In this document: positions 1-64,000 of the stretch, piece by piece
Position numbering within the stretch: the first letter of the stretch is position 1
How the letters are laid out: each line of letters starts with the position of its first letter
Origin: Solirubrobacter pauli
GTDB lineage: Bacteria; Actinomycetota; Thermoleophilia; Solirubrobacterales; Solirubrobacteraceae
NCBI RefSeq assembly: GCF_003633755.1
Contig: NZ_RBIL01000001.1
Coordinates: forward strand, 2,713,426 to 2,777,425
Length of the DNA: 64,000 bases
Direction of reading: 5' to 3'
The notes under the pieces: generated by a model
What the model saw: the letters and a program-made list of their open reading frames with translations, nothing else
Told to the model about the DNA's origin: nothing
The model's database searches: none
Translations under genes and position numbers: made by a program

Positions 1-1038
1 GGCGAAGAGCTGCCGGCGTTCGGGGAGGTCCCAGTTGCGGAAGTGGGCGGAGGCTACGCGGGGGTGGGTCGCGACCGAACCGCCGCGCAGCACGCGGTAG
101 CGGTCGCCGAAGAAGACTTCGGAGTACTCGCGGTACGGGTGAGCCGTGAAGCCCGGATAGCCGGTGAAGGGGCTGCTCGTCCACTCCCACACGGCGCCGA
201 CGCCCTCGAGCTGCGGCGCGGCCTTCTCCCACTCCACCTCGGTGGGGAGCCGGGCGTCGTGGGCGCGGGCGAAGGCCTCGGCCTCGTAGTGGCTGACGTG
301 GATGACGGGCGCGTCGTCGGGGCCGCCGGGGTGGCCGGTGATGCCGTGCTCGACGCGCCAGGCCCATCCCGGCGCGGACCAGAAGGCCTCGTCCGCGTAG
401 CCGCCGGCGTCGATGAACGCCTGCCAGGAGGCGTTCGTCACGGGCGTGCGGCCGATCGTGAAGCGGGACGTGTCGGCGGTGTGGCGGGGGCGCTCATTGT
501 CGTAGGCGAAGCCGTCCGGGCCGGCGCCGAGGCTGAACGGCCCCTCGGGCACCTCGATCATCTCCAGGCCGGAGCCTCCGACGGTGGCCGGGCCGTGGAA
601 CGACGGCGGCTCGATGCCGGCGAGCACCATCGCCTGGAGCATCGTCTCGGTGTGCTGGAGCTCGTGGCGGATCACGAGCTCGTGCAGCTCGCCGTCGCCG
701 ACCGGCGCCTCGAGCGCGCGCTCGCGCACGGCCGCCATGTACTCGAGCAGCTCCTCGCCGCGCAGGAACTGCAGGTCGCCACGCACGGCGCGGGGCGTCT
801 CGAACGCGTCGTACAAGGCGGCGAGGTCCTCTCGCAGCAGCGCGCGGCCGCCGACCCGGTGGTTGAGCCAGAGGTCCTCGTACGCCGCCATGTGCCCGAG
901 ATCCCAGCTCAGCGGGCTCATGATCGGGTTCAGCGGGGCGTTCAGGCGTTCATCGTCCAGGTGGGCGACCAACGCGAACGTCCGTCGGCGCACCTCGTCC
1001 ATCACGGCGTGCAGATCTTCCGCCACGAGTTCGAACAT
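1..1038 (-). CDS. egtB: EgtB-like iron-dependent sulfoxide synthase (ergothioneine biosynthesis), C terminus cut by window edge
   Basis: Read from the ATG at 1038 to base 1 this gives 346 residues without a stop. The N-terminal DinB-like helical domain (about residues 1-140) has His49 (in WDLGHMAAYE) and HELQHTE with His125 and His129, the three-histidine iron site known in EgtB. The C-terminal half is a formylglycine-generating-enzyme/SUMF1 fold with PTEVEWEKA, VWEWTSS and VLRGGS. EgtB joins a cysteine-containing thiol to hercynine with O2; the product ergothioneine is a redox buffer. The gene lies 37 bp downstream of the VWA gene on the same strand and may share its transcript. Other egt genes are not in view. 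OvoA or another DinB/FGE enzyme is the alternative. Confidence 0.85.
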   Translation of the reverse strand, partial: MFELVAEDLHAVMDEVRRRTFALVAHLDDERLNAPLNPIMSPLSWDLGHMAAYEDLWLNHRVGGRALLREDLAALYDAFETPRAVRGDLQFLRGEELLEYMAAVRERALEAPVGDGELHELVIRHELQHTETMLQAMVLAGIEPPSFHGPATVGGSGLEMIEVPEGPFSLGAGPDGFAYDNERPRHTADTSRFTIGRTPVTNASWQAFIDAGGYADEAFWSAPGWAWRVEHGITGHPGGPDDAPVIHVSHYEAEAFARAHDARLPTEVEWEKAAPQLEGVGAVWEWTSSPFTGYPGFTAHPYREYSEVFFGDRYRVLRGGSVATHPRVASAHFRNWDLPERRQLFA

Positions 1039-1075
1039 ACACGGAGCGTATGTTCGATTGAGGACGCCGAGTGTC

Positions 1076-2050
1076 CTAAATCAGCCGGCCGAACCAGCGG
1101 AGCGAGAGTCCGCCGGCCGCGATGAGCAGGAAGATCGCGCCTCCGGCGAAGAACGCGGTCACCTCTTCCTTCTCGGTGCGCGAGGAGAGCCGCGTGCCCA
1201 AGTTGGCGTAGATCTCCTTGACCTTGTCCGCCTCGGCGGCCTCGTACTGGCGGCCGCCGGACACGCGCGCGATCTCCTTGAGCGTCTCGGTGTCGGGCGG
1301 GACCTGCACGCGCTGCAGGAAGCCGAAGGAGTCGCGCAGCTCGACTTCGCCGGCGGGCGTGCCGAGCGCGATCGCGTAGATCGGGATCCGGGCGCGTCCG
1401 GCCTCGCGCGCGACGTCCACGGGGTCACGCGTGCCCGACGTGTTCTTGCCGTCGGAGAGCAGGACGATCACGGACGGCAGTCGGCGCAGGCCGCTGCCGT
1501 CGGCGTTCGGGACCGGCGTGCGCGCGGCGCCGAGCCCGCGCTCGAGCCCGTCGCCCATCGCCGTGCCGCCCTCGGCCACGAGCTGGTCCAGCGCGCCTTT
1601 CATCTGCGCGCGGTCGGTCGTCGGCGCGACGCGCTGCTCGGCGTAGTCGCTGAAGGTGACGAGGCCGAGCCGGAACGTCGGCGGGACGCGCGTCGTCAGC
1701 GTCTTGGCCGCCTCGATGGCCGCGGTCAGCCGGTCCGGGCTCACGTCGGTGGCGTTCATCGAGCCGCTGACGTCCGTGACCATGATGATGTTCGCCGCGC
1801 GCTGCGGCGCCGCGATCGTCCGCTGCGGCCGCGCGAGCGCGACGACCAGCGCGGCGAGCGCGAGCAGCAGCAGGAACGGCGGCAGATGCCGCCGCCAGCC
1901 GGGCCGCGCCGCGACCAGGTTGGGCACGAGCGCGGGGTTCGCCCACGCCGTCGACTCGCGCCGGCGGCGCCGCTGCAGCGACCCGTACGCGAGCACCGCC
2001 AGCGGGATCAGGACGAACCCGGCGAGCAGCAGCGGCTCGGCGAAGCTCAC
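1076..2050 (-). CDS. VWA-domain membrane protein (BatA-like), last of the MoxR operon
   Basis: 324 residues from a GTG. The layout is TM segment (about 5-25), a short basic stretch, TM (about 55-75), a von Willebrand A domain (about 88-280) with an intact MIDAS motif DVSGS and later TAMGDG, and a final TM (about 297-318). Such proteins work with MoxR ATPases in envelope stress and protein maturation, the VWA domain binding metal and a partner. It is the second VWA gene of this operon and is similar in plan to the one at 3074-4039, suggesting duplication. Its GTG overlaps the TGA of a 22-residue ORF (GTGA), so translation is probably coupled. The exact client is unknown. Confidence 0.85.
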   Translation of the reverse strand: MSFAEPLLLAGFVLIPLAVLAYGSLQRRRRRESTAWANPALVPNLVAARPGWRRHLPPFLLLLALAALVVALARPQRTIAAPQRAANIIMVTDVSGSMNATDVSPDRLTAAIEAAKTLTTRVPPTFRLGLVTFSDYAEQRVAPTTDRAQMKGALDQLVAEGGTAMGDGLERGLGAARTPVPNADGSGLRRLPSVIVLLSDGKNTSGTRDPVDVAREAGRARIPIYAIALGTPAGEVELRDSFGFLQRVQVPPDTETLKEIARVSGGRQYEAAEADKVKEIYANLGTRLSSRTEKEEVTAFFAGGAIFLLIAAGGLSLRWFGRLI

Positions 2051-2115
2051 GCCGTCACCTCCCGCTGCGCCGTCGCCGCGCGCGTGTCGCGCCGGGCCGT
2101 CGCCGCCGCGCTCAT
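2047..2115 (-). CDS. Possible 22-residue coupled ORF between the DUF58 and VWA genes
   Basis: An ATG at 2115 overlaps the DUF58 stop (ATGA), and the TGA at 2047-2049 overlaps the GTG of the next VWA gene (GTGA). It encodes 22 residues rich in Ala, Arg and Thr with no hydrophobic segment or recognised motif. The double overlap keeps ribosomes moving across an otherwise untranslated 61-bp gap. It may be only a translational coupler, or chance in GC-rich DNA. Confidence 0.3.
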   Translation of the reverse strand: MSAAATARRDTRAATAQREVTA

Positions 2116-3077
2116 CCGCGCATCCTGTTCGCGATCGCGCTTCTCGCGGGCGCCCCGGCGCGCAGCGCGGCCTCGCTACGGCGCAAGTGGCCGGCGAGCA
2201 CGCGCAGCCAGTCGCCGGCGGTGGAGAGCACGAGGTGGTCGGCGCCGGCGTGGCGGATCAGGCCACGGACCTCGTCGCGCTCGGCCGCGGCGGCCTCGGC
2301 GAAGCGCTGGCGGACCTTGCGGCGGCGCGTGTCCACGTGCACCTGGCGGCCGGACTCGGGGTCCACGAGCCAGAGGTCCCCCGCCGGGACGAGCTGCTCC
2401 TCGCGCGGGTCGACGATCTCCACGCACAGCACGCCGTGGCGGGCGCGCAGCTCGCGCAGCGGGGCTTCCCAGTCGCGCGGGCCGCGGAAGTCGCTGATGA
2501 TCACGACCATCCCGCGCTGGCGGCCGATCGCGGCCGCGCCCTTGAGCACCTGGCCCAGCGTCTGGCCCTCGGCGCCGGTGCCTTCGCGGCGCAGCTCCGC
2601 GAGCAGGCCGAGCAGGCCGAGACGGCCCTGGCGCGGGCGGATGATCCGCGAGTCGCCGGCCCCGAAGCCGAGCACGCCGAGCCGGTTCCCGCGCCGGGTC
2701 GCGACGTGGCCGACGGCCAGCGCGACGCCCTCGGCGACGTCGGCCTTGCGCCGGTCCGCGGTGCCGAACTGCATCGAAGCGCTGACGTCGAGCACGAGCC
2801 AGCTCGTCAGCGCGCGCTCGCCCACGTGCACGCGCACGTACGGCTCCTGCATGCGGGCGGTCGCGTTCCAGTCGATGTGGCGGACGTCGTCGCCCGGGTG
2901 GTAGGGCCGGACCATCGCCAGCTCGGTGCCCTGGCCGGTCTGCGGCGTCAGGTGCTCGCCCGGGATGAGGCTCTCGATCCGCTTCGTCACCGCCAGGTCC
3001 AGCGACCGCAGGACGCTGGGCGGCATCTCCCCGGGGCCGGGGCGGGACGGCGTGCGGTCCTCGGTCACGAGCTTCAT
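2112..3077 (-). CDS. DUF58 domain protein of the MoxR operon
   Basis: 321 residues. The middle has the DUF58 signature: PYHPGDDVRHIDWNATAR, then a VWA-like strand LVLDVSASMQF that retains DxSxS. No clear membrane segment is present, so it is probably cytoplasmic or peripheral. The family is nearly always linked to MoxR AAA+ ATPases and VWA proteins. The start ATG overlaps the stop of the upstream VWA gene (ATGA), and its own stop overlaps a tiny ORF. The molecular function is not established; an adaptor between the MoxR ATPase and the membrane VWA proteins is the usual inference. Confidence 0.85.
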   Translation of the reverse strand: MKLVTEDRTPSRPGPGEMPPSVLRSLDLAVTKRIESLIPGEHLTPQTGQGTELAMVRPYHPGDDVRHIDWNATARMQEPYVRVHVGERALTSWLVLDVSASMQFGTADRRKADVAEGVALAVGHVATRRGNRLGVLGFGAGDSRIIRPRQGRLGLLGLLAELRREGTGAEGQTLGQVLKGAAAIGRQRGMVVIISDFRGPRDWEAPLRELRARHGVLCVEIVDPREEQLVPAGDLWLVDPESGRQVHVDTRRRKVRQRFAEAAAAERDEVRGLIRHAGADHLVLSTAGDWLRVLAGHLRRSEAALRAGAPARSAIANRMRG

Positions 3078-4035
3078 GGCAGGCGCGCTCCCCGCGCGAG
3101 GCCGAGGCCGGCGCCGATCAGCAGCAGCACGAGCGCGCCGCCGGCGAAGGCGGACGTCACCTGCTGCTTCTCCTTCGTCTTGGTCAGCCGCGTGCCGATG
3201 TTGCGGTACACGGCCTCGAGGCGGCGGGCGTCGGCGGTGGCGAAGAACTGGCCGCCGGTGTCGCGAGCGATGTCCTGCAGCGTCAGGAAGTCGGGCGGAA
3301 CCGGCTCGGTGTTGGTCGCGCCCGTGCTCGGGTCGGTGTGCGTGAGCGTGCCGTCGGCCGTGCCCAGCGCCACCGTGTAGACCGGGATCTTGTACTTCTT
3401 GGTGTCCTGGACGACGTCGATCGGGTCCGAGCCGCGGGTGCTGGCGCCGTCGCCGAGCAGGACGATCGCGGCGGGAAGCCTTCTCGATCCGCCCAACCCG
3501 TCCGGCACCGGCACGCGCGCCGAGTTCACGGCGAGCTTGAGCGCGTCGCCCATCGCGGTCGCGCCGGCCACCTGGAGGCTGTCGATCGTCGCCTTCACGC
3601 GCGGCTTGTCGGTGGTCGGCTCGCTCAGCTGCTGGGCGCTGGAGCCGAACCCGATCACGCCGATGCGGAAGCCGTCGGGCACCGCGTCGGTGAACGTGTT
3701 CCCCGCGAGCTGGGCGGCGGCGAGACGGGACGGCTGGACGTCCGTGGCGAGCATCGAGCCGCTCGTGTCGAAGACGAGCAGGACGTTGGCCTCACGGCGC
3801 TCGGCGTCCACCGTCCGCTCCGGCCGCGCGAGCGCGACCAGCAGCGCGGCGAACGCGAGCAGCGCGAACACGGCCGGGACGTGCCGGCCGTACGACCGGC
3901 CCGCGACCGCCGCGAGCACGTCCACGTTCGTGAACGCGACCGCGTACTTGCGCCGCCGCCGCTGCATCAACGCGTACAGCACCGCCACGAGCGGCACCAG
4001 CACGAGGAGGAGCAGCAGGAGCGGCGCTTGGAACG

Positions 4036-4039
<4 letters not shown>
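3074..4039 (-). CDS. VWA-domain membrane protein (BatA-like)
   Basis: 321 residues with an N-terminal TM (about 6-26), a second TM (about 56-74), a VWA domain with MIDAS FDTSGS and ATAMGDA, and a C-terminal TM (about 298-316). The plan is that of BatA/aerotolerance VWA proteins, which place the metal-binding VWA domain between membrane helices. Its ATG overlaps the moxR stop (ATGA) and its stop overlaps the DUF58 start, so the order MoxR-VWA-DUF58-VWA is one translationally coupled unit. Confidence 0.85.
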
Positions 4040-5076
<1,037 letters not shown>

Positions 5077-5102
5077 GTGCAATCTCCTGGGTTCTGCATG
5101 GA

Positions 5103-6182
5103 TCAGCCGCCGGGCGGCCGCTCAGGCCGGGTGCCGAGCTGGACTGTGAGGGTACGTCGCTGCCCGCTGCGTTCGATCTCCACCTTGGCCTGCTCACCCG
5201 GCTTGCGAGCGGTGACGGCAGAGGAGACGTCCTCGGAGGACTTGACGGCGTTGCCGTCGATGCTCGTGATCTTGTCGCCGGGGCGCAGGCCGCCCAGGGC
5301 GGCGGGGCCGTTCGGGACGACGGAGTCGACGATCGCGCCGGAGCGGTCCGGCGGCGTGCCGTTGCGGACGCCGAGGTAGGCGCGCTCGACCTTCCCGCCG
5401 TTCTTGATCAGCGGCACGACGAACTTGACGGTCGAGACCGGCACCGCGAAGCCGACGCCGGAGTTGGCGCCGCTGCCGCTGCGGATCTGGCTGTTGACGC
5501 CGATCACGCGGCCGTTGCCGTCCAGCAGCGGGCCGCCGGAGTTGCCGGGGTTGATGGCCGCGTCGGTCTGCACCGCGTCGGCGATCGGGTAGCCGTTCGG
5601 CGAGTCGATCGTGCGGCCGAGGCTGGAGATGATGCCGGTCGTGACCGTGCCCTCGAGCCCGAACGGCGAGCCGATCGCGATCGCCTGGTCGCCCGGCTCG
5701 AGCTTGGTGCTGTCGCCCAGCTCGAGCGGCGTGAGGCCGCCCTTGACGTCACCCGGGTCGACCTTGAGCACCGCGAGGTCGCTCGAGGGGTCCTTGCCCA
5801 TCAGCTTCGCGGGGATCGGCTGCGGGTCACCGCCGATCACGACCTGGAAGGAGGAGGCCTCCTCGACCACGTGGTCGTTGGTGACGATGTGGCCCTCGTC
5901 GTCGATCACGAAGCCGGAGCCGGTCGCGTTCTGGCCGGCCTGGATGAAGACCACGCCGGGCGAGACCCGCTTGTACAGCTCGGAGATGTCCGAGGGCGCG
6001 CCGCCCTGGTCTCCGCCGTTGTCGTCGTCGGAGGAGTTGTTGCTCGCCGTCGGGGGAGAAGGCGCAGCAGCCGTGGGCGAGGACGTGTCGCTGTCGTTGT
6101 CGATCACGCCGCCCGCGGCGAGCAGCGCGACCACGAGGCCGACCGAAACAGCGCCGCCGAGGAAGGAGACGAAGGAGCGCAT
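5103..6182 (-). CDS. htrA: HtrA/DegP-type serine protease with PDZ domain (PepD-like)
   Basis: 359 residues from ATG 6182; a TTG at 6203 is in frame but would add residues ahead of a good membrane anchor. An N-terminal TM/signal anchor (about 4-26) is followed by a Ser/Asp/Gly-rich linker, then a trypsin-like domain with the triad His in TNDHVVEE, Asp in SDLAVLKVD and Ser in NPGNSGGPLLD, and one PDZ domain (about 265-350). It degrades or refolds misfolded extracytoplasmic proteins. It is divergent from an MprAB-like two-component system, as pepD is near mprAB in mycobacteria, and is followed by the MoxR operon. Confidence 0.92.
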   Translation of the reverse strand: MRSFVSFLGGAVSVGLVVALLAAGGVIDNDSDTSSPTAAAPSPPTASNNSSDDDNGGDQGGAPSDISELYKRVSPGVVFIQAGQNATGSGFVIDDEGHIVTNDHVVEEASSFQVVIGGDPQPIPAKLMGKDPSSDLAVLKVDPGDVKGGLTPLELGDSTKLEPGDQAIAIGSPFGLEGTVTTGIISSLGRTIDSPNGYPIADAVQTDAAINPGNSGGPLLDGNGRVIGVNSQIRSGSGANSGVGFAVPVSTVKFVVPLIKNGGKVERAYLGVRNGTPPDRSGAIVDSVVPNGPAALGGLRPGDKITSIDGNAVKSSEDVSSAVTARKPGEQAKVEIERSGQRRTLTVQLGTRPERPPGG

Positions 6183-6214
6183 AGCCCACACATGAGAGCG
6201 CAAAGCCGTGGGGC

Positions 6215-6271
6215 CTTTCTAAAGAAAGTCTCTACTTCTGTGATTCTTACGTTCGCGATCGAACTTCTGTG
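6215..6271. promoter_or_regulatory. Intergenic region between htrA and the response regulator with operator-like repeats
   Basis: Two perfect 9-bp direct repeats ACTTCTGTG lie at 6234-6242 and 6263-6271, 29 bp apart start to start. An inverted repeat CTTTCT-AA-AGAAAG lies at 6215-6228, and GTTCG-CGAT-CGAAC sits between the direct repeats. OmpR-family regulators bind direct repeats, so this is a plausible site for the adjacent regulator to control itself and htrA. That role is inference. The region is markedly more AT-rich than its surroundings. Confidence 0.45.
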
Positions 6272-6276
6272 GAGCC

Positions 6277-6960
6277 ATGACCCGCGTTCTCATCGTTGAC
6301 GACGAACCCGCCGTACGAAGTGCTTTGGACCGCGCGCTGCGGCTCGACGGCTACGACGTGGCCCTGGCGGCGGATGGGCGCGAGGCGCTCGACCGGCTGG
6401 CGGACACGCGCCAGGATGCGGTCATCCTCGACGTCGCGATGCCCGGGATCGACGGCCTGGAGGTGTGCCGTCGGCTGCGCGACGCGGGCGACCGCACGCC
6501 CGTGCTGATGCTGACGGCGCGCGACGCGGTGGACGACCGCGTGGCGGGGCTGGACGCGGGCGCCGACGACTACCTGGTCAAGCCGTTCGCGCTGAAGGAG
6601 CTGAAAGCGCGCCTGCGAGCGTTGTTGCGGCGGGCGGACGGCGCGGGCGCCCCGGAGGACGGGTCGGTGCTCCGGTACGCCGACCTGACGCTGGACCGCG
6701 GCGCCTGGGAGGCACGGCGTGGCTCACGCGTGCTCGAGCTCTCGCGCACCGAGTTCCAGCTGCTGGCGCTGTTCCTCGAGCACCCGAAGCAGGTGCTCAC
6801 GCGGTCGCAGATCTTCGAGCGCGTGTGGGGCTACGACTTCGGGTCGAGCTCGAACTCGCTCGGCGTGTACATGGGCTACCTGCGACGCAAGACCGAGGAG
6901 GGCGGGGAGTCGCGGCTCCTGCATACGGTGCGCGGCGTGGGCTACGTGTTGCGGGACTGA
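6277..6960 (+). CDS. OmpR/PhoB-family response regulator (MprA-like)
   Basis: 227 residues. The receiver domain (1-120) has the acidic pair DDE near the start, phospho-acceptor Asp in VILDVAMPG, Thr in MLTARD and Lys in YLVKPF. A winged-helix DNA-binding domain follows (about 130-226) with [16 protein letters not shown] and YLRRKTE. It is followed three bases later by the sensor kinase. Divergent htrA is the likely target. GGAG lies only two bases from the ATG, closer than usual. Confidence 0.92.
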
Positions 6961-6963
6961 AGC

Positions 6964-8361
6964 GTGATTTCGTCGTTGCCGCTCCGGCGCCGGATGACCG
7001 TTGCGGTGGCGATCGCCGTCGCGGTGGCGGTCGCGCTGGCCGCGTTCGTCGCCTACCTGGCCGTGCGCGGGTCGTTGCGCGGTGAAGTCGACCGGGCGCT
7101 GGAGGAGCAGCGCGTCGTGCCGCCGCCGGGCGTCGCCCAGGGGCGCGGCGGCCCGTTCGGCCAGCGCTTCGGTCGCCTGCCAGCCCGCTTCGGCGGGGCG
7201 ACGCCGTTCATCCAGCTGATCGACGCGGGTGACGGCGTCGAGCTGCGGGGGCCGGAGCCGATCGCGATGCCCGTCGCGGAGCGTGCACGGGACGTCGCCG
7301 CGGGCGTCGCGGAGGCGTACTTCTCCGACGTGGACGTGCGCGGCACGCACACGCGCGTGCTCACCGTGCCCGTGGGCGACGGGGTGGCGGTCCAGTTCGG
7401 CCGGTCGCTCGAGCCGTCGGACTCGGTGCTGTCGCGGCTCCGGCTGATCCTGGTGCTGGTCGTGCTCGGCGGCGTGGCCCTGGCGGTCGCGCTGGGCCGG
7501 CTGGTCTCCCGCAACGTGGTCGCGCCGATCGCGGAGGTGAGCGACGCCGCCCGCCACATCGCCCAGACCGAGGATCTCGGCCGGCGGATCGAGGTCCAGA
7601 CCCACGACGAGGTCGGCGAGCTGGCCGAGCACTTCAACCAGATGCTCGACACGCTGGAGCGCTCGGTCGCGGCGCAGCGGCAGCTGGTCGCCGACGCCTC
7701 GCACGAGCTGCGCACGCCGATCACCTCCCTGCGCACCAACATCGAGGTCCTCGCCGAGTCCGAGGCCCTCCCGCCCGACGAGCGCGCGCAGCTGCTGGAG
7801 GACGTCGAGGCGCAGACGACCGAGCTCGGGATGCTCGTCGCCGACCTGATCGAGCTCGCCCGCGGCGACGAGCCCCGCCGCGAGAGCGAGGACGTCCGCC
7901 TCGACGCCCTCGTCAGCGAGGCCCTCACGCGCGCCCGCCGGCACGCGCCGGGCATCACCTTCGAGGCGCAGCTGGAGCCGGCCGTCCTCGACGGCACCCG
8001 CGAGCGCCTCGCCCGCGCGGTCAACAACCTCCTCGACAACGCGGCCAAGCACTCCCCACCAGGCGGCGTCGTCCACGTCACCGCCGGCCCCTCCGGTGTC
8101 CGCGTCCGCGACCACGGCACCGGCGTGCCCGACGAGGACCTCCCCCACCTGTTCGACCGCTTCTACCGCGGCGCGTCGTCCCGCGGTCGCCCGGGCTCGG
8201 GTCTCGGCCTCGCCATCGTCCGCCAGGTCGCCGAGCAGCACGGCGGCACCGTCCGCGCCACCAACGCGCCGGAAGGCGGAGCCGAGTTCACCCTCGAGCT
8301 CCCGGCCACCACCCCGACGGGCGAAGTCGAGCCGACGACGCCCTCGTTGTGGCGTCAATAA
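6964..8361 (+). CDS. Sensor histidine kinase (MprB-like)
   Basis: 465 residues from a GTG. TM1 (about 12-34), an extracytoplasmic segment of about 120 residues, TM2 (about 158-180), HAMP, HisKA with the phosphorylated His in [12 protein letters not shown], and HATPase with [22 protein letters not shown] and GSGLGLAIV. It phosphorylates the regulator encoded just upstream. Its TAA stop is the first three bases of a palindromic repeat that borders a RAYT transposase element. Target genes are probably htrA and other envelope-stress genes, by analogy with mycobacterial MprAB. Confidence 0.92.
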
Positions 8362-8381
8362 ACGTCCAGGACGTTTAAGTT
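8359..8381 (+). repeat. Palindromic repeat copy 1 (left border of RAYT element)
   Basis: The core is a 19-base palindrome with a single central A: TAAACGTCC-A-GGACGTTTA, followed by AGTT. The first three bases are the stop codon of the sensor kinase. The left outer arm (GTCAA) departs from the perfect arm seen at 16711-16739. Confidence 0.8.
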
Positions 8382-8420
8382 CGCGGGGGCGAGATCTGCG
8401 CACCGTGCCCTACGCAGGGC

Positions 8421-8987
8421 ATGACTTCACAACGACCACGAGTCGAAGAGGCGGGGGCGATCTACCACGTATGTGCACGCGGCGCGGTAGGGCAGGACAT
8501 CTTCCGGGACGGCACCGACCGTCAGCGTTATCTCCAGTTCCTCGCTCGCACGGTGCGATGGGCGACGTGGCACTGCCTCAGCTATTGCCTGATGGGCAAC
8601 CACATCCACCTGCTTCTGGAGACGCCCAAGCCGAACCTCGCAGACGGGATGATGCGCTTCCACGGCCGGTACGCCACCTGGTTCAACCGTCGGCATGGCT
8701 TGCGGGGCCACGTGTTCCAGGGACGGTACGTGCCAGTGCGGATCACGAGTGACCGTCAGTTGTGGACAACGCTCGCGTACATCGTCGACAACCCGGTCGA
8801 CGCGGGCTTCTGCTCGACGCCGGATGGTTGGCCATGGAGCAGCCACGCCGCGATCCTTAACGACACGGCTCCTCCCTGGCTGGCTGAATCGAGGCTCTTC
8901 GCCTTTCTGGGCGAGCTCGGCGGAGACCCTCGGACCCGCTACGCCGAACTTGTTAAACGTCCAGGACGTTTAAGTTGGGGGGCATGA
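8421..8987 (+). CDS. REP-associated tyrosine transposase (RAYT, TnpA_REP family)
   Basis: 188 residues. The HUH motif is GNHIHLLL (His61, His63) and the candidate nucleophile is Tyr84 in GRYATWFN. The C-terminal part has GHVFQGRY and YIVDNPVDAGF...WPWSS, all characteristic of RAYTs. The family cuts and joins single-stranded DNA at REP palindromes. The last residues (about 179-185, KRPGRLS) are encoded by the right-hand palindrome, which is read through in a frame without TAA. The stop overlaps the glycerate kinase ATG (ATGA). All residues needed for catalysis seem present, so it may be active. Confidence 0.88.
   Translation: MTSQRPRVEEAGAIYHVCARGAVGQDIFRDGTDRQRYLQFLARTVRWATWHCLSYCLMGNHIHLLLETPKPNLADGMMRFHGRYATWFNRRHGLRGHVFQGRYVPVRITSDRQLWTTLAYIVDNPVDAGFCSTPDGWPWSSHAAILNDTAPPWLAESRLFAFLGELGGDPRTRYAELVKRPGRLSWGA
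8954..8976 (+). repeat. Palindromic repeat copy 2 (right border of RAYT element)
   Basis: Same 23-base unit as copy 1 (TAAACGTCC-A-GGACGTTTA plus AGTT). The outer left arm AACTT is present but displaced by two inserted bases (GT). It lies within the 3' end of the transposase reading frame and eight bases before the glycerate kinase ATG. Confidence 0.8.
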
Positions 8988-9991
8988 CGGTGGTTCCAGA
9001 GCGTCCGGTGCTGGTCGCGCCCGACAAGTTCAAGGGCACGTTCAATGCTGCGCAGGTCGCCGGGGCGATCGGGCGGGGGTTGGAGAAGGCGGGGTTGATG
9101 CCTCCGGACCTGTGTCCCGTGGCCGACGGTGGCGACGGGACGCTGGACGCGTTGCTGCCGCAGCTCGGCGGCGAGCTCGTGGCGCGCACCGTGACGGGCC
9201 CGCTCGGGCGACCCGTCAAGACCGGGTTCGGGTTGATCGAGGGTGGGGGGACGGCGATCGTCGAGATGGCGATGGCGTCCGGGCTCGCGTTGGTCGGTGA
9301 GGACATGGACGCGTGGGCCGCGACGACGTACGGCACCGGGGAGCTGATCGCGGCCGCCGCGCAGGCCGGGGCGGCGGTGATCCTGGTGGCGGTCGGGGGG
9401 TCGGCGACCACCGACGGCGGCGCCGGCGCGATCGAGGCGATCGAGGCCGCCGGCGGGATCGGGCGGGCGAAGATCGTGATCCTCACGGACGTGCGGACGC
9501 CGTGGGAGGACGCGCCGAAGGTGTTCGGGCCGCAGAAGGGCGCGGACGCCGCGATGGTCGCGAAGCTCGAGCGGCGGCTCGACGAGCTCGCGCCCACGCT
9601 CAAGCGCGACCCGCGCGGGGTGCCGATGACCGGCGCCGCGGGTGGGTTGAGCGGCGGGTTGTGGGCGCAGTACGGCGCGGCGCTCGAGCCGGGCGCGCCG
9701 TTCGTGCTCGACGCGCTCGACTTCGACGACCGGATGCGCGCCGCGCGCGCCGTGGTGACCGGCGAGGGCCGGCTCGACCAGCAGACGCTCGAGGGCAAGC
9801 TGGTGGGCGAGATCGGGACCCGCACGCGGCAGGCCGGGGTGCCGCTGCACGCGATCGTCGGGCGCGACGAGCTCGACGGCTTCGGCAAGCGGATGATCGA
9901 CCTGCAGATGGTCCAGGAGGCCACGAACCTCGAGGAGCTGGAAGCCGCGGGCGAGCGCCTCGGCGAGGCGCTCGCCAGCGGTGAGGCTTGA
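8984..9991 (+). CDS. Glycerate kinase (GlxK/GarK family)
   Basis: 335 residues from ATG 8984, preceded by a G-rich ribosome-binding stretch; a TTG at 8975 is also in frame. Family hallmarks are APDKFKGT at the N terminus, PVADGGDGTLDAL, AVGGSATTDGGAGAIEA, DVRTPWEDAPKVFGPQKGA and VVTGEGRLDQQTLEGK. It phosphorylates D-glycerate with ATP, feeding glyoxylate or sugar-acid breakdown into glycolysis. The REP palindrome ends seven bases upstream, so its expression may depend on readthrough from the RAYT or kinase operon. Confidence 0.92.
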   Translation: MTVVPERPVLVAPDKFKGTFNAAQVAGAIGRGLEKAGLMPPDLCPVADGGDGTLDALLPQLGGELVARTVTGPLGRPVKTGFGLIEGGGTAIVEMAMASGLALVGEDMDAWAATTYGTGELIAAAAQAGAAVILVAVGGSATTDGGAGAIEAIEAAGGIGRAKIVILTDVRTPWEDAPKVFGPQKGADAAMVAKLERRLDELAPTLKRDPRGVPMTGAAGGLSGGLWAQYGAALEPGAPFVLDALDFDDRMRAARAVVTGEGRLDQQTLEGKLVGEIGTRTRQAGVPLHAIVGRDELDGFGKRMIDLQMVQEATNLEELEAAGERLGEALASGEA

Positions 9992-10030
9992 ACCGGCGCC
10001 GGGGGACGGAGGACGGCGCTCGGCCTCGGC

Positions 10031-10056
10031 CGCCGGCCGTGGGGTGACGGCCGGCG
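10031..10056. terminator. Hairpin between convergent glycerate kinase and GDPD genes
   Basis: Perfect 10-bp stem CGCCGGCCGT / ACGGCCGGCG with a six-base loop GGGGTG, between two convergent genes. There is no T tract, as in many high-GC terminators, so it could serve both directions. Confidence 0.5.
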
Positions 10057-10074
10057 ACGACTCGGACGGGTGAC

Positions 10075-11319
10075 CTACGGGTTGGTGGTGGAGAGCGTGA
10101 AGGTCAGCGTCTTCGAGTAGGTGCCGGTGCGCAGCGGCTCGTTCGCGCCGATCGGCTGGGTGAAGGCGATCACGGACTCGGCGTTCGTGACCGGGCCGGT
10201 CCACGCGTTCGGGGTGATCGCGACGCCCAACGGCGAGGCGAGCGTGAACGCGCCGTTGGTCAGCTTGCCCGGATCGCCGACGGTCAGCGAGGCGTCGCCG
10301 GCGGTGGAGATGACCGTCGCCTTGGTCGAGGCGGTGTAGACCTGCTCGACGCCCGGGGTGAACGCGCCGAAGGAGCCCGGCGTGCCCAGCGTCAGCGACA
10401 GCGTGGCCGGGACGGCGCCGCCGACCGTGGCCGGGACGTCCCGCTGCTCACCGCGGCAGCGGCGTATGTCGGCGGCCGCCAGCTTCGGGCCGGTGAGGCC
10501 CGGGGCCGCGGCGGAGCCCAGCAGCGCCTCGAGGCGCTCCGGGTAGTTGGTGAACATGCCGTCGACGCCGAGGTCGAGCATGCGCTTGAGGTCCGCGTCG
10601 GTGTTGACCGTGTACGGGTGCAGGTTCAGGCACGCGGCGTGCGCGGCGTCGACGAACGCCTTGGTCACGCCGCCGAACGACGGCCCCCAGCCGACCGCGT
10701 ACTCGCGCACGGCCGGGATGCTCGCGACGCTCGCGTTGCCGAGGAACACCAGCGGCAGGCGCGGGTCCATCGCGTGCACCTTCTTGAGCGAGTCGGCGCT
10801 GAACGACTGGATCAGCACCTGCCAGTCCTTGACGGCCGGCTCACGCAGGTCGTACTTGTCCAGGAGCGCCAGGAGCTTGGCCTCCATGTCGTCCTCGGGG
10901 TCCGGCGTCTTGGTCTCGATGTAGTAGTTGACCGTCTTGCCGTAGCGCTGGAAGACCTCCTCCAGCGTCGGGACCTTCTCGTCGGCCCACTCGGCGCCGA
11001 ACCACGTGCCCGCGCTGCAGGTCTTGATCTGCGCGAGGGTCTTGGTGTCTACCGCGCCGGTGCAGTTCTCGGCCGGACCACGAACGGTGCGGTCGAGCGT
11101 GCCGTCGTGGAGCACGACCAGCACACCGTCGCTCGTGACCTGCAGGTCCTGCTCGATGTAGTCCGCGCCCAGAGCGAGAGCGCGGTCGTAGGCGGCGAAG
11201 GTGTGCTCCGGCCGCGTGCCGGAGGCACCTCGGTGCCCGATGTTCAGCTGAACCGCCGACGCCTGCGCAGGAGCCACGCAGGCGAGGGCGAGCAGCCCGA
11301 GGGCCAGTGTCTTCTTCAT
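10075..11319 (-). CDS. Secreted glycerophosphodiester phosphodiesterase with extra C-terminal domain
   Basis: 414 residues from ATG 11319, chosen because it opens a clear signal peptide (KKTLALGLLALACVAPAQA). The longer frame from 11388 would bury it. The TIM-barrel GDPD domain (about 25-290) has HRGASGTRPEHT, EQDLQVTSDG, LHDGTLDRT and YYIETKTP, the metal and catalytic residues. A Thr/Ser-rich beta domain of about 110 residues follows. It probably releases glycerol-3-phosphate from phospholipid head groups outside the cell. The divergent neighbour at 11374 is also secreted and shares a 54-bp promoter gap. Confidence 0.88.
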   Translation of the reverse strand: MKKTLALGLLALACVAPAQASAVQLNIGHRGASGTRPEHTFAAYDRALALGADYIEQDLQVTSDGVLVVLHDGTLDRTVRGPAENCTGAVDTKTLAQIKTCSAGTWFGAEWADEKVPTLEEVFQRYGKTVNYYIETKTPDPEDDMEAKLLALLDKYDLREPAVKDWQVLIQSFSADSLKKVHAMDPRLPLVFLGNASVASIPAVREYAVGWGPSFGGVTKAFVDAAHAACLNLHPYTVNTDADLKRMLDLGVDGMFTNYPERLEALLGSAAAPGLTGPKLAAADIRRCRGEQRDVPATVGGAVPATLSLTLGTPGSFGAFTPGVEQVYTASTKATVISTAGDASLTVGDPGKLTNGAFTLASPLGVAITPNAWTGPVTNAESVIAFTQPIGANEPLRTGTYSKTLTFTLSTTNP

Positions 11320-11373
11320 GTTCGCGCAGCCTGAGTCAACGAATGGACGACCGTGTGACCGGAAGGTGAAGCG

Positions 11374-12963
11374 TTGACGGATGGTCACTCACGCACCAAG
11401 CTGTCCGGCGTGCTGTCGCTCGTCCGCCGACTGGTCCTCGGCTCGCTCTTCATCCTCGCCACCCTCGCCGCCGCGCCCGCCGCCCAGGCGCAGGACACCG
11501 GCACGTACCGCTCCGCGCCGCTGGACTGGGGCGTCGCCGCCGGTACCGCCTGGGTCGACGTCAACGCCGACAAGAAGGCGGACTTCTGCCGGCTGGGTGC
11601 CGACACCGGCCTCCGGTGCACGCTCGCGACCGGCCGCGGCTTCGACGCGACGGTGCAGGCCGGGCCGCGCGATCCGGGCTACCTGGAGACCAGGCTGTGG
11701 GGCGACGTGGACGGCAACGGCGCCGCCGACTACTGCCGCCGGGTCGGCCTGCTGACCAACCAGCGCTTCGAGTGCACGTTCTCCCAGGGCAGCTCGTTCT
11801 CGTTCGTCAACGCCCTCGACCGGCTCGAGTGGGGCGACGTCGAAGGCACCGAGCTCGCCGACGCCACCGGCGACGGCCGCGCCGACTACTGCCGCGTCGC
11901 GCTCCTGCGCGTGATCTGCTCCGCGTGGACGGCCACCGGGTTCGGCGCCGGCTTCACCGCCCTGGTCGACCCGGGCGCCGAGGCGGGCCGCGCGTGGGTG
12001 GACTACAACGCCGACGGCAAGGCCGACTTCTGCCGCGTCGCCGGCCCCGCGCTCCTGTGCACGGTCTCCACCGGCACCGGGTTCGGCGCCACCTACGGCT
12101 CGCTGACCGACGACCCGGGCTACGACACCGGCCGCACCTGGACCGACGTCAACGGCGACCACCGCGCCGACTTCTGCCGCCGGGTCGGGCTACGCCCTGA
12201 CACCCGCGTCCGTTGCACGCTCGCCACAGCCACCGGGTTCGGTGCCGAGCTGACGTCGGGCACGGCCGACTGGGGCACGGACGAGGGCGCCGCATGGGTC
12301 GACTTCGACGGTGACGGCGACCGCGACTTCTGCCGCCCGACGGGGACGACCGCCGCGAACGCGCGGCTCGCGTGCACGCTGTCCACCCCGACCGGGTTCA
12401 GCACGACCATCGCCTCCGACCCGCTCGACGTCGGCGACTCCACCGGCCGCGACTGGGTGGACCACAACGGCGACGGCAAGGCCGACTACTGCCGCCGCGT
12501 CGGCTCCGGCGCGGACCGGCGCGTGGCCTGCACCACGTCGCTCGGGACGGGCTTCGGGCCGGTGCCCGAGCCGGCGCCGCCCGTCGTCACCCCGCCGGCC
12601 GTCGCGCCGGCGCCCGCTCCGGAACCCGCCGCGCCCACGACCGCGCCGCAGAAGCTCCGCCTCGTGGTCAAGGTCAGCTACGGCGCGAAGGTCCGCGGGC
12701 GCTGGACGCGCCTCACGCGTCTGCAGGTGAAGGAGATCCCGGCGGGCGCGACCGTCAAGGTCACGTGCAAGCGCGGCTGCTCGCGCTCGTCCTTCACGTT
12801 CGCCAAGAAGAAGTGGGGCTCGGTCTCGCTCGAGCGCCTGACCGCGAAGCGGCTGCGGGCCGGGACGACGATCCGCATCGTCGTCTCCCGCCCCGGCAGC
12901 CTCTCCGCGATCCACAAGCTCACCATCCGGGCGGGGAAGCGCCCGGCGGTGAAGCACACCTAG
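11374..12963 (+). CDS. Secreted FG-GAP/VCBS-like repeat protein with lineage-type C-terminal domain
   Basis: 529 residues from a TTG preceded by GGAAGG. A hydrophobic signal segment (about 18-40) ends in AAQAQD. Seven repeats follow, each with a W-D-x-N-x-D-G-x-A-D-[FY]-C-R core and a second Cys about 12 residues later. They look like calcium-binding beta-propeller blades with paired cysteines. A Pro/Ala linker (about 395-425) leads to a basic beta domain (about 428-525) also found in the protein at 56776-58341. The role is unknown; surface binding is plausible. The stop shares CTAG with the convergent ABC permease. Confidence 0.75.
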   Translation: MTDGHSRTKLSGVLSLVRRLVLGSLFILATLAAAPAAQAQDTGTYRSAPLDWGVAAGTAWVDVNADKKADFCRLGADTGLRCTLATGRGFDATVQAGPRDPGYLETRLWGDVDGNGAADYCRRVGLLTNQRFECTFSQGSSFSFVNALDRLEWGDVEGTELADATGDGRADYCRVALLRVICSAWTATGFGAGFTALVDPGAEAGRAWVDYNADGKADFCRVAGPALLCTVSTGTGFGATYGSLTDDPGYDTGRTWTDVNGDHRADFCRRVGLRPDTRVRCTLATATGFGAELTSGTADWGTDEGAAWVDFDGDGDRDFCRPTGTTAANARLACTLSTPTGFSTTIASDPLDVGDSTGRDWVDHNGDGKADYCRRVGSGADRRVACTTSLGTGFGPVPEPAPPVVTPPAVAPAPAPEPAAPTTAPQKLRLVVKVSYGAKVRGRWTRLTRLQVKEIPAGATVKVTCKRGCSRSSFTFAKKKWGSVSLERLTAKRLRAGTTIRIVVSRPGSLSAIHKLTIRAGKRPAVKHT

Positions 12964-13730
12964 CCGGCCCGCTCCGCCGACCGCACGCCGCGCACCGCCC
13001 ACGCCAGGAACAGCGCGCCCAGGCCGAGCGCGACGCCGAACACCAGCAGCGGTTGGAAGTCGCCGCCCGAGATCAGGTCCCGCCCGCCCTCGATCAGCGG
13101 CGTGACCGGGTTCAGGTGCGCGACCGCCTCGATCCAGCCCGCGAGCAGGTCGAGCGGCACGTACACCGGCGCGAGGAACAGGAGCAGGAACACCGGCAGC
13201 TGCATCGCCGGCCCGGCCTGGATCGACCGCAGCCGCATCGCGACGCCCGCCGCCCACATCGAGGCGGTCAGGTTCACGATCAGCGCGAGCACGACCAGCC
13301 CGAACAGGTCGACCCCGCTGCCGTCGATCTGCATGCCGCTGGCGAGCGCCACCACGAACAGCAGGACGCCGACGGTCGCGGCGCGGATCATCGCGCCGAC
13401 CGCGTACCCGGCGAGGATCCCGAGCCGGCTCGGCGCGGCCAGCATCAACCGCCGCGAGAAGCCGTTCTCGAAGTCCCCGGCGATGCCGAAGCCGGTGAAC
13501 ACGCCGCCGAACGCCGAGGCCTGCAGCAGCACGAACACGAACTGGAACGCCGTGTAGCCCGACGGGAAGTCGAAGCCCGGCACGTTCCCGACGCTCGACA
13601 GCCCGCCCGCGAACGCGACGAAGAAGAACAGCGGGAAGATCAGCGACGGCAGCAGCAGCTGCGGGTTGGTGAAGACCTTCTTGGTCGAACGCCAGGCCAC
13701 GCCCGACGTGACGTCGAGGAAGCGCCGCAT
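12960..13730 (-). CDS. ABC-2 type permease, second of pair
   Basis: 256 residues from ATG 13730, which overlaps the upstream permease stop as TGATG. About six TM segments and the ABC-2 motif VAHLNPVTPLIEGGRDLI near the C terminus. With the ATPase at 14503-15483 and the permease at 13730-14506 it forms a drug-resistance (DrrAB-like) exporter. Its TAG stop shares the four bases CTAG with the stop of the convergent secreted-protein gene, so the genes overlap by 4 bp. Confidence 0.85.
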   Translation of the reverse strand: MRRFLDVTSGVAWRSTKKVFTNPQLLLPSLIFPLFFFVAFAGGLSSVGNVPGFDFPSGYTAFQFVFVLLQASAFGGVFTGFGIAGDFENGFSRRLMLAAPSRLGILAGYAVGAMIRAATVGVLLFVVALASGMQIDGSGVDLFGLVVLALIVNLTASMWAAGVAMRLRSIQAGPAMQLPVFLLLFLAPVYVPLDLLAGWIEAVAHLNPVTPLIEGGRDLISGGDFQPLLVFGVALGLGALFLAWAVRGVRSAERAG

Positions 13731-14506
13731 CAGCTGGTCGCCACCCGGGTCCGCAGGGCCACGGTCGCCCCGTACACGCCCAGCACGGCGATCACCGCGG
13801 CGACGCCGAAGCCGAGCGCCAGCTCCTTGCCCTGCCAGCCGAAGATGATCAACGACCGCAGGCCCTCGAACAGGTAGGAGACGGGGTTCCAGGTCGCGAC
13901 GATCCGGAACCAGTCGTGCTCGATCAGGTCGCGCGGGAGCGAGCTCGAGGACAGGAACAGGAACACGAACAGCAGCGGGAAGACGCCCTGGACGGCCTCG
14001 GGGGAGCCCGTGCGCAGCCCGATGAACGCGCCGAGCCCGGCGAACGCGAGTGCGATCAGCAGCGACAGCGCCAGCAGCACGAGCACGCCGAGGAAGCCGG
14101 ACGCGAAGTGCAGGCCGATGGCGAAGCCGACGCCCAGGTAGATCAGGGTCGAGACGAACGCGACGAGCATCTCGCCCGTGAACAGGCCGAGCAGCATCGC
14201 CGCGCGCTGCATCGGCGTCAGCGCCAGCCGGTTGAGGAAGCCGGTCTCGACGTCGCGCGCGACCGAGCTGCCCGCGTTGATCGACGCGAACAGCGCGCCC
14301 TGGACCATCGGGAACGCGATCGCGAAGTCCAGGTAGCTGTCGGTCGGGAAGCCCGGGATCTCCGTGGCGGCGTCGAGGCCGCTCACGTTGATGCCCATCA
14401 TGATCAGCGGGAACAGGATCGGGAAGATGAACAGCGCCGGCTGGCGCACCACCTTCACGATCGAGCGCCGCGCCATCTCGTAGGTCTGGAGGGTCAGCTC
14501 GCTCAT
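13730..14506 (-). CDS. ABC-2 type permease, first of pair
   Basis: 258 residues, about six TM segments. It begins with a cytoplasmic helix (LTLQTYEMARRSIVKVVRQP), then FPILFPLIMMG, and has the ABC-2 signature WNPVSYLFEGLRSLI. The ATG overlaps the ATPase stop (ATGA). Its substrate is not evident; DrrB-like exporters move antibiotics, lipids or wall precursors. Confidence 0.87.
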   Translation of the reverse strand: MSELTLQTYEMARRSIVKVVRQPALFIFPILFPLIMMGINVSGLDAATEIPGFPTDSYLDFAIAFPMVQGALFASINAGSSVARDVETGFLNRLALTPMQRAAMLLGLFTGEMLVAFVSTLIYLGVGFAIGLHFASGFLGVLVLLALSLLIALAFAGLGAFIGLRTGSPEAVQGVFPLLFVFLFLSSSSLPRDLIEHDWFRIVATWNPVSYLFEGLRSLIIFGWQGKELALGFGVAAVIAVLGVYGATVALRTRVATS

Positions 14507-15483
14507 ACGGACGCCGGCTCCTCCGCCGCCGTGACGTCGAGCTTGCGGCCCGTCTTGGCCAGGAACACGTCGTCGAGCGACGGCTGGTGCAGCTGCAGGT
14601 CCGCGATCGGGAGCTCGGCGGCGTCGAGCGCGCGCACGACCTCCGCGAGGTTCTCGCCGCGCTCCAGCCGGACGGCGGCCGCGCCCGGCGGGGCGGGGAC
14701 CGCGGAGCCGAAGCGGCTGAGGACGTCGGCGATCGCGTCACGGTCGCCGCGCTCCGTCGGCGTCGCCTCCACCGACGGACGCCCGATCTCCGCCTTCAGG
14801 GCCTCCGGCGTGCCCTCGGCGGCGATCGTGCCCTTGTCGATGATCCCGACGCGGTCGGCGAGCACGTCGGCCTCCTCCAGGTACTGCGTGGTGAGGAAGA
14901 CCGTGGTGCCGTCCTCGCGCGCGAGGCGGGCGACCTCGTCCCACAGGTCCGCGCGGGAGCTCGGGTCCAGGCCCGTCGTCGGCTCGTCGAGGAACAGCAC
15001 GCGCGGGCGGTGGACCAGCGCGAGCGCGAGGTCCAGCCGGCGCTTCATGCCGCCCGAGTAGCCGCCGACCTTGCGGTCGGCCGCGTCGGTGAGCCCGACG
15101 CGCTCGAGCAGCTCGTCGCCGCGCCGGCGCCGATCGGCCTTCGCGATCCCCTGCAGCGTCGTCTGCAGGCGCATGTGGTCCCGCCCGGTCAGCAGCGGGT
15201 CGAGCGCCGCCTCCTGCAGCGCCGCGCCGATCGCCGACCGCACGGCGGCCCCCTCTCGCCGGATGTCGTGCCCCGCCACGCGCGCTGTGCCGTCGGTCGG
15301 CGGTAGCAGCGTGGTGAGCATCAGCACCGTGGTGGACTTGCCCGCGCCGTTCGGCCCGAGGAAGCCGTAGATCTCCCCCGGCGCGACCCTTAAGTGGATT
15401 CCGTCGACGGCCCGCGGGCCGTTCTTGAACTCGCGGACGAGGCCCTCGACCTCGATGCCCGCGCTCCGCTCCTGCTGCGACAT
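14503..15483 (-). CDS. ABC transporter ATPase, DrrA-like
   Basis: 326 residues from ATG 15483; the reading frame extends further upstream without support. Walker A is GPNGAGKST, the signature is YSGGMKRRL, Walker B is VLFLDEPTTGLDP, and the switch is TTQYLEEAD with Gln where His is common, as in DrrA. A C-terminal regulatory segment (about 225-320) with QPSLDDVFL is typical of DrrA-like exporters. First gene of a three-gene operon with two ABC-2 permeases. Confidence 0.9.
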   Translation of the reverse strand: MSQQERSAGIEVEGLVREFKNGPRAVDGIHLRVAPGEIYGFLGPNGAGKSTTVLMLTTLLPPTDGTARVAGHDIRREGAAVRSAIGAALQEAALDPLLTGRDHMRLQTTLQGIAKADRRRRGDELLERVGLTDAADRKVGGYSGGMKRRLDLALALVHRPRVLFLDEPTTGLDPSSRADLWDEVARLAREDGTTVFLTTQYLEEADVLADRVGIIDKGTIAAEGTPEALKAEIGRPSVEATPTERGDRDAIADVLSRFGSAVPAPPGAAAVRLERGENLAEVVRALDAAELPIADLQLHQPSLDDVFLAKTGRKLDVTAAEEPASV

Positions 15484-15617
15484 GGCACTGAACCGTAAAC
15501 CCCGCGTGCGCGACGATCGTGGGGCCAACCCCCTGGTATTCCGGGCGGTCTTGAGCCAATATGAATGCAGGCAGTCCGCGCCGGTAACGACACGGCGTCA
15601 GCTGGGTACCTCTCCCT

Positions 15618-16718
15618 ATGCCGCCTCGGCCCCAGCTCAAAGTGCCCACGCCCGGATCGCGCCGGGCGATCGTCGTCGGAGCCGGATCGTTCGGCACCGC
15701 CGTCGCGGTGCTGCTGGCACGCGGGGGCTTCCGCACCACGTTGCAGACCCGCTCCCCCGAGCAGGCGGCGCGCCTGGAGGCCGACCGCGAGAACGTCGCC
15801 TACCTGCCCGAGGTGCCGCTGCCGCGTGAGCTGCGCGTCGAGCCGATGGCGGCCGGCCTGTCCCGCGCGGACTACGTCTTCCTCGGCGTGCCGTCGAAGG
15901 GGCTCTCGCAGGTGATCGACAACCTGCACCGCAGCGGGCTGCCGTCGCGCGCGCCGGTGATCTCGATGGCCAAGGGCCTCGTCCCGCCGGACGGGCTCTC
16001 GCCGACCGCGCTGCTCAACCAGGTGTGCGGGATCGACCGCGTCGGCTGCCTGGGCGGGCCCGCCCACGCGCGCGAGATGGTCACCGAGGGTGCCGGCCTC
16101 GTCGCCGCGTCGACCAACGTGCGGCTCGCGCAGCAGGTGGCCGAGGTGTTCCTGCGCGCGGGCGTCGTGTGCGAGCAGTCCAACGACCCGGTCGGCGTCG
16201 AGCTGTCCGGGATCGCCAAGAACGCCGCCGCGCTGGCCGCGGGCGCGACCGAGGCGCAGGGCCTGAACGCCGCCGGCGCCGCGGCCGGCCACATCTTCGC
16301 CGAGGTCTGGCGCTACGCCGAGCGCCAGGGTGGCAAGCCCGAGTCGATGATCGGGCTCGCCGGCACGGGCGACCTGATGGGCACGGCGCTGGCGCCGCAG
16401 TCGCGCAACCGGCGCGCGGGCGAGCTGCTCGGCCAGGGCGTGCCCGCGTCGGAGATCCCGGCCCGGATCGGCCAGGCCGTCGAGGCGCTGGACATGGTCC
16501 CGCTGCTCGCGACCGCCCTGCGGCGCGCGCACGTCGACGCGCCCGTGACCACGGCGCTGCACGCGCTCATCTCCGGCGAGCTCCCGCTGGAGGAGTGGGT
16601 CAAGCGCGTGCGGGCGACGGTCCCGCCGCCCGCCACCCGCGACTCGGCCTTCAAGCGCGCGATCGCCCGCGTCCGCCGCCACAACGTGACCGAGTCGGTC
16701 CGGCGGTCCGGAACTTAA
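15618..16718 (+). CDS. gpsA: Glycerol-3-phosphate dehydrogenase [NAD(P)+]
   Basis: 366 residues. A Rossmann fold opens with VVGAGSFGTAVAVLLAR; FLGVPSKG, SMAKGL, GGPAHAREM, SGIAKNAAALAAG and GLAGTGDLMGTA follow, the family motifs including the catalytic Lys in GIAKN. It makes sn-glycerol-3-phosphate for phospholipid synthesis. The TAA stop is the outer edge of a palindromic repeat that also supplies the stop of the convergent ligase gene. The 134-bp gap upstream (15484-15617) contains nothing I can identify beyond presumed divergent promoters. Confidence 0.92.
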   Translation: MPPRPQLKVPTPGSRRAIVVGAGSFGTAVAVLLARGGFRTTLQTRSPEQAARLEADRENVAYLPEVPLPRELRVEPMAAGLSRADYVFLGVPSKGLSQVIDNLHRSGLPSRAPVISMAKGLVPPDGLSPTALLNQVCGIDRVGCLGGPAHAREMVTEGAGLVAASTNVRLAQQVAEVFLRAGVVCEQSNDPVGVELSGIAKNAAALAAGATEAQGLNAAGAAAGHIFAEVWRYAERQGGKPESMIGLAGTGDLMGTALAPQSRNRRAGELLGQGVPASEIPARIGQAVEALDMVPLLATALRRAHVDAPVTTALHALISGELPLEEWVKRVRATVPPPATRDSAFKRAIARVRRHNVTESVRRSGT

Positions 16719-16739
16719 ACGTCCAGGACGTTTAAGTTC
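16711..16739. repeat. Palindromic repeat copy 3, full-length form, between convergent genes
   Basis: A perfect 29-base palindrome around a central A at 16725: arms GAACTTAAACGTCC and GGACGTTTAAGTTC. It is the most complete of three copies. The TAA at 16716-16718 ends gpsA, and the TAA on the other strand at 16732-16734 ends the ligase gene. As RNA it would fold into a 13-bp stem with a CAG loop from either strand, so it may act as a bidirectional terminator. Confidence 0.8.
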
Positions 16740-17676
16740 GGAGCTGCTCCATCAGGCACTCCTCGGGCTTCTTGTCGTCGCGCCAGCGCACGAGCTTGGT
16801 GCCGTGGCGGATGCGGTCGTTGGAGGTGTGGTCGAAGGTGATCTCGATCACGAGCTCGGGGCGCAGCGCGATCCACTCGAGGTCGCGGGCGTTGTCCCAG
16901 CGGGACGGGTCGCCCTGGCCGCGCTCGCCGGTCTCGTACGGAGCGAGCTTGGCGGGCAGCGTGCCCTTCTCCTTGCGGCTGATGCCCGACGTGTGGCCGA
17001 CCGTGCGCAGGTTCCCGTCTTCGTCGTAGAGGCCGAGGATGAGCGACCCGACCGTGCCCTCCTCCTTGCCCGGGCGCCAGCCCAGGACGACGGCGTCGAT
17101 CGTCCGGACGCGCTTGATCTTGGACATGCCGACGCGCTCACCCGGCTTGTAGGGCGAGTCCTGCTTCTTGGCGATCACGCCCTCGCGGTCCTCCAGCCAC
17201 GGCTCGGCCTCGGCCGGGTCGGTCGTGGAGTCGCACAGCTGGAGCGGGGCGGAGATGAAGGCGACCAGGCGGTCACGGCGCTCGCGCTGCGGCAGGGCGA
17301 GCAGCGACTCGTCGTCGAGCGCGAGCAGGTCGAACGCGACGAACGTCGCCGGCGTCTGCTCGGCGAGCAGGTTGATGCGCGACTCGGCCGGGTGGATGCG
17401 CTGGCCGAGCGCGCCGAAGTCTTGACGCCCTTCGGCGTCGAACAGCACGATCTCCCCGTCGAGGACGTACCGGCCCTCGGGGAAGGTCAGCTCGGGGAAG
17501 TAGCGGCGCAGCGGCTTGCCGCTGCGTGACTGGAGGTAGATGTCCGTGCCATCGACGAATGCGATGGCACGGAATCCGTCCCATTTGGGCTCGTACGCCC
17601 AGCCGTCACCGACCGGCAGCTTCTTGGCCGGACGCGCGAGCTGGGGGAGCAGAGGTGGCTTAAGAGGCAGCGCCAT
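16732..17676 (-). CDS. ATP-dependent DNA ligase, LigC-like
   Basis: 314 residues from ATG 17676; the frame runs further upstream, but those residues are Arg-rich and unlikely. The adenylation domain has EPKWDGFRA (KxDG nucleophile Lys), SGKPLRRYFPE, VLDGEIVLF and REGVIAKKQDSPYKPGERVGMSKIKR, followed by an OB-fold domain. It seals DNA nicks, probably in repair. It is a stand-alone ligase without the primase and nuclease domains of LigD, and no Ku gene is in the window. Its stop lies in the palindromic repeat. Confidence 0.88.
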   Translation of the reverse strand: MALPLKPPLLPQLARPAKKLPVGDGWAYEPKWDGFRAIAFVDGTDIYLQSRSGKPLRRYFPELTFPEGRYVLDGEIVLFDAEGRQDFGALGQRIHPAESRINLLAEQTPATFVAFDLLALDDESLLALPQRERRDRLVAFISAPLQLCDSTTDPAEAEPWLEDREGVIAKKQDSPYKPGERVGMSKIKRVRTIDAVVLGWRPGKEEGTVGSLILGLYDEDGNLRTVGHTSGISRKEKGTLPAKLAPYETGERGQGDPSRWDNARDLEWIALRPELVIEITFDHTSNDRIRHGTKLVRWRDDKKPEECLMEQLRT

Positions 17677-17690
17677 GGGCGCTGCGAACC

Positions 17691-17786
17691 TTAGGCGAGC
17701 GGGGCGCTCTCGCGGAAGCCGGGACGATCCTCGGCCGCGAAGACGGAACCCACCGCGAAGGCTGCGATGAGAGCGATGGCGAACAT
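17691..17786 (-). CDS. Possible 31-residue membrane or secreted peptide
   Basis: An ATG at 17786 opens 31 residues ending in TAA: a hydrophobic helix or signal-like stretch (FAIALIAAFAVGSVFAAE) followed by a short polar tail. It lies between the ligase and the divergent LysR gene, where a promoter would be expected. GATACT six bases before the ATG resembles a -10 element, which would make the transcript leaderless. AGGTG is too close to the ATG for normal initiation. No homologue is recognised. Confidence 0.35.
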   Translation of the reverse strand: MFAIALIAAFAVGSVFAAEDRPGFRESAPLA

Positions 17787-17843
17787 GCACCTAGTATCGG
17801 AGCTTGTGCATCATTGTTTTAGGCTCTATTGGCTCTGGGATAC

Positions 17844-17858
17844 ATAGGGAGCGCCTAT
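17844..17858. promoter_or_regulatory. Candidate LysR-type operator overlapping the regulator start
   Basis: Inverted repeat ATAGG-GAGCG-CCTAT, containing T-N11-A (T17845, A17857), the generic LysR-box pattern. It overlaps the ATG of the LysR gene, fitting autorepression. One such match is expected by chance fairly often, so support is modest. Confidence 0.4.
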
Positions 17859-18732
17859 GAGACTGGAACAGCTCGAGTACTTCCTCGCCGCCGCCGAGCA
17901 CGGGAGCTTCTCGGCGGCCGCGAACGCGCTGCTGATGGCGCAGCCGAGCATGTCCGAGCAGATCCGCCGGCTCGAGGCGGAGCTCGGCGTGCCGCTGTTC
18001 GTCCGCGCGGGCCGCGGCATCGAGCTGACCGACGCCGGCCGCCTGCTGATCCCGCACGCCGAGCGCGTGCTGGCGGAGGCGCAGGAGGCGATCGAGTCCG
18101 TGCGCGAGGTCCGCACCCTCGTCTCGGGCACGGTCGCGTTCGGCTTCTTCGGCGGCGCGCACCACTCGCTCCTGGTCGGGGTCGTCGCCAAGTTCCGCGC
18201 CAAGTACCCCGAGGTGCGGGTCCGGGCGATCGGCCAGAACTCCGCCGAGGTCGCCGACGCCGTGCGCGACGGCCACCTGGAGGCGGGCCTCGTGATCCTC
18301 CCGATCGAGGACCGCGGGTTGGACGTGCGCCCGACGCTGCGAGAGGAGCTCTTCTACCTGTCCGCCGATCCCGAGCGGACCCGCGAGCCGATGACCGTCG
18401 ACCGGCTCGCGCAGGCGCCGCTGATCCTCTACGACGCGCGCTGGGCGGCCCAGGACCCGACACGCGTCCAGCTGCGCGAGATGGCGCAGACGAGCGGGGT
18501 CCGGCTCGAGCCCGTGATCGAGGTCGAGTACATGACGGCGGCCTTCGACCTGGCCGCGCGCGGGCTCGGCGACACGGTCGGCCTGGTGTCGATGCTGCGC
18601 GCCCGCAAGCTCCACACGGCGCCCTTCGACCCACCGCTCTACGAGACCTACGCGTTCATCACCCGTCGCAACGCTCGTCTTTCACCCTCCACACGCGCCT
18701 TCATGGAGATGGCCGAGAAGGCGCTCGGCTGA
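17857..18732 (+). CDS. LysR-family transcriptional regulator
   Basis: 291 residues. An N-terminal winged HTH (RLEQLEYFLAAAEHGSFSAAANALLMAQPSMSEQIRRLE, split here by rough position 2-40) is followed by a linker helix and a periplasmic-binding-protein-like effector domain (about 90-290). The inducer is unknown. A candidate T-N11-A site overlaps its start. Divergent genes are a tiny peptide ORF and the DNA ligase; neither is an obvious metabolic target. Confidence 0.88.
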   Translation: MRLEQLEYFLAAAEHGSFSAAANALLMAQPSMSEQIRRLEAELGVPLFVRAGRGIELTDAGRLLIPHAERVLAEAQEAIESVREVRTLVSGTVAFGFFGGAHHSLLVGVVAKFRAKYPEVRVRAIGQNSAEVADAVRDGHLEAGLVILPIEDRGLDVRPTLREELFYLSADPERTREPMTVDRLAQAPLILYDARWAAQDPTRVQLREMAQTSGVRLEPVIEVEYMTAAFDLAARGLGDTVGLVSMLRARKLHTAPFDPPLYETYAFITRRNARLSPSTRAFMEMAEKALG

Positions 18733-18751
18733 GCCGGATACGATCAACGGC

Positions 18752-19459
18752 ATGGCTGACGCGACGGTTGCCGAAGAGGAATACCTGCAGACCATCTTCT
18801 GGCTTCACGAGGCCGGCTTGCCGATGACCGGCGCGAACGTGGCCCGCGCGATGCAGCTCTCCGCGCCCACGGTGCACGAGATGGTCGGCCGCCTCGTCCG
18901 CGACGGCTACATCACGCGCGCCGCCGACAAGTCGATCTCGTTCACGGACGAAGGGCTCGAGCAGGCCCAGCAGGTGGTTCGTCGGCACCGGCTGATCGAG
19001 CGCTTCCTCACCGACGTGCTGAAGGTGCCGTGGGACGACGTCCACGAGGAGGCCGAGCGGCTCGAGCACGCGATGTCGCCGAACCTCGAGGCGCGCATGC
19101 TGGCCGCGATCGGGGACGCGAAGACGTGCCCGCACGGCCACCCGATCGAGCCGGGCACGCGGATCGAGGGCGTCCCGCTCGGCGACTGCGAACCGGGCGC
19201 GAAGGTGACGATCCTGCGCTTCGAGAACGAGGCCGAGGACCTGCTGCACCTGTTCAAGGCCGAGGGCCTGGAGCCCGGGTACGAGGGCGTGGTCAAGACC
19301 GTCGACGACGAGCACGTGACGTTCGAGCTCGACGGACGGGAAGGCACGCTCACCCGCTCCGTCGCCGAGACGGTCTCCGTGCTCGCGGACCCGTCGCCGC
19401 CGCCGCGCATCGCCCTTCCCGAGCAGCTCGTGCTCGGTAAGGAACGCTACGGACGCTGA
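18752..19459 (+). CDS. DtxR/MntR-family metal-dependent regulator
   Basis: 235 residues. An N-terminal HTH (about 5-65, with EEEYLQTIFWLHE and LSAPTVHEMVGRL) is followed by a dimerisation/metal-binding domain (about 66-140, HRLIERFLTDVL, EEAERLEHAMS, CPHGHPI) and a FeoA/SH3-like domain (about 150-225). It senses Fe2+ or Mn2+ and represses uptake genes. No uptake genes are in the window, so its targets lie elsewhere. Confidence 0.9.
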   Translation: MADATVAEEEYLQTIFWLHEAGLPMTGANVARAMQLSAPTVHEMVGRLVRDGYITRAADKSISFTDEGLEQAQQVVRRHRLIERFLTDVLKVPWDDVHEEAERLEHAMSPNLEARMLAAIGDAKTCPHGHPIEPGTRIEGVPLGDCEPGAKVTILRFENEAEDLLHLFKAEGLEPGYEGVVKTVDDEHVTFELDGREGTLTRSVAETVSVLADPSPPPRIALPEQLVLGKERYGR

Positions 19460-19507
19460 TAACGGATCCGACTTGGAGGGAGCGGGGCGTGAGGCCAGGC
19501 TGTACGC

Positions 19508-19846
19508 ATGGCTTTGAACCCCGTGACCACTGACACCTTCACCGCCGAGGTCCTCGAGGCGGACAAGCCGGTCCTCGTGGACTTCTGGGCGACCTGGTGC
19601 CCGCCGTGTCGGGCGATGTCGCCGCTGCTCGCGGACATGGCGGCCGAGCGCGACGACCTGAAGATCGTCAGCGTCGACGTCGACAACGAGCAGGAGCTGG
19701 CCGTCAAGTACGGCGTGCTCGGCATGCCGACGTTCATGCTCTTCGACAACGGCACGCAGATCGCCAACCTGGTCGGCGCACGGCCGCGCAAGCGGCTCGA
19801 GTCAGAGCTCCGCGAGGCGCTCGAGCAGCAGCCGGCCGGCCGGTGA
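19508..19846 (+). CDS. trxA: Thioredoxin with a CPPC active site
   Basis: 112 residues, the normal thioredoxin length, with VLVDFWATWC, the cis-Pro loop GMPTFMLF and no signal peptide, so cytoplasmic. The active site reads WCPPC (Cys31, Cys34) where thioredoxins usually have WCGPC; the extra Pro is expected to shift redox potential. The 3' end overlaps the convergent LysR gene by 45 bp. Confidence 0.9.
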   Translation: MALNPVTTDTFTAEVLEADKPVLVDFWATWCPPCRAMSPLLADMAAERDDLKIVSVDVDNEQELAVKYGVLGMPTFMLFDNGTQIANLVGARPRKRLESELREALEQQPAGR

Positions 19847-20662
19847 CGCGCCCGCGGAGGGCGTGAGCAGCGACAACCGGTGGCGTGGCGGGTCCGCGAG
19901 ATCCGCCGCGCCGACGACCGGCCCGGGCCGCTCGAGCCAGCTCGCCGGCACGAGCCCGACGCCGAGGCCTTCCCGCACGAGGAAGCGGACCGTCGCCGGG
20001 TCGCCGACCTCGAACAGCGGCAGCGGGCTGAAGCCCGCCTCCTGCGTGGCCTGCAGGACCGTGTCGCGCAGGGCCGTCCCCGGCTCCGCGAGGATGAACG
20101 GGCGCCCGCGCAACTGATCGAGCGCGATCGTGGTGCCCGCGAGCTCGTCGTCGACGGGCACCACGACCCGCAGCGGCTCGTCCGCCAGCGGCACCACCTC
20201 GAGGCCGGCCGGCGGCTCGGTGAGCGCCAGCACCGCCACGTCGACGGCCCCCGCCTGCACGAGCGCGACGACCTCGGCCGCCGACCCCTGGCGCAGCGCG
20301 ATCTGAATGTGCGGATGGTCGCCGTGGAACGCGGCCAGCGCGGCCGGGAGCCGCGGCGCGTCCGCCGCGGTCGTCGCGACCCGCACGACGCCGCGGGAGA
20401 CGCCGGTGTGGCGGTCCATCTCCGCGCGGGCCTGCGCGACCTCGGCGAGGATCTTCTCGGCGTGCACGAGCAGGTCGGCGCCCGCCGGGGTGAGCTCGAC
20501 GCCCTTGGAGGTGCGCCGGAACAGCGCGAGCCCGAGCTCGGCCTCCAGCCGGCGCACCTGCTGGGAGAGCGCGGGCTGGGTGACGTACAACGACTCGGCC
20601 GCGCGCGTGAAGTGCCGGTGGCGCGCGACGGCCGCGAAGTACTCGAGCTGCCGGAGCTCCAC
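19802..20662 (-). CDS. LysR-family transcriptional regulator
   Basis: 286 residues from GTG 20662, where the conserved LysR start ELRQLEYFAAVARHRHFTRA begins; longer frames add only Arg/Ala-rich residues. HTH 1-60, then an effector domain with the typical PFILAEPGTALRDTV and VREGLGVGLVPASW. It lies downstream of the GH3 glycosidase on the same strand and might regulate it, but the effector is unknown. Its 3' end overlaps trxA by 45 bp on the opposite strand. Confidence 0.87.
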   Translation of the reverse strand: MELRQLEYFAAVARHRHFTRAAESLYVTQPALSQQVRRLEAELGLALFRRTSKGVELTPAGADLLVHAEKILAEVAQARAEMDRHTGVSRGVVRVATTAADAPRLPAALAAFHGDHPHIQIALRQGSAAEVVALVQAGAVDVAVLALTEPPAGLEVVPLADEPLRVVVPVDDELAGTTIALDQLRGRPFILAEPGTALRDTVLQATQEAGFSPLPLFEVGDPATVRFLVREGLGVGLVPASWLERPGPVVGAADLADPPRHRLSLLTPSAGASPAGRLLLERLAEL

Positions 20663-20771
20663 TAGCGCGCGGGCTCGCAGGGGCGGGCGGCGAAGGCGCG
20701 CGTGGGCGCGGGGCGCGTCGTGGCGCAACGGGCGGTGGACGGCGGCGCCGCCGGCTCCGTGCCGGGCGGCC

Positions 20772-22949
20772 TCACGGCGCCACGACGCTGCGGAGCTTGA
20801 GGTCGGCGACCGAGCGGCCCGCCTCGAGCACGAAGTCGCCGGGCTCGGTCTGCCAGCCGCCGTCCCAGTGCTGGAACGCGCGCGGGGCGAGCGGGACGTC
20901 GACGATGACCTCCTCGCCGGCGTCGGCCTCGACGACCGCGAAGCCCACGAGCCAGCGCGCCGGGCGCTCGACCGCGCTGTCGGGCTTGGACGCGTAGACC
21001 TGCACGACCTCCCGGCCGCGGCGCGTCCCGGTGTTCGCGAGGCGCACCTTCGTGCCGTCCATCGCCAGGTACTGCCAGCTCGTGTAGCCGAGGCCGTGGC
21101 CGAACGGGAACAGCGGCTGCACGTCGCCGCGGTAGCCGACCTTCAGGCCTTCCGCGTAGCGCAGGACGCCGTCGACGGGCTGCACGCCCGGCAGGCCGTC
21201 CTCGGCCTGGGGCCACGTGGTCGGCAGGCGGCCGCCGGGCTCGGCGGCGCCGAGGATGACGTCGGCGAGCGCGTGGCCGCCCTCCTGGCCGGGGAACCAG
21301 GCGAGCAGGATGCCGGGTGCGCGCTTGACCCACGGCATCAGCACCGGCGCACCCGCGTTGACCACCACGACCGTCTTCGGGTTGGCGTCGGTCACCGCCT
21401 CGACCAGCTCGTCCTGGCGGCCGGGGAGCGCGAGGCTCGAGCGGTCGAAGCCCTCGCTCTCGACCTCCGGGGTGGTGCCGACGACGACCACGACGAGGTC
21501 CGCGTCGCGCGCCAGGGCGACCGCGTCCTCGAAGGCGCGTTCGGGGAACGGCGGCTCGTGGTTGAGCTGGAACGCGGTGACGCCCTCGGCGCGCAGCACC
21601 ACGTCCACGGTCTGTCCCGCCTCGAGCGTGACCGGCACGCCCCGCTGCGGAGGCGCGAAGAGATGCTCGCCGGGATCGGCGCCGGGGCGGAGCGCCAGCG
21701 CTTCGTCGAACGCGATCGCGCCGTCGAGGGTGAGCGTGAAGTGGCCGACGCCGGACGCGCCGATCACGTGCTCGCCCGCGCGCTCGGCGGTGATCGTCGT
21801 GTGGACCTCGACCGTCCGCGGCTTCCCGAACCACGTGAAGTCGCCCGTCTCGCGCCGCTCGGTGCGGTCGCCGTCGCGCAGCTCGACGGACACGTCCGCC
21901 ACCGGCAGCCGCGTGTGCGCCTTCACGCCGGGCGCGTAGCCGACCTCCGCGTGCGGCAGGGCGGTGCGCAGCCCTTCGAGCGGCGACACGGTGTAGGGCG
22001 GGAAGACGGTCGCGCTGCCGCCGCCGAGCGTGCGCGCGTGGGCCGCGTTGGGGCCGATCACGGCGACGCGCCGGAGCGAGCTGCCGGTGAGCGGCAGCAG
22101 CGACCCGTGGTTGCGCGCGAGGACGAAGCCGGCGGCCGCGGCGGCGCGCAGCTCGGCCGCGATCTCGGCTTCCGACCACGGGGTGGCTTCCCGCTCCGCC
22201 GTGCGTTCGTTGAGCCGGCGAAGCCGGGCGAGCCGCGCGTCCACGTCGGGCGGGTCGAGCGGGCTGTCCGGGCCGGGCATCGCGAGGTCGACGTCGGCGT
22301 GCGCGCTGCGGGTCGCTCCCCAGTCGGACATGACGACGCCGTCGTAGCCCCATTCGTCACGCAGGACCTGCTGGACGAGCGGCGACTCGCTCATCGTGTG
22401 CCCGTTGACGGCGTTGTAGGAGGACATGACCGCCCACGGGCGGCCCTCGGCGACGATCAGCTCGAAGGGCAGCAGGTAGAGCTCGCGCAGGACGCGCTCG
22501 TCCACGACGGCGTCCAGCGTGAAGCGCTCCGTCTCGGAGTCGTTGGCGACGAAGTGCTTGACGGTCGCGGCCACGCCTTCGGCCTGCAGGCCGCGGACGA
22601 ACGCGGCGCCGATCGCGCCCGTGAGGTACGGGTCCTCGGAGAAGCACTCGAAGTGGCGGCCGCCGAAGGGCGTGCGGTGCAGGTTCACGGTCGGCGCGAG
22701 CAGGACGTCGACGCCCTTGCGGCGGCACTCGTGGGCGAGCAGCCGTCCGACGCGCTCGATCCGCGTCACGTCCCAGGAGGCGGCGAGCGCGGTGGGTGAG
22801 GGGACGTTCGCCGACGGCGAGCGCTCGTCCCAGGTCTCGCCGCGGACGCCCGCGGGGCCGTCGGACACGACGATCCGCCGCAGCCCCAGCGCCGGCGCCG
22901 CCCGCAGCGACCAGGCGTCCGCGCCCGTGAGCAAACGCACCTTCTCCAT
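20772..22949 (-). CDS. Glycoside hydrolase family 3 beta-glucosidase-like enzyme
   Basis: 725 residues, no signal peptide. The GH3 N-terminal domain has VKHFVANDSE and the nucleophile Asp in GVVMSDWGA. The second GH3 domain (from about 270) is interrupted by a PA14-like insertion (about 355-450, ending near VDVVLRAEGVTAF). A fibronectin-III-like C-terminal domain follows (about 620-715). It probably removes glucose or another sugar from oligosaccharides or glycosides in the cytoplasm. The ATG is 11 bp from the ATG of the divergent HAD gene, leaving almost no room for two leaders. Confidence 0.9.
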   Translation of the reverse strand: MEKVRLLTGADAWSLRAAPALGLRRIVVSDGPAGVRGETWDERSPSANVPSPTALAASWDVTRIERVGRLLAHECRRKGVDVLLAPTVNLHRTPFGGRHFECFSEDPYLTGAIGAAFVRGLQAEGVAATVKHFVANDSETERFTLDAVVDERVLRELYLLPFELIVAEGRPWAVMSSYNAVNGHTMSESPLVQQVLRDEWGYDGVVMSDWGATRSAHADVDLAMPGPDSPLDPPDVDARLARLRRLNERTAEREATPWSEAEIAAELRAAAAAGFVLARNHGSLLPLTGSSLRRVAVIGPNAAHARTLGGGSATVFPPYTVSPLEGLRTALPHAEVGYAPGVKAHTRLPVADVSVELRDGDRTERRETGDFTWFGKPRTVEVHTTITAERAGEHVIGASGVGHFTLTLDGAIAFDEALALRPGADPGEHLFAPPQRGVPVTLEAGQTVDVVLRAEGVTAFQLNHEPPFPERAFEDAVALARDADLVVVVVGTTPEVESEGFDRSSLALPGRQDELVEAVTDANPKTVVVVNAGAPVLMPWVKRAPGILLAWFPGQEGGHALADVILGAAEPGGRLPTTWPQAEDGLPGVQPVDGVLRYAEGLKVGYRGDVQPLFPFGHGLGYTSWQYLAMDGTKVRLANTGTRRGREVVQVYASKPDSAVERPARWLVGFAVVEADAGEEVIVDVPLAPRAFQHWDGGWQTEPGDFVLEAGRSVADLKLRSVVAP

Positions 22950-22960
22950 CGAACGTCAGT

Positions 22961-23611
22961 ATGGACCAGGTGAAGGCGCTGATCTTCGACGTATTCGGCA
23001 CGACGGTGGACTGGCGCGGAAGCATGATCCGCCACACGGCGCGGTTCGGGCTGCCCGAGGAGACGGCCGACCTGTGGCGCGACCAGTACCAGCCGCAGCT
23101 GGAGACGGTCCGCAGCGGCCGTCGCCCGTGGGTGAACCTCGACGTGCTGCACCGGATCGGGCTGGACATAGTCCTGGCCGAGCTGGGTATCGACCTCCCA
23201 GACCGCTATCGCCGCACGCTGGTCAAGGCGTGGCATGCGCTCGACCCGTGGCCCGACGTCGTCGCCGGGCTGACGCACCTCAAGGAGTCCCACATCATCG
23301 CGCCCTGCTCGAACGGCCACATCGCCCAGTCGGTCAACCTCGCCAAGTACGCCGGGCTGCCCTGGGACGCGATCCTGGGTGCCGAGCTCGCCCACGCGTA
23401 CAAGCCCGACCCGGCCGTCTACCGCGCCAGCGCCGACGCCCTCGGCCTCGCCTACGACGAGGTCTGCATGGTCGCCGCGCACAACGACGACCTGCACGCG
23501 GCCCGGGCGGCCGGGCTGCGGACGGCGTTCGTCCCGCGTCCCACCGAGGACTCCGAGCCCGACAGCGACTGGGACATCGTCGCCACGACGTTCGCAGAGC
23601 TCGCGCCTTGA
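22961..23611 (+). CDS. HAD hydrolase, (S)-2-haloacid dehalogenase type II-like
   Basis: 216 residues. Motif I is FDVFGTTVDWRG with nucleophile Asp; motif II is PCSNGH; the Lys of motif III lies in AYKPDPAVY; motif IV is VAAHNDDLHAA. These fit the L-2-haloacid dehalogenase branch of HAD enzymes. Real substrates of many such genes are unknown. The TGA overlaps the TTG of the antiporter gene (TTGA), so the two are translationally coupled. Confidence 0.85.
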   Translation: MDQVKALIFDVFGTTVDWRGSMIRHTARFGLPEETADLWRDQYQPQLETVRSGRRPWVNLDVLHRIGLDIVLAELGIDLPDRYRRTLVKAWHALDPWPDVVAGLTHLKESHIIAPCSNGHIAQSVNLAKYAGLPWDAILGAELAHAYKPDPAVYRASADALGLAYDEVCMVAAHNDDLHAARAAGLRTAFVPRPTEDSEPDSDWDIVATTFAELAP

Positions 23612-24684
23612 AGCACCTGATCGCGGGGTGGGGCACGGTCCTCGCCTTCCAGTTCTTCGGGGACAGCCTGCTCTCGAAGGGCAACCTGGACTCGGTCCCG
23701 ATCGGGCTGCTGCTGTTCGCCTGGATCCTGGGCGTGATCCTGTGGTGCGCGTTCGGCGTGATCGTCGCCGCCGACCACCTGGCGGAGATGCTCGGCGAGC
23801 CCTACGGCACGCTGATCCTCACGCTCAGCATCGTCGGCATCGAGGTCATGCTGATCAGCGCCGTCATGCTGGGCGGTGACGCGCCGACCGTCGGCCGGGA
23901 CACGATGTTCGCGGTGATGATGATCGTGCTCAACGGCGTGATCGGCCTGTCGCTGGTCATCGGCGGGCTCAAGCACCACGAGCAGGACTACAGCCTCCCG
24001 GGCGCCTCCGCCTTCCTGAGCGTGATCATCCCGCTCGGGGTCATCGCGCTGATCCTGCCGGCGATGACGACGTCCACCGACGCGCCGACGCTCTCGACCA
24101 CGCAGGCGATCCTGTTCGCCGGGGCGACGATCGTCCTGTACGTCTTCTTCCTCAAGATCCAGACCGGCCGCCACCGCGACCTGTTCGTCCACGGCGCGTC
24201 GGACGAGCACGAGCTGGAGGAGGTCAACTCGCGCACGATCGGCAAGTGGGTGGTGCTGCTGCTCGCCGGCGCGATCCCGATCGTGCTGCTCTCCAAGAGC
24301 CTGGACAAGGTGGTCAAGGCCGAGATCGAGCTGATCGGCGCGCCGATCGCGCTCAGCGGCGTCCTGATCGCCCTGATCGTGTTCACGCCGGAGGGCATCA
24401 GCGCGCTCAAGGCGGCGTCCAAGAACCAGCTCCAGCGCACGGTGAACCTGTGCCTGGGCGCCTGCCTGTCCACGCTCGGCCTGACGCTGCCGGCGGTCCT
24501 CATCATCGGGCTGATCACGGGCGAGCAGGTGATCCTGGGCCTTGACCCGACCGGCCAGGTGCTCGTCGCGTTGACGCTGCTGCTGAGCGTGGTGACGTTC
24601 TCCGGCCCGCGCACGACCGTGCTGGAAGGGGCGGTGCACCTGCTCGTCTTCTTCGTGTACATCGTGCTGGTGTTCTCGCCGTAA
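23608..24684 (+). CDS. chaA: Calcium/proton (or sodium/proton) antiporter, ChaA/CAX family
   Basis: 358 residues from TTG 23608, overlapping the HAD stop. About 11 TM segments in two halves. Each half has the acidic exchange motif, SIVGIEVMLISAVML in the first and VFTPEGISALKAASKN in the second, typical of CAX/ChaA exchangers. A short hydrophilic loop rich in acids (ASDEHELEEVNSRT) separates the halves. It exports Ca2+ or Na+ against H+. Confidence 0.88.
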   Translation: MKHLIAGWGTVLAFQFFGDSLLSKGNLDSVPIGLLLFAWILGVILWCAFGVIVAADHLAEMLGEPYGTLILTLSIVGIEVMLISAVMLGGDAPTVGRDTMFAVMMIVLNGVIGLSLVIGGLKHHEQDYSLPGASAFLSVIIPLGVIALILPAMTTSTDAPTLSTTQAILFAGATIVLYVFFLKIQTGRHRDLFVHGASDEHELEEVNSRTIGKWVVLLLAGAIPIVLLSKSLDKVVKAEIELIGAPIALSGVLIALIVFTPEGISALKAASKNQLQRTVNLCLGACLSTLGLTLPAVLIIGLITGEQVILGLDPTGQVLVALTLLLSVVTFSGPRTTVLEGAVHLLVFFVYIVLVFSP

Positions 24685-24696
24685 CATCTTGGCGCG

Positions 24697-26286
24697 TTGG
24701 CGTACGACGAGCTCCGCAAACTCCATGCCCTGCAGCGCGTCACCGACGTCGGTCTCGCGTACCTGCCCCTGGACGAGCTGCTGACGGAGCTCCTCGAGCG
24801 GATCGCGGAGATCCTGCACTCCGACACCGCCGCCTTCCTGCTGCTCGAGGAGGACGGCGCCTCGTTGCTGGCGACCGCGGCGAAGGGCATCGAGGAGGAG
24901 GTCGAGCAGGGCGTCCGGATTCCGGTCGGCGGCGGCTTCGCCGGGCGGATCGCGGCCGAGCGGCGGGCGATCTTCATCGAGGACGTCGACCACGCGGACA
25001 TCCTCAACCCGATCCTGCGCGAGAAGGGCATCCGGTCGATGCTGGGCGTGCCGCTGCTCGTGGAGGAGCAGGTGATCGGCGTGCTGCACGTCGGCACGCT
25101 CACGCCGCGGCTCTTCGACGAGGCCGACACGGAGCTGCTCCAGCTCGCCGCCGACCGCGCCGCCACGTCGATCGAACGCGCCCGGCTCTTCCATCAGCGC
25201 GGCGTCGTCGAGGCGCTGCAACGCAGCCTCGTGCCTGAGCAGCTGCCGTCGGTGCCCGGGCTGGAGCTGGCGGCGCGCTACCGCCCGGCGGTACGGCGCG
25301 GGGGCATCGGCGGCGACTGGTTCGACGCCTTCCCGCTCGGGCGCGGCGGGATCGCGCTGGTCGTCGGCGACGTGATGGGGCACGGCATCGGCGCCGCCGC
25401 GTTGATGGCGCAGATGCGCACGGGCCTGCGCGCCTACGCGCTGGACGGGCACTCGCCGGCCGGGGTCGTCGACCGGCTCAACCGGCTCCTGCTCACCCTC
25501 GGTCAACGGCTGATGACCACGCTGGCGTACGCGCTGCTCGACCTCGAGCGCGAGCAGGTGACGCTGGTCAGCGCCGGCCACCTGCCGCCGCTGGTGCGTG
25601 CGCCCGGCGGAGAGACCGCGGTGCTGGCGGTCGACGGCGGCCCGCCGCTCGGCGTCTCCACGGTCTCCACTTACCACGAGACGACGTTCGACTTCCCGGC
25701 CGGCAGCACGCTGCTGCTGGCGACCGACGGCGCGGTCGAGGTGCGCGGCGAGAGCATCGACGACGGGCTGGAGCGGCTGCGCGCGTTGCTGGAACGCGCC
25801 GACGACCTCGAGGTGCTCTGCCAGGACGTCGCCGAGGGGGAGGTCCGTGGCGCGCCCGCGGACGACGACGTCGCGATCCTCGGCGCGCGGCTGGAGCTGC
25901 TGCCGGACACGCTGCGCACGACGTGGCCCGCGTCAGCGGAGACGCTGCCGGCGATGCGCCCGCTGCTGCGCCGCTGGCTCGGCCGCTGGGGCGCCGGCGA
26001 GGACGAGATCTACGACATCATCGTGGCCGTGCAGGAGGCCTCGGCGAACGCGGTCGAGCACGCGTACGCGCCCGGCGCCGCGACCTACGAGGTCACCGCC
26101 GAGCACGACCACGGCGTGATCCGCTTCGTCGTGCGCGATCGCGGACGCTGGCGCGAGCCGCGCGGCACGCACCGCGGACGCGGGATCTCGATGATGCGGG
26201 CACTGATGGAGACGGTCGATGTGGTCCAGGACGAGGAGGGAACGCGGGTGGAGTTGCGGCGAACGCTCGGGAGGCAGGCGGCGTGA
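24697..26286 (+). CDS. GAF-PP2C (SpoIIE/RsbU-like) phosphatase fused to RsbW-like ATPase domain
   Basis: 529 residues from a TTG. A GAF sensor domain (about 15-170) is followed by a PP2C/SpoIIE phosphatase (about 195-385, with GGDWFD, VVGDVMGHGIGAA, LLLATDGAVE and PADDDVAIL) and an anti-sigma-kinase type HATPase (about 405-525, IIVAVQEASANAVEHAY and GRGISMMRAL). It joins the opposing phosphatase and kinase activities of a partner-switch in one chain. The STAS protein encoded 70 bp downstream is the obvious substrate. The sigma factor under control is not in the window. Confidence 0.9.
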   Translation: MAYDELRKLHALQRVTDVGLAYLPLDELLTELLERIAEILHSDTAAFLLLEEDGASLLATAAKGIEEEVEQGVRIPVGGGFAGRIAAERRAIFIEDVDHADILNPILREKGIRSMLGVPLLVEEQVIGVLHVGTLTPRLFDEADTELLQLAADRAATSIERARLFHQRGVVEALQRSLVPEQLPSVPGLELAARYRPAVRRGGIGGDWFDAFPLGRGGIALVVGDVMGHGIGAAALMAQMRTGLRAYALDGHSPAGVVDRLNRLLLTLGQRLMTTLAYALLDLEREQVTLVSAGHLPPLVRAPGGETAVLAVDGGPPLGVSTVSTYHETTFDFPAGSTLLLATDGAVEVRGESIDDGLERLRALLERADDLEVLCQDVAEGEVRGAPADDDVAILGARLELLPDTLRTTWPASAETLPAMRPLLRRWLGRWGAGEDEIYDIIVAVQEASANAVEHAYAPGAATYEVTAEHDHGVIRFVVRDRGRWREPRGTHRGRGISMMRALMETVDVVQDEEGTRVELRRTLGRQAA

Positions 26287-26360
26287 GCATCTGCGAAGCG
26301 ATGCTCGAAGCGACCGCCGATGGCGCCGCGTCAGCGGCTGCCCGGATGGTTCGCCTGTGA
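26283..26360 (+). CDS. Possible 25-residue coupled ORF between phosphatase and STAS genes
   Basis: GTG 26283 overlaps the phosphatase TGA (GTGA), and its own TGA overlaps the STAS GTG (GTGA). It encodes 25 residues, Ala-rich with one Cys and no known motif. Like 2047-2115, it bridges an intercistronic gap by two overlaps. It may only be a coupling leader. Confidence 0.3.
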   Translation: MSICEAMLEATADGAASAAARMVRL

Positions 26361-26701
26361 GCGAGCTGGCACGGGTGGCGGCGCAGTGGCACGGCGATCT
26401 GCCGGTCGCGGTGGTGCACGGCGAGGTGGACGCGGCCAACGTGGCCGAGATCGGCGTCGCGCTGCGCAGCCTGGTCACGAACCGCTCGTCGGTGCTGATC
26501 GTCGACCTGTCGCCGACCACCTACCTCGACAGCGCGGGCATCAACCTGATGTTCTCGCTCGGCGACGAGCTGCGCGGCCGCCAGCTGAACCTGCGGCTCG
26601 TGATCGCGCCGCGCTCCCCGATCTCGCGCATGCTCGCGATCACCGGGCTCGACAAGGCGTACCCGACCTACGCGACGCTGGACGAGGCGCTCAGCGCGTA
26701 G
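26357..26701 (+). CDS. STAS-domain anti-sigma factor antagonist
   Basis: 114 residues from GTG 26357. The STAS fold has VVHGEVDAANVAEIG and the phospho-acceptor site in LSPTTYLDSAGINLMF (Ser59). When unphosphorylated such proteins bind anti-sigma kinases and free sigma. The upstream GAF-PP2C-HATPase protein can in principle both phosphorylate and dephosphorylate it. The 3' end overlaps the convergent AraC gene by 34 bp. Confidence 0.87.
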   Translation: MSELARVAAQWHGDLPVAVVHGEVDAANVAEIGVALRSLVTNRSSVLIVDLSPTTYLDSAGINLMFSLGDELRGRQLNLRLVIAPRSPISRMLAITGLDKAYPTYATLDEALSA

Positions 26702-27423
26702 GCGGCGGGCGAGCGGCCGACGACGGCCTTGAACGCCTTGATGAAGTGCGCCTGGTCGAAGTAGCCGAGGTCCAGCGCCATGCTCGCCCAGTCGGCGTCG
26801 CCCTCGGCCATCCGCTCGGCCGCCTCGTGCAGGCGGATGCGGTCCAGGACCCACTTGGGGGTGACGCCGACGTACTCGCGGAACAGACGCTGGAGCGTCC
26901 GCGGGGAATAGCCGGCGTAGGCGCACAGATGCTCGACGCGGGTGATCGACGGGTCGCGCAGCATCGCGGCGTGCAGCTCCACGATCTCGTCGACGCGCGG
27001 GTCGTCGGTCCAGCCGTGGGCGCGCAGGCCGTCTTCGATCTCGGCGAACGTCGTCGGGCGCAGCGGGCCGAAGACGGTGTCGGCGACGAGCACGCTGTTC
27101 GTCAGCGTGTGGGCCGGGACGGGGTGGAACGCGTGGAAGCCGCCGGGACGGAACTTGGTGGCGATGGCCCGGCCGGAGCCGGTCAGCTCGCGGTTCCAGC
27201 GCCGGGTGTGGACGCCGGTGATCCATGCGCCGTCGGCCTCGAAGGTGAGGTTCACGCTCGGGTGGGTGACGATCTCGGACGTGAACGGGGAGCTGAGGTC
27301 CCACTCGACCATCCAGTGGCGCTCCACGAGGTGCGCGAGGTCCGCCGAGGGCGGCTCGCGGGTGAGCACGACGTGCCGGCGGAACGCCTCGGGCCGCAGG
27401 ATGCCGCGGGTGTCGTCGTGCAT
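26668..27423 (-). CDS. AraC-family transcriptional regulator
   Basis: 251 residues. An N-terminal sensing domain (about 15-130, with ERHWMVEWDL and TKFRPGGFHAF) is followed by the two-helix-turn-helix AraC domain (about 155-245: YAGYSPRTLQRLFREYVG and ALDLGYFDQAHFIKAFKAVVGRSP, given here as separate pieces). It is divergent from the VOC protein gene 49 bp away, a likely target. Confidence 0.87.
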   Translation of the reverse strand: MHDDTRGILRPEAFRRHVVLTREPPSADLAHLVERHWMVEWDLSSPFTSEIVTHPSVNLTFEADGAWITGVHTRRWNRELTGSGRAIATKFRPGGFHAFHPVPAHTLTNSVLVADTVFGPLRPTTFAEIEDGLRAHGWTDDPRVDEIVELHAAMLRDPSITRVEHLCAYAGYSPRTLQRLFREYVGVTPKWVLDRIRLHEAAERMAEGDADWASMALDLGYFDQAHFIKAFKAVVGRSPAAYALSASSSVA

Positions 27424-27472
27424 GTCGCGTTCTTACAATACGGGCGCTTTCCGGGGATTTACGGTGGCTCGC

Positions 27473-27928
27473 ATGTCTGTGAAGCCGATTCCCGAGGGGT
27501 TCCACACCGTCACGCCCGTGCTCGCCGTGGACGGCGGCGTCGAAGCGCTGGGGTTCTATGAGCGCGCGTTCGGCGCGCAGGTCCGCCTCAAGCTCGTGAT
27601 GGGCGGCAAGCTGATGCACTCCGAGCTGCAGATCGGCAGCTCGATCGTGTGCGTCAGCGACTCGTTCCCGGAGTTCGGGTCGGTCGCGCCGAAGGCCGAC
27701 GAGGCCGTGCCGGTCGCGCTGATGATCTACACCGAGGACACCGACGCGCTGTACGCGCGGGCGACCGAGGCGGGCGCGACCGGCGTCACGCCGCCCAACG
27801 ACACCTTCCACGGCGACCGCGCGTGCTCGCTGCGCGACCCGTACGGCCACCGCTGGATGATCTGCACCCACATCGAGGACATGGACGAGGCCGAGATGCA
27901 GCGCCGCACCGAGGAGGCGATGGCCTAG
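27473..27928 (+). CDS. VOC/glyoxalase-fold protein (PhnB/YdfO-like)
   Basis: 151 residues. Two beta-alpha-beta-beta-beta halves: VTPVLAVDGGVEALGFYERAFGA starts the first and ALMIYTEDTDALYARATEAGA the second (each longer than quoted elsewhere), ending in SLRDPYGHRWMI. Such proteins often act on small electrophiles or antibiotics or have unknown roles. Transcribed divergently from an AraC regulator. The stop TAG shares CTAG with the kynureninase stop. Confidence 0.82.
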   Translation: MSVKPIPEGFHTVTPVLAVDGGVEALGFYERAFGAQVRLKLVMGGKLMHSELQIGSSIVCVSDSFPEFGSVAPKADEAVPVALMIYTEDTDALYARATEAGATGVTPPNDTFHGDRACSLRDPYGHRWMICTHIEDMDEAEMQRRTEEAMA

Positions 27929-29124
27929 GTCACCCGCGAGACCGTCGCGTCCACCTCGCGGTGCACGCCACGCTCGACGAGGTCGCGCAGGCGGTCCAGC
28001 GCGTCGTAGACGTCGACGAACCGCGTGTAGAGCGGCGCGACGCCCAGGCGCACGGAGTCCGGGCCGCGGAAGTCCGGGATGACGTCGGCGCGCTCGATCA
28101 GCGCCTTGCAGATCGGCCACGCCTCCGCGTGGCGGAGCGAGACGTGCGAGCCGCGCAGGTGCGGCTCGCGCGGCGTGCCGACGCTGAAGCCGAGCGGCGC
28201 GAGCCACTGGTCGTGCAGGGTGAGCAGCAGCTCCGTCTGGGCGACGGACTTCTCGCGCAGCGCGTCGATGCCCGCCTCGGCGGTGATCCGCACGCCCTCC
28301 TCGACGGCGGCGAGGACGAGGATCGGCGGCGTGCCGGCGAGGAAGCGCGTGATGCCGGGCGCGGGCTCGTACGGGCGCTCCATCTCGAACTGGCGCGCCT
28401 GGCCGAACCAGCCCTGGATCGGGCTGACGAGCGCGTCCGGCTCGCGGACGTAGACGTAGCCGGTCGCGCCGGGCCCGGCGTTGAGGTACTTGTACGTGCA
28501 GCCGACCGCGTAGCGCATGCGCGCCGCGTCGACGGGCACGGAGCCGGCGGAGTGGCTCAGGTCCCAGATCACCGTGTCCGGGAAGGCGGCCACGTCGGCG
28601 AGGGCGCCCGACCGGTAGGCGACGTGCGAGAGCACGGTCAGCGCGCCCTCGGGCACGTCCTCCGGCTGCGGGCCGTACAGCGGGTCCACGGGGAAGACCG
28701 TCAGCTCCAGGCCGCGGGCGCGCGCGATGCCCTCCAGCACGTAGCGGTCGGTCGGGAAGTTGTCCTGGTCGGTGGCCAGGTGGGTGAACGCGCCCGTGTC
28801 CAGGATGGCGTTCACGAGCTTGAACAGGTTCACCGTGACGCTGTCGGCGACGAGCACCGTGCCGCTCGGCGCGCCGATGACCTCGGCGAGCGCATCGCCG
28901 GTGCGCGTGGGCGCGTCGATCCAGTCGTGCCAGCCACCGACGAGCTCGGCACCCCACTGGTCGATCACGCGGTGCAGCCGCTCGCGCGTGCCCTTCGGCA
29001 ACCGGCCGAGCGAGTTGCCGTCGAGGTAGAGGCGATGGGGGTCCTCGATCACGAAGCGGTCGCGGAAGGCGGCGAGCGGGTCGGCCGCGTCCAGCCGCAG
29101 CGCGTCCTCACGGGTCACAGCCAT
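27925..29124 (-). CDS. kynU: Kynureninase
   Basis: 399 residues from ATG 29124. PLP fold type I with LYLDGNSLGRLPKGT, DNFPTDRYV, WDLSHSAGSVPVDA and the PLP Lys in CTYKYLNAGPGATGY, all kynureninase hallmarks. It cleaves kynurenine to anthranilate and alanine. The start overlaps the end of the upstream formamidase-like gene by 10 bp, so aminotransferase, formamidase and kynureninase form one operon. No tryptophan dioxygenase gene is in the window. Confidence 0.93.
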   Translation of the reverse strand: MAVTREDALRLDAADPLAAFRDRFVIEDPHRLYLDGNSLGRLPKGTRERLHRVIDQWGAELVGGWHDWIDAPTRTGDALAEVIGAPSGTVLVADSVTVNLFKLVNAILDTGAFTHLATDQDNFPTDRYVLEGIARARGLELTVFPVDPLYGPQPEDVPEGALTVLSHVAYRSGALADVAAFPDTVIWDLSHSAGSVPVDAARMRYAVGCTYKYLNAGPGATGYVYVREPDALVSPIQGWFGQARQFEMERPYEPAPGITRFLAGTPPILVLAAVEEGVRITAEAGIDALREKSVAQTELLLTLHDQWLAPLGFSVGTPREPHLRGSHVSLRHAEAWPICKALIERADVIPDFRGPDSVRLGVAPLYTRFVDVYDALDRLRDLVERGVHREVDATVSRVT

Positions 29125-29780
29125 GCGAGCACCGCCTTCCACAGCGGGTTGTCCGGATCGATGTGGCCGAAGTGGTCCTCGTCGGGCTCGACGATCAGCG
29201 ACGCGCCGCTCGCCGCCGCGAAGCGCTCGCTGATCTCGGGCGGGACGATGTCGTCGCGGCCGCCGTGGGTCAGCAGGACGGGAACGCCGAGCGGGAGCCG
29301 CTCGATCGGCGATGCGAGATCGCTCGGGTGGTCGCCGAGGAAGACGTCGACGATGCCGTTCGAGAGCCGCAGCTCCCGCGCACGCTGCAGGTCGAGCACA
29401 CCGGCCTGCGAGACGACGCCGGTCACGGCCACGCGCGGAGACTCCCGGGTCGCGGCCCAGGCGGCGAGGTGCCCGCCCGCGGAGTGCCCGATCGTCACGA
29501 CGCGGGACCGGTCCACAGGCAGCTCGGCCAGCAGGTCGATCGCCGCGGACACGTCGTCCAGGGTCTCCGGGACGCCGCCGCCGTTGCCGATCCGGCGGTA
29601 CTCGACGTTCCACGCCGTCCACCCGCGCGCGGCCAGGTCGTGCGCGAGCGGCTCCATCAGGTCCAAGCCGTACTGGGCCTTCCAGAACCCGCCGTGGATG
29701 AGCACGGCCACGGGCCCCTCGCCGTACAGCACGCCGTACTGCGAGGGGTCCGATCCGTACCTATGAAGCTGCGACTCCAA
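29115..29780 (-). CDS. Alpha/beta hydrolase, kynurenine formamidase-like
   Basis: 221 residues from TTG 29780, inside the end of the aminotransferase gene. HGGFWKAQYG is the oxyanion motif of arylformamidases, the nucleophile Ser is in IGHSAGGHLAAW, Asp in THGGRDDIVP and His in DEDHFGHID. Position directly before kynureninase supports N-formylkynurenine hydrolysis. A general carboxylesterase is the alternative. Confidence 0.82.
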   Translation of the reverse strand: MESQLHRYGSDPSQYGVLYGEGPVAVLIHGGFWKAQYGLDLMEPLAHDLAARGWTAWNVEYRRIGNGGGVPETLDDVSAAIDLLAELPVDRSRVVTIGHSAGGHLAAWAATRESPRVAVTGVVSQAGVLDLQRARELRLSNGIVDVFLGDHPSDLASPIERLPLGVPVLLTHGGRDDIVPPEISERFAAASGASLIVEPDEDHFGHIDPDNPLWKAVLAWL

Positions 29781-30849
29781 GGCTCTTGAGCGCGTCGGCC
29801 AGCTTCGTGATGCCCTCGTCGATCTGCTCCGGCGTGACGCCCGAGTAGGCGAGGCGGAGCGTGTTGGCCGCGCCGCCGAAGTCGCTGCCCTTGACGAACT
29901 GGACCTCGCGCTGGGCGGCGGCCTTCTCGAGCTCGGCGGCGTCGACGCCCTCCGGCAGCTCCACCCACATGAAGTAGCCGCCGGACGGGTTGGCGAACTT
30001 CGCCTCGGGGATCTCGCGCTGGAGCGCGGTGACGACCGCGTCCTTGCGGGCCTTGAGGTTCGTCTTGACCGTCTCGATCGCGCCGTCCATGCGCCCGGAG
30101 CGGGCGAACTGGTTCACGATCGACTGGGCGACCATGTTCGGCGAGATGTACGTGTTGGTCGCGATGCCCTGGATCTGCTTGATCACGGCCTGCGGGCCGA
30201 CCAGGTAGCCGACGCGGATGCCCGGGCACACCGTCTTCGAGAACGAGGACGCGTAGACGACGCGGCCGGCGTCGTCCTGGCTGAGCATGGTCGGGATCGG
30301 CTCGCCCTCGAAGCGGATCGACACGTACGGGTCGTCCTCGAAGATCGTGAAGTCGTGCTCGACCGCGAGCTCCAGCAGCGCCGTGCGCTTCTCGGCCGAG
30401 AGCGTGTAGCCGGCGGGGTTCTGGAAGTTCGGGATGATGTGCGCGAGCTTCGGGTGCACGGCCTCGGCGAGCACGGTCTTGAGCGCGTCGATGCTGATGC
30501 CGTCGTCCTCGAGGTCGACGAAGCGCACGTCCGCGCCGCGCTCGCGCAGGTTGAGCAGCGTGCGGTCGTAGGTCGGGTTCTCGACGATCACCGCATCGCC
30601 CGGCTGCACGAGCAGCTCGAACAGGAACGCGTCGGCCTGCATCGAGCCGTTGGTGACGAGCACCTGCTCGACGGCGACACCGTGCTGGTCGGCGATCCAC
30701 TCGCGCAGCGGCACGTAGCCGACGCTCGTGCCGTAGGCCGTCGTCCCCGCCGGGTCGTTCTCGAAGGCGAGCTTGGAGGCCTCCTTGAGGCCTTCCACGT
30801 CAACGATGTCGAGCGACGGCGCCCCACGGGCGAAGGAGATCGTGGCCAT
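29761..30849 (-). CDS. Class I/II PLP aminotransferase, possibly kynurenine or 2-aminoadipate type
   Basis: 362 residues. Fold type I with TNGSMQADAFLFELLVQPG, PNFQNPAGYTLS and the PLP Lys in SSFSKTVCPGIRVGY, as in AadAT/LysN/MocR-type aminotransferases without an HTH. First gene of the kynurenine operon, so kynurenine transamination to kynurenate is plausible but not shown. Other amino-acid transaminations fit equally well from sequence. Confidence 0.87.
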   Translation of the reverse strand: MATISFARGAPSLDIVDVEGLKEASKLAFENDPAGTTAYGTSVGYVPLREWIADQHGVAVEQVLVTNGSMQADAFLFELLVQPGDAVIVENPTYDRTLLNLRERGADVRFVDLEDDGISIDALKTVLAEAVHPKLAHIIPNFQNPAGYTLSAEKRTALLELAVEHDFTIFEDDPYVSIRFEGEPIPTMLSQDDAGRVVYASSFSKTVCPGIRVGYLVGPQAVIKQIQGIATNTYISPNMVAQSIVNQFARSGRMDGAIETVKTNLKARKDAVVTALQREIPEAKFANPSGGYFMWVELPEGVDAAELEKAAAQREVQFVKGSDFGGAANTLRLAYSGVTPEQIDEGITKLADALKSLGVAAS

Positions 30850-30859
30850 GCCGGGGAGA

Positions 30860-32086
30860 CTAGCGGCGTTTGCAGAACGTCCCGACGCTGATCACGACGG
30901 GCTGGTCGAGCCGTCGCGCGGCGTACTCGATCGTGAGCGTCCGCGGCGGCTTCCCCCGCTCCAGACGGCGGACGTCGGCCGTCGTCATCTGGTACATGCG
31001 CAACCGCCGGAGCGCGGCCTTGCCGTCCTGCGTGCGCGGCTGCGCCAGGCCGGCCACGGCCATCCCGGGCGGGCAGCTCACGCGCGCCGTCTCGCGCTTG
31101 AAGGTGCGCTGGCCCGCGGGCAGCGCGACGGTGAGCTTGGCGATCGCGACGTCCGGCGGGAGCGTGCTGCCCGCGCGGATGGGTGCGCCGCTGATGGCCT
31201 TGCCGCCGACCTCCGCGGCGGGCGCGCGGTCGCGCACGACCTCCTTCTGGCCGGCGACCCACGCGGTCGCGCCGCCGGCCGCGAGCACGGCGCAGCAGCC
31301 GCCCGCGACGAGCTTGGCGGTCACGCCGCCGCCCCCGCCGACGGCGGACAGCAGGCCGCCGAGCGGCCCGAAGCCCAGCGGCGGGACGAGCACCCGCAGG
31401 CGGTTGCGCGTGGCCTTCAGGTTCGCGCGGAACTCGGCGCACGCGGAGCAGCGCTTGACGTGGCGCAGCGCGTGCTCGGACGGGCGGCGCTTCTCGTCGT
31501 GCGCGGCGAGCAGGTCCTCGCGGATGTCGTGGCAGGCCGCGTCGCGCGCCTGCGCCGCCGCGTTGAGGCTGATGCGGGCGCGCTTGACGAGCTGGCGCGA
31601 CGCCTGCGGGGTGACCTCCAGCACGCTCGCGACCTCGTCGTGGCTGAGCCCGTCGAGCTCGCGCATCAGCAGGGCCGTGCGCTGCTGCTCGGGCAGGTCG
31701 GCGAGGTCGTCGATCAGCGCGCGCAGCTCGTGGCGGCGGCTGAGCGTGGCGTAGACGTCCTCGCCCGCCGCCAGCTGGTCCTCGTCCTGGAGCGCGACCG
31801 GCCGCGTGCGCCGCAGCTCGTCCAGGCAGAGGTTGCGGACGATCCGGTGCAGCCACGGCTTGAGCTCCACCGGCCGCTCGTCGGCGCGCAGCGCGCGGTG
31901 GGCGCGCAGGAACGCCTCCTGGACGACGCCCTCGGGATCACCGCCGTGCGCGCGCAGCGCCCGCGCGGCCGTCGCGTGCAGGCGCCGGGCATGGCGCTCG
32001 TGGATCGCCGCGAACGCGTCCTCGTCCCCCGCGCGGAAGCGCTTCACCAGGTGCTCATCGGAGCGCAGTCGCAGGGCGGGGGTCAC
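30860..32086 (-). CDS. ECF sigma factor with fused zinc-finger-like, transmembrane and extracytoplasmic domains
   Basis: 408 residues from GTG 32086. Sigma-70 region 2 (about 10-95, EGVVQEAFLRAHR and LKPWLHRIVRNLCLDELRR) and region 4 (about 115-175, LPEQQRTALLMRELDGLSHDE and ASRQLVKRAR) are followed by a ZAS-like motif HALRHVKRCSAC (His205, His209, Cys213, Cys216), a Gly-rich hydrophobic segment (about 250-277) likely spanning the membrane, and about 130 residues outside. The sigma factor thus carries its own anti-sigma-like module and would be membrane-bound until released. The neighbouring aminotransferase begins 10 bp downstream. Confidence 0.88.
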   Translation of the reverse strand: MTPALRLRSDEHLVKRFRAGDEDAFAAIHERHARRLHATAARALRAHGGDPEGVVQEAFLRAHRALRADERPVELKPWLHRIVRNLCLDELRRTRPVALQDEDQLAAGEDVYATLSRRHELRALIDDLADLPEQQRTALLMRELDGLSHDEVASVLEVTPQASRQLVKRARISLNAAAQARDAACHDIREDLLAAHDEKRRPSEHALRHVKRCSACAEFRANLKATRNRLRVLVPPLGFGPLGGLLSAVGGGGGVTAKLVAGGCCAVLAAGGATAWVAGQKEVVRDRAPAAEVGGKAISGAPIRAGSTLPPDVAIAKLTVALPAGQRTFKRETARVSCPPGMAVAGLAQPRTQDGKAALRRLRMYQMTTADVRRLERGKPPRTLTIEYAARRLDQPVVISVGTFCKRR

Positions 32087-32130
32087 TGGAAGAGCCTACG
32101 AGTCGGGCGGTGGGGATGTGACGGACGTTC

Positions 32131-33462
32131 GTGCGGATAATCCTGGCTGTGGACTACCTGTCGCGAGCTGCCGAAGCGGTGGCGGCCTGGCGCGAGCCGG
32201 CGCCCTCGCACCCCGCCCTGGAACCTGACGCGGCGCGCCTGGACGCCGCGTGGAGCGAGTTCGTCGAGCGGATGGGGACGAGCTATCCGTTCCACCACCC
32301 GCGCTACGCGGGGCAGATGCTCAAGCCGCCGCACCCCGTCGCGATCGCCGCCTACACCGCGGCGCTGCACATCAACGCGAACAACCACGCGCTCGACGGC
32401 GGGCCGGCGACGAGCGCGATGGAGATCGAGGTCGTCGAGTGGCTGGCGGAGATGTTCGGCCTCGGCGGCGCGCTCGGGCACCTGACGTCCTCGGGCACGA
32501 TCGCGAACCTCGAGGCGCTCTGGGTGGCGCGCGAGCTGCACCCGGACAAGGCGGTCGTCTACGGCGCGAACGCGCACTACACCCACTCGCGCATGTGCGC
32601 CGTGCTGGGCGTGCAGGGGATCGAGGCGCCGGCGGACGTGGCCGGGCGGATCGACCTCGACGCGGTCGAGGCGCTCTGCCAGACCGGCGGAGTCGGCACG
32701 ATCGTGGTCACCGCGGGCACGACCGGCACGGGCACGCTGGACGACGTCGCGCGCGTCGTGTCCTTCCGCGAGCAGTACGGCGTGCGCGTGCACGTCGACG
32801 CCGCGTACGGCGGCTTCTTCACGCTGCTGGCGGACAGCGGGCTGATCGACGGCGGGCCCTTCCGCGCGATCGCCGGCGCGGATAGCGTCGTCGTCGACCC
32901 GCACAAGCATGGCCTGCAGCCCTACGGGTGCGGCGCGGTGCTGTTCCGCGACCCGGGCGTCGGACGGCTGTACAAGCACGACTCGCCGTACACGTACTTC
33001 ACCTCCGCCGAGCTGCACCTGGGCGAGATCTCGCTCGAGTGCTCACGCGCGGGCGCCGCGGCGGCCGCCCTGTGGCTGACGCTGCGGTCATTGGACCTGG
33101 CGCCGATCCTGTCCGCCGGCGTGCGGGCGGCGCAGGCGTGGGCGGCGCTCATCCGCGAGTCCGACGTGCTCACGCTGCACCGCGAGCCGGAGCTGGACAT
33201 CCTCACCTACTTCCCGAGCGGGACGCGTGCTTCGGCGATCGACGCCGCGTCCGAGCGGGTGCTGCAGGCGGGCATGACCGAGCCCGATCCCGTGTTCCTG
33301 TCGACGCTGCGGATCGGCCGCGACGCGTTCGCCGCCGCCCACCCCGAGGTGGAGCTGGACGTCGACGGCGTGCGGGTGCTGCGGTCGGTGCTGATGAAGC
33401 CCGAGCACGAACCGCACGTGCCGTGGCTTCACGAGCGGGTCAGTCGAATCGTGAGATCGTGA
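32131..33462 (+). CDS. Group II PLP-dependent decarboxylase (aromatic amino acid/glutamate type)
   Basis: 443 residues from GTG 32131; GTG 32149 is an alternative. Motifs are HINANNHALDGGPATSAME, LTSSGTIANLEAL, VHVDAAYGGFF and the PLP Lys in VDPHKHGLQPYGCGA. Related enzymes decarboxylate tryptophan, tyrosine, DOPA or glutamate; the substrate here is not clear. Proximity to the kynurenine operon hints at an aromatic substrate. Divergent from the ECF sigma gene with a 44-bp gap; its end overlaps the convergent delta-60 gene by 23 bp. Confidence 0.87.
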   Translation: MRIILAVDYLSRAAEAVAAWREPAPSHPALEPDAARLDAAWSEFVERMGTSYPFHHPRYAGQMLKPPHPVAIAAYTAALHINANNHALDGGPATSAMEIEVVEWLAEMFGLGGALGHLTSSGTIANLEALWVARELHPDKAVVYGANAHYTHSRMCAVLGVQGIEAPADVAGRIDLDAVEALCQTGGVGTIVVTAGTTGTGTLDDVARVVSFREQYGVRVHVDAAYGGFFTLLADSGLIDGGPFRAIAGADSVVVDPHKHGLQPYGCGAVLFRDPGVGRLYKHDSPYTYFTSAELHLGEISLECSRAGAAAAALWLTLRSLDLAPILSAGVRAAQAWAALIRESDVLTLHREPELDILTYFPSGTRASAIDAASERVLQAGMTEPDPVFLSTLRIGRDAFAAAHPEVELDVDGVRVLRSVLMKPEHEPHVPWLHERVSRIVRS

Positions 33463-34708
33463 GCGCGAAGCGGCCCGTGTAGCTGGTGCCGCCGAAGGAG
33501 CGCACGAGCGTGCCCGGGCCGGCCGACGAGCCCGCGACGACCGCCTTGCTGCCCGCGATGTCGATCGCGTCGAAGCGCGTGTAGACCGGCGTGCCGCCCG
33601 GGGGCTGGCCGAGCACCGGGTAGGTGATCCCGCCGCTGCCGTAGGCCTTGTCGCGGGCGCCGTTGGCCCGCAGACGGACGAGCAGCGAGTCGGGCGCGCG
33701 GCCCGTGCCGGCCAGCACGATCCGGCCCGCGCGGTCGCGGACCATCGACGTGATGCGCAGGTCGCGGCCCGAGCGCGTGATCCGGGCGACGCCGTTGCTG
33801 CCGAAGCGCGTGTCCACGGTGCCGTCGGGCTTGATGCGGATGACGCTCCCGCGCGGGCTGCCGGTGGCCGTGAGGTCGGTGCCGGCGACGAGCGTGGTGT
33901 TCGACGGGCCTTGGCGGATCGCCGCGGCGCCGATGCCGGGTCCGGCGCCGGGGCCGAGCGGGTGCGTGATGACGCCCGTGCCGCCCCAGGCGGGGTCGGG
34001 TGCGCCGGCGGCGTTCAGGCGCACGACCGTGAACGAGGCCGCACCGGTCGCGACGGTGTAGGTCACCGTGCCGTCGGCGCGCAGCAGCAGGCTCGTCACC
34101 TTGCCGGTCAGGCCGAGCGCGGGGTTCGTGAACGCCGGGTCGACCGTGCCGTCGCCCAGCAGGCGCATCAGGAACGGCGCGCCGCCGGACGAGCCGCCGA
34201 GGTAGACGACGCCGTTGCGGTCCATCGCCATCGCGCCCAGCTCGACGTCGGCCGGGCCGCTGAGCACGTAGCCCAGCCCCGCGCCGAAGCTCGGGTCCAC
34301 CTCGCCGCTGGGCAGCAGCCGCAGCGTGACGAAGCGCGTGGAGCCGTCCGCCAGCCGCAGCGTGCCGGACGCGACGACGCGGCCGTCACGCACGATCGCG
34401 ATGCCCTTCACGCCGTCCAGCGACGTGCCGGGCAGCGCCGGGACGACCTGGCCGCGCGTGCCGAACGTGCTGTCCAGCGAGCCGGACGCGCGCAGCTTGA
34501 CCAGCACGAGCTGGCCCGCCGCGGCACCGCCCGCGAGCACGCGGTTGCCGCTGACGACCTTGACGGCATGGCCGACGGCATCGGCGTCCGTGGCCTTCAG
34601 CGTGACCGTGCCACGGCGGCCGAAGTCCCGGTCGGGGTCGCCGGCGGCCGCGAGCGCAGTGCTCGGCAGGGCCAACAGCAGGGCAAGGACGGTCAGGACG
34701 CGGATCAT
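33440..34708 (-). CDS. Secreted delta-60 repeat beta-propeller protein
   Basis: 422 residues from ATG 34708; a TTG at 34720 is also possible. A signal peptide (IRVLTVLALLLALPSTALA) is followed by repeats with the delta-60 core G-x-[LV]-D-x-x-F-G-x-x-G, e.g. GSLDSTFGTRG, GEVDPSFGAG, GTVDTRFGSNG. The rest is Gly/Val-rich beta structure. The function is unknown; such proteins are abundant in soil actinobacteria and myxobacteria. A perfect palindrome lies 16 bp upstream of the ATG. Confidence 0.82.
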   Translation of the reverse strand: MIRVLTVLALLLALPSTALAAAGDPDRDFGRRGTVTLKATDADAVGHAVKVVSGNRVLAGGAAAGQLVLVKLRASGSLDSTFGTRGQVVPALPGTSLDGVKGIAIVRDGRVVASGTLRLADGSTRFVTLRLLPSGEVDPSFGAGLGYVLSGPADVELGAMAMDRNGVVYLGGSSGGAPFLMRLLGDGTVDPAFTNPALGLTGKVTSLLLRADGTVTYTVATGAASFTVVRLNAAGAPDPAWGGTGVITHPLGPGAGPGIGAAAIRQGPSNTTLVAGTDLTATGSPRGSVIRIKPDGTVDTRFGSNGVARITRSGRDLRITSMVRDRAGRIVLAGTGRAPDSLLVRLRANGARDKAYGSGGITYPVLGQPPGGTPVYTRFDAIDIAGSKAVVAGSSAGPGTLVRSFGGTSYTGRFALTISRFD

Positions 34709-34723
34709 CGGAGCCTTCAACGC

Positions 34724-34737
34724 TTCACACGTGTGAA
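34724..34737. promoter_or_regulatory. Perfect 14-bp palindrome upstream of the delta-60 gene
   Basis: TTCACACGTGTGAA, AT-richer than its surroundings, 16 bp before the delta-60 ATG. It looks like an operator for a dimeric repressor. No regulator is adjacent, so the binding protein is unknown. Confidence 0.45.
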
Positions 34738-34750
34738 CGATGCGGCGAGA

Positions 34751-34780
34751 GCATGGCAGGCGCGGCGGCGCCTGCCATGC
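34751..34780 (-). terminator. Strong hairpin after sucD
   Basis: Perfect 13-bp stem GCATGGCAGGCGC / GCGCCTGCCATGC with loop GGCG, 15 bases past the sucD stop. There is no U tract. It separates the sucCD operon from the delta-60 gene on the same strand. Confidence 0.65.
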
Positions 34781-34794
34781 GTCCCTGCCTCTGG

Positions 34795-35682
34795 TCAGGC
34801 GGTCTTGAGCGATCCGGCGATCTCGGCCGCGATCTGCGCGACCTCGGTCGGCGTGCGGCCGACGCGCACGCCGTTGGCCTCCAGCGCCTCCTGCTTGGCC
34901 TTGGCCGTGCCGGCGCTGCCGGACACGATCGCGCCCGCGTGGCCCATCGTCTTACCGGGCGGTGCGGTGAAGCCCGCGATGTAGGCGACGACGGGCTTCG
35001 TCACGTTCGCCTTGATGAACTCGGCCGCCTCTTCCTCGGCGGAGCCGCCGATCTCGCCGGCCATGACGATCAGCTCGGTCTCGGGGTCGGCCTCGAACTC
35101 GGCGAGGATGTCGATGAACGACGAGCCCGGGACCGGGTCGCCGCCGATGCCGACGATGCTCGAGTTGCCGAAGCCGGCCTGGGCCAGCTCGTTACCGATC
35201 TGGTAGGTCAGCGTGCCGGAGCGGCTGACGACGCCGACGTTGCCCTCGGAGAAGAACGACGCGGGGATGATGCCCACGTTCGCCTTGCCCGGCGACAGGA
35301 TGCCCGGGCAGTTCGGCCCGACCAGCCGCACGTTCGGATTGCGCGTGAGCTGGTTGTAGACGCGCAGCTCGTCGTGCGCGGGGATGCCCTCGGTGATCGC
35401 GATGATCAGGCTGATGCCGGCGTCCTCGGCCTCGAGGATCGAGTCGGCGGCGAAGCGCGGCGGCACGAAGATCATCGCCGTGTTCGCGCCGGTCTTGTCG
35501 ACGGCGTCGTGGAACGTGTTGAACACCGGGATGCCCTCGACGTCCTGGCCGCCCTTGCCGGGCGTGACGCCGGAGACGACGTTCGTCCCGTAGTTGCGGT
35601 TGTTGAGCGTGTGGAACGTGCCCTCGCGGCCCGTGATGCCCGAGACGCAGAGCTTCGTGTCGTTGTTGACCAGGATCGCCAT
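34795..35682 (-). CDS. sucD: Succinyl-CoA synthetase alpha subunit
   Basis: 295 residues. CoA-binding Rossmann fold with [12 protein letters not shown], then [32 protein letters not shown] and the phospho-His in [16 protein letters not shown]. It forms the TCA-cycle succinyl-CoA synthetase with SucC. The ATG overlaps the sucC stop as TGATG. A strong hairpin follows. Confidence 0.95.
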
Positions 35683-36821
35683 CAGCCAGCCAGCTCCACG
35701 ACCTTCTTCGCCGCGCCGAGCATCGTGGACTCGGTGTGGACGTTGGGCAGATTCGCGTCGGCGAGCAGCTTGCGGCCCTCGACGTCGTTGGTGCCGTCGA
35801 GGCGGACCACGAACGGCACGGACGGCTTGATCTGGTCGAACGCCTCGATCAGGCCGCGTGCGACCTCGTCGCAGCGCGTGATGCCGCCGAAGATGTTGAA
35901 CAGCACCGCGGTGACGTTCGGGTTCGAGAGGATCACCTCGACCGCCTGCGTGATCGCCTCGGCCTTCGAACCACCGCCGGCGTCCAGGAAGTTCGCGGCC
36001 GAGCCGCCGGCCTGCGCGACCACGTCCAGCGTGGACATGACGAGGCCCGCGCCGTTGCCGAGGATGCCGACGTTGCCGTCGAGCTTGACGAACGTCAGGC
36101 CGCGCTCGCGCGCCATCCGCTCCTGCTCGTCCTCGGCCGCGACGTTGCGCAGCGCCGCGTTGTCCGGGTGGCGGAAGAGGCTGTTGTCGTCGAGCGTGAC
36201 CTTCGCGTCGAGCGCGGCGACCTGGCGGTCGGCGGTCACGATCAGCGGGTTGACCTCGACGAGCATCGCCTCTTCTTTGACGAAGGCGTCGTAGAGCTTG
36301 GCCAGCAGCGCGCCGAGCGGGCGCACGACGTCCGCGTCCACGCCGGCCTCGAACGCGAGGCGACGGGCGTGGAAGTCCTGGAAGCCGAGCAGCGGGTCCA
36401 CGTGCAGGCGCACGAGGGCGGTCGGGTCCTTCTCCGCGACCTCCTCGATGTCCATGCCGCCCTGCGTCGAGAGCATGACCAGCGGGCGCTTGGCGCTGCG
36501 GTCGAACACGATGCTCGCGTAGTACTCCGCGGCGATGTCGGACGCGGCCTCGATCCACACCTCGTGGACGGTGTGCCCCTTGATGTCCATCCCGAGGATG
36601 GCCTTGGAGTGCTCCTCGGCCTCCTGGCGGTCCTTCGCCACCTTGATGCCGCCGGCCTTGCCTCGGCCGCCGATCTGCACCTGCGCCTTGACGACGCAGG
36701 GATACCCGATCTCGTCGGCCGCCGCGACGGCCTCCTCGACGGTGGTGGCGGGGGAGCCGCTGGGCACCGGCACCCCATGACGGGCGAACAGCTGCTTGCC
36801 CTGATATTCGAGTAGATCCAT
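35682..36821 (-). CDS. sucC: Succinyl-CoA synthetase beta subunit
   Basis: 379 residues. N-terminal ATP-grasp domain (MDLLEYQGKQLFARHGVPVP; VVKAQVQIGGRGKAGGIK, both partial) and C-terminal ligase domain with LDGNVGILGNGAGLVM, LDAGGGSKAE and NIFGGITRCDEVA. First gene of the sucCD operon. An inverted repeat CCGAGC-N5-GCTCGG (36831-36847) lies just upstream. Confidence 0.95.
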   Translation of the reverse strand: MDLLEYQGKQLFARHGVPVPSGSPATTVEEAVAAADEIGYPCVVKAQVQIGGRGKAGGIKVAKDRQEAEEHSKAILGMDIKGHTVHEVWIEAASDIAAEYYASIVFDRSAKRPLVMLSTQGGMDIEEVAEKDPTALVRLHVDPLLGFQDFHARRLAFEAGVDADVVRPLGALLAKLYDAFVKEEAMLVEVNPLIVTADRQVAALDAKVTLDDNSLFRHPDNAALRNVAAEDEQERMARERGLTFVKLDGNVGILGNGAGLVMSTLDVVAQAGGSAANFLDAGGGSKAEAITQAVEVILSNPNVTAVLFNIFGGITRCDEVARGLIEAFDQIKPSVPFVVRLDGTNDVEGRKLLADANLPNVHTESTMLGAAKKVVELAG

Positions 36822-36830
36822 GGCGGACGG

Positions 36831-36847
36831 CCGAGCTTACCGCTCGG
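36831..36847. promoter_or_regulatory. Inverted repeat upstream of sucC
   Basis: CCGAGC-TTACC-GCTCGG, nine bases before the sucC ATG in the 72-bp gap between sucC and the divergent HAD gene. It may be an operator or an RNA hairpin in the sucC leader. No regulator is implied by context. Confidence 0.3.
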
Positions 36848-36914
36848 GTTGTGACGGACTGCGCAAACCCTCCGGCGGGCCTCGCGCGCGGAAATGTCAT
36901 CATGCACGACCGCG

Positions 36915-37595
36915 ATGCCCCTCCCTAAAGAAGTCACCTTCGTCACCTTTGATGTCTACGGCACCCTGATCGATTGGGAGACCGGGGTGTACGACGCCTT
37001 CGCCAAGGAGGCGGAGAAGGACGGCTACACGCTGTCTAAGGAGGAGCTCGTGCCGCTCTTCCTCGAGACCCAGCAGGAGATCAAGAACGGCTCGTACGAG
37101 CTGTACGCGGAAGTGCTCCGGCGCACCGCGGTCCAGATCTCGCGCCAGCTCGGCTGGCCGCTGGAGCCGTCCCGTTCCGGCTTCCTCCCGAACTCGGTCT
37201 CCCGCTGGCCGCCGTTCAAGGAGACCAAGACCCAGCTCGACCGCTTCGCCAAGAAGTTCGAGCTCGGCCTCATCTCCAACGTCGACGACAAGCTGCTCGG
37301 CGAGACCCGTCGCTACTTCAAGACGGACTTCGACCTGGTCGTCACGGCCCAGCAGGTGCGGTCCTACAAGCCCGACCCCGCCCACTTCAAGGAGGCGGAG
37401 CGCCGGATCGGCACCAAGAAGGGCTGGGTGCACATCACCTCGTCGTACTACTACGACGTCGAGCCCTGCCTGAAGGCCAAGGTCCCGGTGATCTGGGTCA
37501 ACCGCAACAAGGAGACCCTCGACGCGTCGCAGAAGAAGCCGACGGCCGAGGTGAAGACGCTGCTCGAAGCGGCGAAGCTGCTCGGCGTCGCCTGA
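36915..37595 (+). CDS. HAD hydrolase, haloacid dehalogenase-like
   Basis: 226 residues from ATG 36915; ATG 36894 in the same frame would add seven residues. Motif I is FDVYGTLIDWE with nucleophile Asp, motif II is LISNVDD, and the motif III Lys is in SYKPDPAHF. Motif IV is altered (HITSSYYYDVEP), where a pair of acids is usual. Member of the 2-haloacid dehalogenase-like HAD group; the substrate is unknown. Followed four bases later by an MBL hydrolase gene on the same strand. Confidence 0.83.
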   Translation: MPLPKEVTFVTFDVYGTLIDWETGVYDAFAKEAEKDGYTLSKEELVPLFLETQQEIKNGSYELYAEVLRRTAVQISRQLGWPLEPSRSGFLPNSVSRWPPFKETKTQLDRFAKKFELGLISNVDDKLLGETRRYFKTDFDLVVTAQQVRSYKPDPAHFKEAERRIGTKKGWVHITSSYYYDVEPCLKAKVPVIWVNRNKETLDASQKKPTAEVKTLLEAAKLLGVA

Positions 37596-37598
37596 TCC

Positions 37599-38360
37599 TT
37601 GCGCGCGGTCGGCCTTCACGAGGACGTCATCGCCGTCACTTCCCGAGCGTTCGCCACGGCGAGCGTCTTGGTGCGTAGTGGCGGCGAGGCCTTCCTGATC
37701 GACTCGCCGGTCTTCCCGGACGAGCTCGAGATCCTGCCGGCGATCGCCGCGCAGGCGGAGTTCAACGTCGTCGGCGTCCTGACGACGCACGCCGACTGGG
37801 ACCACCTGCTCGGGCGCTACGCGTTCCCGGAGGCGCCGCTCGGCGCCGCGGAGAGCACCGCGGCACGGCTCATCAACGAGCCGGGCGCGGCCCAGCGCAA
37901 GCTGCGCGACTTCGACGACGAGTTCTACGTCTCGCGTCCGTCACCGCTGTCGATCCCTGGCGCCCAACGCCTGGACACGCCGGGGTTCATCGACATCGGC
38001 GAGACGGCGATCGAGCTCCAGCCCGCCGACGGCCACACCGCCGACGGCATGGCCGTCTGGGTCCCGTGGGCCGGCGTGCTGATCCCGGGCGACTACCTCT
38101 CGCCCGTCGAGATCCCGATGATCTCCGAGGGCGGCTCGGTCTCCGCCTACCTCGCGACGCTGGACCGGCTCGAGCACCTGGTCGAGTCGGCGGAGCACGT
38201 CGTCCCGGGCCACGGCGGCCCGATCGACGCGCAGCGCGCCCTGGCGATCCTGCGCGAGGACCGCGCCTACCTCGAAGGCCTGCCGGACTCCCCGCTGCCG
38301 CTGGCGCGCCGCACCAAGGCGCAGCGCGAGATCCACGAGAAGAACCTCACGCGGCTCTGA
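37599..38360 (+). CDS. Metallo-beta-lactamase-fold hydrolase
   Basis: 253 residues from a TTG. The metal motif is TTHADWDHLLG (HxxxDH type), with later His in GHTADGMAV, Asp in IPGDYLSP and His in VPGHGGPID, which complete a two-metal site. No signal peptide. Related enzymes include glyoxalase II and many uncharacterised hydrolases. Probably co-transcribed with the HAD gene upstream. The convergent Vgb-like gene ends six bases away. Confidence 0.85.
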   Translation: MRAVGLHEDVIAVTSRAFATASVLVRSGGEAFLIDSPVFPDELEILPAIAAQAEFNVVGVLTTHADWDHLLGRYAFPEAPLGAAESTAARLINEPGAAQRKLRDFDDEFYVSRPSPLSIPGAQRLDTPGFIDIGETAIELQPADGHTADGMAVWVPWAGVLIPGDYLSPVEIPMISEGGSVSAYLATLDRLEHLVESAEHVVPGHGGPIDAQRALAILREDRAYLEGLPDSPLPLARRTKAQREIHEKNLTRL

Positions 38361-38366
38361 GTCCGG

Positions 38367-40505
38367 TCAGCGGCGCCGCAGGACCCGGCTGGCCGTTGCC
38401 GTCCGCCGGTTGCCGGCGAGGTCGCGGACGTCGAAGGCCACCGTGACGCGCGCTTGGCGCCCGAGCCTGCGGACGGCCTTCGCCGACAGCTTCACGGGGA
38501 CCCTCGCGGTCGCGCCCGCCGCGGCGCGGAACGCTCCGCGACCGAGGATCGATCGGCCCAGGCGGAGGCTGGCGGTGCCCGTGCAGGCGCCCTGGCCTGC
38601 GCCCTCCTTGGTCGAGCAGCGGACGTGCAGGGGGACGACGCCGGACGCCGGCACCGTGACCGTCGAGGGGTCCCGGAGCCGGATCGCCGGGGCGTTCGGG
38701 TTGGTCTGGAAGCGCGCCTCGGTGAGTTGTGCGCTCGGGGCGCCGGAGGCGTCGATCGCGCGCACGGTCAGCACGTGGTTGCCGGCGAGGAGCCCGTTGA
38801 GCGTGTACGGCGACGCGCAGGCGATCCACGGCCCGCGGTCCAGCCGGCACTGCGCCGCGCCGGTCGGGCTCGTGAAGGCGATCGTGACGCTGCGCGCGGC
38901 GGAGATCGGGGACGGTGCGGACGTGATCGTCACCGGTGCCGACGCGGGCGGCGGCGGGTCGACGGGCGGCGTGGGCGGCGCGTCGGCGGTGGTGAACGTC
39001 ACGTCGGAGCCGCGCGTGGTCCCGCCGGCGCTCTGCGTCACGAGCCGGACGTGGTACGTGGTCGCGGGCGCAAGGTCGCCGACCCGCGCGCTGACGGGGA
39101 CGCCGCCGGCGCCCGCGCCGATGCCCTGGCGCGCGGTGGCCGTGCCGTAGGCCGTCGTCGTCCCGTACTCGAACCACGCCTCGGTGGGGGCGTGGTTCGG
39201 GTCCGCGAGCCCGCTGAAGGTGGCCGTGGTCGGGGCGGTCGCGGAGGCGGCGCCGGTGGCCGCGGTCGGGGGCAACGGGGTGCCGGTGCCGCTCAACGCG
39301 ATCGTGCGCGGTGCGCCGCCCGCGTCGTCGGCGATGGTGACGGTGCCGGCGTGCCCGCCGGGGAGGGTCGGAGCGAAGGTGAGGGCGACGTCACAGGTCC
39401 CGCCCGGCGCCAGCACGGTCGCCGCGGCGCACGTGGTCCCCGCCGCGAGCGAGAACGCCGTCGCGCCGGTGAGGGACACCGAGGACACGGTGAGCTCGGC
39501 GGTACCCGTGTTCTCGAGCGTCAGCGTCCGGTCGGACGTCGTCCCCACGAGCGGGGTGCCGAACGCGGCGGAGGTCGCGCTGAGCGTGGCGGCCGGCTCG
39601 ATCAGCATCCGCCCGACGGCGTTGGCGGCGGTCCGCGTGAACCACAGGTGGTCGTCCGGTCCGCGCGCGAGGCCGTCGGCCTGGACGGGGAACGACGTCA
39701 CGACCCCGCTCGTCGTGACCCGTCCGACGGCGCTGCCGCCGTACCACAGGTGCCCGGCGGCGACGGTGATGTCCTTGGGCACCGTCGGCACCGCGAGCTC
39801 GGTGATCACGCCGCTCGTCGTGATCCGGCCGACTCGTTGCGCGCCCGGGTCGGTGAACCAGAGGTGGCCGTCGGGGCCGACCGTGATGTCGGTCGGCTGC
39901 GCGCCAGCGGTCGGCACGGCGAACTCCGTGATCACGCCGGCGGGCGTGATCCGACCGATCCGGCCGGCGCGCTCCGTGAACCACAGGTTCCCGTCGGGCC
40001 CCAGCACGATCTCGGCCGGGTCCGACGCGGCCGACGCCAACGTGTACATGGTCGTGGTGCTGGGTCAGGTGAACTTGCCGATCTGGTTCAAGCTCGGCTC
40101 CGTGAACCAGACGTCGCCGGCCGGGGTGGGGGCGACGGCCGTCGGCGTGACGCCCAACCCGCCCGAGCCCAGGAAGGCGCCGGCGAACGCGTACCCGATC
40201 GTGAACCCATGGTCCCCCTCGTCGGCGAACCACATCCCGCCGAGGGTGGGGTCGATCGCGACGTCGGTGAACCGGCTGCCCCAGGTCGGCCGCTCGGCCA
40301 CCACGCCGTCCGTCGTCACCTGGCCGACCTTGTTCTTGGCCGGTTCGGTGAACCACAGCGTGCCGTCACCGGCGGCGGCGATCGCCCCTGGCTGCGCGCC
40401 GCTGGTCAGCAGCGGGAACACGGACACCGACGGCGCCGCCGTGGCGGCCGCGGGCAGCAGCGCCGTGGCGCCGAGGGCGAGGAGGAGAGCCGCGGTGCGG
40501 AGCAT
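38367..40505 (-). pseudogene. Secreted Vgb-like beta-propeller protein interrupted by one in-frame TGA
   Basis: From ATG 40505 a signal peptide (LRTAALLLALGATALLPAAATA) and the first propeller blades run to a TGA at 40065-40067. The same frame then continues for a further 565 codons to 38367. Before the stop the blade reads NQIGKFT, after it PSTTTMYTLASA. Alignment with the next blade shows that the stop replaces one residue and does not change spacing. After the virginiamycin B lyase-like blades (WFTE, LWFTD repeats) come an Ig-like domain, a fibronectin-like domain (AWFEYGTT...YHVRLV) and a C-terminal beta domain. It is a nonsense pseudogene, a sequencing error, or a readthrough gene. Confidence 0.75.
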
Positions 40506-40545
40506 GGCCCAAGGATCGACCACCGAGTCGCGGTCTTGAACGCAT

Positions 40546-41367
40546 TCAGACGCTGATGAGCGGGATGCCCGCCAGGGCGAGGACGACGCCCACGCGCTGG
40601 ATCGGGACGAGCCGCTCGTGCAGGAGGAAGAACGCGAGCGCGACCGTGACGACCGGGAACAGGCCGCCGAGGACGGCGACGAGGCTGAGCAGGCCGCCCG
40701 TGGTGGCGATCGCGAACGCGGTGTTGGCGCCCGTGTCCAGCAGGCCGATCGCGCCGAGCTTGGGGAGCTCGCGCCAGGGGGCGGTGGCGGCGGCGCGGTA
40801 GGCGAGCAGGCCGAGGATCGGGACGCTGACGACGCGCGACATGGCGACGCCGGCGAGCGCGTCGTGGTCACCCGCCCGGCCGAGGAAGACGAGCATGAGG
40901 CCGAGGAAGAGCGCGGCGAGCAGCGCGAGCTGGATGGCGCGCTTCGGGTCGACCGCCTTCGTGTGCACGGACTCGCGGCTCGCCAAGGCCGCTCCGGTCA
41001 GGGCGACGGCCATGCCGAGCCACTGGAGCGCGTTCGGCCGCTCGCCGTCGACGAGGACGCCGGCGAGCACGGGGACGATCGCGCTGGTGGCCGCGATCGG
41101 GGCGACCACGGACATCGTGCCGAGCGCGAACGCGCGGTAGAGGGCGAGGATCGCGACCGTGCCGACCAGCCCGGCGATCGCGCCCGGGAGGAGCGCCGCC
41201 GTGTCGAGCCCGCGGAAGGCCAGGATCAGCCCGAGCGCGATCAAGCCCGCGACCTGGCCGGCGAGCGCGACGAGCACCGCCGGATGGGTGCGGCTCGCGC
41301 GGCCGGCGAGGAAGTCCGCGGTGCCCCAGAGGACCGACGCGAGCAGCGCGAGCGGCGCGCCGCTCAC
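40546..41367 (-). CDS. EamA/DMT-family transporter
   Basis: 273 residues from GTG 41367. Ten TM segments in two EamA halves, with LLASVLWGTADFLAGRASR in the first and GLLDTGANTAFAIATTGG in the second. The GTG overlaps the SIS gene stop (GTGA). Substrate unknown; it may export the product or import the substrate of the neighbouring SIS-domain protein. Confidence 0.85.
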   Translation of the reverse strand: MSGAPLALLASVLWGTADFLAGRASRTHPAVLVALAGQVAGLIALGLILAFRGLDTAALLPGAIAGLVGTVAILALYRAFALGTMSVVAPIAATSAIVPVLAGVLVDGERPNALQWLGMAVALTGAALASRESVHTKAVDPKRAIQLALLAALFLGLMLVFLGRAGDHDALAGVAMSRVVSVPILGLLAYRAAATAPWRELPKLGAIGLLDTGANTAFAIATTGGLLSLVAVLGGLFPVVTVALAFFLLHERLVPIQRVGVVLALAGIPLISV

Positions 41368-42353
41368 GTGCGCGCGGCGTCCGCGGCGGCCTTGTAGGCG
41401 GGCTGCTCGCGGCGGATCAGATCTGGATTCGTGCCGGCCTGGTGGACCAGCTCGAGCGTCAGCAGCTGCAGCGCGATCGCGCCCGCGAGGAGCGGGTGGC
41501 CCTCCGGGAGGGCGTCGACCGTCACGGCCGGCATGCCGAGCTCGGCGACCGCGGCGAGGACGTCCCGTGCGCGCTTGTCGCGGGCGGCCGCGGCGGTCGG
41601 GTCGATGCGGAGGACGATGATGCCGGTGGTCGCGTCGGCGGCGGGCAGGTGGCCGTGCAGGACCTTCTCGAGGCCGAGCGGCGTGGTCGGCACGTGCAGG
41701 CCCTCTTCGATCTTCAGGCTCAGCTCGCGTGCGGTGATCTCGTCGACGCCGCTGCCGGTGACGATCAGCCGCTCGACGGAGGCGAGCGCGCGGGCGGCGT
41801 CGGTGAGCCGTGCGCGGTGCTCGAGCGTGTCGGCGATGACCCGCGTGCAGATGGCGGCGTCGGCCGCGTCGGCGATCGCGGTGAAGACGAGCAGCGGCGA
41901 CACGTAGCCGACGGTGTGGCACCAGGACGTGTCCACGAGCGGGGTGCCGATGACGATGTCCGGCGCGAGCTCGCCGCCCGCCACCGCGTCCGGCTTCGCC
42001 GTGACGAGGATCGTGCGCGCGCCGTTGTACGACGCCGCCTGCAGCGCCTTGAGCGTGGCCTCGGTCCCCGCCTCGTGGGAGACGCCGATGCACACGCCGC
42101 CGCTCTGCGGGTCGAGCGAGGCCTCGAACGCATCACGCGCCCGGGCGCCGGGGATGAGCGCCGCGCCGGCCAGCGCCGCGTGCTCGGACGTGCCGCAGCC
42201 GACGATCACGACCGGTCCGCCCTCGCGGATCGACTCCGCCGCCTCCACGGCCGCGGACGAGGCCAGGATCGGCTCGACGAGCCCCGGCTCGGCGTAGATC
42301 ATCTCCTCCATCGCCCACGGTGAGCCCGGGCGCAGCTCAGGCATGTCGCTCAT
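41364..42353 (-). CDS. SIS-domain sugar isomerase/deaminase-like protein
   Basis: 329 residues from ATG 42353; ATG 42344 also fits. Two SIS domains resembling the isomerase half of glucosamine-6-phosphate synthase: VVIVGCGTSEHAALAG and GVSHEAGTEATLKAL in the first, LIVTGSGVDEITARELSLKIEEG in the second (partial), and EVKVLHG-like LEKVLHGHLP. It probably isomerises or deaminates a phosphorylated amino sugar. It is coupled to a DMT transporter and divergent from a MocR regulator. Confidence 0.82.
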   Translation of the reverse strand: MSDMPELRPGSPWAMEEMIYAEPGLVEPILASSAAVEAAESIREGGPVVIVGCGTSEHAALAGAALIPGARARDAFEASLDPQSGGVCIGVSHEAGTEATLKALQAASYNGARTILVTAKPDAVAGGELAPDIVIGTPLVDTSWCHTVGYVSPLLVFTAIADAADAAICTRVIADTLEHRARLTDAARALASVERLIVTGSGVDEITARELSLKIEEGLHVPTTPLGLEKVLHGHLPAADATTGIIVLRIDPTAAAARDKRARDVLAAVAELGMPAVTVDALPEGHPLLAGAIALQLLTLELVHQAGTNPDLIRREQPAYKAAADAART

Positions 42354-42400
42354 GGCCAGGACGGTACCTTCTGACTGGTTCAGCCGGAAGGGCCACTTCG

Positions 42401-43813
42401 ATGCCAATCAACCGTGCCACTTTGGAGGTCTTCGCCTCGCTCGACCGCTCGCGGCCCGAACCGCTGCGGGCCCAGCTCGAGGACGCGATCTGCGCCGCCA
42501 TCGACAACGGCGGCCTTCCGCCGGGCACCCGCCTGCCGGCCTCGCGCGTGCTGGCCGAGGCGCTGCACGTGTCCCGCGGCGTGGTGAGCGAGGCCTACGC
42601 GCAGCTCGCGGCGGAGGGCTGGATCGAGGTCCGCCACGGGGCCGCGCCGGTGGTGCGCCAAGTGCCCGCGGCCGGGCTGGGCCAGAGAGACGCGAGCGGG
42701 ACGAGCGGCGAGCGCGCGGGGGCGGGAGACGCGCGTGGCGTGGCGACGAGCCGGCTCGTGCCGCGGCTCGACCTGACCGCGACCGCGCCCGACCTGTCGG
42801 CGTTCCCCCGGCGGGCGTGGGCGACGGCGCTCCGGCGCGCGCTGGCCGAGTTGCCCGACGCCGCGCTCGACTACGGGGACCCGCGGGGCGACGACGCGCT
42901 GCGCGGGGAGCTCGCCGCGTACCTCGTGCGGGTGCGCGGGGCGGCGGCGCATGCTGACGACCTCGCGATCACGTCGGGCTACACGCAGGGGCTGTGGCTC
43001 ACGTGCCGGGCGCTCAAGCGGCGGGGCGCCACGAGGGTCGCGGTCGAGGACCCGTCGCTCGACGACTCGTGGGGCACGATCCGGTCGGCCGGGCTCGCGG
43101 TGGTGGGCGTGCCGGTCGACGGGGACGGGATCGACCCCGCGGGTCTGGATGCGGACGCGGTGCTGGTCACGCCCGCGCATCAGTTCCCGACGGGCGCGGT
43201 GCTCTCGCCCGAGCGGCGGCGGGCGCTGCTCGCGTGGGGTGGGATCGTGATCGAGGACGACTACGACTCCGAGTACCGCTACGACCGCGCGCCGGTCGGG
43301 ACGCTGCAGCGGCTCGCGCCCGACCGCGTGGTCTACCTCGGCACCGCGTCCAAGACGCTCGCGCCCGCGCTGCGCCTCGGGTGGGTGCTCGCGCCGCCCG
43401 ACCTGACCGCCGCGATCGCGGCCGAGCGCTGGGCGGTCGACTCGGGCGGCCCGGCGATCACCGCGCGCGCCTACGCCCGGCTGCTGGCCGGCGGGGAGGT
43501 CGACCGGCACCTGCGCCGCACCCGGCGCGAGTACCGGGCGCGGCGCGACGAGCTGGTGGCGGCGCTGCACGGCCTCGACGGCTGCGCGGTCGACGGCGTC
43601 GCGGCGGGGCTGCACCTGCTGCTGCGGCTGCCGCCCGGCACGGACGAGGACGCCCTCGTGGCGCGGCTCGCGGCCAAGCGCATCCGCGTCAACGGGCTCA
43701 ACACCTACCGGCTCGCACCACGCGCCGACGACCCCGCGCTCGTGCTCGGCTACGGGCGCCTGCAGCGGCCGGCGATCGCCGGAACGGTGAGCGCGCTCGC
43801 ACAGGTGTTGTGA
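42401..43813 (+). CDS. MocR/PdxR-family regulator (GntR HTH fused to aminotransferase fold)
   Basis: 470 residues from ATG 42401. A GntR winged HTH (about 15-85, GGLPPGTRLPASRVLAEAL and SRGVVSEAYAQLAAEGW) is joined by a Gly/Arg-rich linker to a type I aminotransferase fold with the PLP Lys in GTASKTLAPALRLGW. MocR proteins sense PLP and amino compounds. It is divergent from the SIS/DMT pair across 47 bp, which contain CTGA-CTGGT-TCAG, a possible operator. Control of that pair is the natural inference. Confidence 0.9.
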   Translation: MPINRATLEVFASLDRSRPEPLRAQLEDAICAAIDNGGLPPGTRLPASRVLAEALHVSRGVVSEAYAQLAAEGWIEVRHGAAPVVRQVPAAGLGQRDASGTSGERAGAGDARGVATSRLVPRLDLTATAPDLSAFPRRAWATALRRALAELPDAALDYGDPRGDDALRGELAAYLVRVRGAAAHADDLAITSGYTQGLWLTCRALKRRGATRVAVEDPSLDDSWGTIRSAGLAVVGVPVDGDGIDPAGLDADAVLVTPAHQFPTGAVLSPERRRALLAWGGIVIEDDYDSEYRYDRAPVGTLQRLAPDRVVYLGTASKTLAPALRLGWVLAPPDLTAAIAAERWAVDSGGPAITARAYARLLAGGEVDRHLRRTRREYRARRDELVAALHGLDGCAVDGVAAGLHLLLRLPPGTDEDALVARLAAKRIRVNGLNTYRLAPRADDPALVLGYGRLQRPAIAGTVSALAQVL

Positions 43814-43836
43814 GCACGGCTTAGGATGCGTGGCGC

Positions 43837-46641
43837 GTGCACGCGCCACAGCTGCTGGAACGTGAGGAGGACCTGGCCGAGCTCGAGCGGGCGCTGGCCC
43901 GTGCGCGCGCGGGCACGGGGCAGGCGATCGCCGTCGAGGGCCCGGGCGGGATCGGCAAGACGAGCCTGCTCGCCGCGGCCCGCGCGCACGGTCGCGACGC
44001 GGACATGCTCGTGCTGCACGCGCGCGGCTCCGAGCTCGAGCGCGCGTTCCCGTTCGGCGTCGTGCGGCAGCTGTTCGAGCCGACGCTCGCGCGGACCGGC
44101 GAGCTGCCGTTCGCGGGAGCGGCGCACCTCGCCAAGCCGATCTTCGACGTCGCCGAGGGCAGCGAGGAGTCCTCTTACGCACGTCTGCACGGGCTCTACT
44201 GGCTGTGCGCCAACCTCGCCGCCGAGCAGCCGCTGGTGGTGTGCGTCGACGACGCCCAGTGGGCCGACGAGCCGAGCCTGAGCTTCCTCGGCTTCCTGCT
44301 GCGCCGCCTGGAGGACCTGCCGGTCGCGCTGCTCGTCGGCACCCGTCCGCGCGCCGAGCAGGAGTCCGACGTGCTGCGCGCGCTCGTCACCGACCCGGTC
44401 ACACGCGTGCTCCGGCCGACCGCGCTGAGTGGCGACGCGGTCCGCGAATGGGTCCGTGGCGCGGTCGACGGGCAGGCCGCCGACGGCTTCTGCCGCGCCT
44501 GCCATGAGACCACCGGCGGCAACCCGTTCCTGGTCCGCGAGCTGCTGCACGAGGTCGTCCACAAGCGCCTGAAGGCCACCGACGCCGAGGCCGCGACCGT
44601 CCGCGCGCTCGGCCCGGAGGCGATCTCCACCGTCGTCCTCCAGCGCCTGAAGCGCCTGCCGTCGTCCGCGCCCGCGATGGCGCAGGCGATCGCGATCCTC
44701 GGCGAGGGCGCCCGCCCCACCACCGCCGCGCAGCTCGCCGAGCTGGACCCGATCACCGCCGAGCAGGCCCTGGACGCCCTCTGCCGCGCCGACGTGCTCA
44801 CCCGCGACGAGGACGACCGGCTCGGCTTCGTGCACCCGATCGTGCTGTCGGCGATCTACCACGACCTCCCCGTGCACGTCCGCGCGCAGGGCCACCACCG
44901 CGCCGCGCGCCTGCTCGCCGACCGCGGCGCCGCGCCGGAGGAGGTCGCCTCCCACCTCGCGCTGACGCCGCCGCGCGAGGACGCGTGGGCCGCCGAGGCG
45001 CTCCGCGCGGCCGCCGCCCGCGCGCTCGTGCTCGGCGACCCCGCCACCGCCGTGGCGTCCTTGCAGCGCGCGCTCGAGGAGCCTCCGCCGCCGGAGGCGC
45101 GCGCGGCGGTGCTGACCGAGCTGGCCCGCGCCGAGGCCCAGTCGGGCCGGCCCGCCGCCGTTGAGCACTTCCGCGCGGCCATGGAGCTCGCGTCCGACGC
45201 CCAGCAGCGCGGGCAGATCGCGCTCGGCCTCGCCCGCGCGCTCAAGTTCCGCGGCGATTCCCCGGACGCCATCGAGGTGCTGCGCCACGCCCTCGCCGAG
45301 GTCGAGCCGGGGCCGCTGGCGGAGGAGCTCGAGCTCGAGCTGGTCGCCTCGGCCTACATCTCGCTGGCCGCACGGCCGCTGCTGGCCGAGGAGATCGCGC
45401 GGATCGAGGCGCCCGACGCGCCGCACACCGTGCTGGACCGGCTCCACCTGATGGCGAGCGCGTTCGAGACCGTGATCGCCGCCGGCCCGTACGAGCGCTC
45501 CGCCGAGCTCGCGCGGCTCGCGCTCGGCCCCGAGCAGCCGACCGACGTGAGCGCCGGCGGCCACGTGTTCATCACCGCGACGACGGCGCTGATGTTCTCC
45601 GAGCGCTACGACGAGGCCGAGCGTGCGTACGACCGCGCCGTCTCGGACGCGCGCCGGCGCGGCTCCAGCGTCGGGTTCGCGAACGCCTCCAGCCTGCGCT
45701 CGCTGCTGCACTACCGGCGCGGGAACCTGTCCGAGGCGGAGGCCGACGCCACCGCCGCGCTCGACCTGCGCAACGACGTCCAGGGCTCGCAGGGCTACCT
45801 CGCGTGCGCGCTCAACGCGCTCGTCTTCGCCCGCCTCGAGCGCGGGGAGGCCGACCAGGAGCTGCTCGCGCTCGCCGAGGACTTCTTCGCGAACCAGCCC
45901 ACCGAGGACCTGCCGTACAGCCAGGCGATCCACGCGCGCGGCTGGCTGAAGGCGCGGCTCGGGGACGCGGAGGGCGGGCTGGAGGAGCTCCTCGCCTGCG
46001 GTGAGCGCGAGCAGCGCTGGGGCGTCGGGACGCCCCAGATCATCGCCTGGCGCTCGAGCGCCGCGGAGGTCTGCCTCACGCTCGGCCGACTGGAGGAAGG
46101 GCGCGCGCTCGCGGCCGAGGAGCTGCGGCTCGCGCGCCAGATCGGGGCGCCGCGCGCGATCGGCGTCGGCCTGCGCGTGGCCGCGCTGGCCGAGGCGGGC
46201 GAGCGCCGGGTCGAGCTGCTGGCCGAGGCGGTCGAGGCCCTGGAGCGCAGCGAGGCCGCGCTCGAGCTCGCCCGCGCCCAGATCGACCTCGGTCGCGCCC
46301 TCGTGCGCGCCGGGCGCCGCGAGCCCGCCCGCGAGCGGCTGCGCGCCGGGCAGGAGGGCGCGTTCCGCTGCGGCGCAAGCCTGCTCGTCGAACGCGCGCA
46401 CCGCGAGCTGCTGGCGACCGGCGCGCGTCCGCGCCGCAACGCGGCCGCGAGCCGCGACGAGCTGACGCCCAGCGAGCGCCGCGTCACGCAGATGGCGGCG
46501 GAGGGCCTGACCAACCGCGAGATCGCCCAGTCGCTGTTCGTCACGGAGAAGACGGTCGAGACACATCTGGGCCGCGCGTTCGTCAAGCTCGGCGTCCGCT
46601 CGCGCAAGCAGCTCGCCGACGCGTTGGCGGACGTCGCCTGA
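43837..46641 (+). CDS. Large ATP-binding LuxR-family regulator (LAL)
   Basis: 934 residues from a GTG. An AAA/STAND-type ATPase lies at the N terminus (Walker A EGPGGIGKTSLLAAA near 34-48, Walker B LVVCVDDAQWADEPSL near 133), followed by a long helical TPR-like region (about 370-860) and a LuxR HTH (about 876-930, LTPSERRVTQMAAEGLTNRE and TVETHLGRAFVKLGVRSR). Such regulators bind a ligand through the TPR region. The next two genes (small protein, MFS permease) follow without a gap, so they may be regulated or co-transcribed. Confidence 0.9.
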   Translation: MHAPQLLEREEDLAELERALARARAGTGQAIAVEGPGGIGKTSLLAAARAHGRDADMLVLHARGSELERAFPFGVVRQLFEPTLARTGELPFAGAAHLAKPIFDVAEGSEESSYARLHGLYWLCANLAAEQPLVVCVDDAQWADEPSLSFLGFLLRRLEDLPVALLVGTRPRAEQESDVLRALVTDPVTRVLRPTALSGDAVREWVRGAVDGQAADGFCRACHETTGGNPFLVRELLHEVVHKRLKATDAEAATVRALGPEAISTVVLQRLKRLPSSAPAMAQAIAILGEGARPTTAAQLAELDPITAEQALDALCRADVLTRDEDDRLGFVHPIVLSAIYHDLPVHVRAQGHHRAARLLADRGAAPEEVASHLALTPPREDAWAAEALRAAAARALVLGDPATAVASLQRALEEPPPPEARAAVLTELARAEAQSGRPAAVEHFRAAMELASDAQQRGQIALGLARALKFRGDSPDAIEVLRHALAEVEPGPLAEELELELVASAYISLAARPLLAEEIARIEAPDAPHTVLDRLHLMASAFETVIAAGPYERSAELARLALGPEQPTDVSAGGHVFITATTALMFSERYDEAERAYDRAVSDARRRGSSVGFANASSLRSLLHYRRGNLSEAEADATAALDLRNDVQGSQGYLACALNALVFARLERGEADQELLALAEDFFANQPTEDLPYSQAIHARGWLKARLGDAEGGLEELLACGEREQRWGVGTPQIIAWRSSAAEVCLTLGRLEEGRALAAEELRLARQIGAPRAIGVGLRVAALAEAGERRVELLAEAVEALERSEAALELARAQIDLGRALVRAGRREPARERLRAGQEGAFRCGASLLVERAHRELLATGARPRRNAAASRDELTPSERRVTQMAAEGLTNREIAQSLFVTEKTVETHLGRAFVKLGVRSRKQLADALADVA

Positions 46642-46902
46642 ATGACCGCAATCCCGACGGCCCTCGTGCGTTCTAGCTCCACAGTGGACACGCACATCGA
46701 GACGATCGACGTCGGCGCGCGGGTGACGGCCAACCAGGCCCTCCCCGAAGGCGTGCCGTGCGGCGCGAAGGGTCTCGTGGTCGGGCAGGCGGGCTGGATC
46801 CAGCGCCGCTGGCGCGTCCGGTTCGACGACGGGCCGACCGTCGACGCGCCGGAATACGCGCTTGACCTGTGCCGTGGCCGCGGGCGCTTCGAACGCCGGT
46901 GA
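46642..46902 (+). CDS. Small hypothetical protein, SH3/KOW-like
   Basis: 86 residues beginning directly after the LAL stop. From about residue 22 it reads as a compact beta fold with VGARVTANQALPEGVPCGA, GLVVGQAG and RRWRVRFDDGPTVDAPEYAL, similar to small SH3-like proteins. GTG 46684 is an alternative start that would drop a low-complexity head. Its TGA overlaps the MFS start (GTGA). No function known. Confidence 0.65.
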   Translation: MTAIPTALVRSSSTVDTHIETIDVGARVTANQALPEGVPCGAKGLVVGQAGWIQRRWRVRFDDGPTVDAPEYALDLCRGRGRFERR

Positions 46903-48026
46903 CGTTCCGGCGCGACCGGCTGACGTGGGTCGCGTACGCGCTGCTGGCCTGGTTCGCCTATCTGCAGGCCGCGCCCGGGCTGGTCGTCCCGTACCTGCGT
47001 GACGAGCTCGACATCGGCTACACGACCGGCGGCCTGCACGTGGCCGCGTTCGCGACGGGCAGCGTCCTCGCGGGCCTGACGGCGGCGCGGATCGAGGCCG
47101 CCGCCGGCCGCCGGGCGCTGCTGTGGGGCTCGGCGGCGGTCATGGCGGTCGGGGCGACGGGGCTGGTCGCCGGGCACGTCGCGGCGGTCACGGTCGGCGC
47201 GCTGTTCGTCGCGGGCTACGGCGGCGGGCTGCTGCTGACCACGGTGCAGGCCACGCTCGCCGACCACCACGGGGAGCAGCGTGCGATCGCCCTGACCGAG
47301 GCGAACGTCTTCGCGAGCGCCGCCTACCTGGTGTTGGTCGCGGCGGTCGCGCTGGTGAGTTGGCGCGCGGCGCTGATCGCGAGCTTCGCCGTGCCCCTGG
47401 CGCTGTTCCTCGCCAACCGCCACGTGCCGATCACGGGCGCCCCGCCGGCGGCGGCGACCGAGGGCCGGCTGCCGCGCGCGTTCCCGGTCGCGATGGCGAT
47501 GCTGTTCTGCGCGGTCGCCGCCGAGTGGTGCGTCACGTCCTGGGGGGCGAGCTTCGCCAGGGAGGCCGCGGACGTGTCGGCCGACACGGCGGTGGCGCTG
47601 ATGTTCGGCTACTTCGGCGGCGTGTTCGCCGGCCGCGCGACCGCCAGCCGGCTCGCGCGCCGCCACGCGCCGCAGCGGCTGCTCGCGCTGGCGTTGGCGA
47701 TCGCGGCCGTCGGCTTCGCGGTCCTGTGGCCCGCCACGAGCCCGGTGCAGGTGCTCGCCGGGCTCGCGGTCATCGGCCTGGGGCTGGGCAACCTGTTCCC
47801 GTTCGCGCTCGCGGTGACCGTGGCGCTCGCGCCCGACCGCGCCCAGCTCGCGTCGAGCCGCGCCGTCCTCGCGGGGTCGAGCGCGGTGCTGATCGCGCCG
47901 CTGACGATCGGCGCGCTCGCCGACGCGACGAGCATCACGGGCGCGCTGCTCGTCGTGCCGGTGACGCTCGCGCTCGCCACGATCGGGCTCGTGGCGACTA
48001 CTCCACGAGGTCGAAGCCGCCGCTGA
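46899..48026 (+). CDS. MFS transporter
   Basis: 375 residues from GTG 46899. About 12 TM segments, with two halves joined by a cytoplasmic loop (GAPPAAATEGRLPRA) and short basic A-loop-like turns (RIEAAAGRRALL, RLARRHAPQRLL). Substrate not evident; sugar/drug MFS subfamilies fit. Coupled to the small SH3-like protein gene. The last 29 bp overlap the convergent Clp-like gene. Confidence 0.85.
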   Translation: MTFRRDRLTWVAYALLAWFAYLQAAPGLVVPYLRDELDIGYTTGGLHVAAFATGSVLAGLTAARIEAAAGRRALLWGSAAVMAVGATGLVAGHVAAVTVGALFVAGYGGGLLLTTVQATLADHHGEQRAIALTEANVFASAAYLVLVAAVALVSWRAALIASFAVPLALFLANRHVPITGAPPAAATEGRLPRAFPVAMAMLFCAVAAEWCVTSWGASFAREAADVSADTAVALMFGYFGGVFAGRATASRLARRHAPQRLLALALAIAAVGFAVLWPATSPVQVLAGLAVIGLGLGNLFPFALAVTVALAPDRAQLASSRAVLAGSSAVLIAPLTIGALADATSITGALLVVPVTLALATIGLVATTPRGRSRR

Positions 48027-50970
48027 GGACGGCGTCGAGGCGGCCGGTCCGCCAGCCGCGCACGGCGTCGCGGACGAGCGGCGTCGGGCGCTCGCGGTAG
48101 CGGCGGACGATCGTCGCCCGCCCCGCCGCGGGCTCCTCGGCGCCCTCGGCGGTGACGCTCACGCGGACGCGCCGCCGGTCGTAGCCGCCACGGCCGTCCG
48201 GCACCTCCAGCACGTGCAGGCCGTCCTCGGGCGCGAGCGTGCGCAGGGCGGCGAAGCCGCTCACGGCGGCCACCCAGCGGTACTTGCGGCCGGGCTTCTC
48301 CTCCACCACGTCCAACCGCATGCCGCGCTCGTGCGCCCAGGCGCGGTACATCTCCGCGACGCGCGGGCCGAACTCCGGGTCGCCGTCCACGCGCAGCCGT
48401 GCGTCGGCGGGCTCGCCCGCGGCGAGCGCGTCCAGCGCCTCGCCGAGCAGCAGCAACCGCTGCGCGGCCCGGCGGACGATCGCCTCGGGCGGCCGGCGGG
48501 CGCTGCGCACGCGGTTGAGCAGCGACTCGGCCGAGCGCAGGCCGGACTCCATGCGGTCGCGCAGCTCGATGCCGGCGAGCACCACCTGCCGGCCGTCGTC
48601 GTCCCAGAAGCCCGGCTCGGCCATCTCGGCCAGCAGCGCCGCCTTGGTCGCCGCCTCCGCCTCCACCCGCGCGCTCACGTCCGCGAACGCGGCCTCCAGC
48701 AGCTCGCGCCCGGCGCCGCCCTCCCGTGCGAGCGTCTTCAGCGTCGTCTCGGCGGGCGTGGGCGCGACGTCCTCGGCGGCGTCCGGGTCCTCGAACGTGA
48801 CCTTGAGCCCGTCGCGGCCGGCGCGCACGAACAGGAACTGGTCGCCGCCGGGCACGTCGTGGCCGGCGATCGCGAGCGCGAGCGGCGTCAGGAAGTGGCG
48901 CTCGACCGCACGCTTGAGCGGCCGCGCGCCGAGGTCCGGCGTAAAGCCCTCCGCCAGCAGGAACTCCAGCGCCGAGTCGTCGAACTCCACCGCCCACTGG
49001 CGCGAGCGCAGGCCGCGGCGCGCCAGCACCGACTCCAGCTCCGCCGCCAGGATCTCCCGCATCACGGGCCGGGAGAGCGGCCGGAACACGACGGTCCGGT
49101 CGATCCGGTTCACGAACTCGCGCCGGAACGTCCTGGTCACCGCCTGCTCGACGCTGCGGGCCGCGAAGCCGTCGCGCGCGGGGGAGAAGCCGATGCCGGC
49201 GCCGGTCGGGATCGTCGCCCCGAGGTTCGAGGTCATGACGATCACGGCGTGGCGGAAGTCGGCGGGCTCGCCGCGCGGGTCGCTCAGCCGGCCGTCGTCG
49301 AAGACCTGCAGGAACACGTCGAAGACGCCCGGGTCGGCCTTCTCGAACTCGTCGAGCAGCACGACCGAGAACGGCTGCTTGCGGATCGACGCGACCAGCG
49401 ACGCGTCCTCGGGCTCGCCCGTGCCCAGCAGCCGCGCGGCGCTGCCGGGGTTCTGGTACTCGGACAGGTCGATCCGGATCATCCGGTCGCCGCTGCCGAA
49501 CAGGTACTCCGCGAGCGCCTTGGCGATCTCGGTCTTGCCCGTGCCGGTCGGGCCGACGAACAGCAGCACCGCGAGCGGGCGCGTCGGGTCGGTCAGCCCG
49601 GCCTTGAGCAGCGCGATCCGCTCGACCATCAGCTCGACCGCCTCCGGCTGGCCGACCACGCGCGCGCCGAAGAACCGCCGCAGCGCGTCGACGTCGAGCC
49701 GCGAGCGCTCGTCGAGCATCGTCAGCGGCATCCCGGAGCGCTCGGCGACGCTCTCCAGCACGTCGTTGACGCCGTAGTCGTCACCCACGCGCCGGCGCGT
49801 GGCGTCGAGCAGCGATAGGACCGAGCCGGGCAGAGCGCCCGGCAGGAAGTGGCGGGCGAGCGCGAGCGCCTCGTCGGCCACGGCGGCGTCAGGCGCCACG
49901 GCGCGGGCCAGCCCGCGCGCCGCGTCCTCGCTCGCGGGTGTGACGCGGACCGGCTCGAACGCGCCGCGGATGGCGGGGCGCTCGCGCAGCAGCCGCTCGT
50001 AGCTCGCGGGGTCGAGCTCGCCCGCGATGTGCAGCTTCGCCGTCTCCAGCGCCCGCAGGACCATGTCCAGCACGCCGGTGCGGCTGTAGCGGTGCGTGCC
50101 CGTCCACAGCAGCTCCTCGAAGTGCGGCACGATCCACAGCACGGGCTTGTCGTCGAGCGCGCGGACGATGTCCTGCAGGCGGCCCTCGAGCTCGCCGATG
50201 TAGCTCTGCCCCGCGTTGATCTCGCTCGCGCCCGCCTCGAACACCGACCAGCCGTGCGCGGCCAGCCGCGCGCCGAGCGCGTGCAGGCGCGTCGTGCGGC
50301 CCGTGCCGGGCTCGCCGATCACGAGCGACGGGCGCGCCGCGGCGACCGCACCTTCGAGCGCGTCGACGTCGGCGCTGAACGCCGCGTCCGGGACGGCGCC
50401 GGCGGCGAGCGCCCGCGCGGTCTCGTCGCGGAACACGCGGCCGATCCCGCCGAGGCGGCCGGCCACCTCACGCGCCTGGACCCGTCGCTCGAGGTCGGCG
50501 CCGACCGACGGCGGGAGCGCGTCGCCGAGCTTGCGCACGAGCGTCACGAGCTCGTCGAGCCGGCTGTCGGGCACGTCGCCGAGCCAGACCACCTCGCCGC
50601 GCCGCCGCACGAGCGCCTCCAGGTCGGCGAACGGGGCCTTCAGCCAGCCGTCGCCCGCCGCCGCGAGCACCCGCTGGACGAGCCCGTCGCCGACGCGCCG
50701 GTCCAGCGCGCGCAGCAGGAAGCTCGCGAACGCGCCGCGGGCCGCCGGCACCAGCAGCAGCAGCGTGCCCTCGTCCCCGTCGCGGGACGCGAGCGCTTCC
50801 AGGGCGACGCACGCGGTCATCCGGTCCCCGCGCACGAGCGCGAGCAGGTCCTCGTCCGGCGCGGCCGCCAGCCGCCGGACGGCTTCCTGGAACGTCGGGT
50901 TCTGAAGGAGCGCCGCGGCGCTGCGCTCGGCCTTCGGCAGCGCACGCAGCTCCGCGATCAGCTCGTTCAC
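47998..50970 (-). CDS. ClpA/ClpB-like double AAA+ ATPase fused to a GGQ-less release-factor-like domain
   Basis: 990 residues from GTG 50970. Residues 1-190 are helical and not a normal Clp N domain. D1 (about 200-400) has Walker A GEPGTGRT with Arg225 in place of Lys, a weak Walker B (VLWIVPHFEE) and a pore-loop-like SYIGELEGRL. D2 (about 430-640) is intact: GPTGTGKT, VVLLDEFEKADP, VIVMTSNLG, but the aromatic GYVG pore loop is replaced by GTGEPEDA. A ClpB-type small domain follows (to about 725). Residues about 755-990 resemble RF1/RF2: AEPGFWDDDG, VAEMYRAWAHERGM, DGLHVLEVPDGRG, then a C-terminal RRYRERPTPLVRDAVRG...DAVLSGGFD, with the GGQ domain missing. Coupled to the M20 gene by GTGA. Confidence 0.85.
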   Translation of the reverse strand: MNELIAELRALPKAERSAAALLQNPTFQEAVRRLAAAPDEDLLALVRGDRMTACVALEALASRDGDEGTLLLLVPAARGAFASFLLRALDRRVGDGLVQRVLAAAGDGWLKAPFADLEALVRRRGEVVWLGDVPDSRLDELVTLVRKLGDALPPSVGADLERRVQAREVAGRLGGIGRVFRDETARALAAGAVPDAAFSADVDALEGAVAAARPSLVIGEPGTGRTTRLHALGARLAAHGWSVFEAGASEINAGQSYIGELEGRLQDIVRALDDKPVLWIVPHFEELLWTGTHRYSRTGVLDMVLRALETAKLHIAGELDPASYERLLRERPAIRGAFEPVRVTPASEDAARGLARAVAPDAAVADEALALARHFLPGALPGSVLSLLDATRRRVGDDYGVNDVLESVAERSGMPLTMLDERSRLDVDALRRFFGARVVGQPEAVELMVERIALLKAGLTDPTRPLAVLLFVGPTGTGKTEIAKALAEYLFGSGDRMIRIDLSEYQNPGSAARLLGTGEPEDASLVASIRKQPFSVVLLDEFEKADPGVFDVFLQVFDDGRLSDPRGEPADFRHAVIVMTSNLGATIPTGAGIGFSPARDGFAARSVEQAVTRTFRREFVNRIDRTVVFRPLSRPVMREILAAELESVLARRGLRSRQWAVEFDDSALEFLLAEGFTPDLGARPLKRAVERHFLTPLALAIAGHDVPGGDQFLFVRAGRDGLKVTFEDPDAAEDVAPTPAETTLKTLAREGGAGRELLEAAFADVSARVEAEAATKAALLAEMAEPGFWDDDGRQVVLAGIELRDRMESGLRSAESLLNRVRSARRPPEAIVRRAAQRLLLLGEALDALAAGEPADARLRVDGDPEFGPRVAEMYRAWAHERGMRLDVVEEKPGRKYRWVAAVSGFAALRTLAPEDGLHVLEVPDGRGGYDRRRVRVSVTAEGAEEPAAGRATIVRRYRERPTPLVRDAVRGWRTGRLDAVLSGGFDLVE

Positions 50971-52277
50971 TTGAGCGCGCCGAGCTCCTCGTAGAGCGCC
51001 CGCGCCGCGGCCGCGCCCTGCTCGAGCGCGACGAGCCGGTAGGACTCGTTGGGCGCGTGCAGCGCGTCGTCGGGCAGGCTGAAGCCCGACAGGATCACCG
51101 GGATGCCACGCGCCGCGAAGTCGGCCAGGACAGGGATCGAGCCGCCCGAGCGGACGAGCGTCGGCGCGCGGCCGAACGCCTTCTCGAACGCGCGGGCCGC
51201 GGCCTGCAGCGCCGGGCTCTCCGGGTCGGACGCGCTCGGGCGCGCCCGGTCGGCGGAGAAGGTCAGCTCGGCGCCGTCCGGCAGCGCCTCGCGCAGGAGC
51301 CGCTCGAGGTTGGCCGCGATCTCGTCCGGGTCCTGGCCGCTGACGACCCGGACCGACAGGTCGGCCTCGGCGACCGGCACGACGATCGTGCGCGCCTGCC
51401 CGCCGCTCACGCGGTGCACGTCGAGCGAGGGCTCGGCGGTCGTGCGCGTGTAGAACTCCGCCGCGGCGGTCGGATCGGCCGGCCGCGCGCCGACGCCCGC
51501 CAGCTCCGACGCGCCGTCGGGCAGCGTCGCCCACGCCTCCACCTCGGCTGCCGAGGGCGGTTGGACACCGGCGCGCAACGGCTCGGGCAGGCGGCCGTCG
51601 GCGCCCGGGAGCACGGCCGCGAGCGCGCGGTGCAGCGCGTGGAACGCGTTCAGCGCCGCGCCGCCGTAGAGGCCCGAGTGCGCGGTCTGCGTGCCCGTGC
51701 GCACCTCGACGTGGGCCATCACCATGCCGCGCGTGGCGACGGTGAGCGCCGGGCGGTCGGCGTCGACCATGCCCGAGTCGAACACGATCGCGACGTCGGC
51801 GCCGCGGGCGTCCTGGCGGACCCACTCGCCGACGTCGTCGGAGCCGGTCTCCTCCGCGCCCTCGATCAGCACGCGGATGTGGACGGGCAGCTGACCCGCC
51901 TTGCCCAGCTCGCACGCGACGTGCAGCAGCGGCAGGAAGTTGCCCTTGTCGTCGGTCGCGCCGCGGGCGTAGATGCGGCCGTCACGGATGGTCGGCTCGA
52001 ACGGGGGCGAGTCCCACAGCTCCGGGTCGCCCGGGTCCTGGACGTCGTAGTGGCCGTAGATGAGGACGGTCGGCGCATTCTTCTTCGCCGAGCGCAGCTC
52101 GCCGACCACGAGCGGCGCGCCGCCCGGCGTGTCGACCATCTCCGCGGTGCCGCCCGCGCGGCGGACACGCTGGATCGCCCACGCGGCCGCGTGACGCAGC
52201 GCCTCTTCGTCGCGGGCGCCGGCCGAGATCGACGGGATGCGCAGCCAGTCGAGCGTCTCCTCGAGCAGGTCACCCAC
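50967..52277 (-). CDS. M20-family dipeptidase/deacylase
   Basis: 436 residues from GTG 52277. Metal ligands and catalytic acids appear in IYGHYDVQDPG, GATDDKGNFLPLL, EGAEETGSDD, FDSGM and a dimerisation domain in the middle (about 190-340). Such enzymes cleave dipeptides or N-acyl amino acids. Its start overlaps the carboxylase gene by 8 bp and its stop overlaps the Clp-like gene (GTGA), so the three are one operon. Confidence 0.9.
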   Translation of the reverse strand: MGDLLEETLDWLRIPSISAGARDEEALRHAAAWAIQRVRRAGGTAEMVDTPGGAPLVVGELRSAKKNAPTVLIYGHYDVQDPGDPELWDSPPFEPTIRDGRIYARGATDDKGNFLPLLHVACELGKAGQLPVHIRVLIEGAEETGSDDVGEWVRQDARGADVAIVFDSGMVDADRPALTVATRGMVMAHVEVRTGTQTAHSGLYGGAALNAFHALHRALAAVLPGADGRLPEPLRAGVQPPSAAEVEAWATLPDGASELAGVGARPADPTAAAEFYTRTTAEPSLDVHRVSGGQARTIVVPVAEADLSVRVVSGQDPDEIAANLERLLREALPDGAELTFSADRARPSASDPESPALQAAARAFEKAFGRAPTLVRSGGSIPVLADFAARGIPVILSGFSLPDDALHAPNESYRLVALEQGAAAARALYEELGALK

Positions 52278-54030
52278 CCTTGATCACCGCCAGCGTGTCG
52301 CCGGACTTGACCGCGGCGCCTTCGGTGATGGGTAGCTCGGCAATCGTGCCCGACTTGTGCGCGGTGATCTCGTTCTCCATCTTCATCGCCTCGATGATGC
52401 ACACGAGCGCGCCTTCTTGAACCTCGGCGCCCTGCTCGACCAGCACCTTGAACACGTTGCCCTGCATGGGTGAGGTGAGCGCGTCGCCGCCGGCACCCCC
52501 ACCCCCGGACGTGCGGGCGCGCTGCTTGGGCGCGGCCTTGGCGGTCGCGGCCGGCACCGCGCCATTGGCGCTCGCCTCGCCGTGCACGCGCACCTCGAAG
52601 CGCTTGCCGCCCACCTCGACGACGTAGTCCTTCGTGACCAGCTCGGCCTCGTCGTCGGGCTGCTCGGGCTTGGGCACGGCCAGCGTCTTCAGCCACTCGC
52701 GATCCTCGATCAGGTCGCGGCAGGTCTCGCCCTTGGCCCACTGCTCGGACGCCATGATCGCCTTGTGGAACGGGATCAGCGTCCGCACGCCCTCGATCTC
52801 GAACTCCTTCAGCGCACGCGCCATCCGGCGCGTGGCCTTCTCGCGGTCGGCGTCCCAGACGATCAGCTTCGCGACCATCGGGTCGTACAGCGGGGTGATC
52901 TCGCTGCCGCTGAGCACGCCGGAGTCCACGCGCACGCCCGGGCCGGACGGCTCGCGGTAGTGCGTGACCGTGCCGGGGGCCGGCGCGAAGTTCTTCGCCG
53001 CGTCCTCGGCGTTGATGCGGCACTCGATCGCGTGGCCGTGCCAGCGGATGTCGTCCTGGCCGAAGGACAGCGGCTCGCCCGCGGCGATCAGGATCTGCTC
53101 GCGCACGATGTCGACGCCGGTGACCGCCTCGGTCACGCAGTGCTCGACCTGCACGCGCGTGTTCATCTCCAGGAAGAAGTACTCGCCGCCGGAGGAGAGC
53201 AGGCCCTCGATCGTGCCCGCGCCGCGGTAGTCCACCGCGCGCGCGGCCTCGACCGCGATCGTGCCGATCCGCTCGCGCAGCTCGGCGTCGACCAGCGGCG
53301 CCGGGGATTCCTCGATCAGCTTCTGGTGGCGGCGCTGGATCGAGCAGTCGCGCTCGCCCAGGTGGACGACGTGGCCGTGGCCGTCGGCCAGCACCTGCAC
53401 CTCGACGTGGCGCGGGTCCGGCAGGTAGCGCTCGAGGTAGACGGTCGCGTCGGAGAAGAACTTCTCGCCCTCGCGCGCCGCGCCCTCGAACGCGTCCTTG
53501 AGCTTGTCCGGCTCGAGCGCGACGCGGAACCCCTTGCCACCGCCGCCGCCCGCGGCCTTGACCGCGACCGGGTAGCCGATCTCCTCGGCGATCCGCTGCG
53601 CGTCCTCGAGCGACTCCACCGGGTCCGTCGTGCCGGGCACGATCGGCACGCCCGCGTCCTGCATCAGCTCGCGCGCCTTCGTCTTGGAGCCCATCGCCTC
53701 GATCGCCGAAGCGGGCGGTCCGATGAACGTCACGCCGGCGTCCTCTAGCGCGCGGGCGAACGCCGCGTTCTCGGCCAGGAACCCGTAGCCCGGGTGCACG
53801 GCCTCGGCGCCGGACTCCTGGATGACCTCCAGCAGCTTGTCCACCTTCAGGTAGGACTCCGCCGCAGGACCCGGGCCGAGCAGGTAGGCGTGGGTGGCGC
53901 GCTTGACGTGCTGCGCTTCGCGGTCGGCCTCCGAGTAGACCGCCACCGACTCGATGCCGAGCTCGTCCAACGCTCGGATGACTCTCACCGCGATCTCGCC
54001 GCGGTTGGCGACCAGGACCCTAGTAAACAT
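52270..54030 (-). CDS. accA: Acyl-CoA carboxylase alpha subunit (biotin carboxylase + biotin carrier)
   Basis: 586 residues from ATG 54030. Biotin carboxylase domain (about 1-450: VLVANRGEIAVRVIRA, HPGYGFLAENAAFA, AAGGGGGKGFR, FLEMNTRVQVEHCVTE) and a C-terminal biotin carrier with the biotinyl Lys in EAMKMEN. The actinobacterial AccA3/PccA type, which carboxylates acetyl- or propionyl-CoA with separate beta and epsilon subunits. No beta subunit is in the window; an epsilon-like peptide lies at 54759-54932. First gene of the operon with M20 and the Clp-like protein. Only 8 bp separate its ATG from the GTG of the divergent phosphatase. Confidence 0.93.
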   Translation of the reverse strand: MFTRVLVANRGEIAVRVIRALDELGIESVAVYSEADREAQHVKRATHAYLLGPGPAAESYLKVDKLLEVIQESGAEAVHPGYGFLAENAAFARALEDAGVTFIGPPASAIEAMGSKTKARELMQDAGVPIVPGTTDPVESLEDAQRIAEEIGYPVAVKAAGGGGGKGFRVALEPDKLKDAFEGAAREGEKFFSDATVYLERYLPDPRHVEVQVLADGHGHVVHLGERDCSIQRRHQKLIEESPAPLVDAELRERIGTIAVEAARAVDYRGAGTIEGLLSSGGEYFFLEMNTRVQVEHCVTEAVTGVDIVREQILIAAGEPLSFGQDDIRWHGHAIECRINAEDAAKNFAPAPGTVTHYREPSGPGVRVDSGVLSGSEITPLYDPMVAKLIVWDADREKATRRMARALKEFEIEGVRTLIPFHKAIMASEQWAKGETCRDLIEDREWLKTLAVPKPEQPDDEAELVTKDYVVEVGGKRFEVRVHGEASANGAVPAATAKAAPKQRARTSGGGGAGGDALTSPMQGNVFKVLVEQGAEVQEGALVCIIEAMKMENEITAHKSGTIAELPITEGAAVKSGDTLAVIKGG

Positions 54031-54038
54031 GGGGGCGC

Positions 54039-54599
54039 GTGACTCTAACCCCTCCCCGCATCCTCCTGGTCCGCCACGGCCAGTCGACCTACAACGCGCA
54101 CGGTCGCCTGCAGGGCCAGACCGACACGCCACTGTCCGACGCCGGCCGCGCCGAGGCGGAGGCGTTGCGCCCCTTTCTGCCGCGCTGCGAGCAGGTGGTG
54201 ACCAGCGACCTGCAGCGGGCGAGCGAGACCGCCGCCCTGCTCGGCTACCCCGACGCGCACCGGGACCCGCGCTGGCGGGAGATCGACCTCGGCGGCTGGG
54301 CCGGCCGGATGATCTCCGAGTTCGACGACGAGCAGCAGGGCGCGTGGCGCGGTGGTCCGTTGCACGCCGACGACGGCGAGTCGTGGGCGCAGTTCGTCGC
54401 CCGCGTCGGCGGCGCGCTCGACGAGCTGGCCGCGGCCGGGGGCGAGTGGCTCGTCGTCTGCCACGGCGGCGCGATCCGCGCGGCGCTGACGCACGTCACC
54501 GGCGCGGACCCGCAGACCGTCATCGGACCGGGCAACACGAGCGTCACCGTGCTGCGTCCGCCGTTCGTCGAGCGCTACGCCTGGACCCCGGGTTTGTAA
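54039..54599 (+). CDS. Histidine phosphatase (phosphoglycerate mutase-like)
   Basis: 186 residues from GTG 54039. The phospho-His motif is LLVRHGQSTYN, with SDLQRASETA, a catalytic acid in WREIDLGGWAG and the second His in LVVCHGGAI. Related proteins include broad phosphatases and alpha-ribazole or GpgP-type enzymes. Lone gene on the plus strand between accA and the AccE-like peptide. No Shine-Dalgarno is possible without entering the opposing accA start, suggesting a leaderless transcript. Confidence 0.87.
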   Translation: MTLTPPRILLVRHGQSTYNAHGRLQGQTDTPLSDAGRAEAEALRPFLPRCEQVVTSDLQRASETAALLGYPDAHRDPRWREIDLGGWAGRMISEFDDEQQGAWRGGPLHADDGESWAQFVARVGGALDELAAAGGEWLVVCHGGAIRAALTHVTGADPQTVIGPGNTSVTVLRPPFVERYAWTPGL

Positions 54600-54613
54600 G
54601 AAAAACGACGTCG

Positions 54614-54657
54614 CCTCTGGTGAGCGCAAGTTCCCGCGCGACGGTGCGTTCCAGAGG
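54614..54657. other. Long-range hairpin after the phosphatase gene
   Basis: CCTCTGG (54614-54620) pairs with CCAGAGG (54651-54657), and inside it CGCA pairs with TGCG. It lies 15 bases past the phosphatase stop. It could be part of a terminator or a small structured RNA; it has no T run. The rest of 54600-54758 shows no gene. Confidence 0.35.
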
Positions 54658-54706
54658 TCATAGCCGCTCTCATCCTGGGGCCTTTGATGGGCGGCTCAAG
54701 TGGGAA

Positions 54707-54743
54707 CCGGTCGGTCGGCACAATGGGGCCGCCGGCCGACCGG
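54707..54743. terminator. Strong hairpin between phosphatase and AccE-like genes
   Basis: CCGGTCGGTCGGC (54707-54719) pairs with GCCGGCCGACCGG (54731-54743), 13 bp with one G-T pair, loop of 11. Located between two convergent genes, it could terminate both. No T tract. Confidence 0.55.
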
Positions 54744-54758
54744 TGACCCCCCCACACC

Positions 54759-54932
54759 TCAAGTCCAGGACCCCCTCCCTGGATCGCGGTCGACACCTTC
54801 AAGCCTCGCCGTCCGGACCCATCGGCTGACCACCGTGGGACCCCCTTCCACCGGCGGCGGGGCGGTGTCGCGCTCGAACTGCTCGATCGCGGCCAGCACG
54901 GCGGCGGCCTCCTCCGGCGAAGCGGCATCCAT
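54759..54932 (-). CDS. Acyl-CoA carboxylase epsilon-like small subunit
   Basis: 57 residues from ATG 54932. The pattern ASPEEAAAVLAAIEQFERD, a Pro-rich stretch, SRWVRTARLEG and a terminal GRGSW fits the ACC epsilon family, which starts with PEE-A-A-V and ends with S-x-W...AR...G-x-W. These peptides stabilise actinobacterial acyl-CoA carboxylase complexes. It is about 700 bp upstream of accA on the same strand, separated by the opposite-strand phosphatase. A further upstream start inside the metallophosphoesterase gene is unlikely. Confidence 0.6.
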   Translation of the reverse strand: MDAASPEEAAAVLAAIEQFERDTAPPPVEGGPTVVSRWVRTARLEGVDRDPGRGSWT

Positions 54933-54960
54933 GCGGCCAGCGTATGACAGGATCGCCGGC

Positions 54961-56766
54961 ATGCGCTCCGCTGTCCTCGGGGCACTGGGTGCCCTGCTCC
55001 TCGCGCCCGTTGCCGCCGCTGATCCGGCCGGCCGGTCGACCACCGACGAGACGATCCGCGCCGCCTCCGGCAGCGGCTATGTGGCGCTGGAACGCGCCGG
55101 CGGCGAGAAGCGGCAGCTGCGCCGGCCGCCCGGCGTGCGCGTCGACGCCGACCGCGACGAGGCGCGGCGCTCGCTCGCGTTCTTCGGGCAGCTGACCGAC
55201 CCGCAGATCGCGGACGAGATGTCACCGGCCCGCGTGGACTTCCTCGACGGGGCGGGCGGCGAGATCAAGTCGTCGTGGCGTCCGCAGGAGGCCGTGGGCC
55301 TGCAGGTCTTCGACCAGGTGGTGCGCAACGTCAACGCCAACCGCACGAGCGAGGTCCGCGACGGGCGGGGCAAGCGGGCGAAGCTCGGCTTCGTCGTCAG
55401 CACCGGCGACCTGGCCGACAACCAGCAGCTCAACGAGACCCGGTGGTTCAAGGCCGTCCTCGACGGCGGGCGCGTGGATCCGTTCTCGGGCAAGCCGATC
55501 AGCGCGGCGAACCCGTGCGCGACCGATGCCAACACGGTCGCGGCCCTGAACGCCGCGGTCGCCGCTCGGCAGTACACGGGCGTCGCCGACTACGACGACT
55601 ACCCCGGCCTGCCGGCGGACCGCTACCGGGCGTTCTGGGACCCGGACGCGGCACCGCCCGGCGGCCCGTACGCCGCGTTCCCGCGCTATCCCGGCTTCCT
55701 CGAGCGCGCGCAGCAGCCGTTCACCGCGGCCGGCCTGGACGTGCCCTGGTACAACGCCCGCGGCAACCACGACGGGCTCGTGCAGGGCAACGCGCCGGCG
55801 AGTGTGGACCTGTTCCGCTCGATCGCGACCGGGTGCCTGAAGGTGTTCCCGTCACTCGGCCTCGATCCCGCGCAGTTCGCGGGCGCGGACGAGGCGGAGG
55901 CGTTCCGCCGGATCGGCGACCCGGCGTTCATCACGACCCTGCTGGCCGGTGCGCGGCCCGTGCCGCCGGACCCGGACCGCCGGATCCTGTCGACGGTCGA
56001 GTACAAGCGCGAGATCGGGAACGGCCACGGGTACGGACGGGTCGACGCTGCCGAGCGGCGCGCGTCCGACGGCAACGCGACCTACTACGCGTTCCGGCCG
56101 CGGGCGGGCGTCGAGCTGATCTCGCTGGACACGGTCGCCGAGGGCGGCGGCTCCACCGGCAACCTGGACCATCCGCAGTACCGGTGGCTCGAGGCCAAGC
56201 TCAAGGCCGCCAAGCGGGCGAAGCGGCTCGTGATCGCCTACGGCCACCACACGCTGGCGACGCTGAGCAACACGCGCACGGACGAGGACGCCGGCTCGTG
56301 CGCGCCGACGCCGAAGCCGGGCTGCGACGCCGACCCGCGTCGCTCGACGCCGATCCATCGCGGCACGAAGGGCAATGCCACCCTCCGCGCGCTCTTCTTG
56401 AAGTACCCGAACGTGATCGCCTACGTCGCCGGGCACACGCACGACAACCGGATCGACCTTGTGCGCAGGGGCAAGTCGGGCTTCTGGCAGATCAACACCG
56501 CGTCGCACGCGGACACGCCGCAGCAGAGCCGCCTGATCGAGGTGATGGACAACCGCGACGGCACGCTGTCGCTGTTCACGACCGTGCTCGACCACGCGGC
56601 GCCGATCGCGGCGCCCGCGCCGGGCACGGCGGCGGCGGGCTTCACGGAGTCCCAGCTGGCGAGCGTCTCGCGCGTGCTGGCCTGGAACGACCCGCAGGCC
56701 GAGCGCGGTGCCCGCGGGCGCACGCTCGACCGCAACACGGAGTTGCTGCTGCGCGACCCCCGGTAG
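54961..56766 (+). CDS. Secreted metallophosphoesterase (PPA1498-like family)
   Basis: 601 residues from ATG 54961, which opens a signal peptide (RSAVLGALGALLLAPVAAA). Metallophosphoesterase motifs are FGQLTDPQIADEM, VVSTGDLADNQQ, YNARGNHDGLV, IAYGHHT and AGHTHDN, giving the two-metal site. It is larger than simple phosphatases. Substrate unknown; a phosphate-releasing exoenzyme is likely. The gene at 56776 follows nine bases later and is also secreted. Confidence 0.87.
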   Translation: MRSAVLGALGALLLAPVAAADPAGRSTTDETIRAASGSGYVALERAGGEKRQLRRPPGVRVDADRDEARRSLAFFGQLTDPQIADEMSPARVDFLDGAGGEIKSSWRPQEAVGLQVFDQVVRNVNANRTSEVRDGRGKRAKLGFVVSTGDLADNQQLNETRWFKAVLDGGRVDPFSGKPISAANPCATDANTVAALNAAVAARQYTGVADYDDYPGLPADRYRAFWDPDAAPPGGPYAAFPRYPGFLERAQQPFTAAGLDVPWYNARGNHDGLVQGNAPASVDLFRSIATGCLKVFPSLGLDPAQFAGADEAEAFRRIGDPAFITTLLAGARPVPPDPDRRILSTVEYKREIGNGHGYGRVDAAERRASDGNATYYAFRPRAGVELISLDTVAEGGGSTGNLDHPQYRWLEAKLKAAKRAKRLVIAYGHHTLATLSNTRTDEDAGSCAPTPKPGCDADPRRSTPIHRGTKGNATLRALFLKYPNVIAYVAGHTHDNRIDLVRRGKSGFWQINTASHADTPQQSRLIEVMDNRDGTLSLFTTVLDHAAPIAAPAPGTAAAGFTESQLASVSRVLAWNDPQAERGARGRTLDRNTELLLRDPR

Positions 56767-56775
56767 TGTCGCGCG

Positions 56776-58341
56776 ATGCGCTCACCACTCCTCGCGACGC
56801 TGACCGTCGCGATCGGCCTCGTCCCCGCCACGGCCGGCGCCGCGACGCTCCAGCCGATCGCCGGGTTCCAGTCGGGCACCGACGGCATCGCGCTCGGACC
56901 CGACGGCAACCTGTGGGTGTCCGAGACGGCCGGGAGCGTCGTGCGGCTCACGCCGTCCGGGCAGGTGCTCAACCGCTACGCCGGCGTCGGCACGGGGAAG
57001 CTCAGCGCTGGACCGGGTGGGCGCGTCTGGCTGGCCGACACGGCGGGTGACCGCTTCGTCTGGTTCGACGCCACGGCGGCGACGCCGAGTGCCCACACCG
57101 TTCCCACCGGGTTCGTGTGCGGACCGGTGGCGATCGCCGACGGCGGTGACGGGCGCATGTACTTCTCGCTGCCCGACATCTCCTGCGGGGACTCGCGGGT
57201 CGGCTCGATGAGCGCGGACGGCACCGGCATCGACACGCGCACGCTGCGCGGCACCGTCTACGACCTCGTCGCGTCCGGCGGGAAGCTGTACGCCCCCGAC
57301 GCCGACGGCGACGTGGTCCGCCGCATGGCGCTCGGCTCCGCGCTGACGGTCGAGTCGCAGGTCGCGGTCCCGGCGGGCGGCGGGGCGACCGCGGTCGCCA
57401 GCGACGGGACGAACCTGTCGGTCGCGGTCACGAACCTCGGCCAGGTGGCGCGCTATCCGCTCACGCTGGACGGCGGCGCCGCGCCCGTGCTGACCCCGGC
57501 CGGCGGCACGCTGACCACGCCCATCGGCATCGTCACCGGGCCGGGCGGCCAGACGTACGTGACCGGCCGCGAGAGCGGGAACCTCGCCCGCATCGGCGGG
57601 GACGGCGCGTTCAGCTTCCTCGCGCCCGGCGGCCAGCCGGCGGAGATCGTCAACGGACTCGACGAGGACCTCTACGTCACCGACCGCGCGAACGCGCGCG
57701 TGCTGCGGTACGTGAGCACCGCGCCGCGGGTGACCAACACCGTCGGCGTGATGGACGGCGGGATGCTCAACACGACGGTCGACCCGCGTGGCAACGACAC
57801 CACGGTCGTCGTCGACTACGGGAGCACCGCGGCGCTCGGCCGGTCGACGCCGCCGATCACCGTGCCGGCGGGCGTCGGCGGTGTGCCGCTGACGGTCACG
57901 CTCCCGGCCGACTTCGTGGGGGACGGCTTCGCCCGCGTTCGTGCCACCAACGCGGAGGGCACGACCACCACCGGCAACGCGTCGGTGTCGCGGATGCCGC
58001 CGCTCCCGCCCAAGGCCAAGCTCGCCGCGAAGATCACCTTCAAGTGGGCGTTCAGCGGCACCCGCACCCGCCTCACGCGGGTCGAGGTCTCCAAGCTCGC
58101 CGGCGGCGAGACGATCAGGCTCACCTGCTCCGGCAAGGGCTGCCCGGTCAAGAGCAAGACCTACAAGGACGTCAAGCAGGGCACGCGCAAGCTCACCACG
58201 CTGTTCAAGGCCAAGCACAAGCTGGCCAAGGGCGCCAAGGTCACGGTCACGGTGACCAAGCCGGGCGCGACCGGCACCAAGACCGTGCTCACCGTCCGCG
58301 GTCGCAAGCAGAAGCCCAAGCTCGCGACCGGGACGGCGTAG
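56776..58341 (+). CDS. Secreted NHL/Vgb-type beta-propeller protein
   Basis: 521 residues. Signal peptide (SPLLATLTVAIGLVPATAGAA), then a six-bladed propeller with LGPDGNLWVSETAGSVVRL, GPGGQTYVTGRESGNLARI and similar blades (to about 320), an Ig-like stretch (about 320-410) and a basic C-terminal beta domain (about 415-515, with RTRLTRVEVSKLAGGETI and CSGKGCPVKSK). The C-terminal domain resembles that of the protein at 11374-12963. Role unknown. One base separates its stop from that of the convergent flavoprotein. Confidence 0.82.
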   Translation: MRSPLLATLTVAIGLVPATAGAATLQPIAGFQSGTDGIALGPDGNLWVSETAGSVVRLTPSGQVLNRYAGVGTGKLSAGPGGRVWLADTAGDRFVWFDATAATPSAHTVPTGFVCGPVAIADGGDGRMYFSLPDISCGDSRVGSMSADGTGIDTRTLRGTVYDLVASGGKLYAPDADGDVVRRMALGSALTVESQVAVPAGGGATAVASDGTNLSVAVTNLGQVARYPLTLDGGAAPVLTPAGGTLTTPIGIVTGPGGQTYVTGRESGNLARIGGDGAFSFLAPGGQPAEIVNGLDEDLYVTDRANARVLRYVSTAPRVTNTVGVMDGGMLNTTVDPRGNDTTVVVDYGSTAALGRSTPPITVPAGVGGVPLTVTLPADFVGDGFARVRATNAEGTTTTGNASVSRMPPLPPKAKLAAKITFKWAFSGTRTRLTRVEVSKLAGGETIRLTCSGKGCPVKSKTYKDVKQGTRKLTTLFKAKHKLAKGAKVTVTVTKPGATGTKTVLTVRGRKQKPKLATGTA

Positions 58342-58342
58342 C

Positions 58343-59854
58343 TCAGGCGGCCTGCGGACGCGCCGCGCGGGCGCCGATCACCCCGGCGAGGTGCTCGGCG
58401 TCCCGCGCGATGCCCGCGAACCGCCCCGAGCCCCAGGTGTGCAGCCACGGCAGGCCGACGAAGTACAGGCCGGGCTCGTCCGTCACGCCTCTGAGGTGCT
58501 CCGGGTGGCCGTCGGCGTCGAACGCGTCGGGGACGTGCACGAAGGACCAGTCGGAGCGGAAGCCGGTGGCCCAGACGATCGTGCTGACGGCGGACGCGTC
58601 GAGCGTCCCGGAGCCGTCGGTCGGCGGGCGCCACACCGGCACGTAGCGGGGCTCGGTCGGCGCGTCGAGGCCGTGGGCCGCGATGTGGCGGTCGATCGCG
58701 TCCTTGATCCGCTCCATCGTGGCGTCGGCGGCGTCGAGGTTGGCCTCCAGGTCGCCGGCGAAGTGCAGCGTGCCGTCCTGCACGTGCGTGAGGCGGCCGT
58801 GCAGGTGCATGCCCTCCCGCGCGAAGGCGCGCAGGTCGAGGTCATGCCCGCCACCGCGGCCGGTCACGTAGTGGTTGGCCTCATGGCGGGCGCCCTTGCC
58901 CTGCGGGTGCTCGGTGACCGGCATGTCGTAGTGGCCCATGTCGTGCAGCCAGGCCACGCAGTCGCGGCCGCGGTAGAAGCGGGCGACGCGCGGTGCGGTG
59001 CCGACGGCCAGGTGGACCTCACGCCCGGCCAGGTGCAGGTCCTCCGCGATCTGCGCGCCGGACTGGCCCGTGCCGACGACGAGCACCGGGCCGTCGGGGA
59101 GCGCGTCCGGGTTGCGGTAGCGGTCGCTGTGCAGGCCCCCGAGCGCGGGGTACGGCACGCGCGGCACGTGGTAGCCGCCGACCGCGAGCACGACCTGGTC
59201 GGCGGTCAGCGTGCCGTGGCTCGTCTCGATCGTGAAGCCCGGCTTGACCGCGTGCACGGTCACGCCCTCGTAGACGGGCTTGCCGTGCGCGTACGGCTCG
59301 ACGTAGGCGAGGATCTCGTCCTTGACCATGAACCCGTCCGGGTCGTCGCCGCGGTACGGGTGGCCGGGAAGGTGGCACTGCCAGTTCGGGGTGACGAGCG
59401 AGAACGCGTCCCAGCGGGCGTCGCGCCAGTTGTGCAGCACGCGGTCGCGCTCGAGGACGACGTGGTCGACCCCGCGCTCGAGCAACCCGTGGCTCACCGC
59501 CAGCCCGGCCTGGCCGCCGCCGATGACCACCACCTCGTGGTGCCCGTCCAGGCGCGGCGGGGCGGGGAAGCGCACGCGCCTGGGCGTGCGGTGCAGGCGG
59601 GTCACCGTCACCGGGCCGGGCCGGACGGAGGCGCGGATCGCGTCCCGCTGCGCGGAGGCCGCGGTGCACGCCATGCCGTAGACCTCGACGACCCGCCGGC
59701 TCGCGGCGGCGAGGCCGTCGTCCGCGCGGCGCAGCAGCTCCTCGTGGGGGTACGTGGCGCCCTCGGCGAGGAACCGCTCGATCGCGGTCGACGGCGACTG
59801 GCAGCGCTGCTCGGTGCCGTCCGCCCAGCGGAGGGTGAAGTCGACGGTCGGCAT
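58343..59854 (-). CDS. Nit1C flavoprotein: MSMEG_0570-like domain fused to MSMEG_0569-family oxidoreductase (NitG-NitH)
   Basis: 503 residues. Residues 1-78 (DFTLRWADGTEQRCQSPSTA, FLAEGATYPHEELL, RRVVEVYGMACTAA) match the small MSMEG_0570/NitG nitrogen-starvation protein. From about 105 a flavin oxidoreductase begins with VVIGGGQAGLAVSHGLLERG, a second dinucleotide site VLVVGTGQSGAQIAEDL and IVWATGFRSDW. In other Nit1C clusters these are separate genes. It is the last gene of the operon; its ATG overlaps the nitC stop (TGATG). The reaction is unknown, although clusters of this type are tied to nitrile or cyanide nitrogen use. Confidence 0.87.
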   Translation of the reverse strand: MPTVDFTLRWADGTEQRCQSPSTAIERFLAEGATYPHEELLRRADDGLAAASRRVVEVYGMACTAASAQRDAIRASVRPGPVTVTRLHRTPRRVRFPAPPRLDGHHEVVVIGGGQAGLAVSHGLLERGVDHVVLERDRVLHNWRDARWDAFSLVTPNWQCHLPGHPYRGDDPDGFMVKDEILAYVEPYAHGKPVYEGVTVHAVKPGFTIETSHGTLTADQVVLAVGGYHVPRVPYPALGGLHSDRYRNPDALPDGPVLVVGTGQSGAQIAEDLHLAGREVHLAVGTAPRVARFYRGRDCVAWLHDMGHYDMPVTEHPQGKGARHEANHYVTGRGGGHDLDLRAFAREGMHLHGRLTHVQDGTLHFAGDLEANLDAADATMERIKDAIDRHIAAHGLDAPTEPRYVPVWRPPTDGSGTLDASAVSTIVWATGFRSDWSFVHVPDAFDADGHPEHLRGVTDEPGLYFVGLPWLHTWGSGRFAGIARDAEHLAGVIGARAARPQAA

Positions 59855-60690
59855 CAGAATGGGATCGGCTCGGCCGTGCGGTAGACGTCGGGCCGCAGGT
59901 CGCGGACGGGCGACAGCGCGCGGCGGGCCTTCTCGAGCGCTTCGGCGAGGTCGACGGTGGTGATCGCGAGGCCCGGGTCCGGGCCGGTGCCGGCCACGAC
60001 GTCCCCACCGGGGTTGACGATCCGCGCGCCGCCGAGGAAGTCGAGCCGGCCGAAGCTGCCGCTCTGGTTGGCGGAGGCGACGAACAGCGAGTTCTCGGCC
60101 GCGCGGGCGCGGTCCCACAGCTCGGCCCGACGCCACTGGCGGTCGTCGGTCAGGTCGGCGGCCGGGTTGGTCGCGCTGCGCGGCCAGGCGCTCAGGAAGC
60201 ACAGCACCTCGGCGCCGTCGAGCGTGAGCGTGCGCGCGGCCTCCGGGAAGGCCTTGTCGTAGCAGATCAGCATCCCGAGCCGGCCGACCGGCGTGTCGAA
60301 CGCGGCGAGGCGGTCGCCCGGCGTGGTGAAGCGGCCCTCGTCGAGCGGCATGTGGATCTTGCGGTGGAAGCCGTGCAGGCCGTCGCCGCTGACGCACGCG
60401 GCGACGTTGTGGCGGAGCCCGTCGCCGCCGTCCTCGCAGAAGCCGACGCACACGACCATGTCCTTGGCCAGCTCCATCACGGTCCGCAGCTCCGGGCCGT
60501 CGGGGTCCAGCGCGGGTGGCGGCTCGGTGTCGCCGTGCAGGGTCTCGACGTAGCCGCCGAGCGCGGCCTCCGGCAGGACGAGCAGCTGCGCGCCCGCGGC
60601 GCGCGCCTCGTCGATGAGGGCGGCGATCGTCGCGTAGCTGCGCTGCAGGTCGCGTCCGAAGGGCGCCGCGGCGGCGGCGATGGTCAACAT
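59854..60690 (-). CDS. nitC: Nit1C nitrilase (Nit6803-type)
   Basis: 278 residues, carbon-nitrogen hydrolase fold. The catalytic triad is Glu in LVLPEAALGGY, Lys in FHRKIHMP and Cys in LGMLICYDKAFPE. It converts nitriles to acids and ammonia; Nit1C nitrilases have been linked to cyanide and nitrile assimilation. The start overlaps nitEF by seven bases. The substrate in this organism is unknown. Confidence 0.88.
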   Translation of the reverse strand: MLTIAAAAAPFGRDLQRSYATIAALIDEARAAGAQLLVLPEAALGGYVETLHGDTEPPPALDPDGPELRTVMELAKDMVVCVGFCEDGGDGLRHNVAACVSGDGLHGFHRKIHMPLDEGRFTTPGDRLAAFDTPVGRLGMLICYDKAFPEAARTLTLDGAEVLCFLSAWPRSATNPAADLTDDRQWRRAELWDRARAAENSLFVASANQSGSFGRLDFLGGARIVNPGGDVVAGTGPDPGLAITTVDLAEALEKARRALSPVRDLRPDVYRTAEPIPF

Positions 60691-62081
60691 GCGGGTCCCA
60701 GTCCGGTCGGGGCGCTCGTGAGCGCGGTGGTCAGTTCGCCGTCGGGCCAGCGCAGGCGCACGCCGGGCTCGGCGGTCAGCGTCCCGCAGCGCGCGGTGAC
60801 GGTCTCGGGGGCGGTCGGCGCTTGGCCGGCGGCGACGACCGCGAAGCCGGGGAAGCACGTCAGCCAGTCCGCGAGCTCGGCGCTGGTGGGCGCCGGGATG
60901 GCGGCGACGTCGAGCGTCGCGCCGGTGCCGCTCGCCTCGGCGAGCATCCCGATCGTGCCGACGATGCCCGCCATCGACACGTCCTTGGCGGCGTTCGGCC
61001 GGGCAGCGCGGACCGCGGCGAGCATCGGCGCCAGCTCCTCGCGGGTGCGGCGTGAAGTGGAATCCCACTGGCGGCCCGTGTAGCCGGGGCGCCAGCCGCC
61101 GCTGAGGTCGGCGCACAGATGGAGCGGGTCGCCGGCGCGGCCGCCGGACGCGGCGACCGGATGCTCCGTCCGGCCGAGCCCGGTGACGCTGAGCGCGGCG
61201 GGCACGCCGAGGTGCGTGTGGCCGCCCAGGACGGGCAGGGAGAAGGCCTCGGCCCCCGCCTTCACGCCACGCAGGACGGCCTCGACGTGCGCGGCGTCGC
61301 GACCGCCGACCGTGTCCAGCGCGCCGGTCGGCTCGGCGCCCATCGCGGACAGGTCGTGCGCGGTCACGAGCATCCCGCACCAGCCGGCCCACTCGGGGTC
61401 GCGCTCGACCATCGCGGGCACGATCGCGTCGACGCACGCCACCACGTCCGTCCCGGGCACGGGCACGCCGTCGTCGCCGAGCCAGCGGTCGCGCGGGAGC
61501 AGGCCGTGGAGGAGCTCGCCCAGCGGCGCCTTCACGGCGGCCGTGTCGGCGAGCCGGGTGAGCGGGAAGCGCATCAGCACGTGCGCCGCGCCCGCGACCT
61601 CGATCGGGCGCACGCGCTCCCAGCCGAGCCGGCCGAAGAACGTGGTCAACCGCGGCTGCACGTGCGCGTCGAAGCGCAGCGCCCCTGCGGTGGCCGCCCG
61701 CGCGCACGCGGCCTGCACGAGCTGCGCGCCGATCCGCCCGTCGGCCGCCACGAGCCGGCTGCCGCGCCACCAGCCGAGCCGCGCGTCCTCGGGATGCAGG
61801 CGCACGCCACCGAGCACGGTCCCGCCGAGGTCGACGGCGACGAGCACGATCGTCAGGGGATCGAGGTCGGCCGCGTCCTCGTCGTGCCCGGCGAACAACC
61901 CCTGCTGCTCGACGAACGCGCGCCGTCGCAGGGCCCGGTACGCGTCCCGCTGGGCGGTCGAGGCCTCGACCACGACCGACCGGCGTGGCGACCGCACCGC
62001 CCCGCGGGAACGCCGCGGCGACGACCCCGCCGCGCCGACGCGCGGCGCGGGCCCCGCCAACAGCTCCAGCAGGTCGCTCAT
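60684..62081 (-). CDS. Nit1C GNAT-AIR synthase fusion (NitE-NitF)
   Basis: 465 residues. A GNAT-like acetyltransferase domain (about 30-175, RRRAFVEQQGLFAGHDEDA, GGVRLHPEDARL) is followed by an AIR synthase/PurM-like ATP-binding domain (about 190-460, LVTAHDLSAMGAEP, VKAGAEAFSLPVLGGHTH, SMAGIVGTIGMLAEASG). In Synechocystis these two activities are separate (sll0786 and sll0787). ATG overlaps the radical SAM stop (ATGA). The biochemical product is unknown. Confidence 0.85.
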   Translation of the reverse strand: MSDLLELLAGPAPRVGAAGSSPRRSRGAVRSPRRSVVVEASTAQRDAYRALRRRAFVEQQGLFAGHDEDAADLDPLTIVLVAVDLGGTVLGGVRLHPEDARLGWWRGSRLVAADGRIGAQLVQAACARAATAGALRFDAHVQPRLTTFFGRLGWERVRPIEVAGAAHVLMRFPLTRLADTAAVKAPLGELLHGLLPRDRWLGDDGVPVPGTDVVACVDAIVPAMVERDPEWAGWCGMLVTAHDLSAMGAEPTGALDTVGGRDAAHVEAVLRGVKAGAEAFSLPVLGGHTHLGVPAALSVTGLGRTEHPVAASGGRAGDPLHLCADLSGGWRPGYTGRQWDSTSRRTREELAPMLAAVRAARPNAAKDVSMAGIVGTIGMLAEASGTGATLDVAAIPAPTSAELADWLTCFPGFAVVAAGQAPTAPETVTARCGTLTAEPGVRLRWPDGELTTALTSAPTGLGPAC

Positions 62082-63145
62082 CCGCCCGCCGCCTGGAGCG
62101 CCGAGCAGGCTCCGCAGGCCGCGCAGCCCGCGCCCTGGTCCGCCCCGCGCATCCCCGCCAGCGCGAGTGCGTTGGCCACGCGCGAGGTGACGGAGAGCAG
62201 CGTCGCCGGGTCGGGCGCTGGGACGCCGTCGGCGTGCGCGAGCGAGCCGACCAGCGGCCGGTACGGCACGACGAACGGGTACACGCCGCGGTCGATCAGC
62301 GCCTCGGCGTCCGCGACCAGCGCGTCCGGGTCCTCACCGAGGCCGACCAGCAGGTACGTGGAGACGCGGTTGCGGCCGAACACGGCCACCGCGCGCTCCC
62401 ACGCCTGCCAGTAGCGCGACAGCGGCACGGACGCCTTGCCCGGCGTCCACCGCGCACGGACGTCCGGGTCCATCGACTCGACGTGGATGCCGATCGCCTC
62501 CGCACCGGCGAGGTGCAGCGCGTCGATCCACTCCAGTTCGACCGGGGGCTCGATCTGCACCTGGATCGGCAGGTCCGGCACTGCCGCCTTGACCGCGCGC
62601 ACGCACCGCGCGAGGTGCTTGGCGCCGCGGTCGGCGCCGTTCGACGTGCCGGTGGTCATCACCATCTGCCGCACGCCGTCCAGCCGCACGGCGGCGGCGG
62701 CCACCTCGGCGAGCTGCTCGGGGAACTTGACCTGGGTCGTCGCGCCGGCCCGCAGCGACTCCTCGATCGTGCAGAAGCGGCAGCGCGTCGACTCCTGCGT
62801 GTAGCGGATGCACGTCTGCACGACGGTCGTGGCGAGCACGTGCGTGCCGTGCAGGCGGGCGATCGCCTCGTACCTGACGCCGTCGGCCGTGGTCAGGTCG
62901 TAGAAGCGCGGACGCTGGATCGGCTCGACCATGGCGTCCTCGACGACCACGCCGTCGCGCGTCAGGCGGCCGCCATCGTCGAGCTCGAACGGCGAGTCCT
63001 GCGCGAGCGGCAGCGTCGCTCCGCACCCGCCGCGCAGGGTGAAGTGCCCGTCGTCGGAGGGACCGGCGCCCGCGCGCCGGCGCACCGGCGGCGGCGCGGC
63101 GCGCAGCCCGCGGACCGCGAGCTCGGTGCGGAGCGCGAGATCCAC
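62078..63145 (-). CDS. nitD: Nit1C radical SAM protein (MSMEG_0568 family)
   Basis: 355 residues from GTG 63145, immediately after the nitB stop. The 4Fe-4S motif is CIRYTQESTRCRFC, spaced C-x9-C-x2-C, wider than the standard Cx3Cx2C but fitting this family. A C-terminal Cys-rich tail (GCAACGAC) may bind a second cluster. It probably generates a radical on an unknown nitrogen compound. Confidence 0.87.
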   Translation of the reverse strand: MDLALRTELAVRGLRAAPPPVRRRAGAGPSDDGHFTLRGGCGATLPLAQDSPFELDDGGRLTRDGVVVEDAMVEPIQRPRFYDLTTADGVRYEAIARLHGTHVLATTVVQTCIRYTQESTRCRFCTIEESLRAGATTQVKFPEQLAEVAAAAVRLDGVRQMVMTTGTSNGADRGAKHLARCVRAVKAAVPDLPIQVQIEPPVELEWIDALHLAGAEAIGIHVESMDPDVRARWTPGKASVPLSRYWQAWERAVAVFGRNRVSTYLLVGLGEDPDALVADAEALIDRGVYPFVVPYRPLVGSLAHADGVPAPDPATLLSVTSRVANALALAGMRGADQGAGCAACGACSALQAAGG

Positions 63146-63667
63146 CTAGAACATCCAGGTGGTGTTGATGATCGCGCCCTTGCGCGCGTACTCGATCATC
63201 GCGTCCTGCATGTCGAGCGGATGGCAGGGGATCACGCCCTCCATCAGGTCCTCCTCGCGCGCGCCGTGAAGCGCGAGGCCGAGCCGGCAGGCGAAGACCT
63301 TGCCGCCCTCCTCGATGAACTTCGCGAGCTGGTTGTTCTCGTTGCGCATGCCCGGGAACAGCTCGCTGCCGACGGTCGGGAAGCCGCGCGTGGCGAGGCA
63401 GTTCAGGGACCCGATGCCGAAGAAGTAGAGGGCGCTCTCGAAGCCCTTGCGCTGCGCGCGGATCGCCAGCAGCACGGCCACGAAGCTCACCGACGACTCG
63501 TGCACGATGCCGTGGACCATGCCCAGGTACGTCTCGCCGGGCTCGGCCTGGTAGTCGGGGAAGACCTTCGTCGCCCCGTAGATCGACGCCCCCGTCTCCT
63601 TCGTCGGGTGGGGGATCTCCATCAGGCTCGCGATCTCCGCGTCGCTGAGCTTGGGCTCTACCGCCAT
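63146..63667 (-). CDS. nitB: Nit1C MSMEG_0572/Sll0783-family nitrogen-starvation protein
   Basis: 173 residues from ATG 63667, preceded by AGGAGGAAC. It has SLMEIPHPTKETGASIYGAT, YLGMVHGIVHESSVSFVAV, GSLNCLATRGFPTVG and INTTWMF, matching the small Sll0783-like family that heads Nit1C clusters. Function unknown. First gene of the five-gene operon; the divergent PAS gene begins 165 bp away. Confidence 0.87.
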   Translation of the reverse strand: MAVEPKLSDAEIASLMEIPHPTKETGASIYGATKVFPDYQAEPGETYLGMVHGIVHESSVSFVAVLLAIRAQRKGFESALYFFGIGSLNCLATRGFPTVGSELFPGMRNENNQLAKFIEEGGKVFACRLGLALHGAREEDLMEGVIPCHPLDMQDAMIEYARKGAIINTTWMF

Positions 63668-63832
63668 GTCCTGTTCCTCCTCTGGAAGCTGTGCGGCACA
63701 CGATCTCGCGGCGGCCCGCGCGCCCCCACCGACCGGCGGTCCGGGGTTTTCGACCTTCGGTTGGGACATCGGGTCCTGATCCGAGACCGGCGGTCGGGAG
63801 AACCCGACGCCGACCCTCGGTAGAACCCGACC
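63668..63832. promoter_or_regulatory. Divergent promoter region of the Nit1C operon and PAS gene, with repeated operator-like motifs
   Basis: GACCGGCGGTC, an 11-bp palindrome with central G, occurs at 63731-63741 and 63785-63795, 54 bp apart (about five helical turns). AGAACCCGAC occurs at 63799-63808 and 63822-63831, 23 bp apart and just before the PAS start. GGTTTT and CTTCGGTT sections interrupt the GC-rich sequence. The arrangement suggests a regulator binding on one DNA face. No sigma-54 motif was recognised. Confidence 0.5.
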
Positions 63833-64000
63833 GTGGCCGACGTCGAGCGCCTCGGAACCGCCCCGCGTGACGTGCTCGCCGCGCTGCTGGAGGCCGTCGC
63901 CGACGCCGTCTACCTCGTCGATCCCGACGGCCGGGTGGTGTTCGCCAACCCGGCCGCGCTGCGCGCGCTCGGGTACGAGGAGGACGAGCTGCTGGGGCGC
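63833..64000 (+). CDS. PAS-domain protein, partial at window edge
   Basis: 56 residues from GTG 63833 to the window end with no stop. After a short helix (APRDVLAALLEAVADAV) it reads as a PAS domain start: YLVDPDGRVVFANPAALRAL and YEEDELLGR. It may be a sensor kinase, a LuxR-type regulator or a phosphatase regulator. Facing the Nit1C operon across a repeat-rich gap, it is a candidate regulator of nitrile or nitrogen metabolism. Confidence 0.75.
   Translation, partial: MADVERLGTAPRDVLAALLEAVADAVYLVDPDGRVVFANPAALRALGYEEDELLGR

Follow-up and report, generated by a model that had tools for sequence, protein, structure and literature searches.

A Clp-like AAA+ ATPase with a C-terminal pseudo-release factor 2 module in Solirubrobacter pauli

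Class 1 Clp/Hsp100 ATPases are recognized by two AAA+ modules with a ClpB-type D2 and D2-small domain, intact Walker B motifs in both modules and aromatic pore loops in both rings; ClpP partners among them carry an IGF/LGF-type tripeptide in a D2 loop. Class I release factors (RFs) combine domain 1 and superdomain 2/4 with the GGQ motif in domain 3, a stop-codon tripeptide (SPF in RF2) and the alpha-5 GG tip. In Actinomycetota, the phylum studied here, ClpI forms a third Clp class, described in the available part of its source as having intact ATPase modules and an M-domain, with members that carry or lack an LGF motif (PMC10149685). Some RF paralogues, namely, PrfH/RFH and ArfB, have been repurposed away from ordinary termination with the catalytic Gln kept, and in ribosome quality control the AAA+ unfoldase Cdc48 works together with Vms1, which is RF-like (PMC6514570, in the portion available). 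Balon, as described in the accessible text of its report, is an aeRF1 homologue lacking GGQ that binds in the A site in the absence of mRNA (PMC10901736). No description of a Clp ATPase fused to a pseudo-RF2 was found in the literature searched, and neither release factors nor Solirubrobacter or Thermoleophilia came up in a term search of the available ClpI text (PMC10149685).

The window analyzed is a 64,000-nucleotide stretch of the genome of the soil bacterium S. pauli (contig NZ_RBIL01000001.1). The initial annotation had proposed that an ATPase fused to an RF-like part lies at positions 47998 to 50970, and this was correct: both parts occupy a single uninterrupted frame ending in a stop codon at 47998-48000, as read from the open reading frame and its translation, which excludes a frameshift or two separate genes. 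The frame remains open upstream to ∼51981, within an M20 peptidase gene. The likely start is the GTG at 50970, which overlaps the stop of that gene by 4 bases, given that full-length congener matches begin at residues 1 to 3. The chromosomal neighbors were the same in the congeners that have the fusion gene. The features of the locus and their basis are as follows.

47998..50970, (-), whole gene for the fusion protein P0001, a Clp-like AAA+ ATPase with a C-terminal pseudo-RF2 module, 990 codons plus stop (open frame and translation; start inferred)
50967..52277, (-), upstream M20 peptidase gene, 4-base overlap, neighbor conserved in the genus (frames, genus locus comparison)
50371..50970, (-), N-terminal domain (1-200), the fastest evolving part and modelled as helical (model, dN/dS, Pfam)
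49771..50370, (-), D1 AAA+ module, residues 201-400 (motif reading)
48838..49770, (-), D2 AAA+ module and D2-small, residues 401-711 (Pfam AAA_2 and ClpB_D2-small, motif table)
49381..49434, (-), D2 pore loop region, residues 513-530, without GYVG (motif table, own-genome controls)
49186..49194, (-), IGF tripeptide, residues 593-595, at the ClpP-docking loop position (sequence, own-genome Clp comparison)
48718..48837, (-), linker, residues 712-751, with a low-confidence stretch at 732-741 (AlphaFold model)
48415..48717, (-), RF2-like domain 1, residues 752-852, folded as a three-helix bundle and carrying an RF2-type FW (788-789) (AlphaFold model, fold comparison, alignment)
48001..48414, (-), RF2-like superdomain 2/4 for codon recognition, residues 853-990, lacking SPF and the alpha-5 GG tip (hhalign, fold comparison, alignment)
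48097..48159, (-), residues 938-958, around the junction where RF domain 3 (GGQ) is missing (alignment to the S. pauli PrfB)

By its motifs, P0001 is a Clp/Hsp100-type double AAA+ ATPase with an active-looking D2 and a degenerate D1. Pfam placed AAA_2 at residues 464-625 (1e-38) and ClpB_D2-small at 632-711 (9e-14), and the D2 motif set was complete, comprising Walker A (GPTGTGKT, 473-480), Walker B (VVLLDEFEKAD, 536-546), sensor 1, the Arg finger and sensor 2. D1 was recognized weakly, by AAA_22/AAA_30; its Walker A (GEPGTGRT, 219-226) has Arg in place of Lys and its Walker B, VLWIVPHFEELL, lacks DE. The ClpA model aligned across residues 216-700, and Clp_N was absent among the Pfam families listed. 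An aromatic pore loop was found in D1 alone (AGQSYIGELEG, 253-263, with SYIGELEG at 256-263), where Tyr257 is retained; the D2 GYVG is missing, whereas three Clp proteins of the same genome have it. The motifs quoted in the initial annotation were present in the translation. GYVG was also missing from D2 of the tailed members of the family, which makes classical threading through D2 doubtful. In PHROGs, the ATPase part matched a phage "ATP-dependent protease" family (4e-119).

P0001 shares two AAA+ modules, intact D2 motifs and an IGF-type tripeptide after sensor 1 with ClpC/ClpA but lacks the D1 Walker B and D2 GYVG and carries an additional RF2-like module. Compared with the ClpC-like protein of the same genome (L136), its Walker A motifs are 254 rather than 337 residues apart, 310 rather than 87 residues separate the GARP motif from the C-terminal end, and no Clp_N is listed, whereas L136 has one. 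ClpB was the top-scoring NCBIfam model, on D2, yet P0001 reached 280.4 bits against an equivalog cutoff of 1232.1, which the S. pauli ClpB (L137) passed with 1274.8; L137 also differs in having a Walker A spacing of 400, and in the GYVG that P0001 lacks. ClpI, set apart by the description available (PMC10149685), has intact ATPase modules and an M-domain, whereas P0001 has lost the D1 Walker B and has the spacing of 254. Canonical ClpB, ClpC and ClpI were thus rejected by cutoff, motifs and Walker A spacing. The name of L137 follows the NCBIfam cutoff; the classes of L136 and of a third protein, L138, are our own naming, neither being above a curated NCBIfam cutoff.

The last ∼240 residues form the RF2-like module. 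The C-terminal 256 residues alone gave no matches in Pfam, NCBIfam or PDB sequences, so relatives were required to establish the homology of the tail. A profile of 11 tails identified 41 PDB chains at an E value of ≤0.01, all of them RF2 or RF1; the best solved RF2 had an E value of 7e-41 with the family profile and 5e-15 with the four closest sequences only. Using hhalign, the tail matched the S. pauli PrfB with a probability of 99.2. A confident AlphaFold model (mean pLDDT, 86) superposed on E. coli RF2 with a Z score of 18.9 over 237 residues, the next fold match being PrfH (Z of about 10), and all 47 Foldseek matches at an E value of ≤0.001 belonged to the RF1/RF2 family. Domain 1 alone also resembled designed three-helix bundles (Z of about 12), so it is domain 2/4 and the sequence that carry the specific signal. 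Against Pfam PCRF, the P0001 tail scored 16.2 bits where the cutoff is 24 and would not be reported at Pfam's own threshold. Broken tails (L011 and L017) were left out of profile A1, and a cut tail (L034) was left out of profile A3.

Which RF features persist was read from an alignment of 11 tails with nine RF2 and nine RF1 sequences, all RFs being from fusion-bearing genomes; one RF2, L118, which a motif filter missed, and the duplicates from the own genome, L123 and L131, were not included. Twelve RF scaffold residues were retained in all 11 tails, as were the RF2-only residues F61, W62 and W168, which occurred in none of the nine RF1 sequences. The GGQ Gln was found in none of the tails, only three had any residue at that site, and P0001 lacks domain 3 altogether. 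The P and F of SPF were likewise absent from all 11 (aligned Ser in four), and Gly at the alpha-5 tip (own-PrfB columns 150 and 151) was found in one and none, respectively. The GGQ letters did occur in three of 46 tails of at least 150 residues, without RF context: two tails have them right at their beginning, and in L028 they fall in a strand that follows the H-R motif. The tail resembles RF2 (PrfB) in domain 1 and superdomain 2/4, by fold as well as by sequence, but lacks the GGQ domain, SPF and the alpha-5 GG tip and sits behind an ATPase. The residues with which RFs contact the stop codon are known, and the same residues are gone from the tails. An active release factor was rejected on these losses; peptidyl-tRNA hydrolysis is not expected without the GGQ stretch, nor is stop-codon reading without the tripeptide and GG tip. 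An RF1/RF2-like tail without GGQ, suggested initially, was thus borne out by profiles, hhalign, Foldseek, fold match and alignment, and the proposed AlphaFold and profile comparison with release factors recovered both the fold and the sequence of RF2. Two separate RF frames besides the fusion were found in 10 of the 11 fusion-bearing genomes. In a tree, tails, RF2 and RF1 split three ways, and the module was not placed inside RF2. The tail keeps domain 1 and loses domain 3, whereas RFH lacks domain 1, according to the text available (PMC6514570).

The IGF tripeptide lies in a region of low model confidence on both sides (588-593 and 596-600). At the same loop, the S. pauli proteins L136 and L138 have LGF and IGF, respectively, and ClpB L137 has none. 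Variants among relatives were RGF (two MAGs of Anaerolineae), PGF (one of Ardenticatenia) and IGI (one of Armatimonadetes). ClpP was found in all 11 fusion-bearing genomes searched, and the fusion protein is possibly a ClpP partner. Since the arm follows D2-small, the face on which ClpP would dock, arm and ClpP functions might compete.

Comparison with L003 gave dN/dS values of 0.16 for RF domain 1, 0.11 for domain 2/4 and 0.10 for D2, against 0.57 for the N-terminal domain and 0.42 for D1; these are crude counting estimates on GC-rich genes. Values were low in D2 and the RF module against both L003 and G001, and the contrast among parts was weak against the more distant G005. The estimates indicate that the RF module is under purifying selection and the arm selectively maintained, and a pseudogene was rejected on them. 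A decaying or chimeric gene without function, which the degenerate D1, the RF module devoid of active motifs and a tail-only remnant in G023 might suggest, is most improbable given the low dN/dS of D2 and the RF module, the intact frames in several species and the repetition of the architecture on unrelated contigs.

Relatives were gathered with six peptide patterns, and as 80 of 95 were analyzed, absence elsewhere means little; one genome search scored five candidate stretches per genome. The search for the same architecture elsewhere, also proposed at the outset, identified the fusion in MAGs whose record titles name Planctomycetota, Verrucomicrobiia, Armatimonadetes, Chloroflexi and Deltaproteobacteria. 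Full-length copies were found in five of seven Solirubrobacter genomes, which represent fewer independent cases because L003 and G004/G483 appear to be one assembly and the scores of G001 and G006 are near-identical. One partial copy was found elsewhere in the family, G023 had only a tail piece, and in G003 the fusion was cleanly absent beside the same peptidase gene. Such patchiness could fit a conflict or defense effector attacking ribosomes, but the fusion is a single gene with the same neighbors wherever present, its D2 and RF module are under purifying selection against L003 and G001, and its PADLOC matches (DolB, PDC-M37B and mad8) all fall within residues 426-584 of the AAA+ part. Tail profiles at an E value of ≤0.01 also found no tail in the best 80 viral Clp-like loci listed, chosen by ATPase similarity, on which a phage origin of the fusion was rejected. 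The conflict-system role raised initially is accordingly very unlikely. PHROGs gave no matches for the P0001 tail, and the L032 tail matched one phage family of unknown function (2e-19).

In many loci of Verrucomicrobia and Planctomycetes, two of three tandem Clp-like paralogues carried more diverged RF2-like tails; three adjacent family genes, falling in separate paralogue groups, were present in 12 of the 80 loci. These PVC tails are called RF2-like solely from PDB profile matches and comparison with A1, and their profiles aligned weakly to a single PrfB (hhalign probabilities of 25.6 and 4.7). The tails of four L012 and L047 paralogues matched none of profiles A1, A3 and A4 even at an E value of ≤10. 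In a FastTree phylogeny of D2, support for separating the GYVG-less group from L046, a protein with GYVG, was weak (0.50). The main rival reading draws on these loci: the RF2 fold would be a structural or interaction module for ring holding, client or adaptor binding or subunit positioning, making no ribosome contact. All three ribosome-active motifs are lost, the PVC paralogues look like hetero-oligomer subunits with tails strongly diverged or unrecognizable, three such genes from separate groups stand side by side, and core folding alone could account for many kept scaffold residues. Both domain 1 and domain 2/4 are retained, however, and the RF2 scaffold and invariant residues kept over six phyla, as labelled, suggest a conserved target surface. 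We regard a purely structural module as a substantial possibility, well below even chance.

The reading we favor, at slightly short of an even chance, is that P0001 is an AAA+ unfoldase, possibly a ClpP partner, brought by its pseudo-RF2 arm to ribosomes or translation factors. A hexameric, D2-powered ring would dock on ClpP through the IGF loop, and the arm, on its flexible linker, would set the ring on ribosomes or RF2-recognizing factors independently of stop codons. RF domain 1 sits at the ribosomal L11/L12 region, and the arm might occupy this region and the A-site periphery; the motor could then extract or degrade protein there, such as when the ribosome is stalled or hibernating. This reading is supported by RF2 homology in profile, fold and RF2-only residues, by retention of the 12 scaffold residues with loss of alpha-5 GG, SPF and GGQ, by the low RF-module dN/dS, the complete D2 motifs, the IGF loop and ClpP in 11 of 11 genomes, by the two further RF frames in 10 of 11 genomes, by rsmG downstream of tail-less relatives, and by the Balon precedent as far as the source describes it (PMC10901736). 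Against it count the missing stop-codon contact residues, the diverged PVC tails, the absent D2 GYVG, the tripeptide variants and the lack of a shared partner gene beside tailed loci, judged from ten annotated neighbor genes of five such loci. Of the remodeling factor for ribosomes or nascent chains envisaged initially, the Clp-RF2 fusion is real and the remodeling role plausible; ribosome binding is inferred.

Balon, which occupies A sites as an RF relative without NIKS and GGQ, parallels the motif loss in the tails, as far as its report was available (PMC10901736). The arm could by analogy fill empty A sites as a hibernation or protection factor, loaded or ejected by the ATPase. Balon, however, belongs to the unrelated aeRF1 family and has no fused ATPase (PMC10901736, available text), the few annotated neighbors included no hibernation gene, and pairing a passive plug with a AAA+ ring would be unusual; a hibernation role is therefore unlikely. 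Cdc48-Vms1 offers a working analogy only, being two proteins, eukaryotic and with an aeRF1-type domain, in the part of the source available (PMC6514570). The unfoldase reading can be extended, doubtfully as a whole, to a Clp-like group spanning several phyla in which the RF2-derived arm would be ancestral. Its members would be unfoldases docked on ribosomes or proteases linked to ClpP, built as homomers in Solirubrobacter and Chloroflexi and as hetero-oligomers in Verrucomicrobia and Planctomycetes. They would act as a bacterial counterpart of Cdc48-Vms1, taking proteins apart on ribosomes that have stalled or are hibernating, with neither a stop codon nor peptide hydrolysis involved. If the arm binds ribosomes, it would reveal an energy-driven route of ribosome remodeling or proteolysis in bacteria beyond model organisms, one that threshold-based annotation overlooks because the arm scores below the Pfam cutoff in this genome. 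Ribosome binding would also make the arm a clear example of an RF stripped of decoding and catalysis and retained for targeting, and would offer a first lead on the tandem Clp-like paralogues of Planctomycetes and Verrucomicrobia.

Of 12 loci in the tail-less sister group, 5 had rsmG, a gene for a 16S rRNA methyltransferase, directly downstream; this linkage, confined to tail-less relatives, may be the synteny of one lineage.

The protein P0001, a Clp-like AAA+ ATPase with a C-terminal tail resembling a release factor (RF), is encoded by one gene.

47998-50970, minus strand: fusion gene for P0001, 990 codons, uninterrupted frame

The 990 codons run unbroken across the ATPase and the RF-like part, as the initial annotation had them, rather than as two frameshifted parts. 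The GTG at 50970 is the likely start, since full-length congener matches start between residues 1 and 3. From there the gene overlaps the stop end of an M20 peptidase gene by 4 bases, and the P0001 frame is also open farther upstream within that gene. Pfam identified AAA_2 (residues 464-625) and ClpB_D2-small (residues 632-711), and among the best 25 of 33 families at E≤1 there was no Clp_N and no match past residue 711. NCBIfam models for ClpB, ClpA, and similar proteins matched far under their curated cut-offs. The two Walker A motifs lie 254 residues apart (337, 305, and 400 in the same genome's ClpC-like L136, another Clp, L138, and ClpB L137, respectively), so an M-domain would hardly fit. 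Between the GARP motif and the C terminus P0001 has 310 residues, versus 49 to 87 in these three proteins and L139, the ClpB of genome G002. The NCBIfam cut-off for ClpB is exceeded by both L137 and L139; no curated cut-off is reached by L136 or L138, and their class names are our own.

The tail is homologous to release factor 2. Scanning of genome contigs yielded 95 relatives, 80 loci of which were kept, and 12 of these carry the same type of tail behind the ATPase. Weaker matches to the profile, A1, built from the P0001 tail and 10 of the 12 tails, were found in L026 (3e-7) and L039 (0.002).

Tailed loci (A1 profile, E<1e-50), with the tripeptide at the ClpP-docking-loop position and the D1 pore residue
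L003: IGF, Tyr
L004: VGF, Tyr
L005: LGF, Tyr
L006: IGI, Tyr
L008: PGF, Tyr
L010: VGF, Tyr
L011: IGL, Phe
L014: RGF, Tyr
L017: FGF, Phe
L018: RGF, Tyr
L032: IGF, unrecognisable
L042: LGF, unrecognisable

The initial annotation had described a Clp-type ATPase with an RF1/RF2-like module, and profile, hhalign, and fold matches all led to RF1/RF2. Against PDB sequences, A1 matched 41 chains at E≤0.01, every one RF2 or RF1 (best E value, 7e-41), in alignments that span almost the whole tail and leave the GGQ domain as a gap. To guard against the most RF2-like members driving this result, a second profile (A2) was built from P0001, L003, L004, and L005 only; its best match was again RF2 (5e-15), with RF1/RF2 in 39 of 41 rows and ribosomal protein L33 (E values, 0.03 to 0.05) in the other two. 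The Pfam PCRF cut-off was passed by four of the five A1-type tails tested (L032, L006, L042, and L018; not L004) and by none of three tails tested from Verrucomicrobia/Planctomycetes paralogues. PCRF matches all 11 A1 members at E≤1, but P0001 itself scores only 16.2 bits (cut-off, 24). Using hhalign, A1 aligned with PrfB of the same genome at a probability of 99.2 over 278 columns and with PrfA at 98.1 over 184 columns.

AlphaFold2 run on A1 gave a confident model of P0001 residues 730-990 (mean pLDDT, 86; pTM, 0.82) whose fold matches the RF1/RF2 family. All 47 PDB matches returned by Foldseek at E≤0.001 belonged to this family, mitochondrial members included. A second aligner superimposed 237 residues on E. 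coli RF2 (1gqe) with a Z score of 18.9 and an rmsd of 3.9, taking in domain 1 and superdomain 2/4; the next match was PrfH (Z, about 10), and designed three-helix bundles matched domain 1 alone (Z, about 12). The full-length model was of lower quality (mean pLDDT, 79.5; pTM, 0.56), with low-confidence stretches at the linker (732-741) and at 588-593 and 596-600, flanking an IGF tripeptide.

The functional motifs given for class-I RFs are a GG/GP motif, an anticodon motif, and GGQ (PMC1586002, in the text available). These were sought in the 11 A1 tails aligned with nine RF2 and nine RF1 sequences, all from fusion-bearing genomes. The absence of GGQ noted in the initial annotation extends to the whole set: the Gln occurs in 0/11 tails, and in all but three that column is empty. 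For SPF, Pro and Phe are found in no tail and Ser is aligned in four; of the two glycines at the alpha-5 tip, the one in column 150 is kept in 1/11 tails and the one in column 151 in 0/11. All 11 tails retain F61, W62, W168, G198, E208, G210, H212, V233, R337, Y339, D349, and G365, numbered in the genome's own PrfB frame as extracted, not a deposited protein. F61, W62, and W168 occur in none of the nine RF1 sequences. A tree divided tails, RF2, and RF1 three ways, with the tails not placed within RF2. In L006, L032, and L042, roughly 70 to 90 residues (by eye) without GGQ occupy the position of domain 3, and this remainder looks like an intermediate stage.

The RF2-like arm is maintained by selection, and the N-terminal domain (NTD) and D1 drift faster. 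By simple counting, dN/dS for NTD, D1, D2, RF domain 1, and superdomain 2/4 was 0.57, 0.42, 0.10, 0.16, and 0.11 against L003 and 0.49, 0.58, 0.11, 0.28, and 0.29 against G001; against G005, which is more distant, there was only a weak contrast (0.94, 0.63, 0.34, 0.64, and 0.46). An arm that has lost its active motifs and kept its fold could reflect purely structural reuse of the RF2 fold, which we consider somewhat unlikely. It could instead recruit the motor to the ribosome or translation machinery, a reading we favor tentatively, at slightly short of an even chance. Reviewers' remarks in PMC1586002 link RF domain 1 to L11 and L7/L12. Balon, as described in the accessible text of PMC10901736, is an RF-like protein that lacks decoding and GGQ motifs and holds the A site without mRNA; the P0001 arm is alike in these losses, but Balon belongs to another family.

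P0001 is an ATPase with the full D2 motif set, an IGF tripeptide, and a maintained RF2-fold arm without active motifs. GYVG is present in 12 of the 108 aligned rows, and these 12 look canonical. Those grouping with P0001 have D2 Walker A, Walker B, sensor 1, Arg finger, and sensor 2 all intact, a D2 pore loop without GYVG, and a D1 Walker B without DE; the D2 Walker B reads DEFEKAD in A1-type tailed members, and P0001 itself keeps the D1 pore Tyr. Its IGF lies at the ClpP-docking-loop position, where L136 has LGF, L138 IGF, and ClpB L137 none. ClpX and ClpA dock on ClpP via such loops (PMC9035409, available portion), and ClpP was present in all 11 fusion-bearing genomes searched. Ten of 11 fusion-bearing genomes also carry two separate RF frames; G484 has the fusion only, with no separate one among the RF frames searched. 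P0001 would form a hexamer and may dock on ClpP, and the arm would bring this motor to ribosomes or to RF2-recognising factors.

The accessible parts of the release-factor survey by Burroughs and Aravind (PMC6514570) include RF1, RF2, ArfB, and prfH in their account of bacterial RFs and give no Clp or AAA+ fusion for them; those of a survey devoted to NTP-dependent conflict systems (PMC7159879) do not mention release factors. Clp proteases appear solely as degraders of tagged chains in the available text of a rescue review (PMC8012679), and the ClpI paper, as far as accessible, deals with a different Clp class. The literature searched, mostly outside subscription papers and preprints, showed no description of this architecture, a Clp-like ATPase with a pseudo-RF2 arm; domain databases may hold it uncommented.

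In a FastTree phylogeny of D2, P0001 and L003 grouped, with support of 1.0, with two MAG proteins, L004 from Planctomycetota and L005 from Verrucomicrobiia. This group adjoins tail-less Myxococcota/Proteobacteria proteins (0.89), and beside them lie members from Chloroflexi, Armatimonadetes, and Deltaproteobacteria MAGs (0.78). Verrucomicrobia/Planctomycetes paralogues form three further groups. Support for the whole assemblage was 0.997 with the GYVG-keeping L046 and only 0.50 without it. By eye, L004 (4454-7924) and L005 (near 5950) have N-terminal hydrophobic stretches resembling membrane anchors, not seen in P0001.

Three adjacent family genes occur in 12 of the 80 loci (L027, L028, L030, L033, L035 to L039, L041, L043, and L045) and probably also in L012 and L047. 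In Verrucomicrobia/Planctomycetes triplets such as L038 (1-7596) and L041 (1814-11057), two of the three genes have RF2-like tails; these triplets could possibly encode a hetero-oligomeric machine. Profiles of 14 first-gene tails (A3, some from loci with a single family gene) and 12 second-gene tails (A4) were compared with the PDB. RF2/RF1 made up 32 of 55 A3 rows, including all at E<0.01 (best, 6.5e-7), and RF2 seven of eight A4 rows (best, 9e-5). With hhalign, A3 and A4 scored 98.1 and 93.4 against A1 but only 25.6 and 4.7 against the single PrfB. The three third genes measured stop 22 to 37 residues past the reference point at the D2 end. The simplest reading would be an ancestral RF2-derived tail later lost in some branches. 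The Thermoguttaceae MAG triplets L012 (205-8616) and L047 (1596-9894) have long tails that match none of the RF-tail profiles.

Within the tail-less Myxococcota/Proteobacteria group, 5 of 12 loci have a Pfam-confirmed rsmG (GidB; 16S rRNA methyltransferase) as the next gene downstream, in the same orientation.

L016, 7524-8339: rsmG downstream of a tail-less relative; likewise in L009, L015, L021, and L022

Among the seven others, L031 ends within the ATPase gene. The linkage is a weak hint toward the decoding centre. A further tail-less Clp-like group with altered D1, mostly from Patescibacteria MAGs, includes most of the loci L044, L048 to L053, L055 to L059, L062 to L070, L073, L074, and L076 to L081; in five loci (L044, L048, L049, L052, and L066) the gene lies beside a GYVG-keeping Clp gene.

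Full-length fusion copies were found in five of seven genus genomes, this one included, when 101 relatives were searched, and G032 has a partial copy at a contig end; no match in the other genomes among the 101 was stronger than 9e-69, on a par with other Clp proteins. Of 396 Actinomycetota genomes drawn, each with five candidates scored, this one alone had the fusion at E≤1e-36, three other matches being frames of 362 to 437 residues. Its patchy distribution, together with its placement alongside Planctomycetota and Verrucomicrobia, suggests that the fusion gene was acquired by horizontal transfer. Fusion genes in L003/L084, L085/L086, and L087 lie in one shared gene setting, with genes for an M20 peptidase and a biotin carboxylase upstream and an MFS gene downstream. 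A large regulator gene also neighbours the locus in the genus.

43837-46641: large gene for an AAA_16/LuxR-type regulator

In G003 the LuxR-type regulator gene (91% identical) comes immediately after the M20 peptidase gene (88% identical), with no match to the fusion or MFS gene between them (L227, 1641-4716); at this site genes were cleanly gained or lost within the genus. G023 carries a lone RF-like piece without the ATPase (L229, 1400-2047), 44% identical to P0001 residues 805-989, which is probably a remnant.
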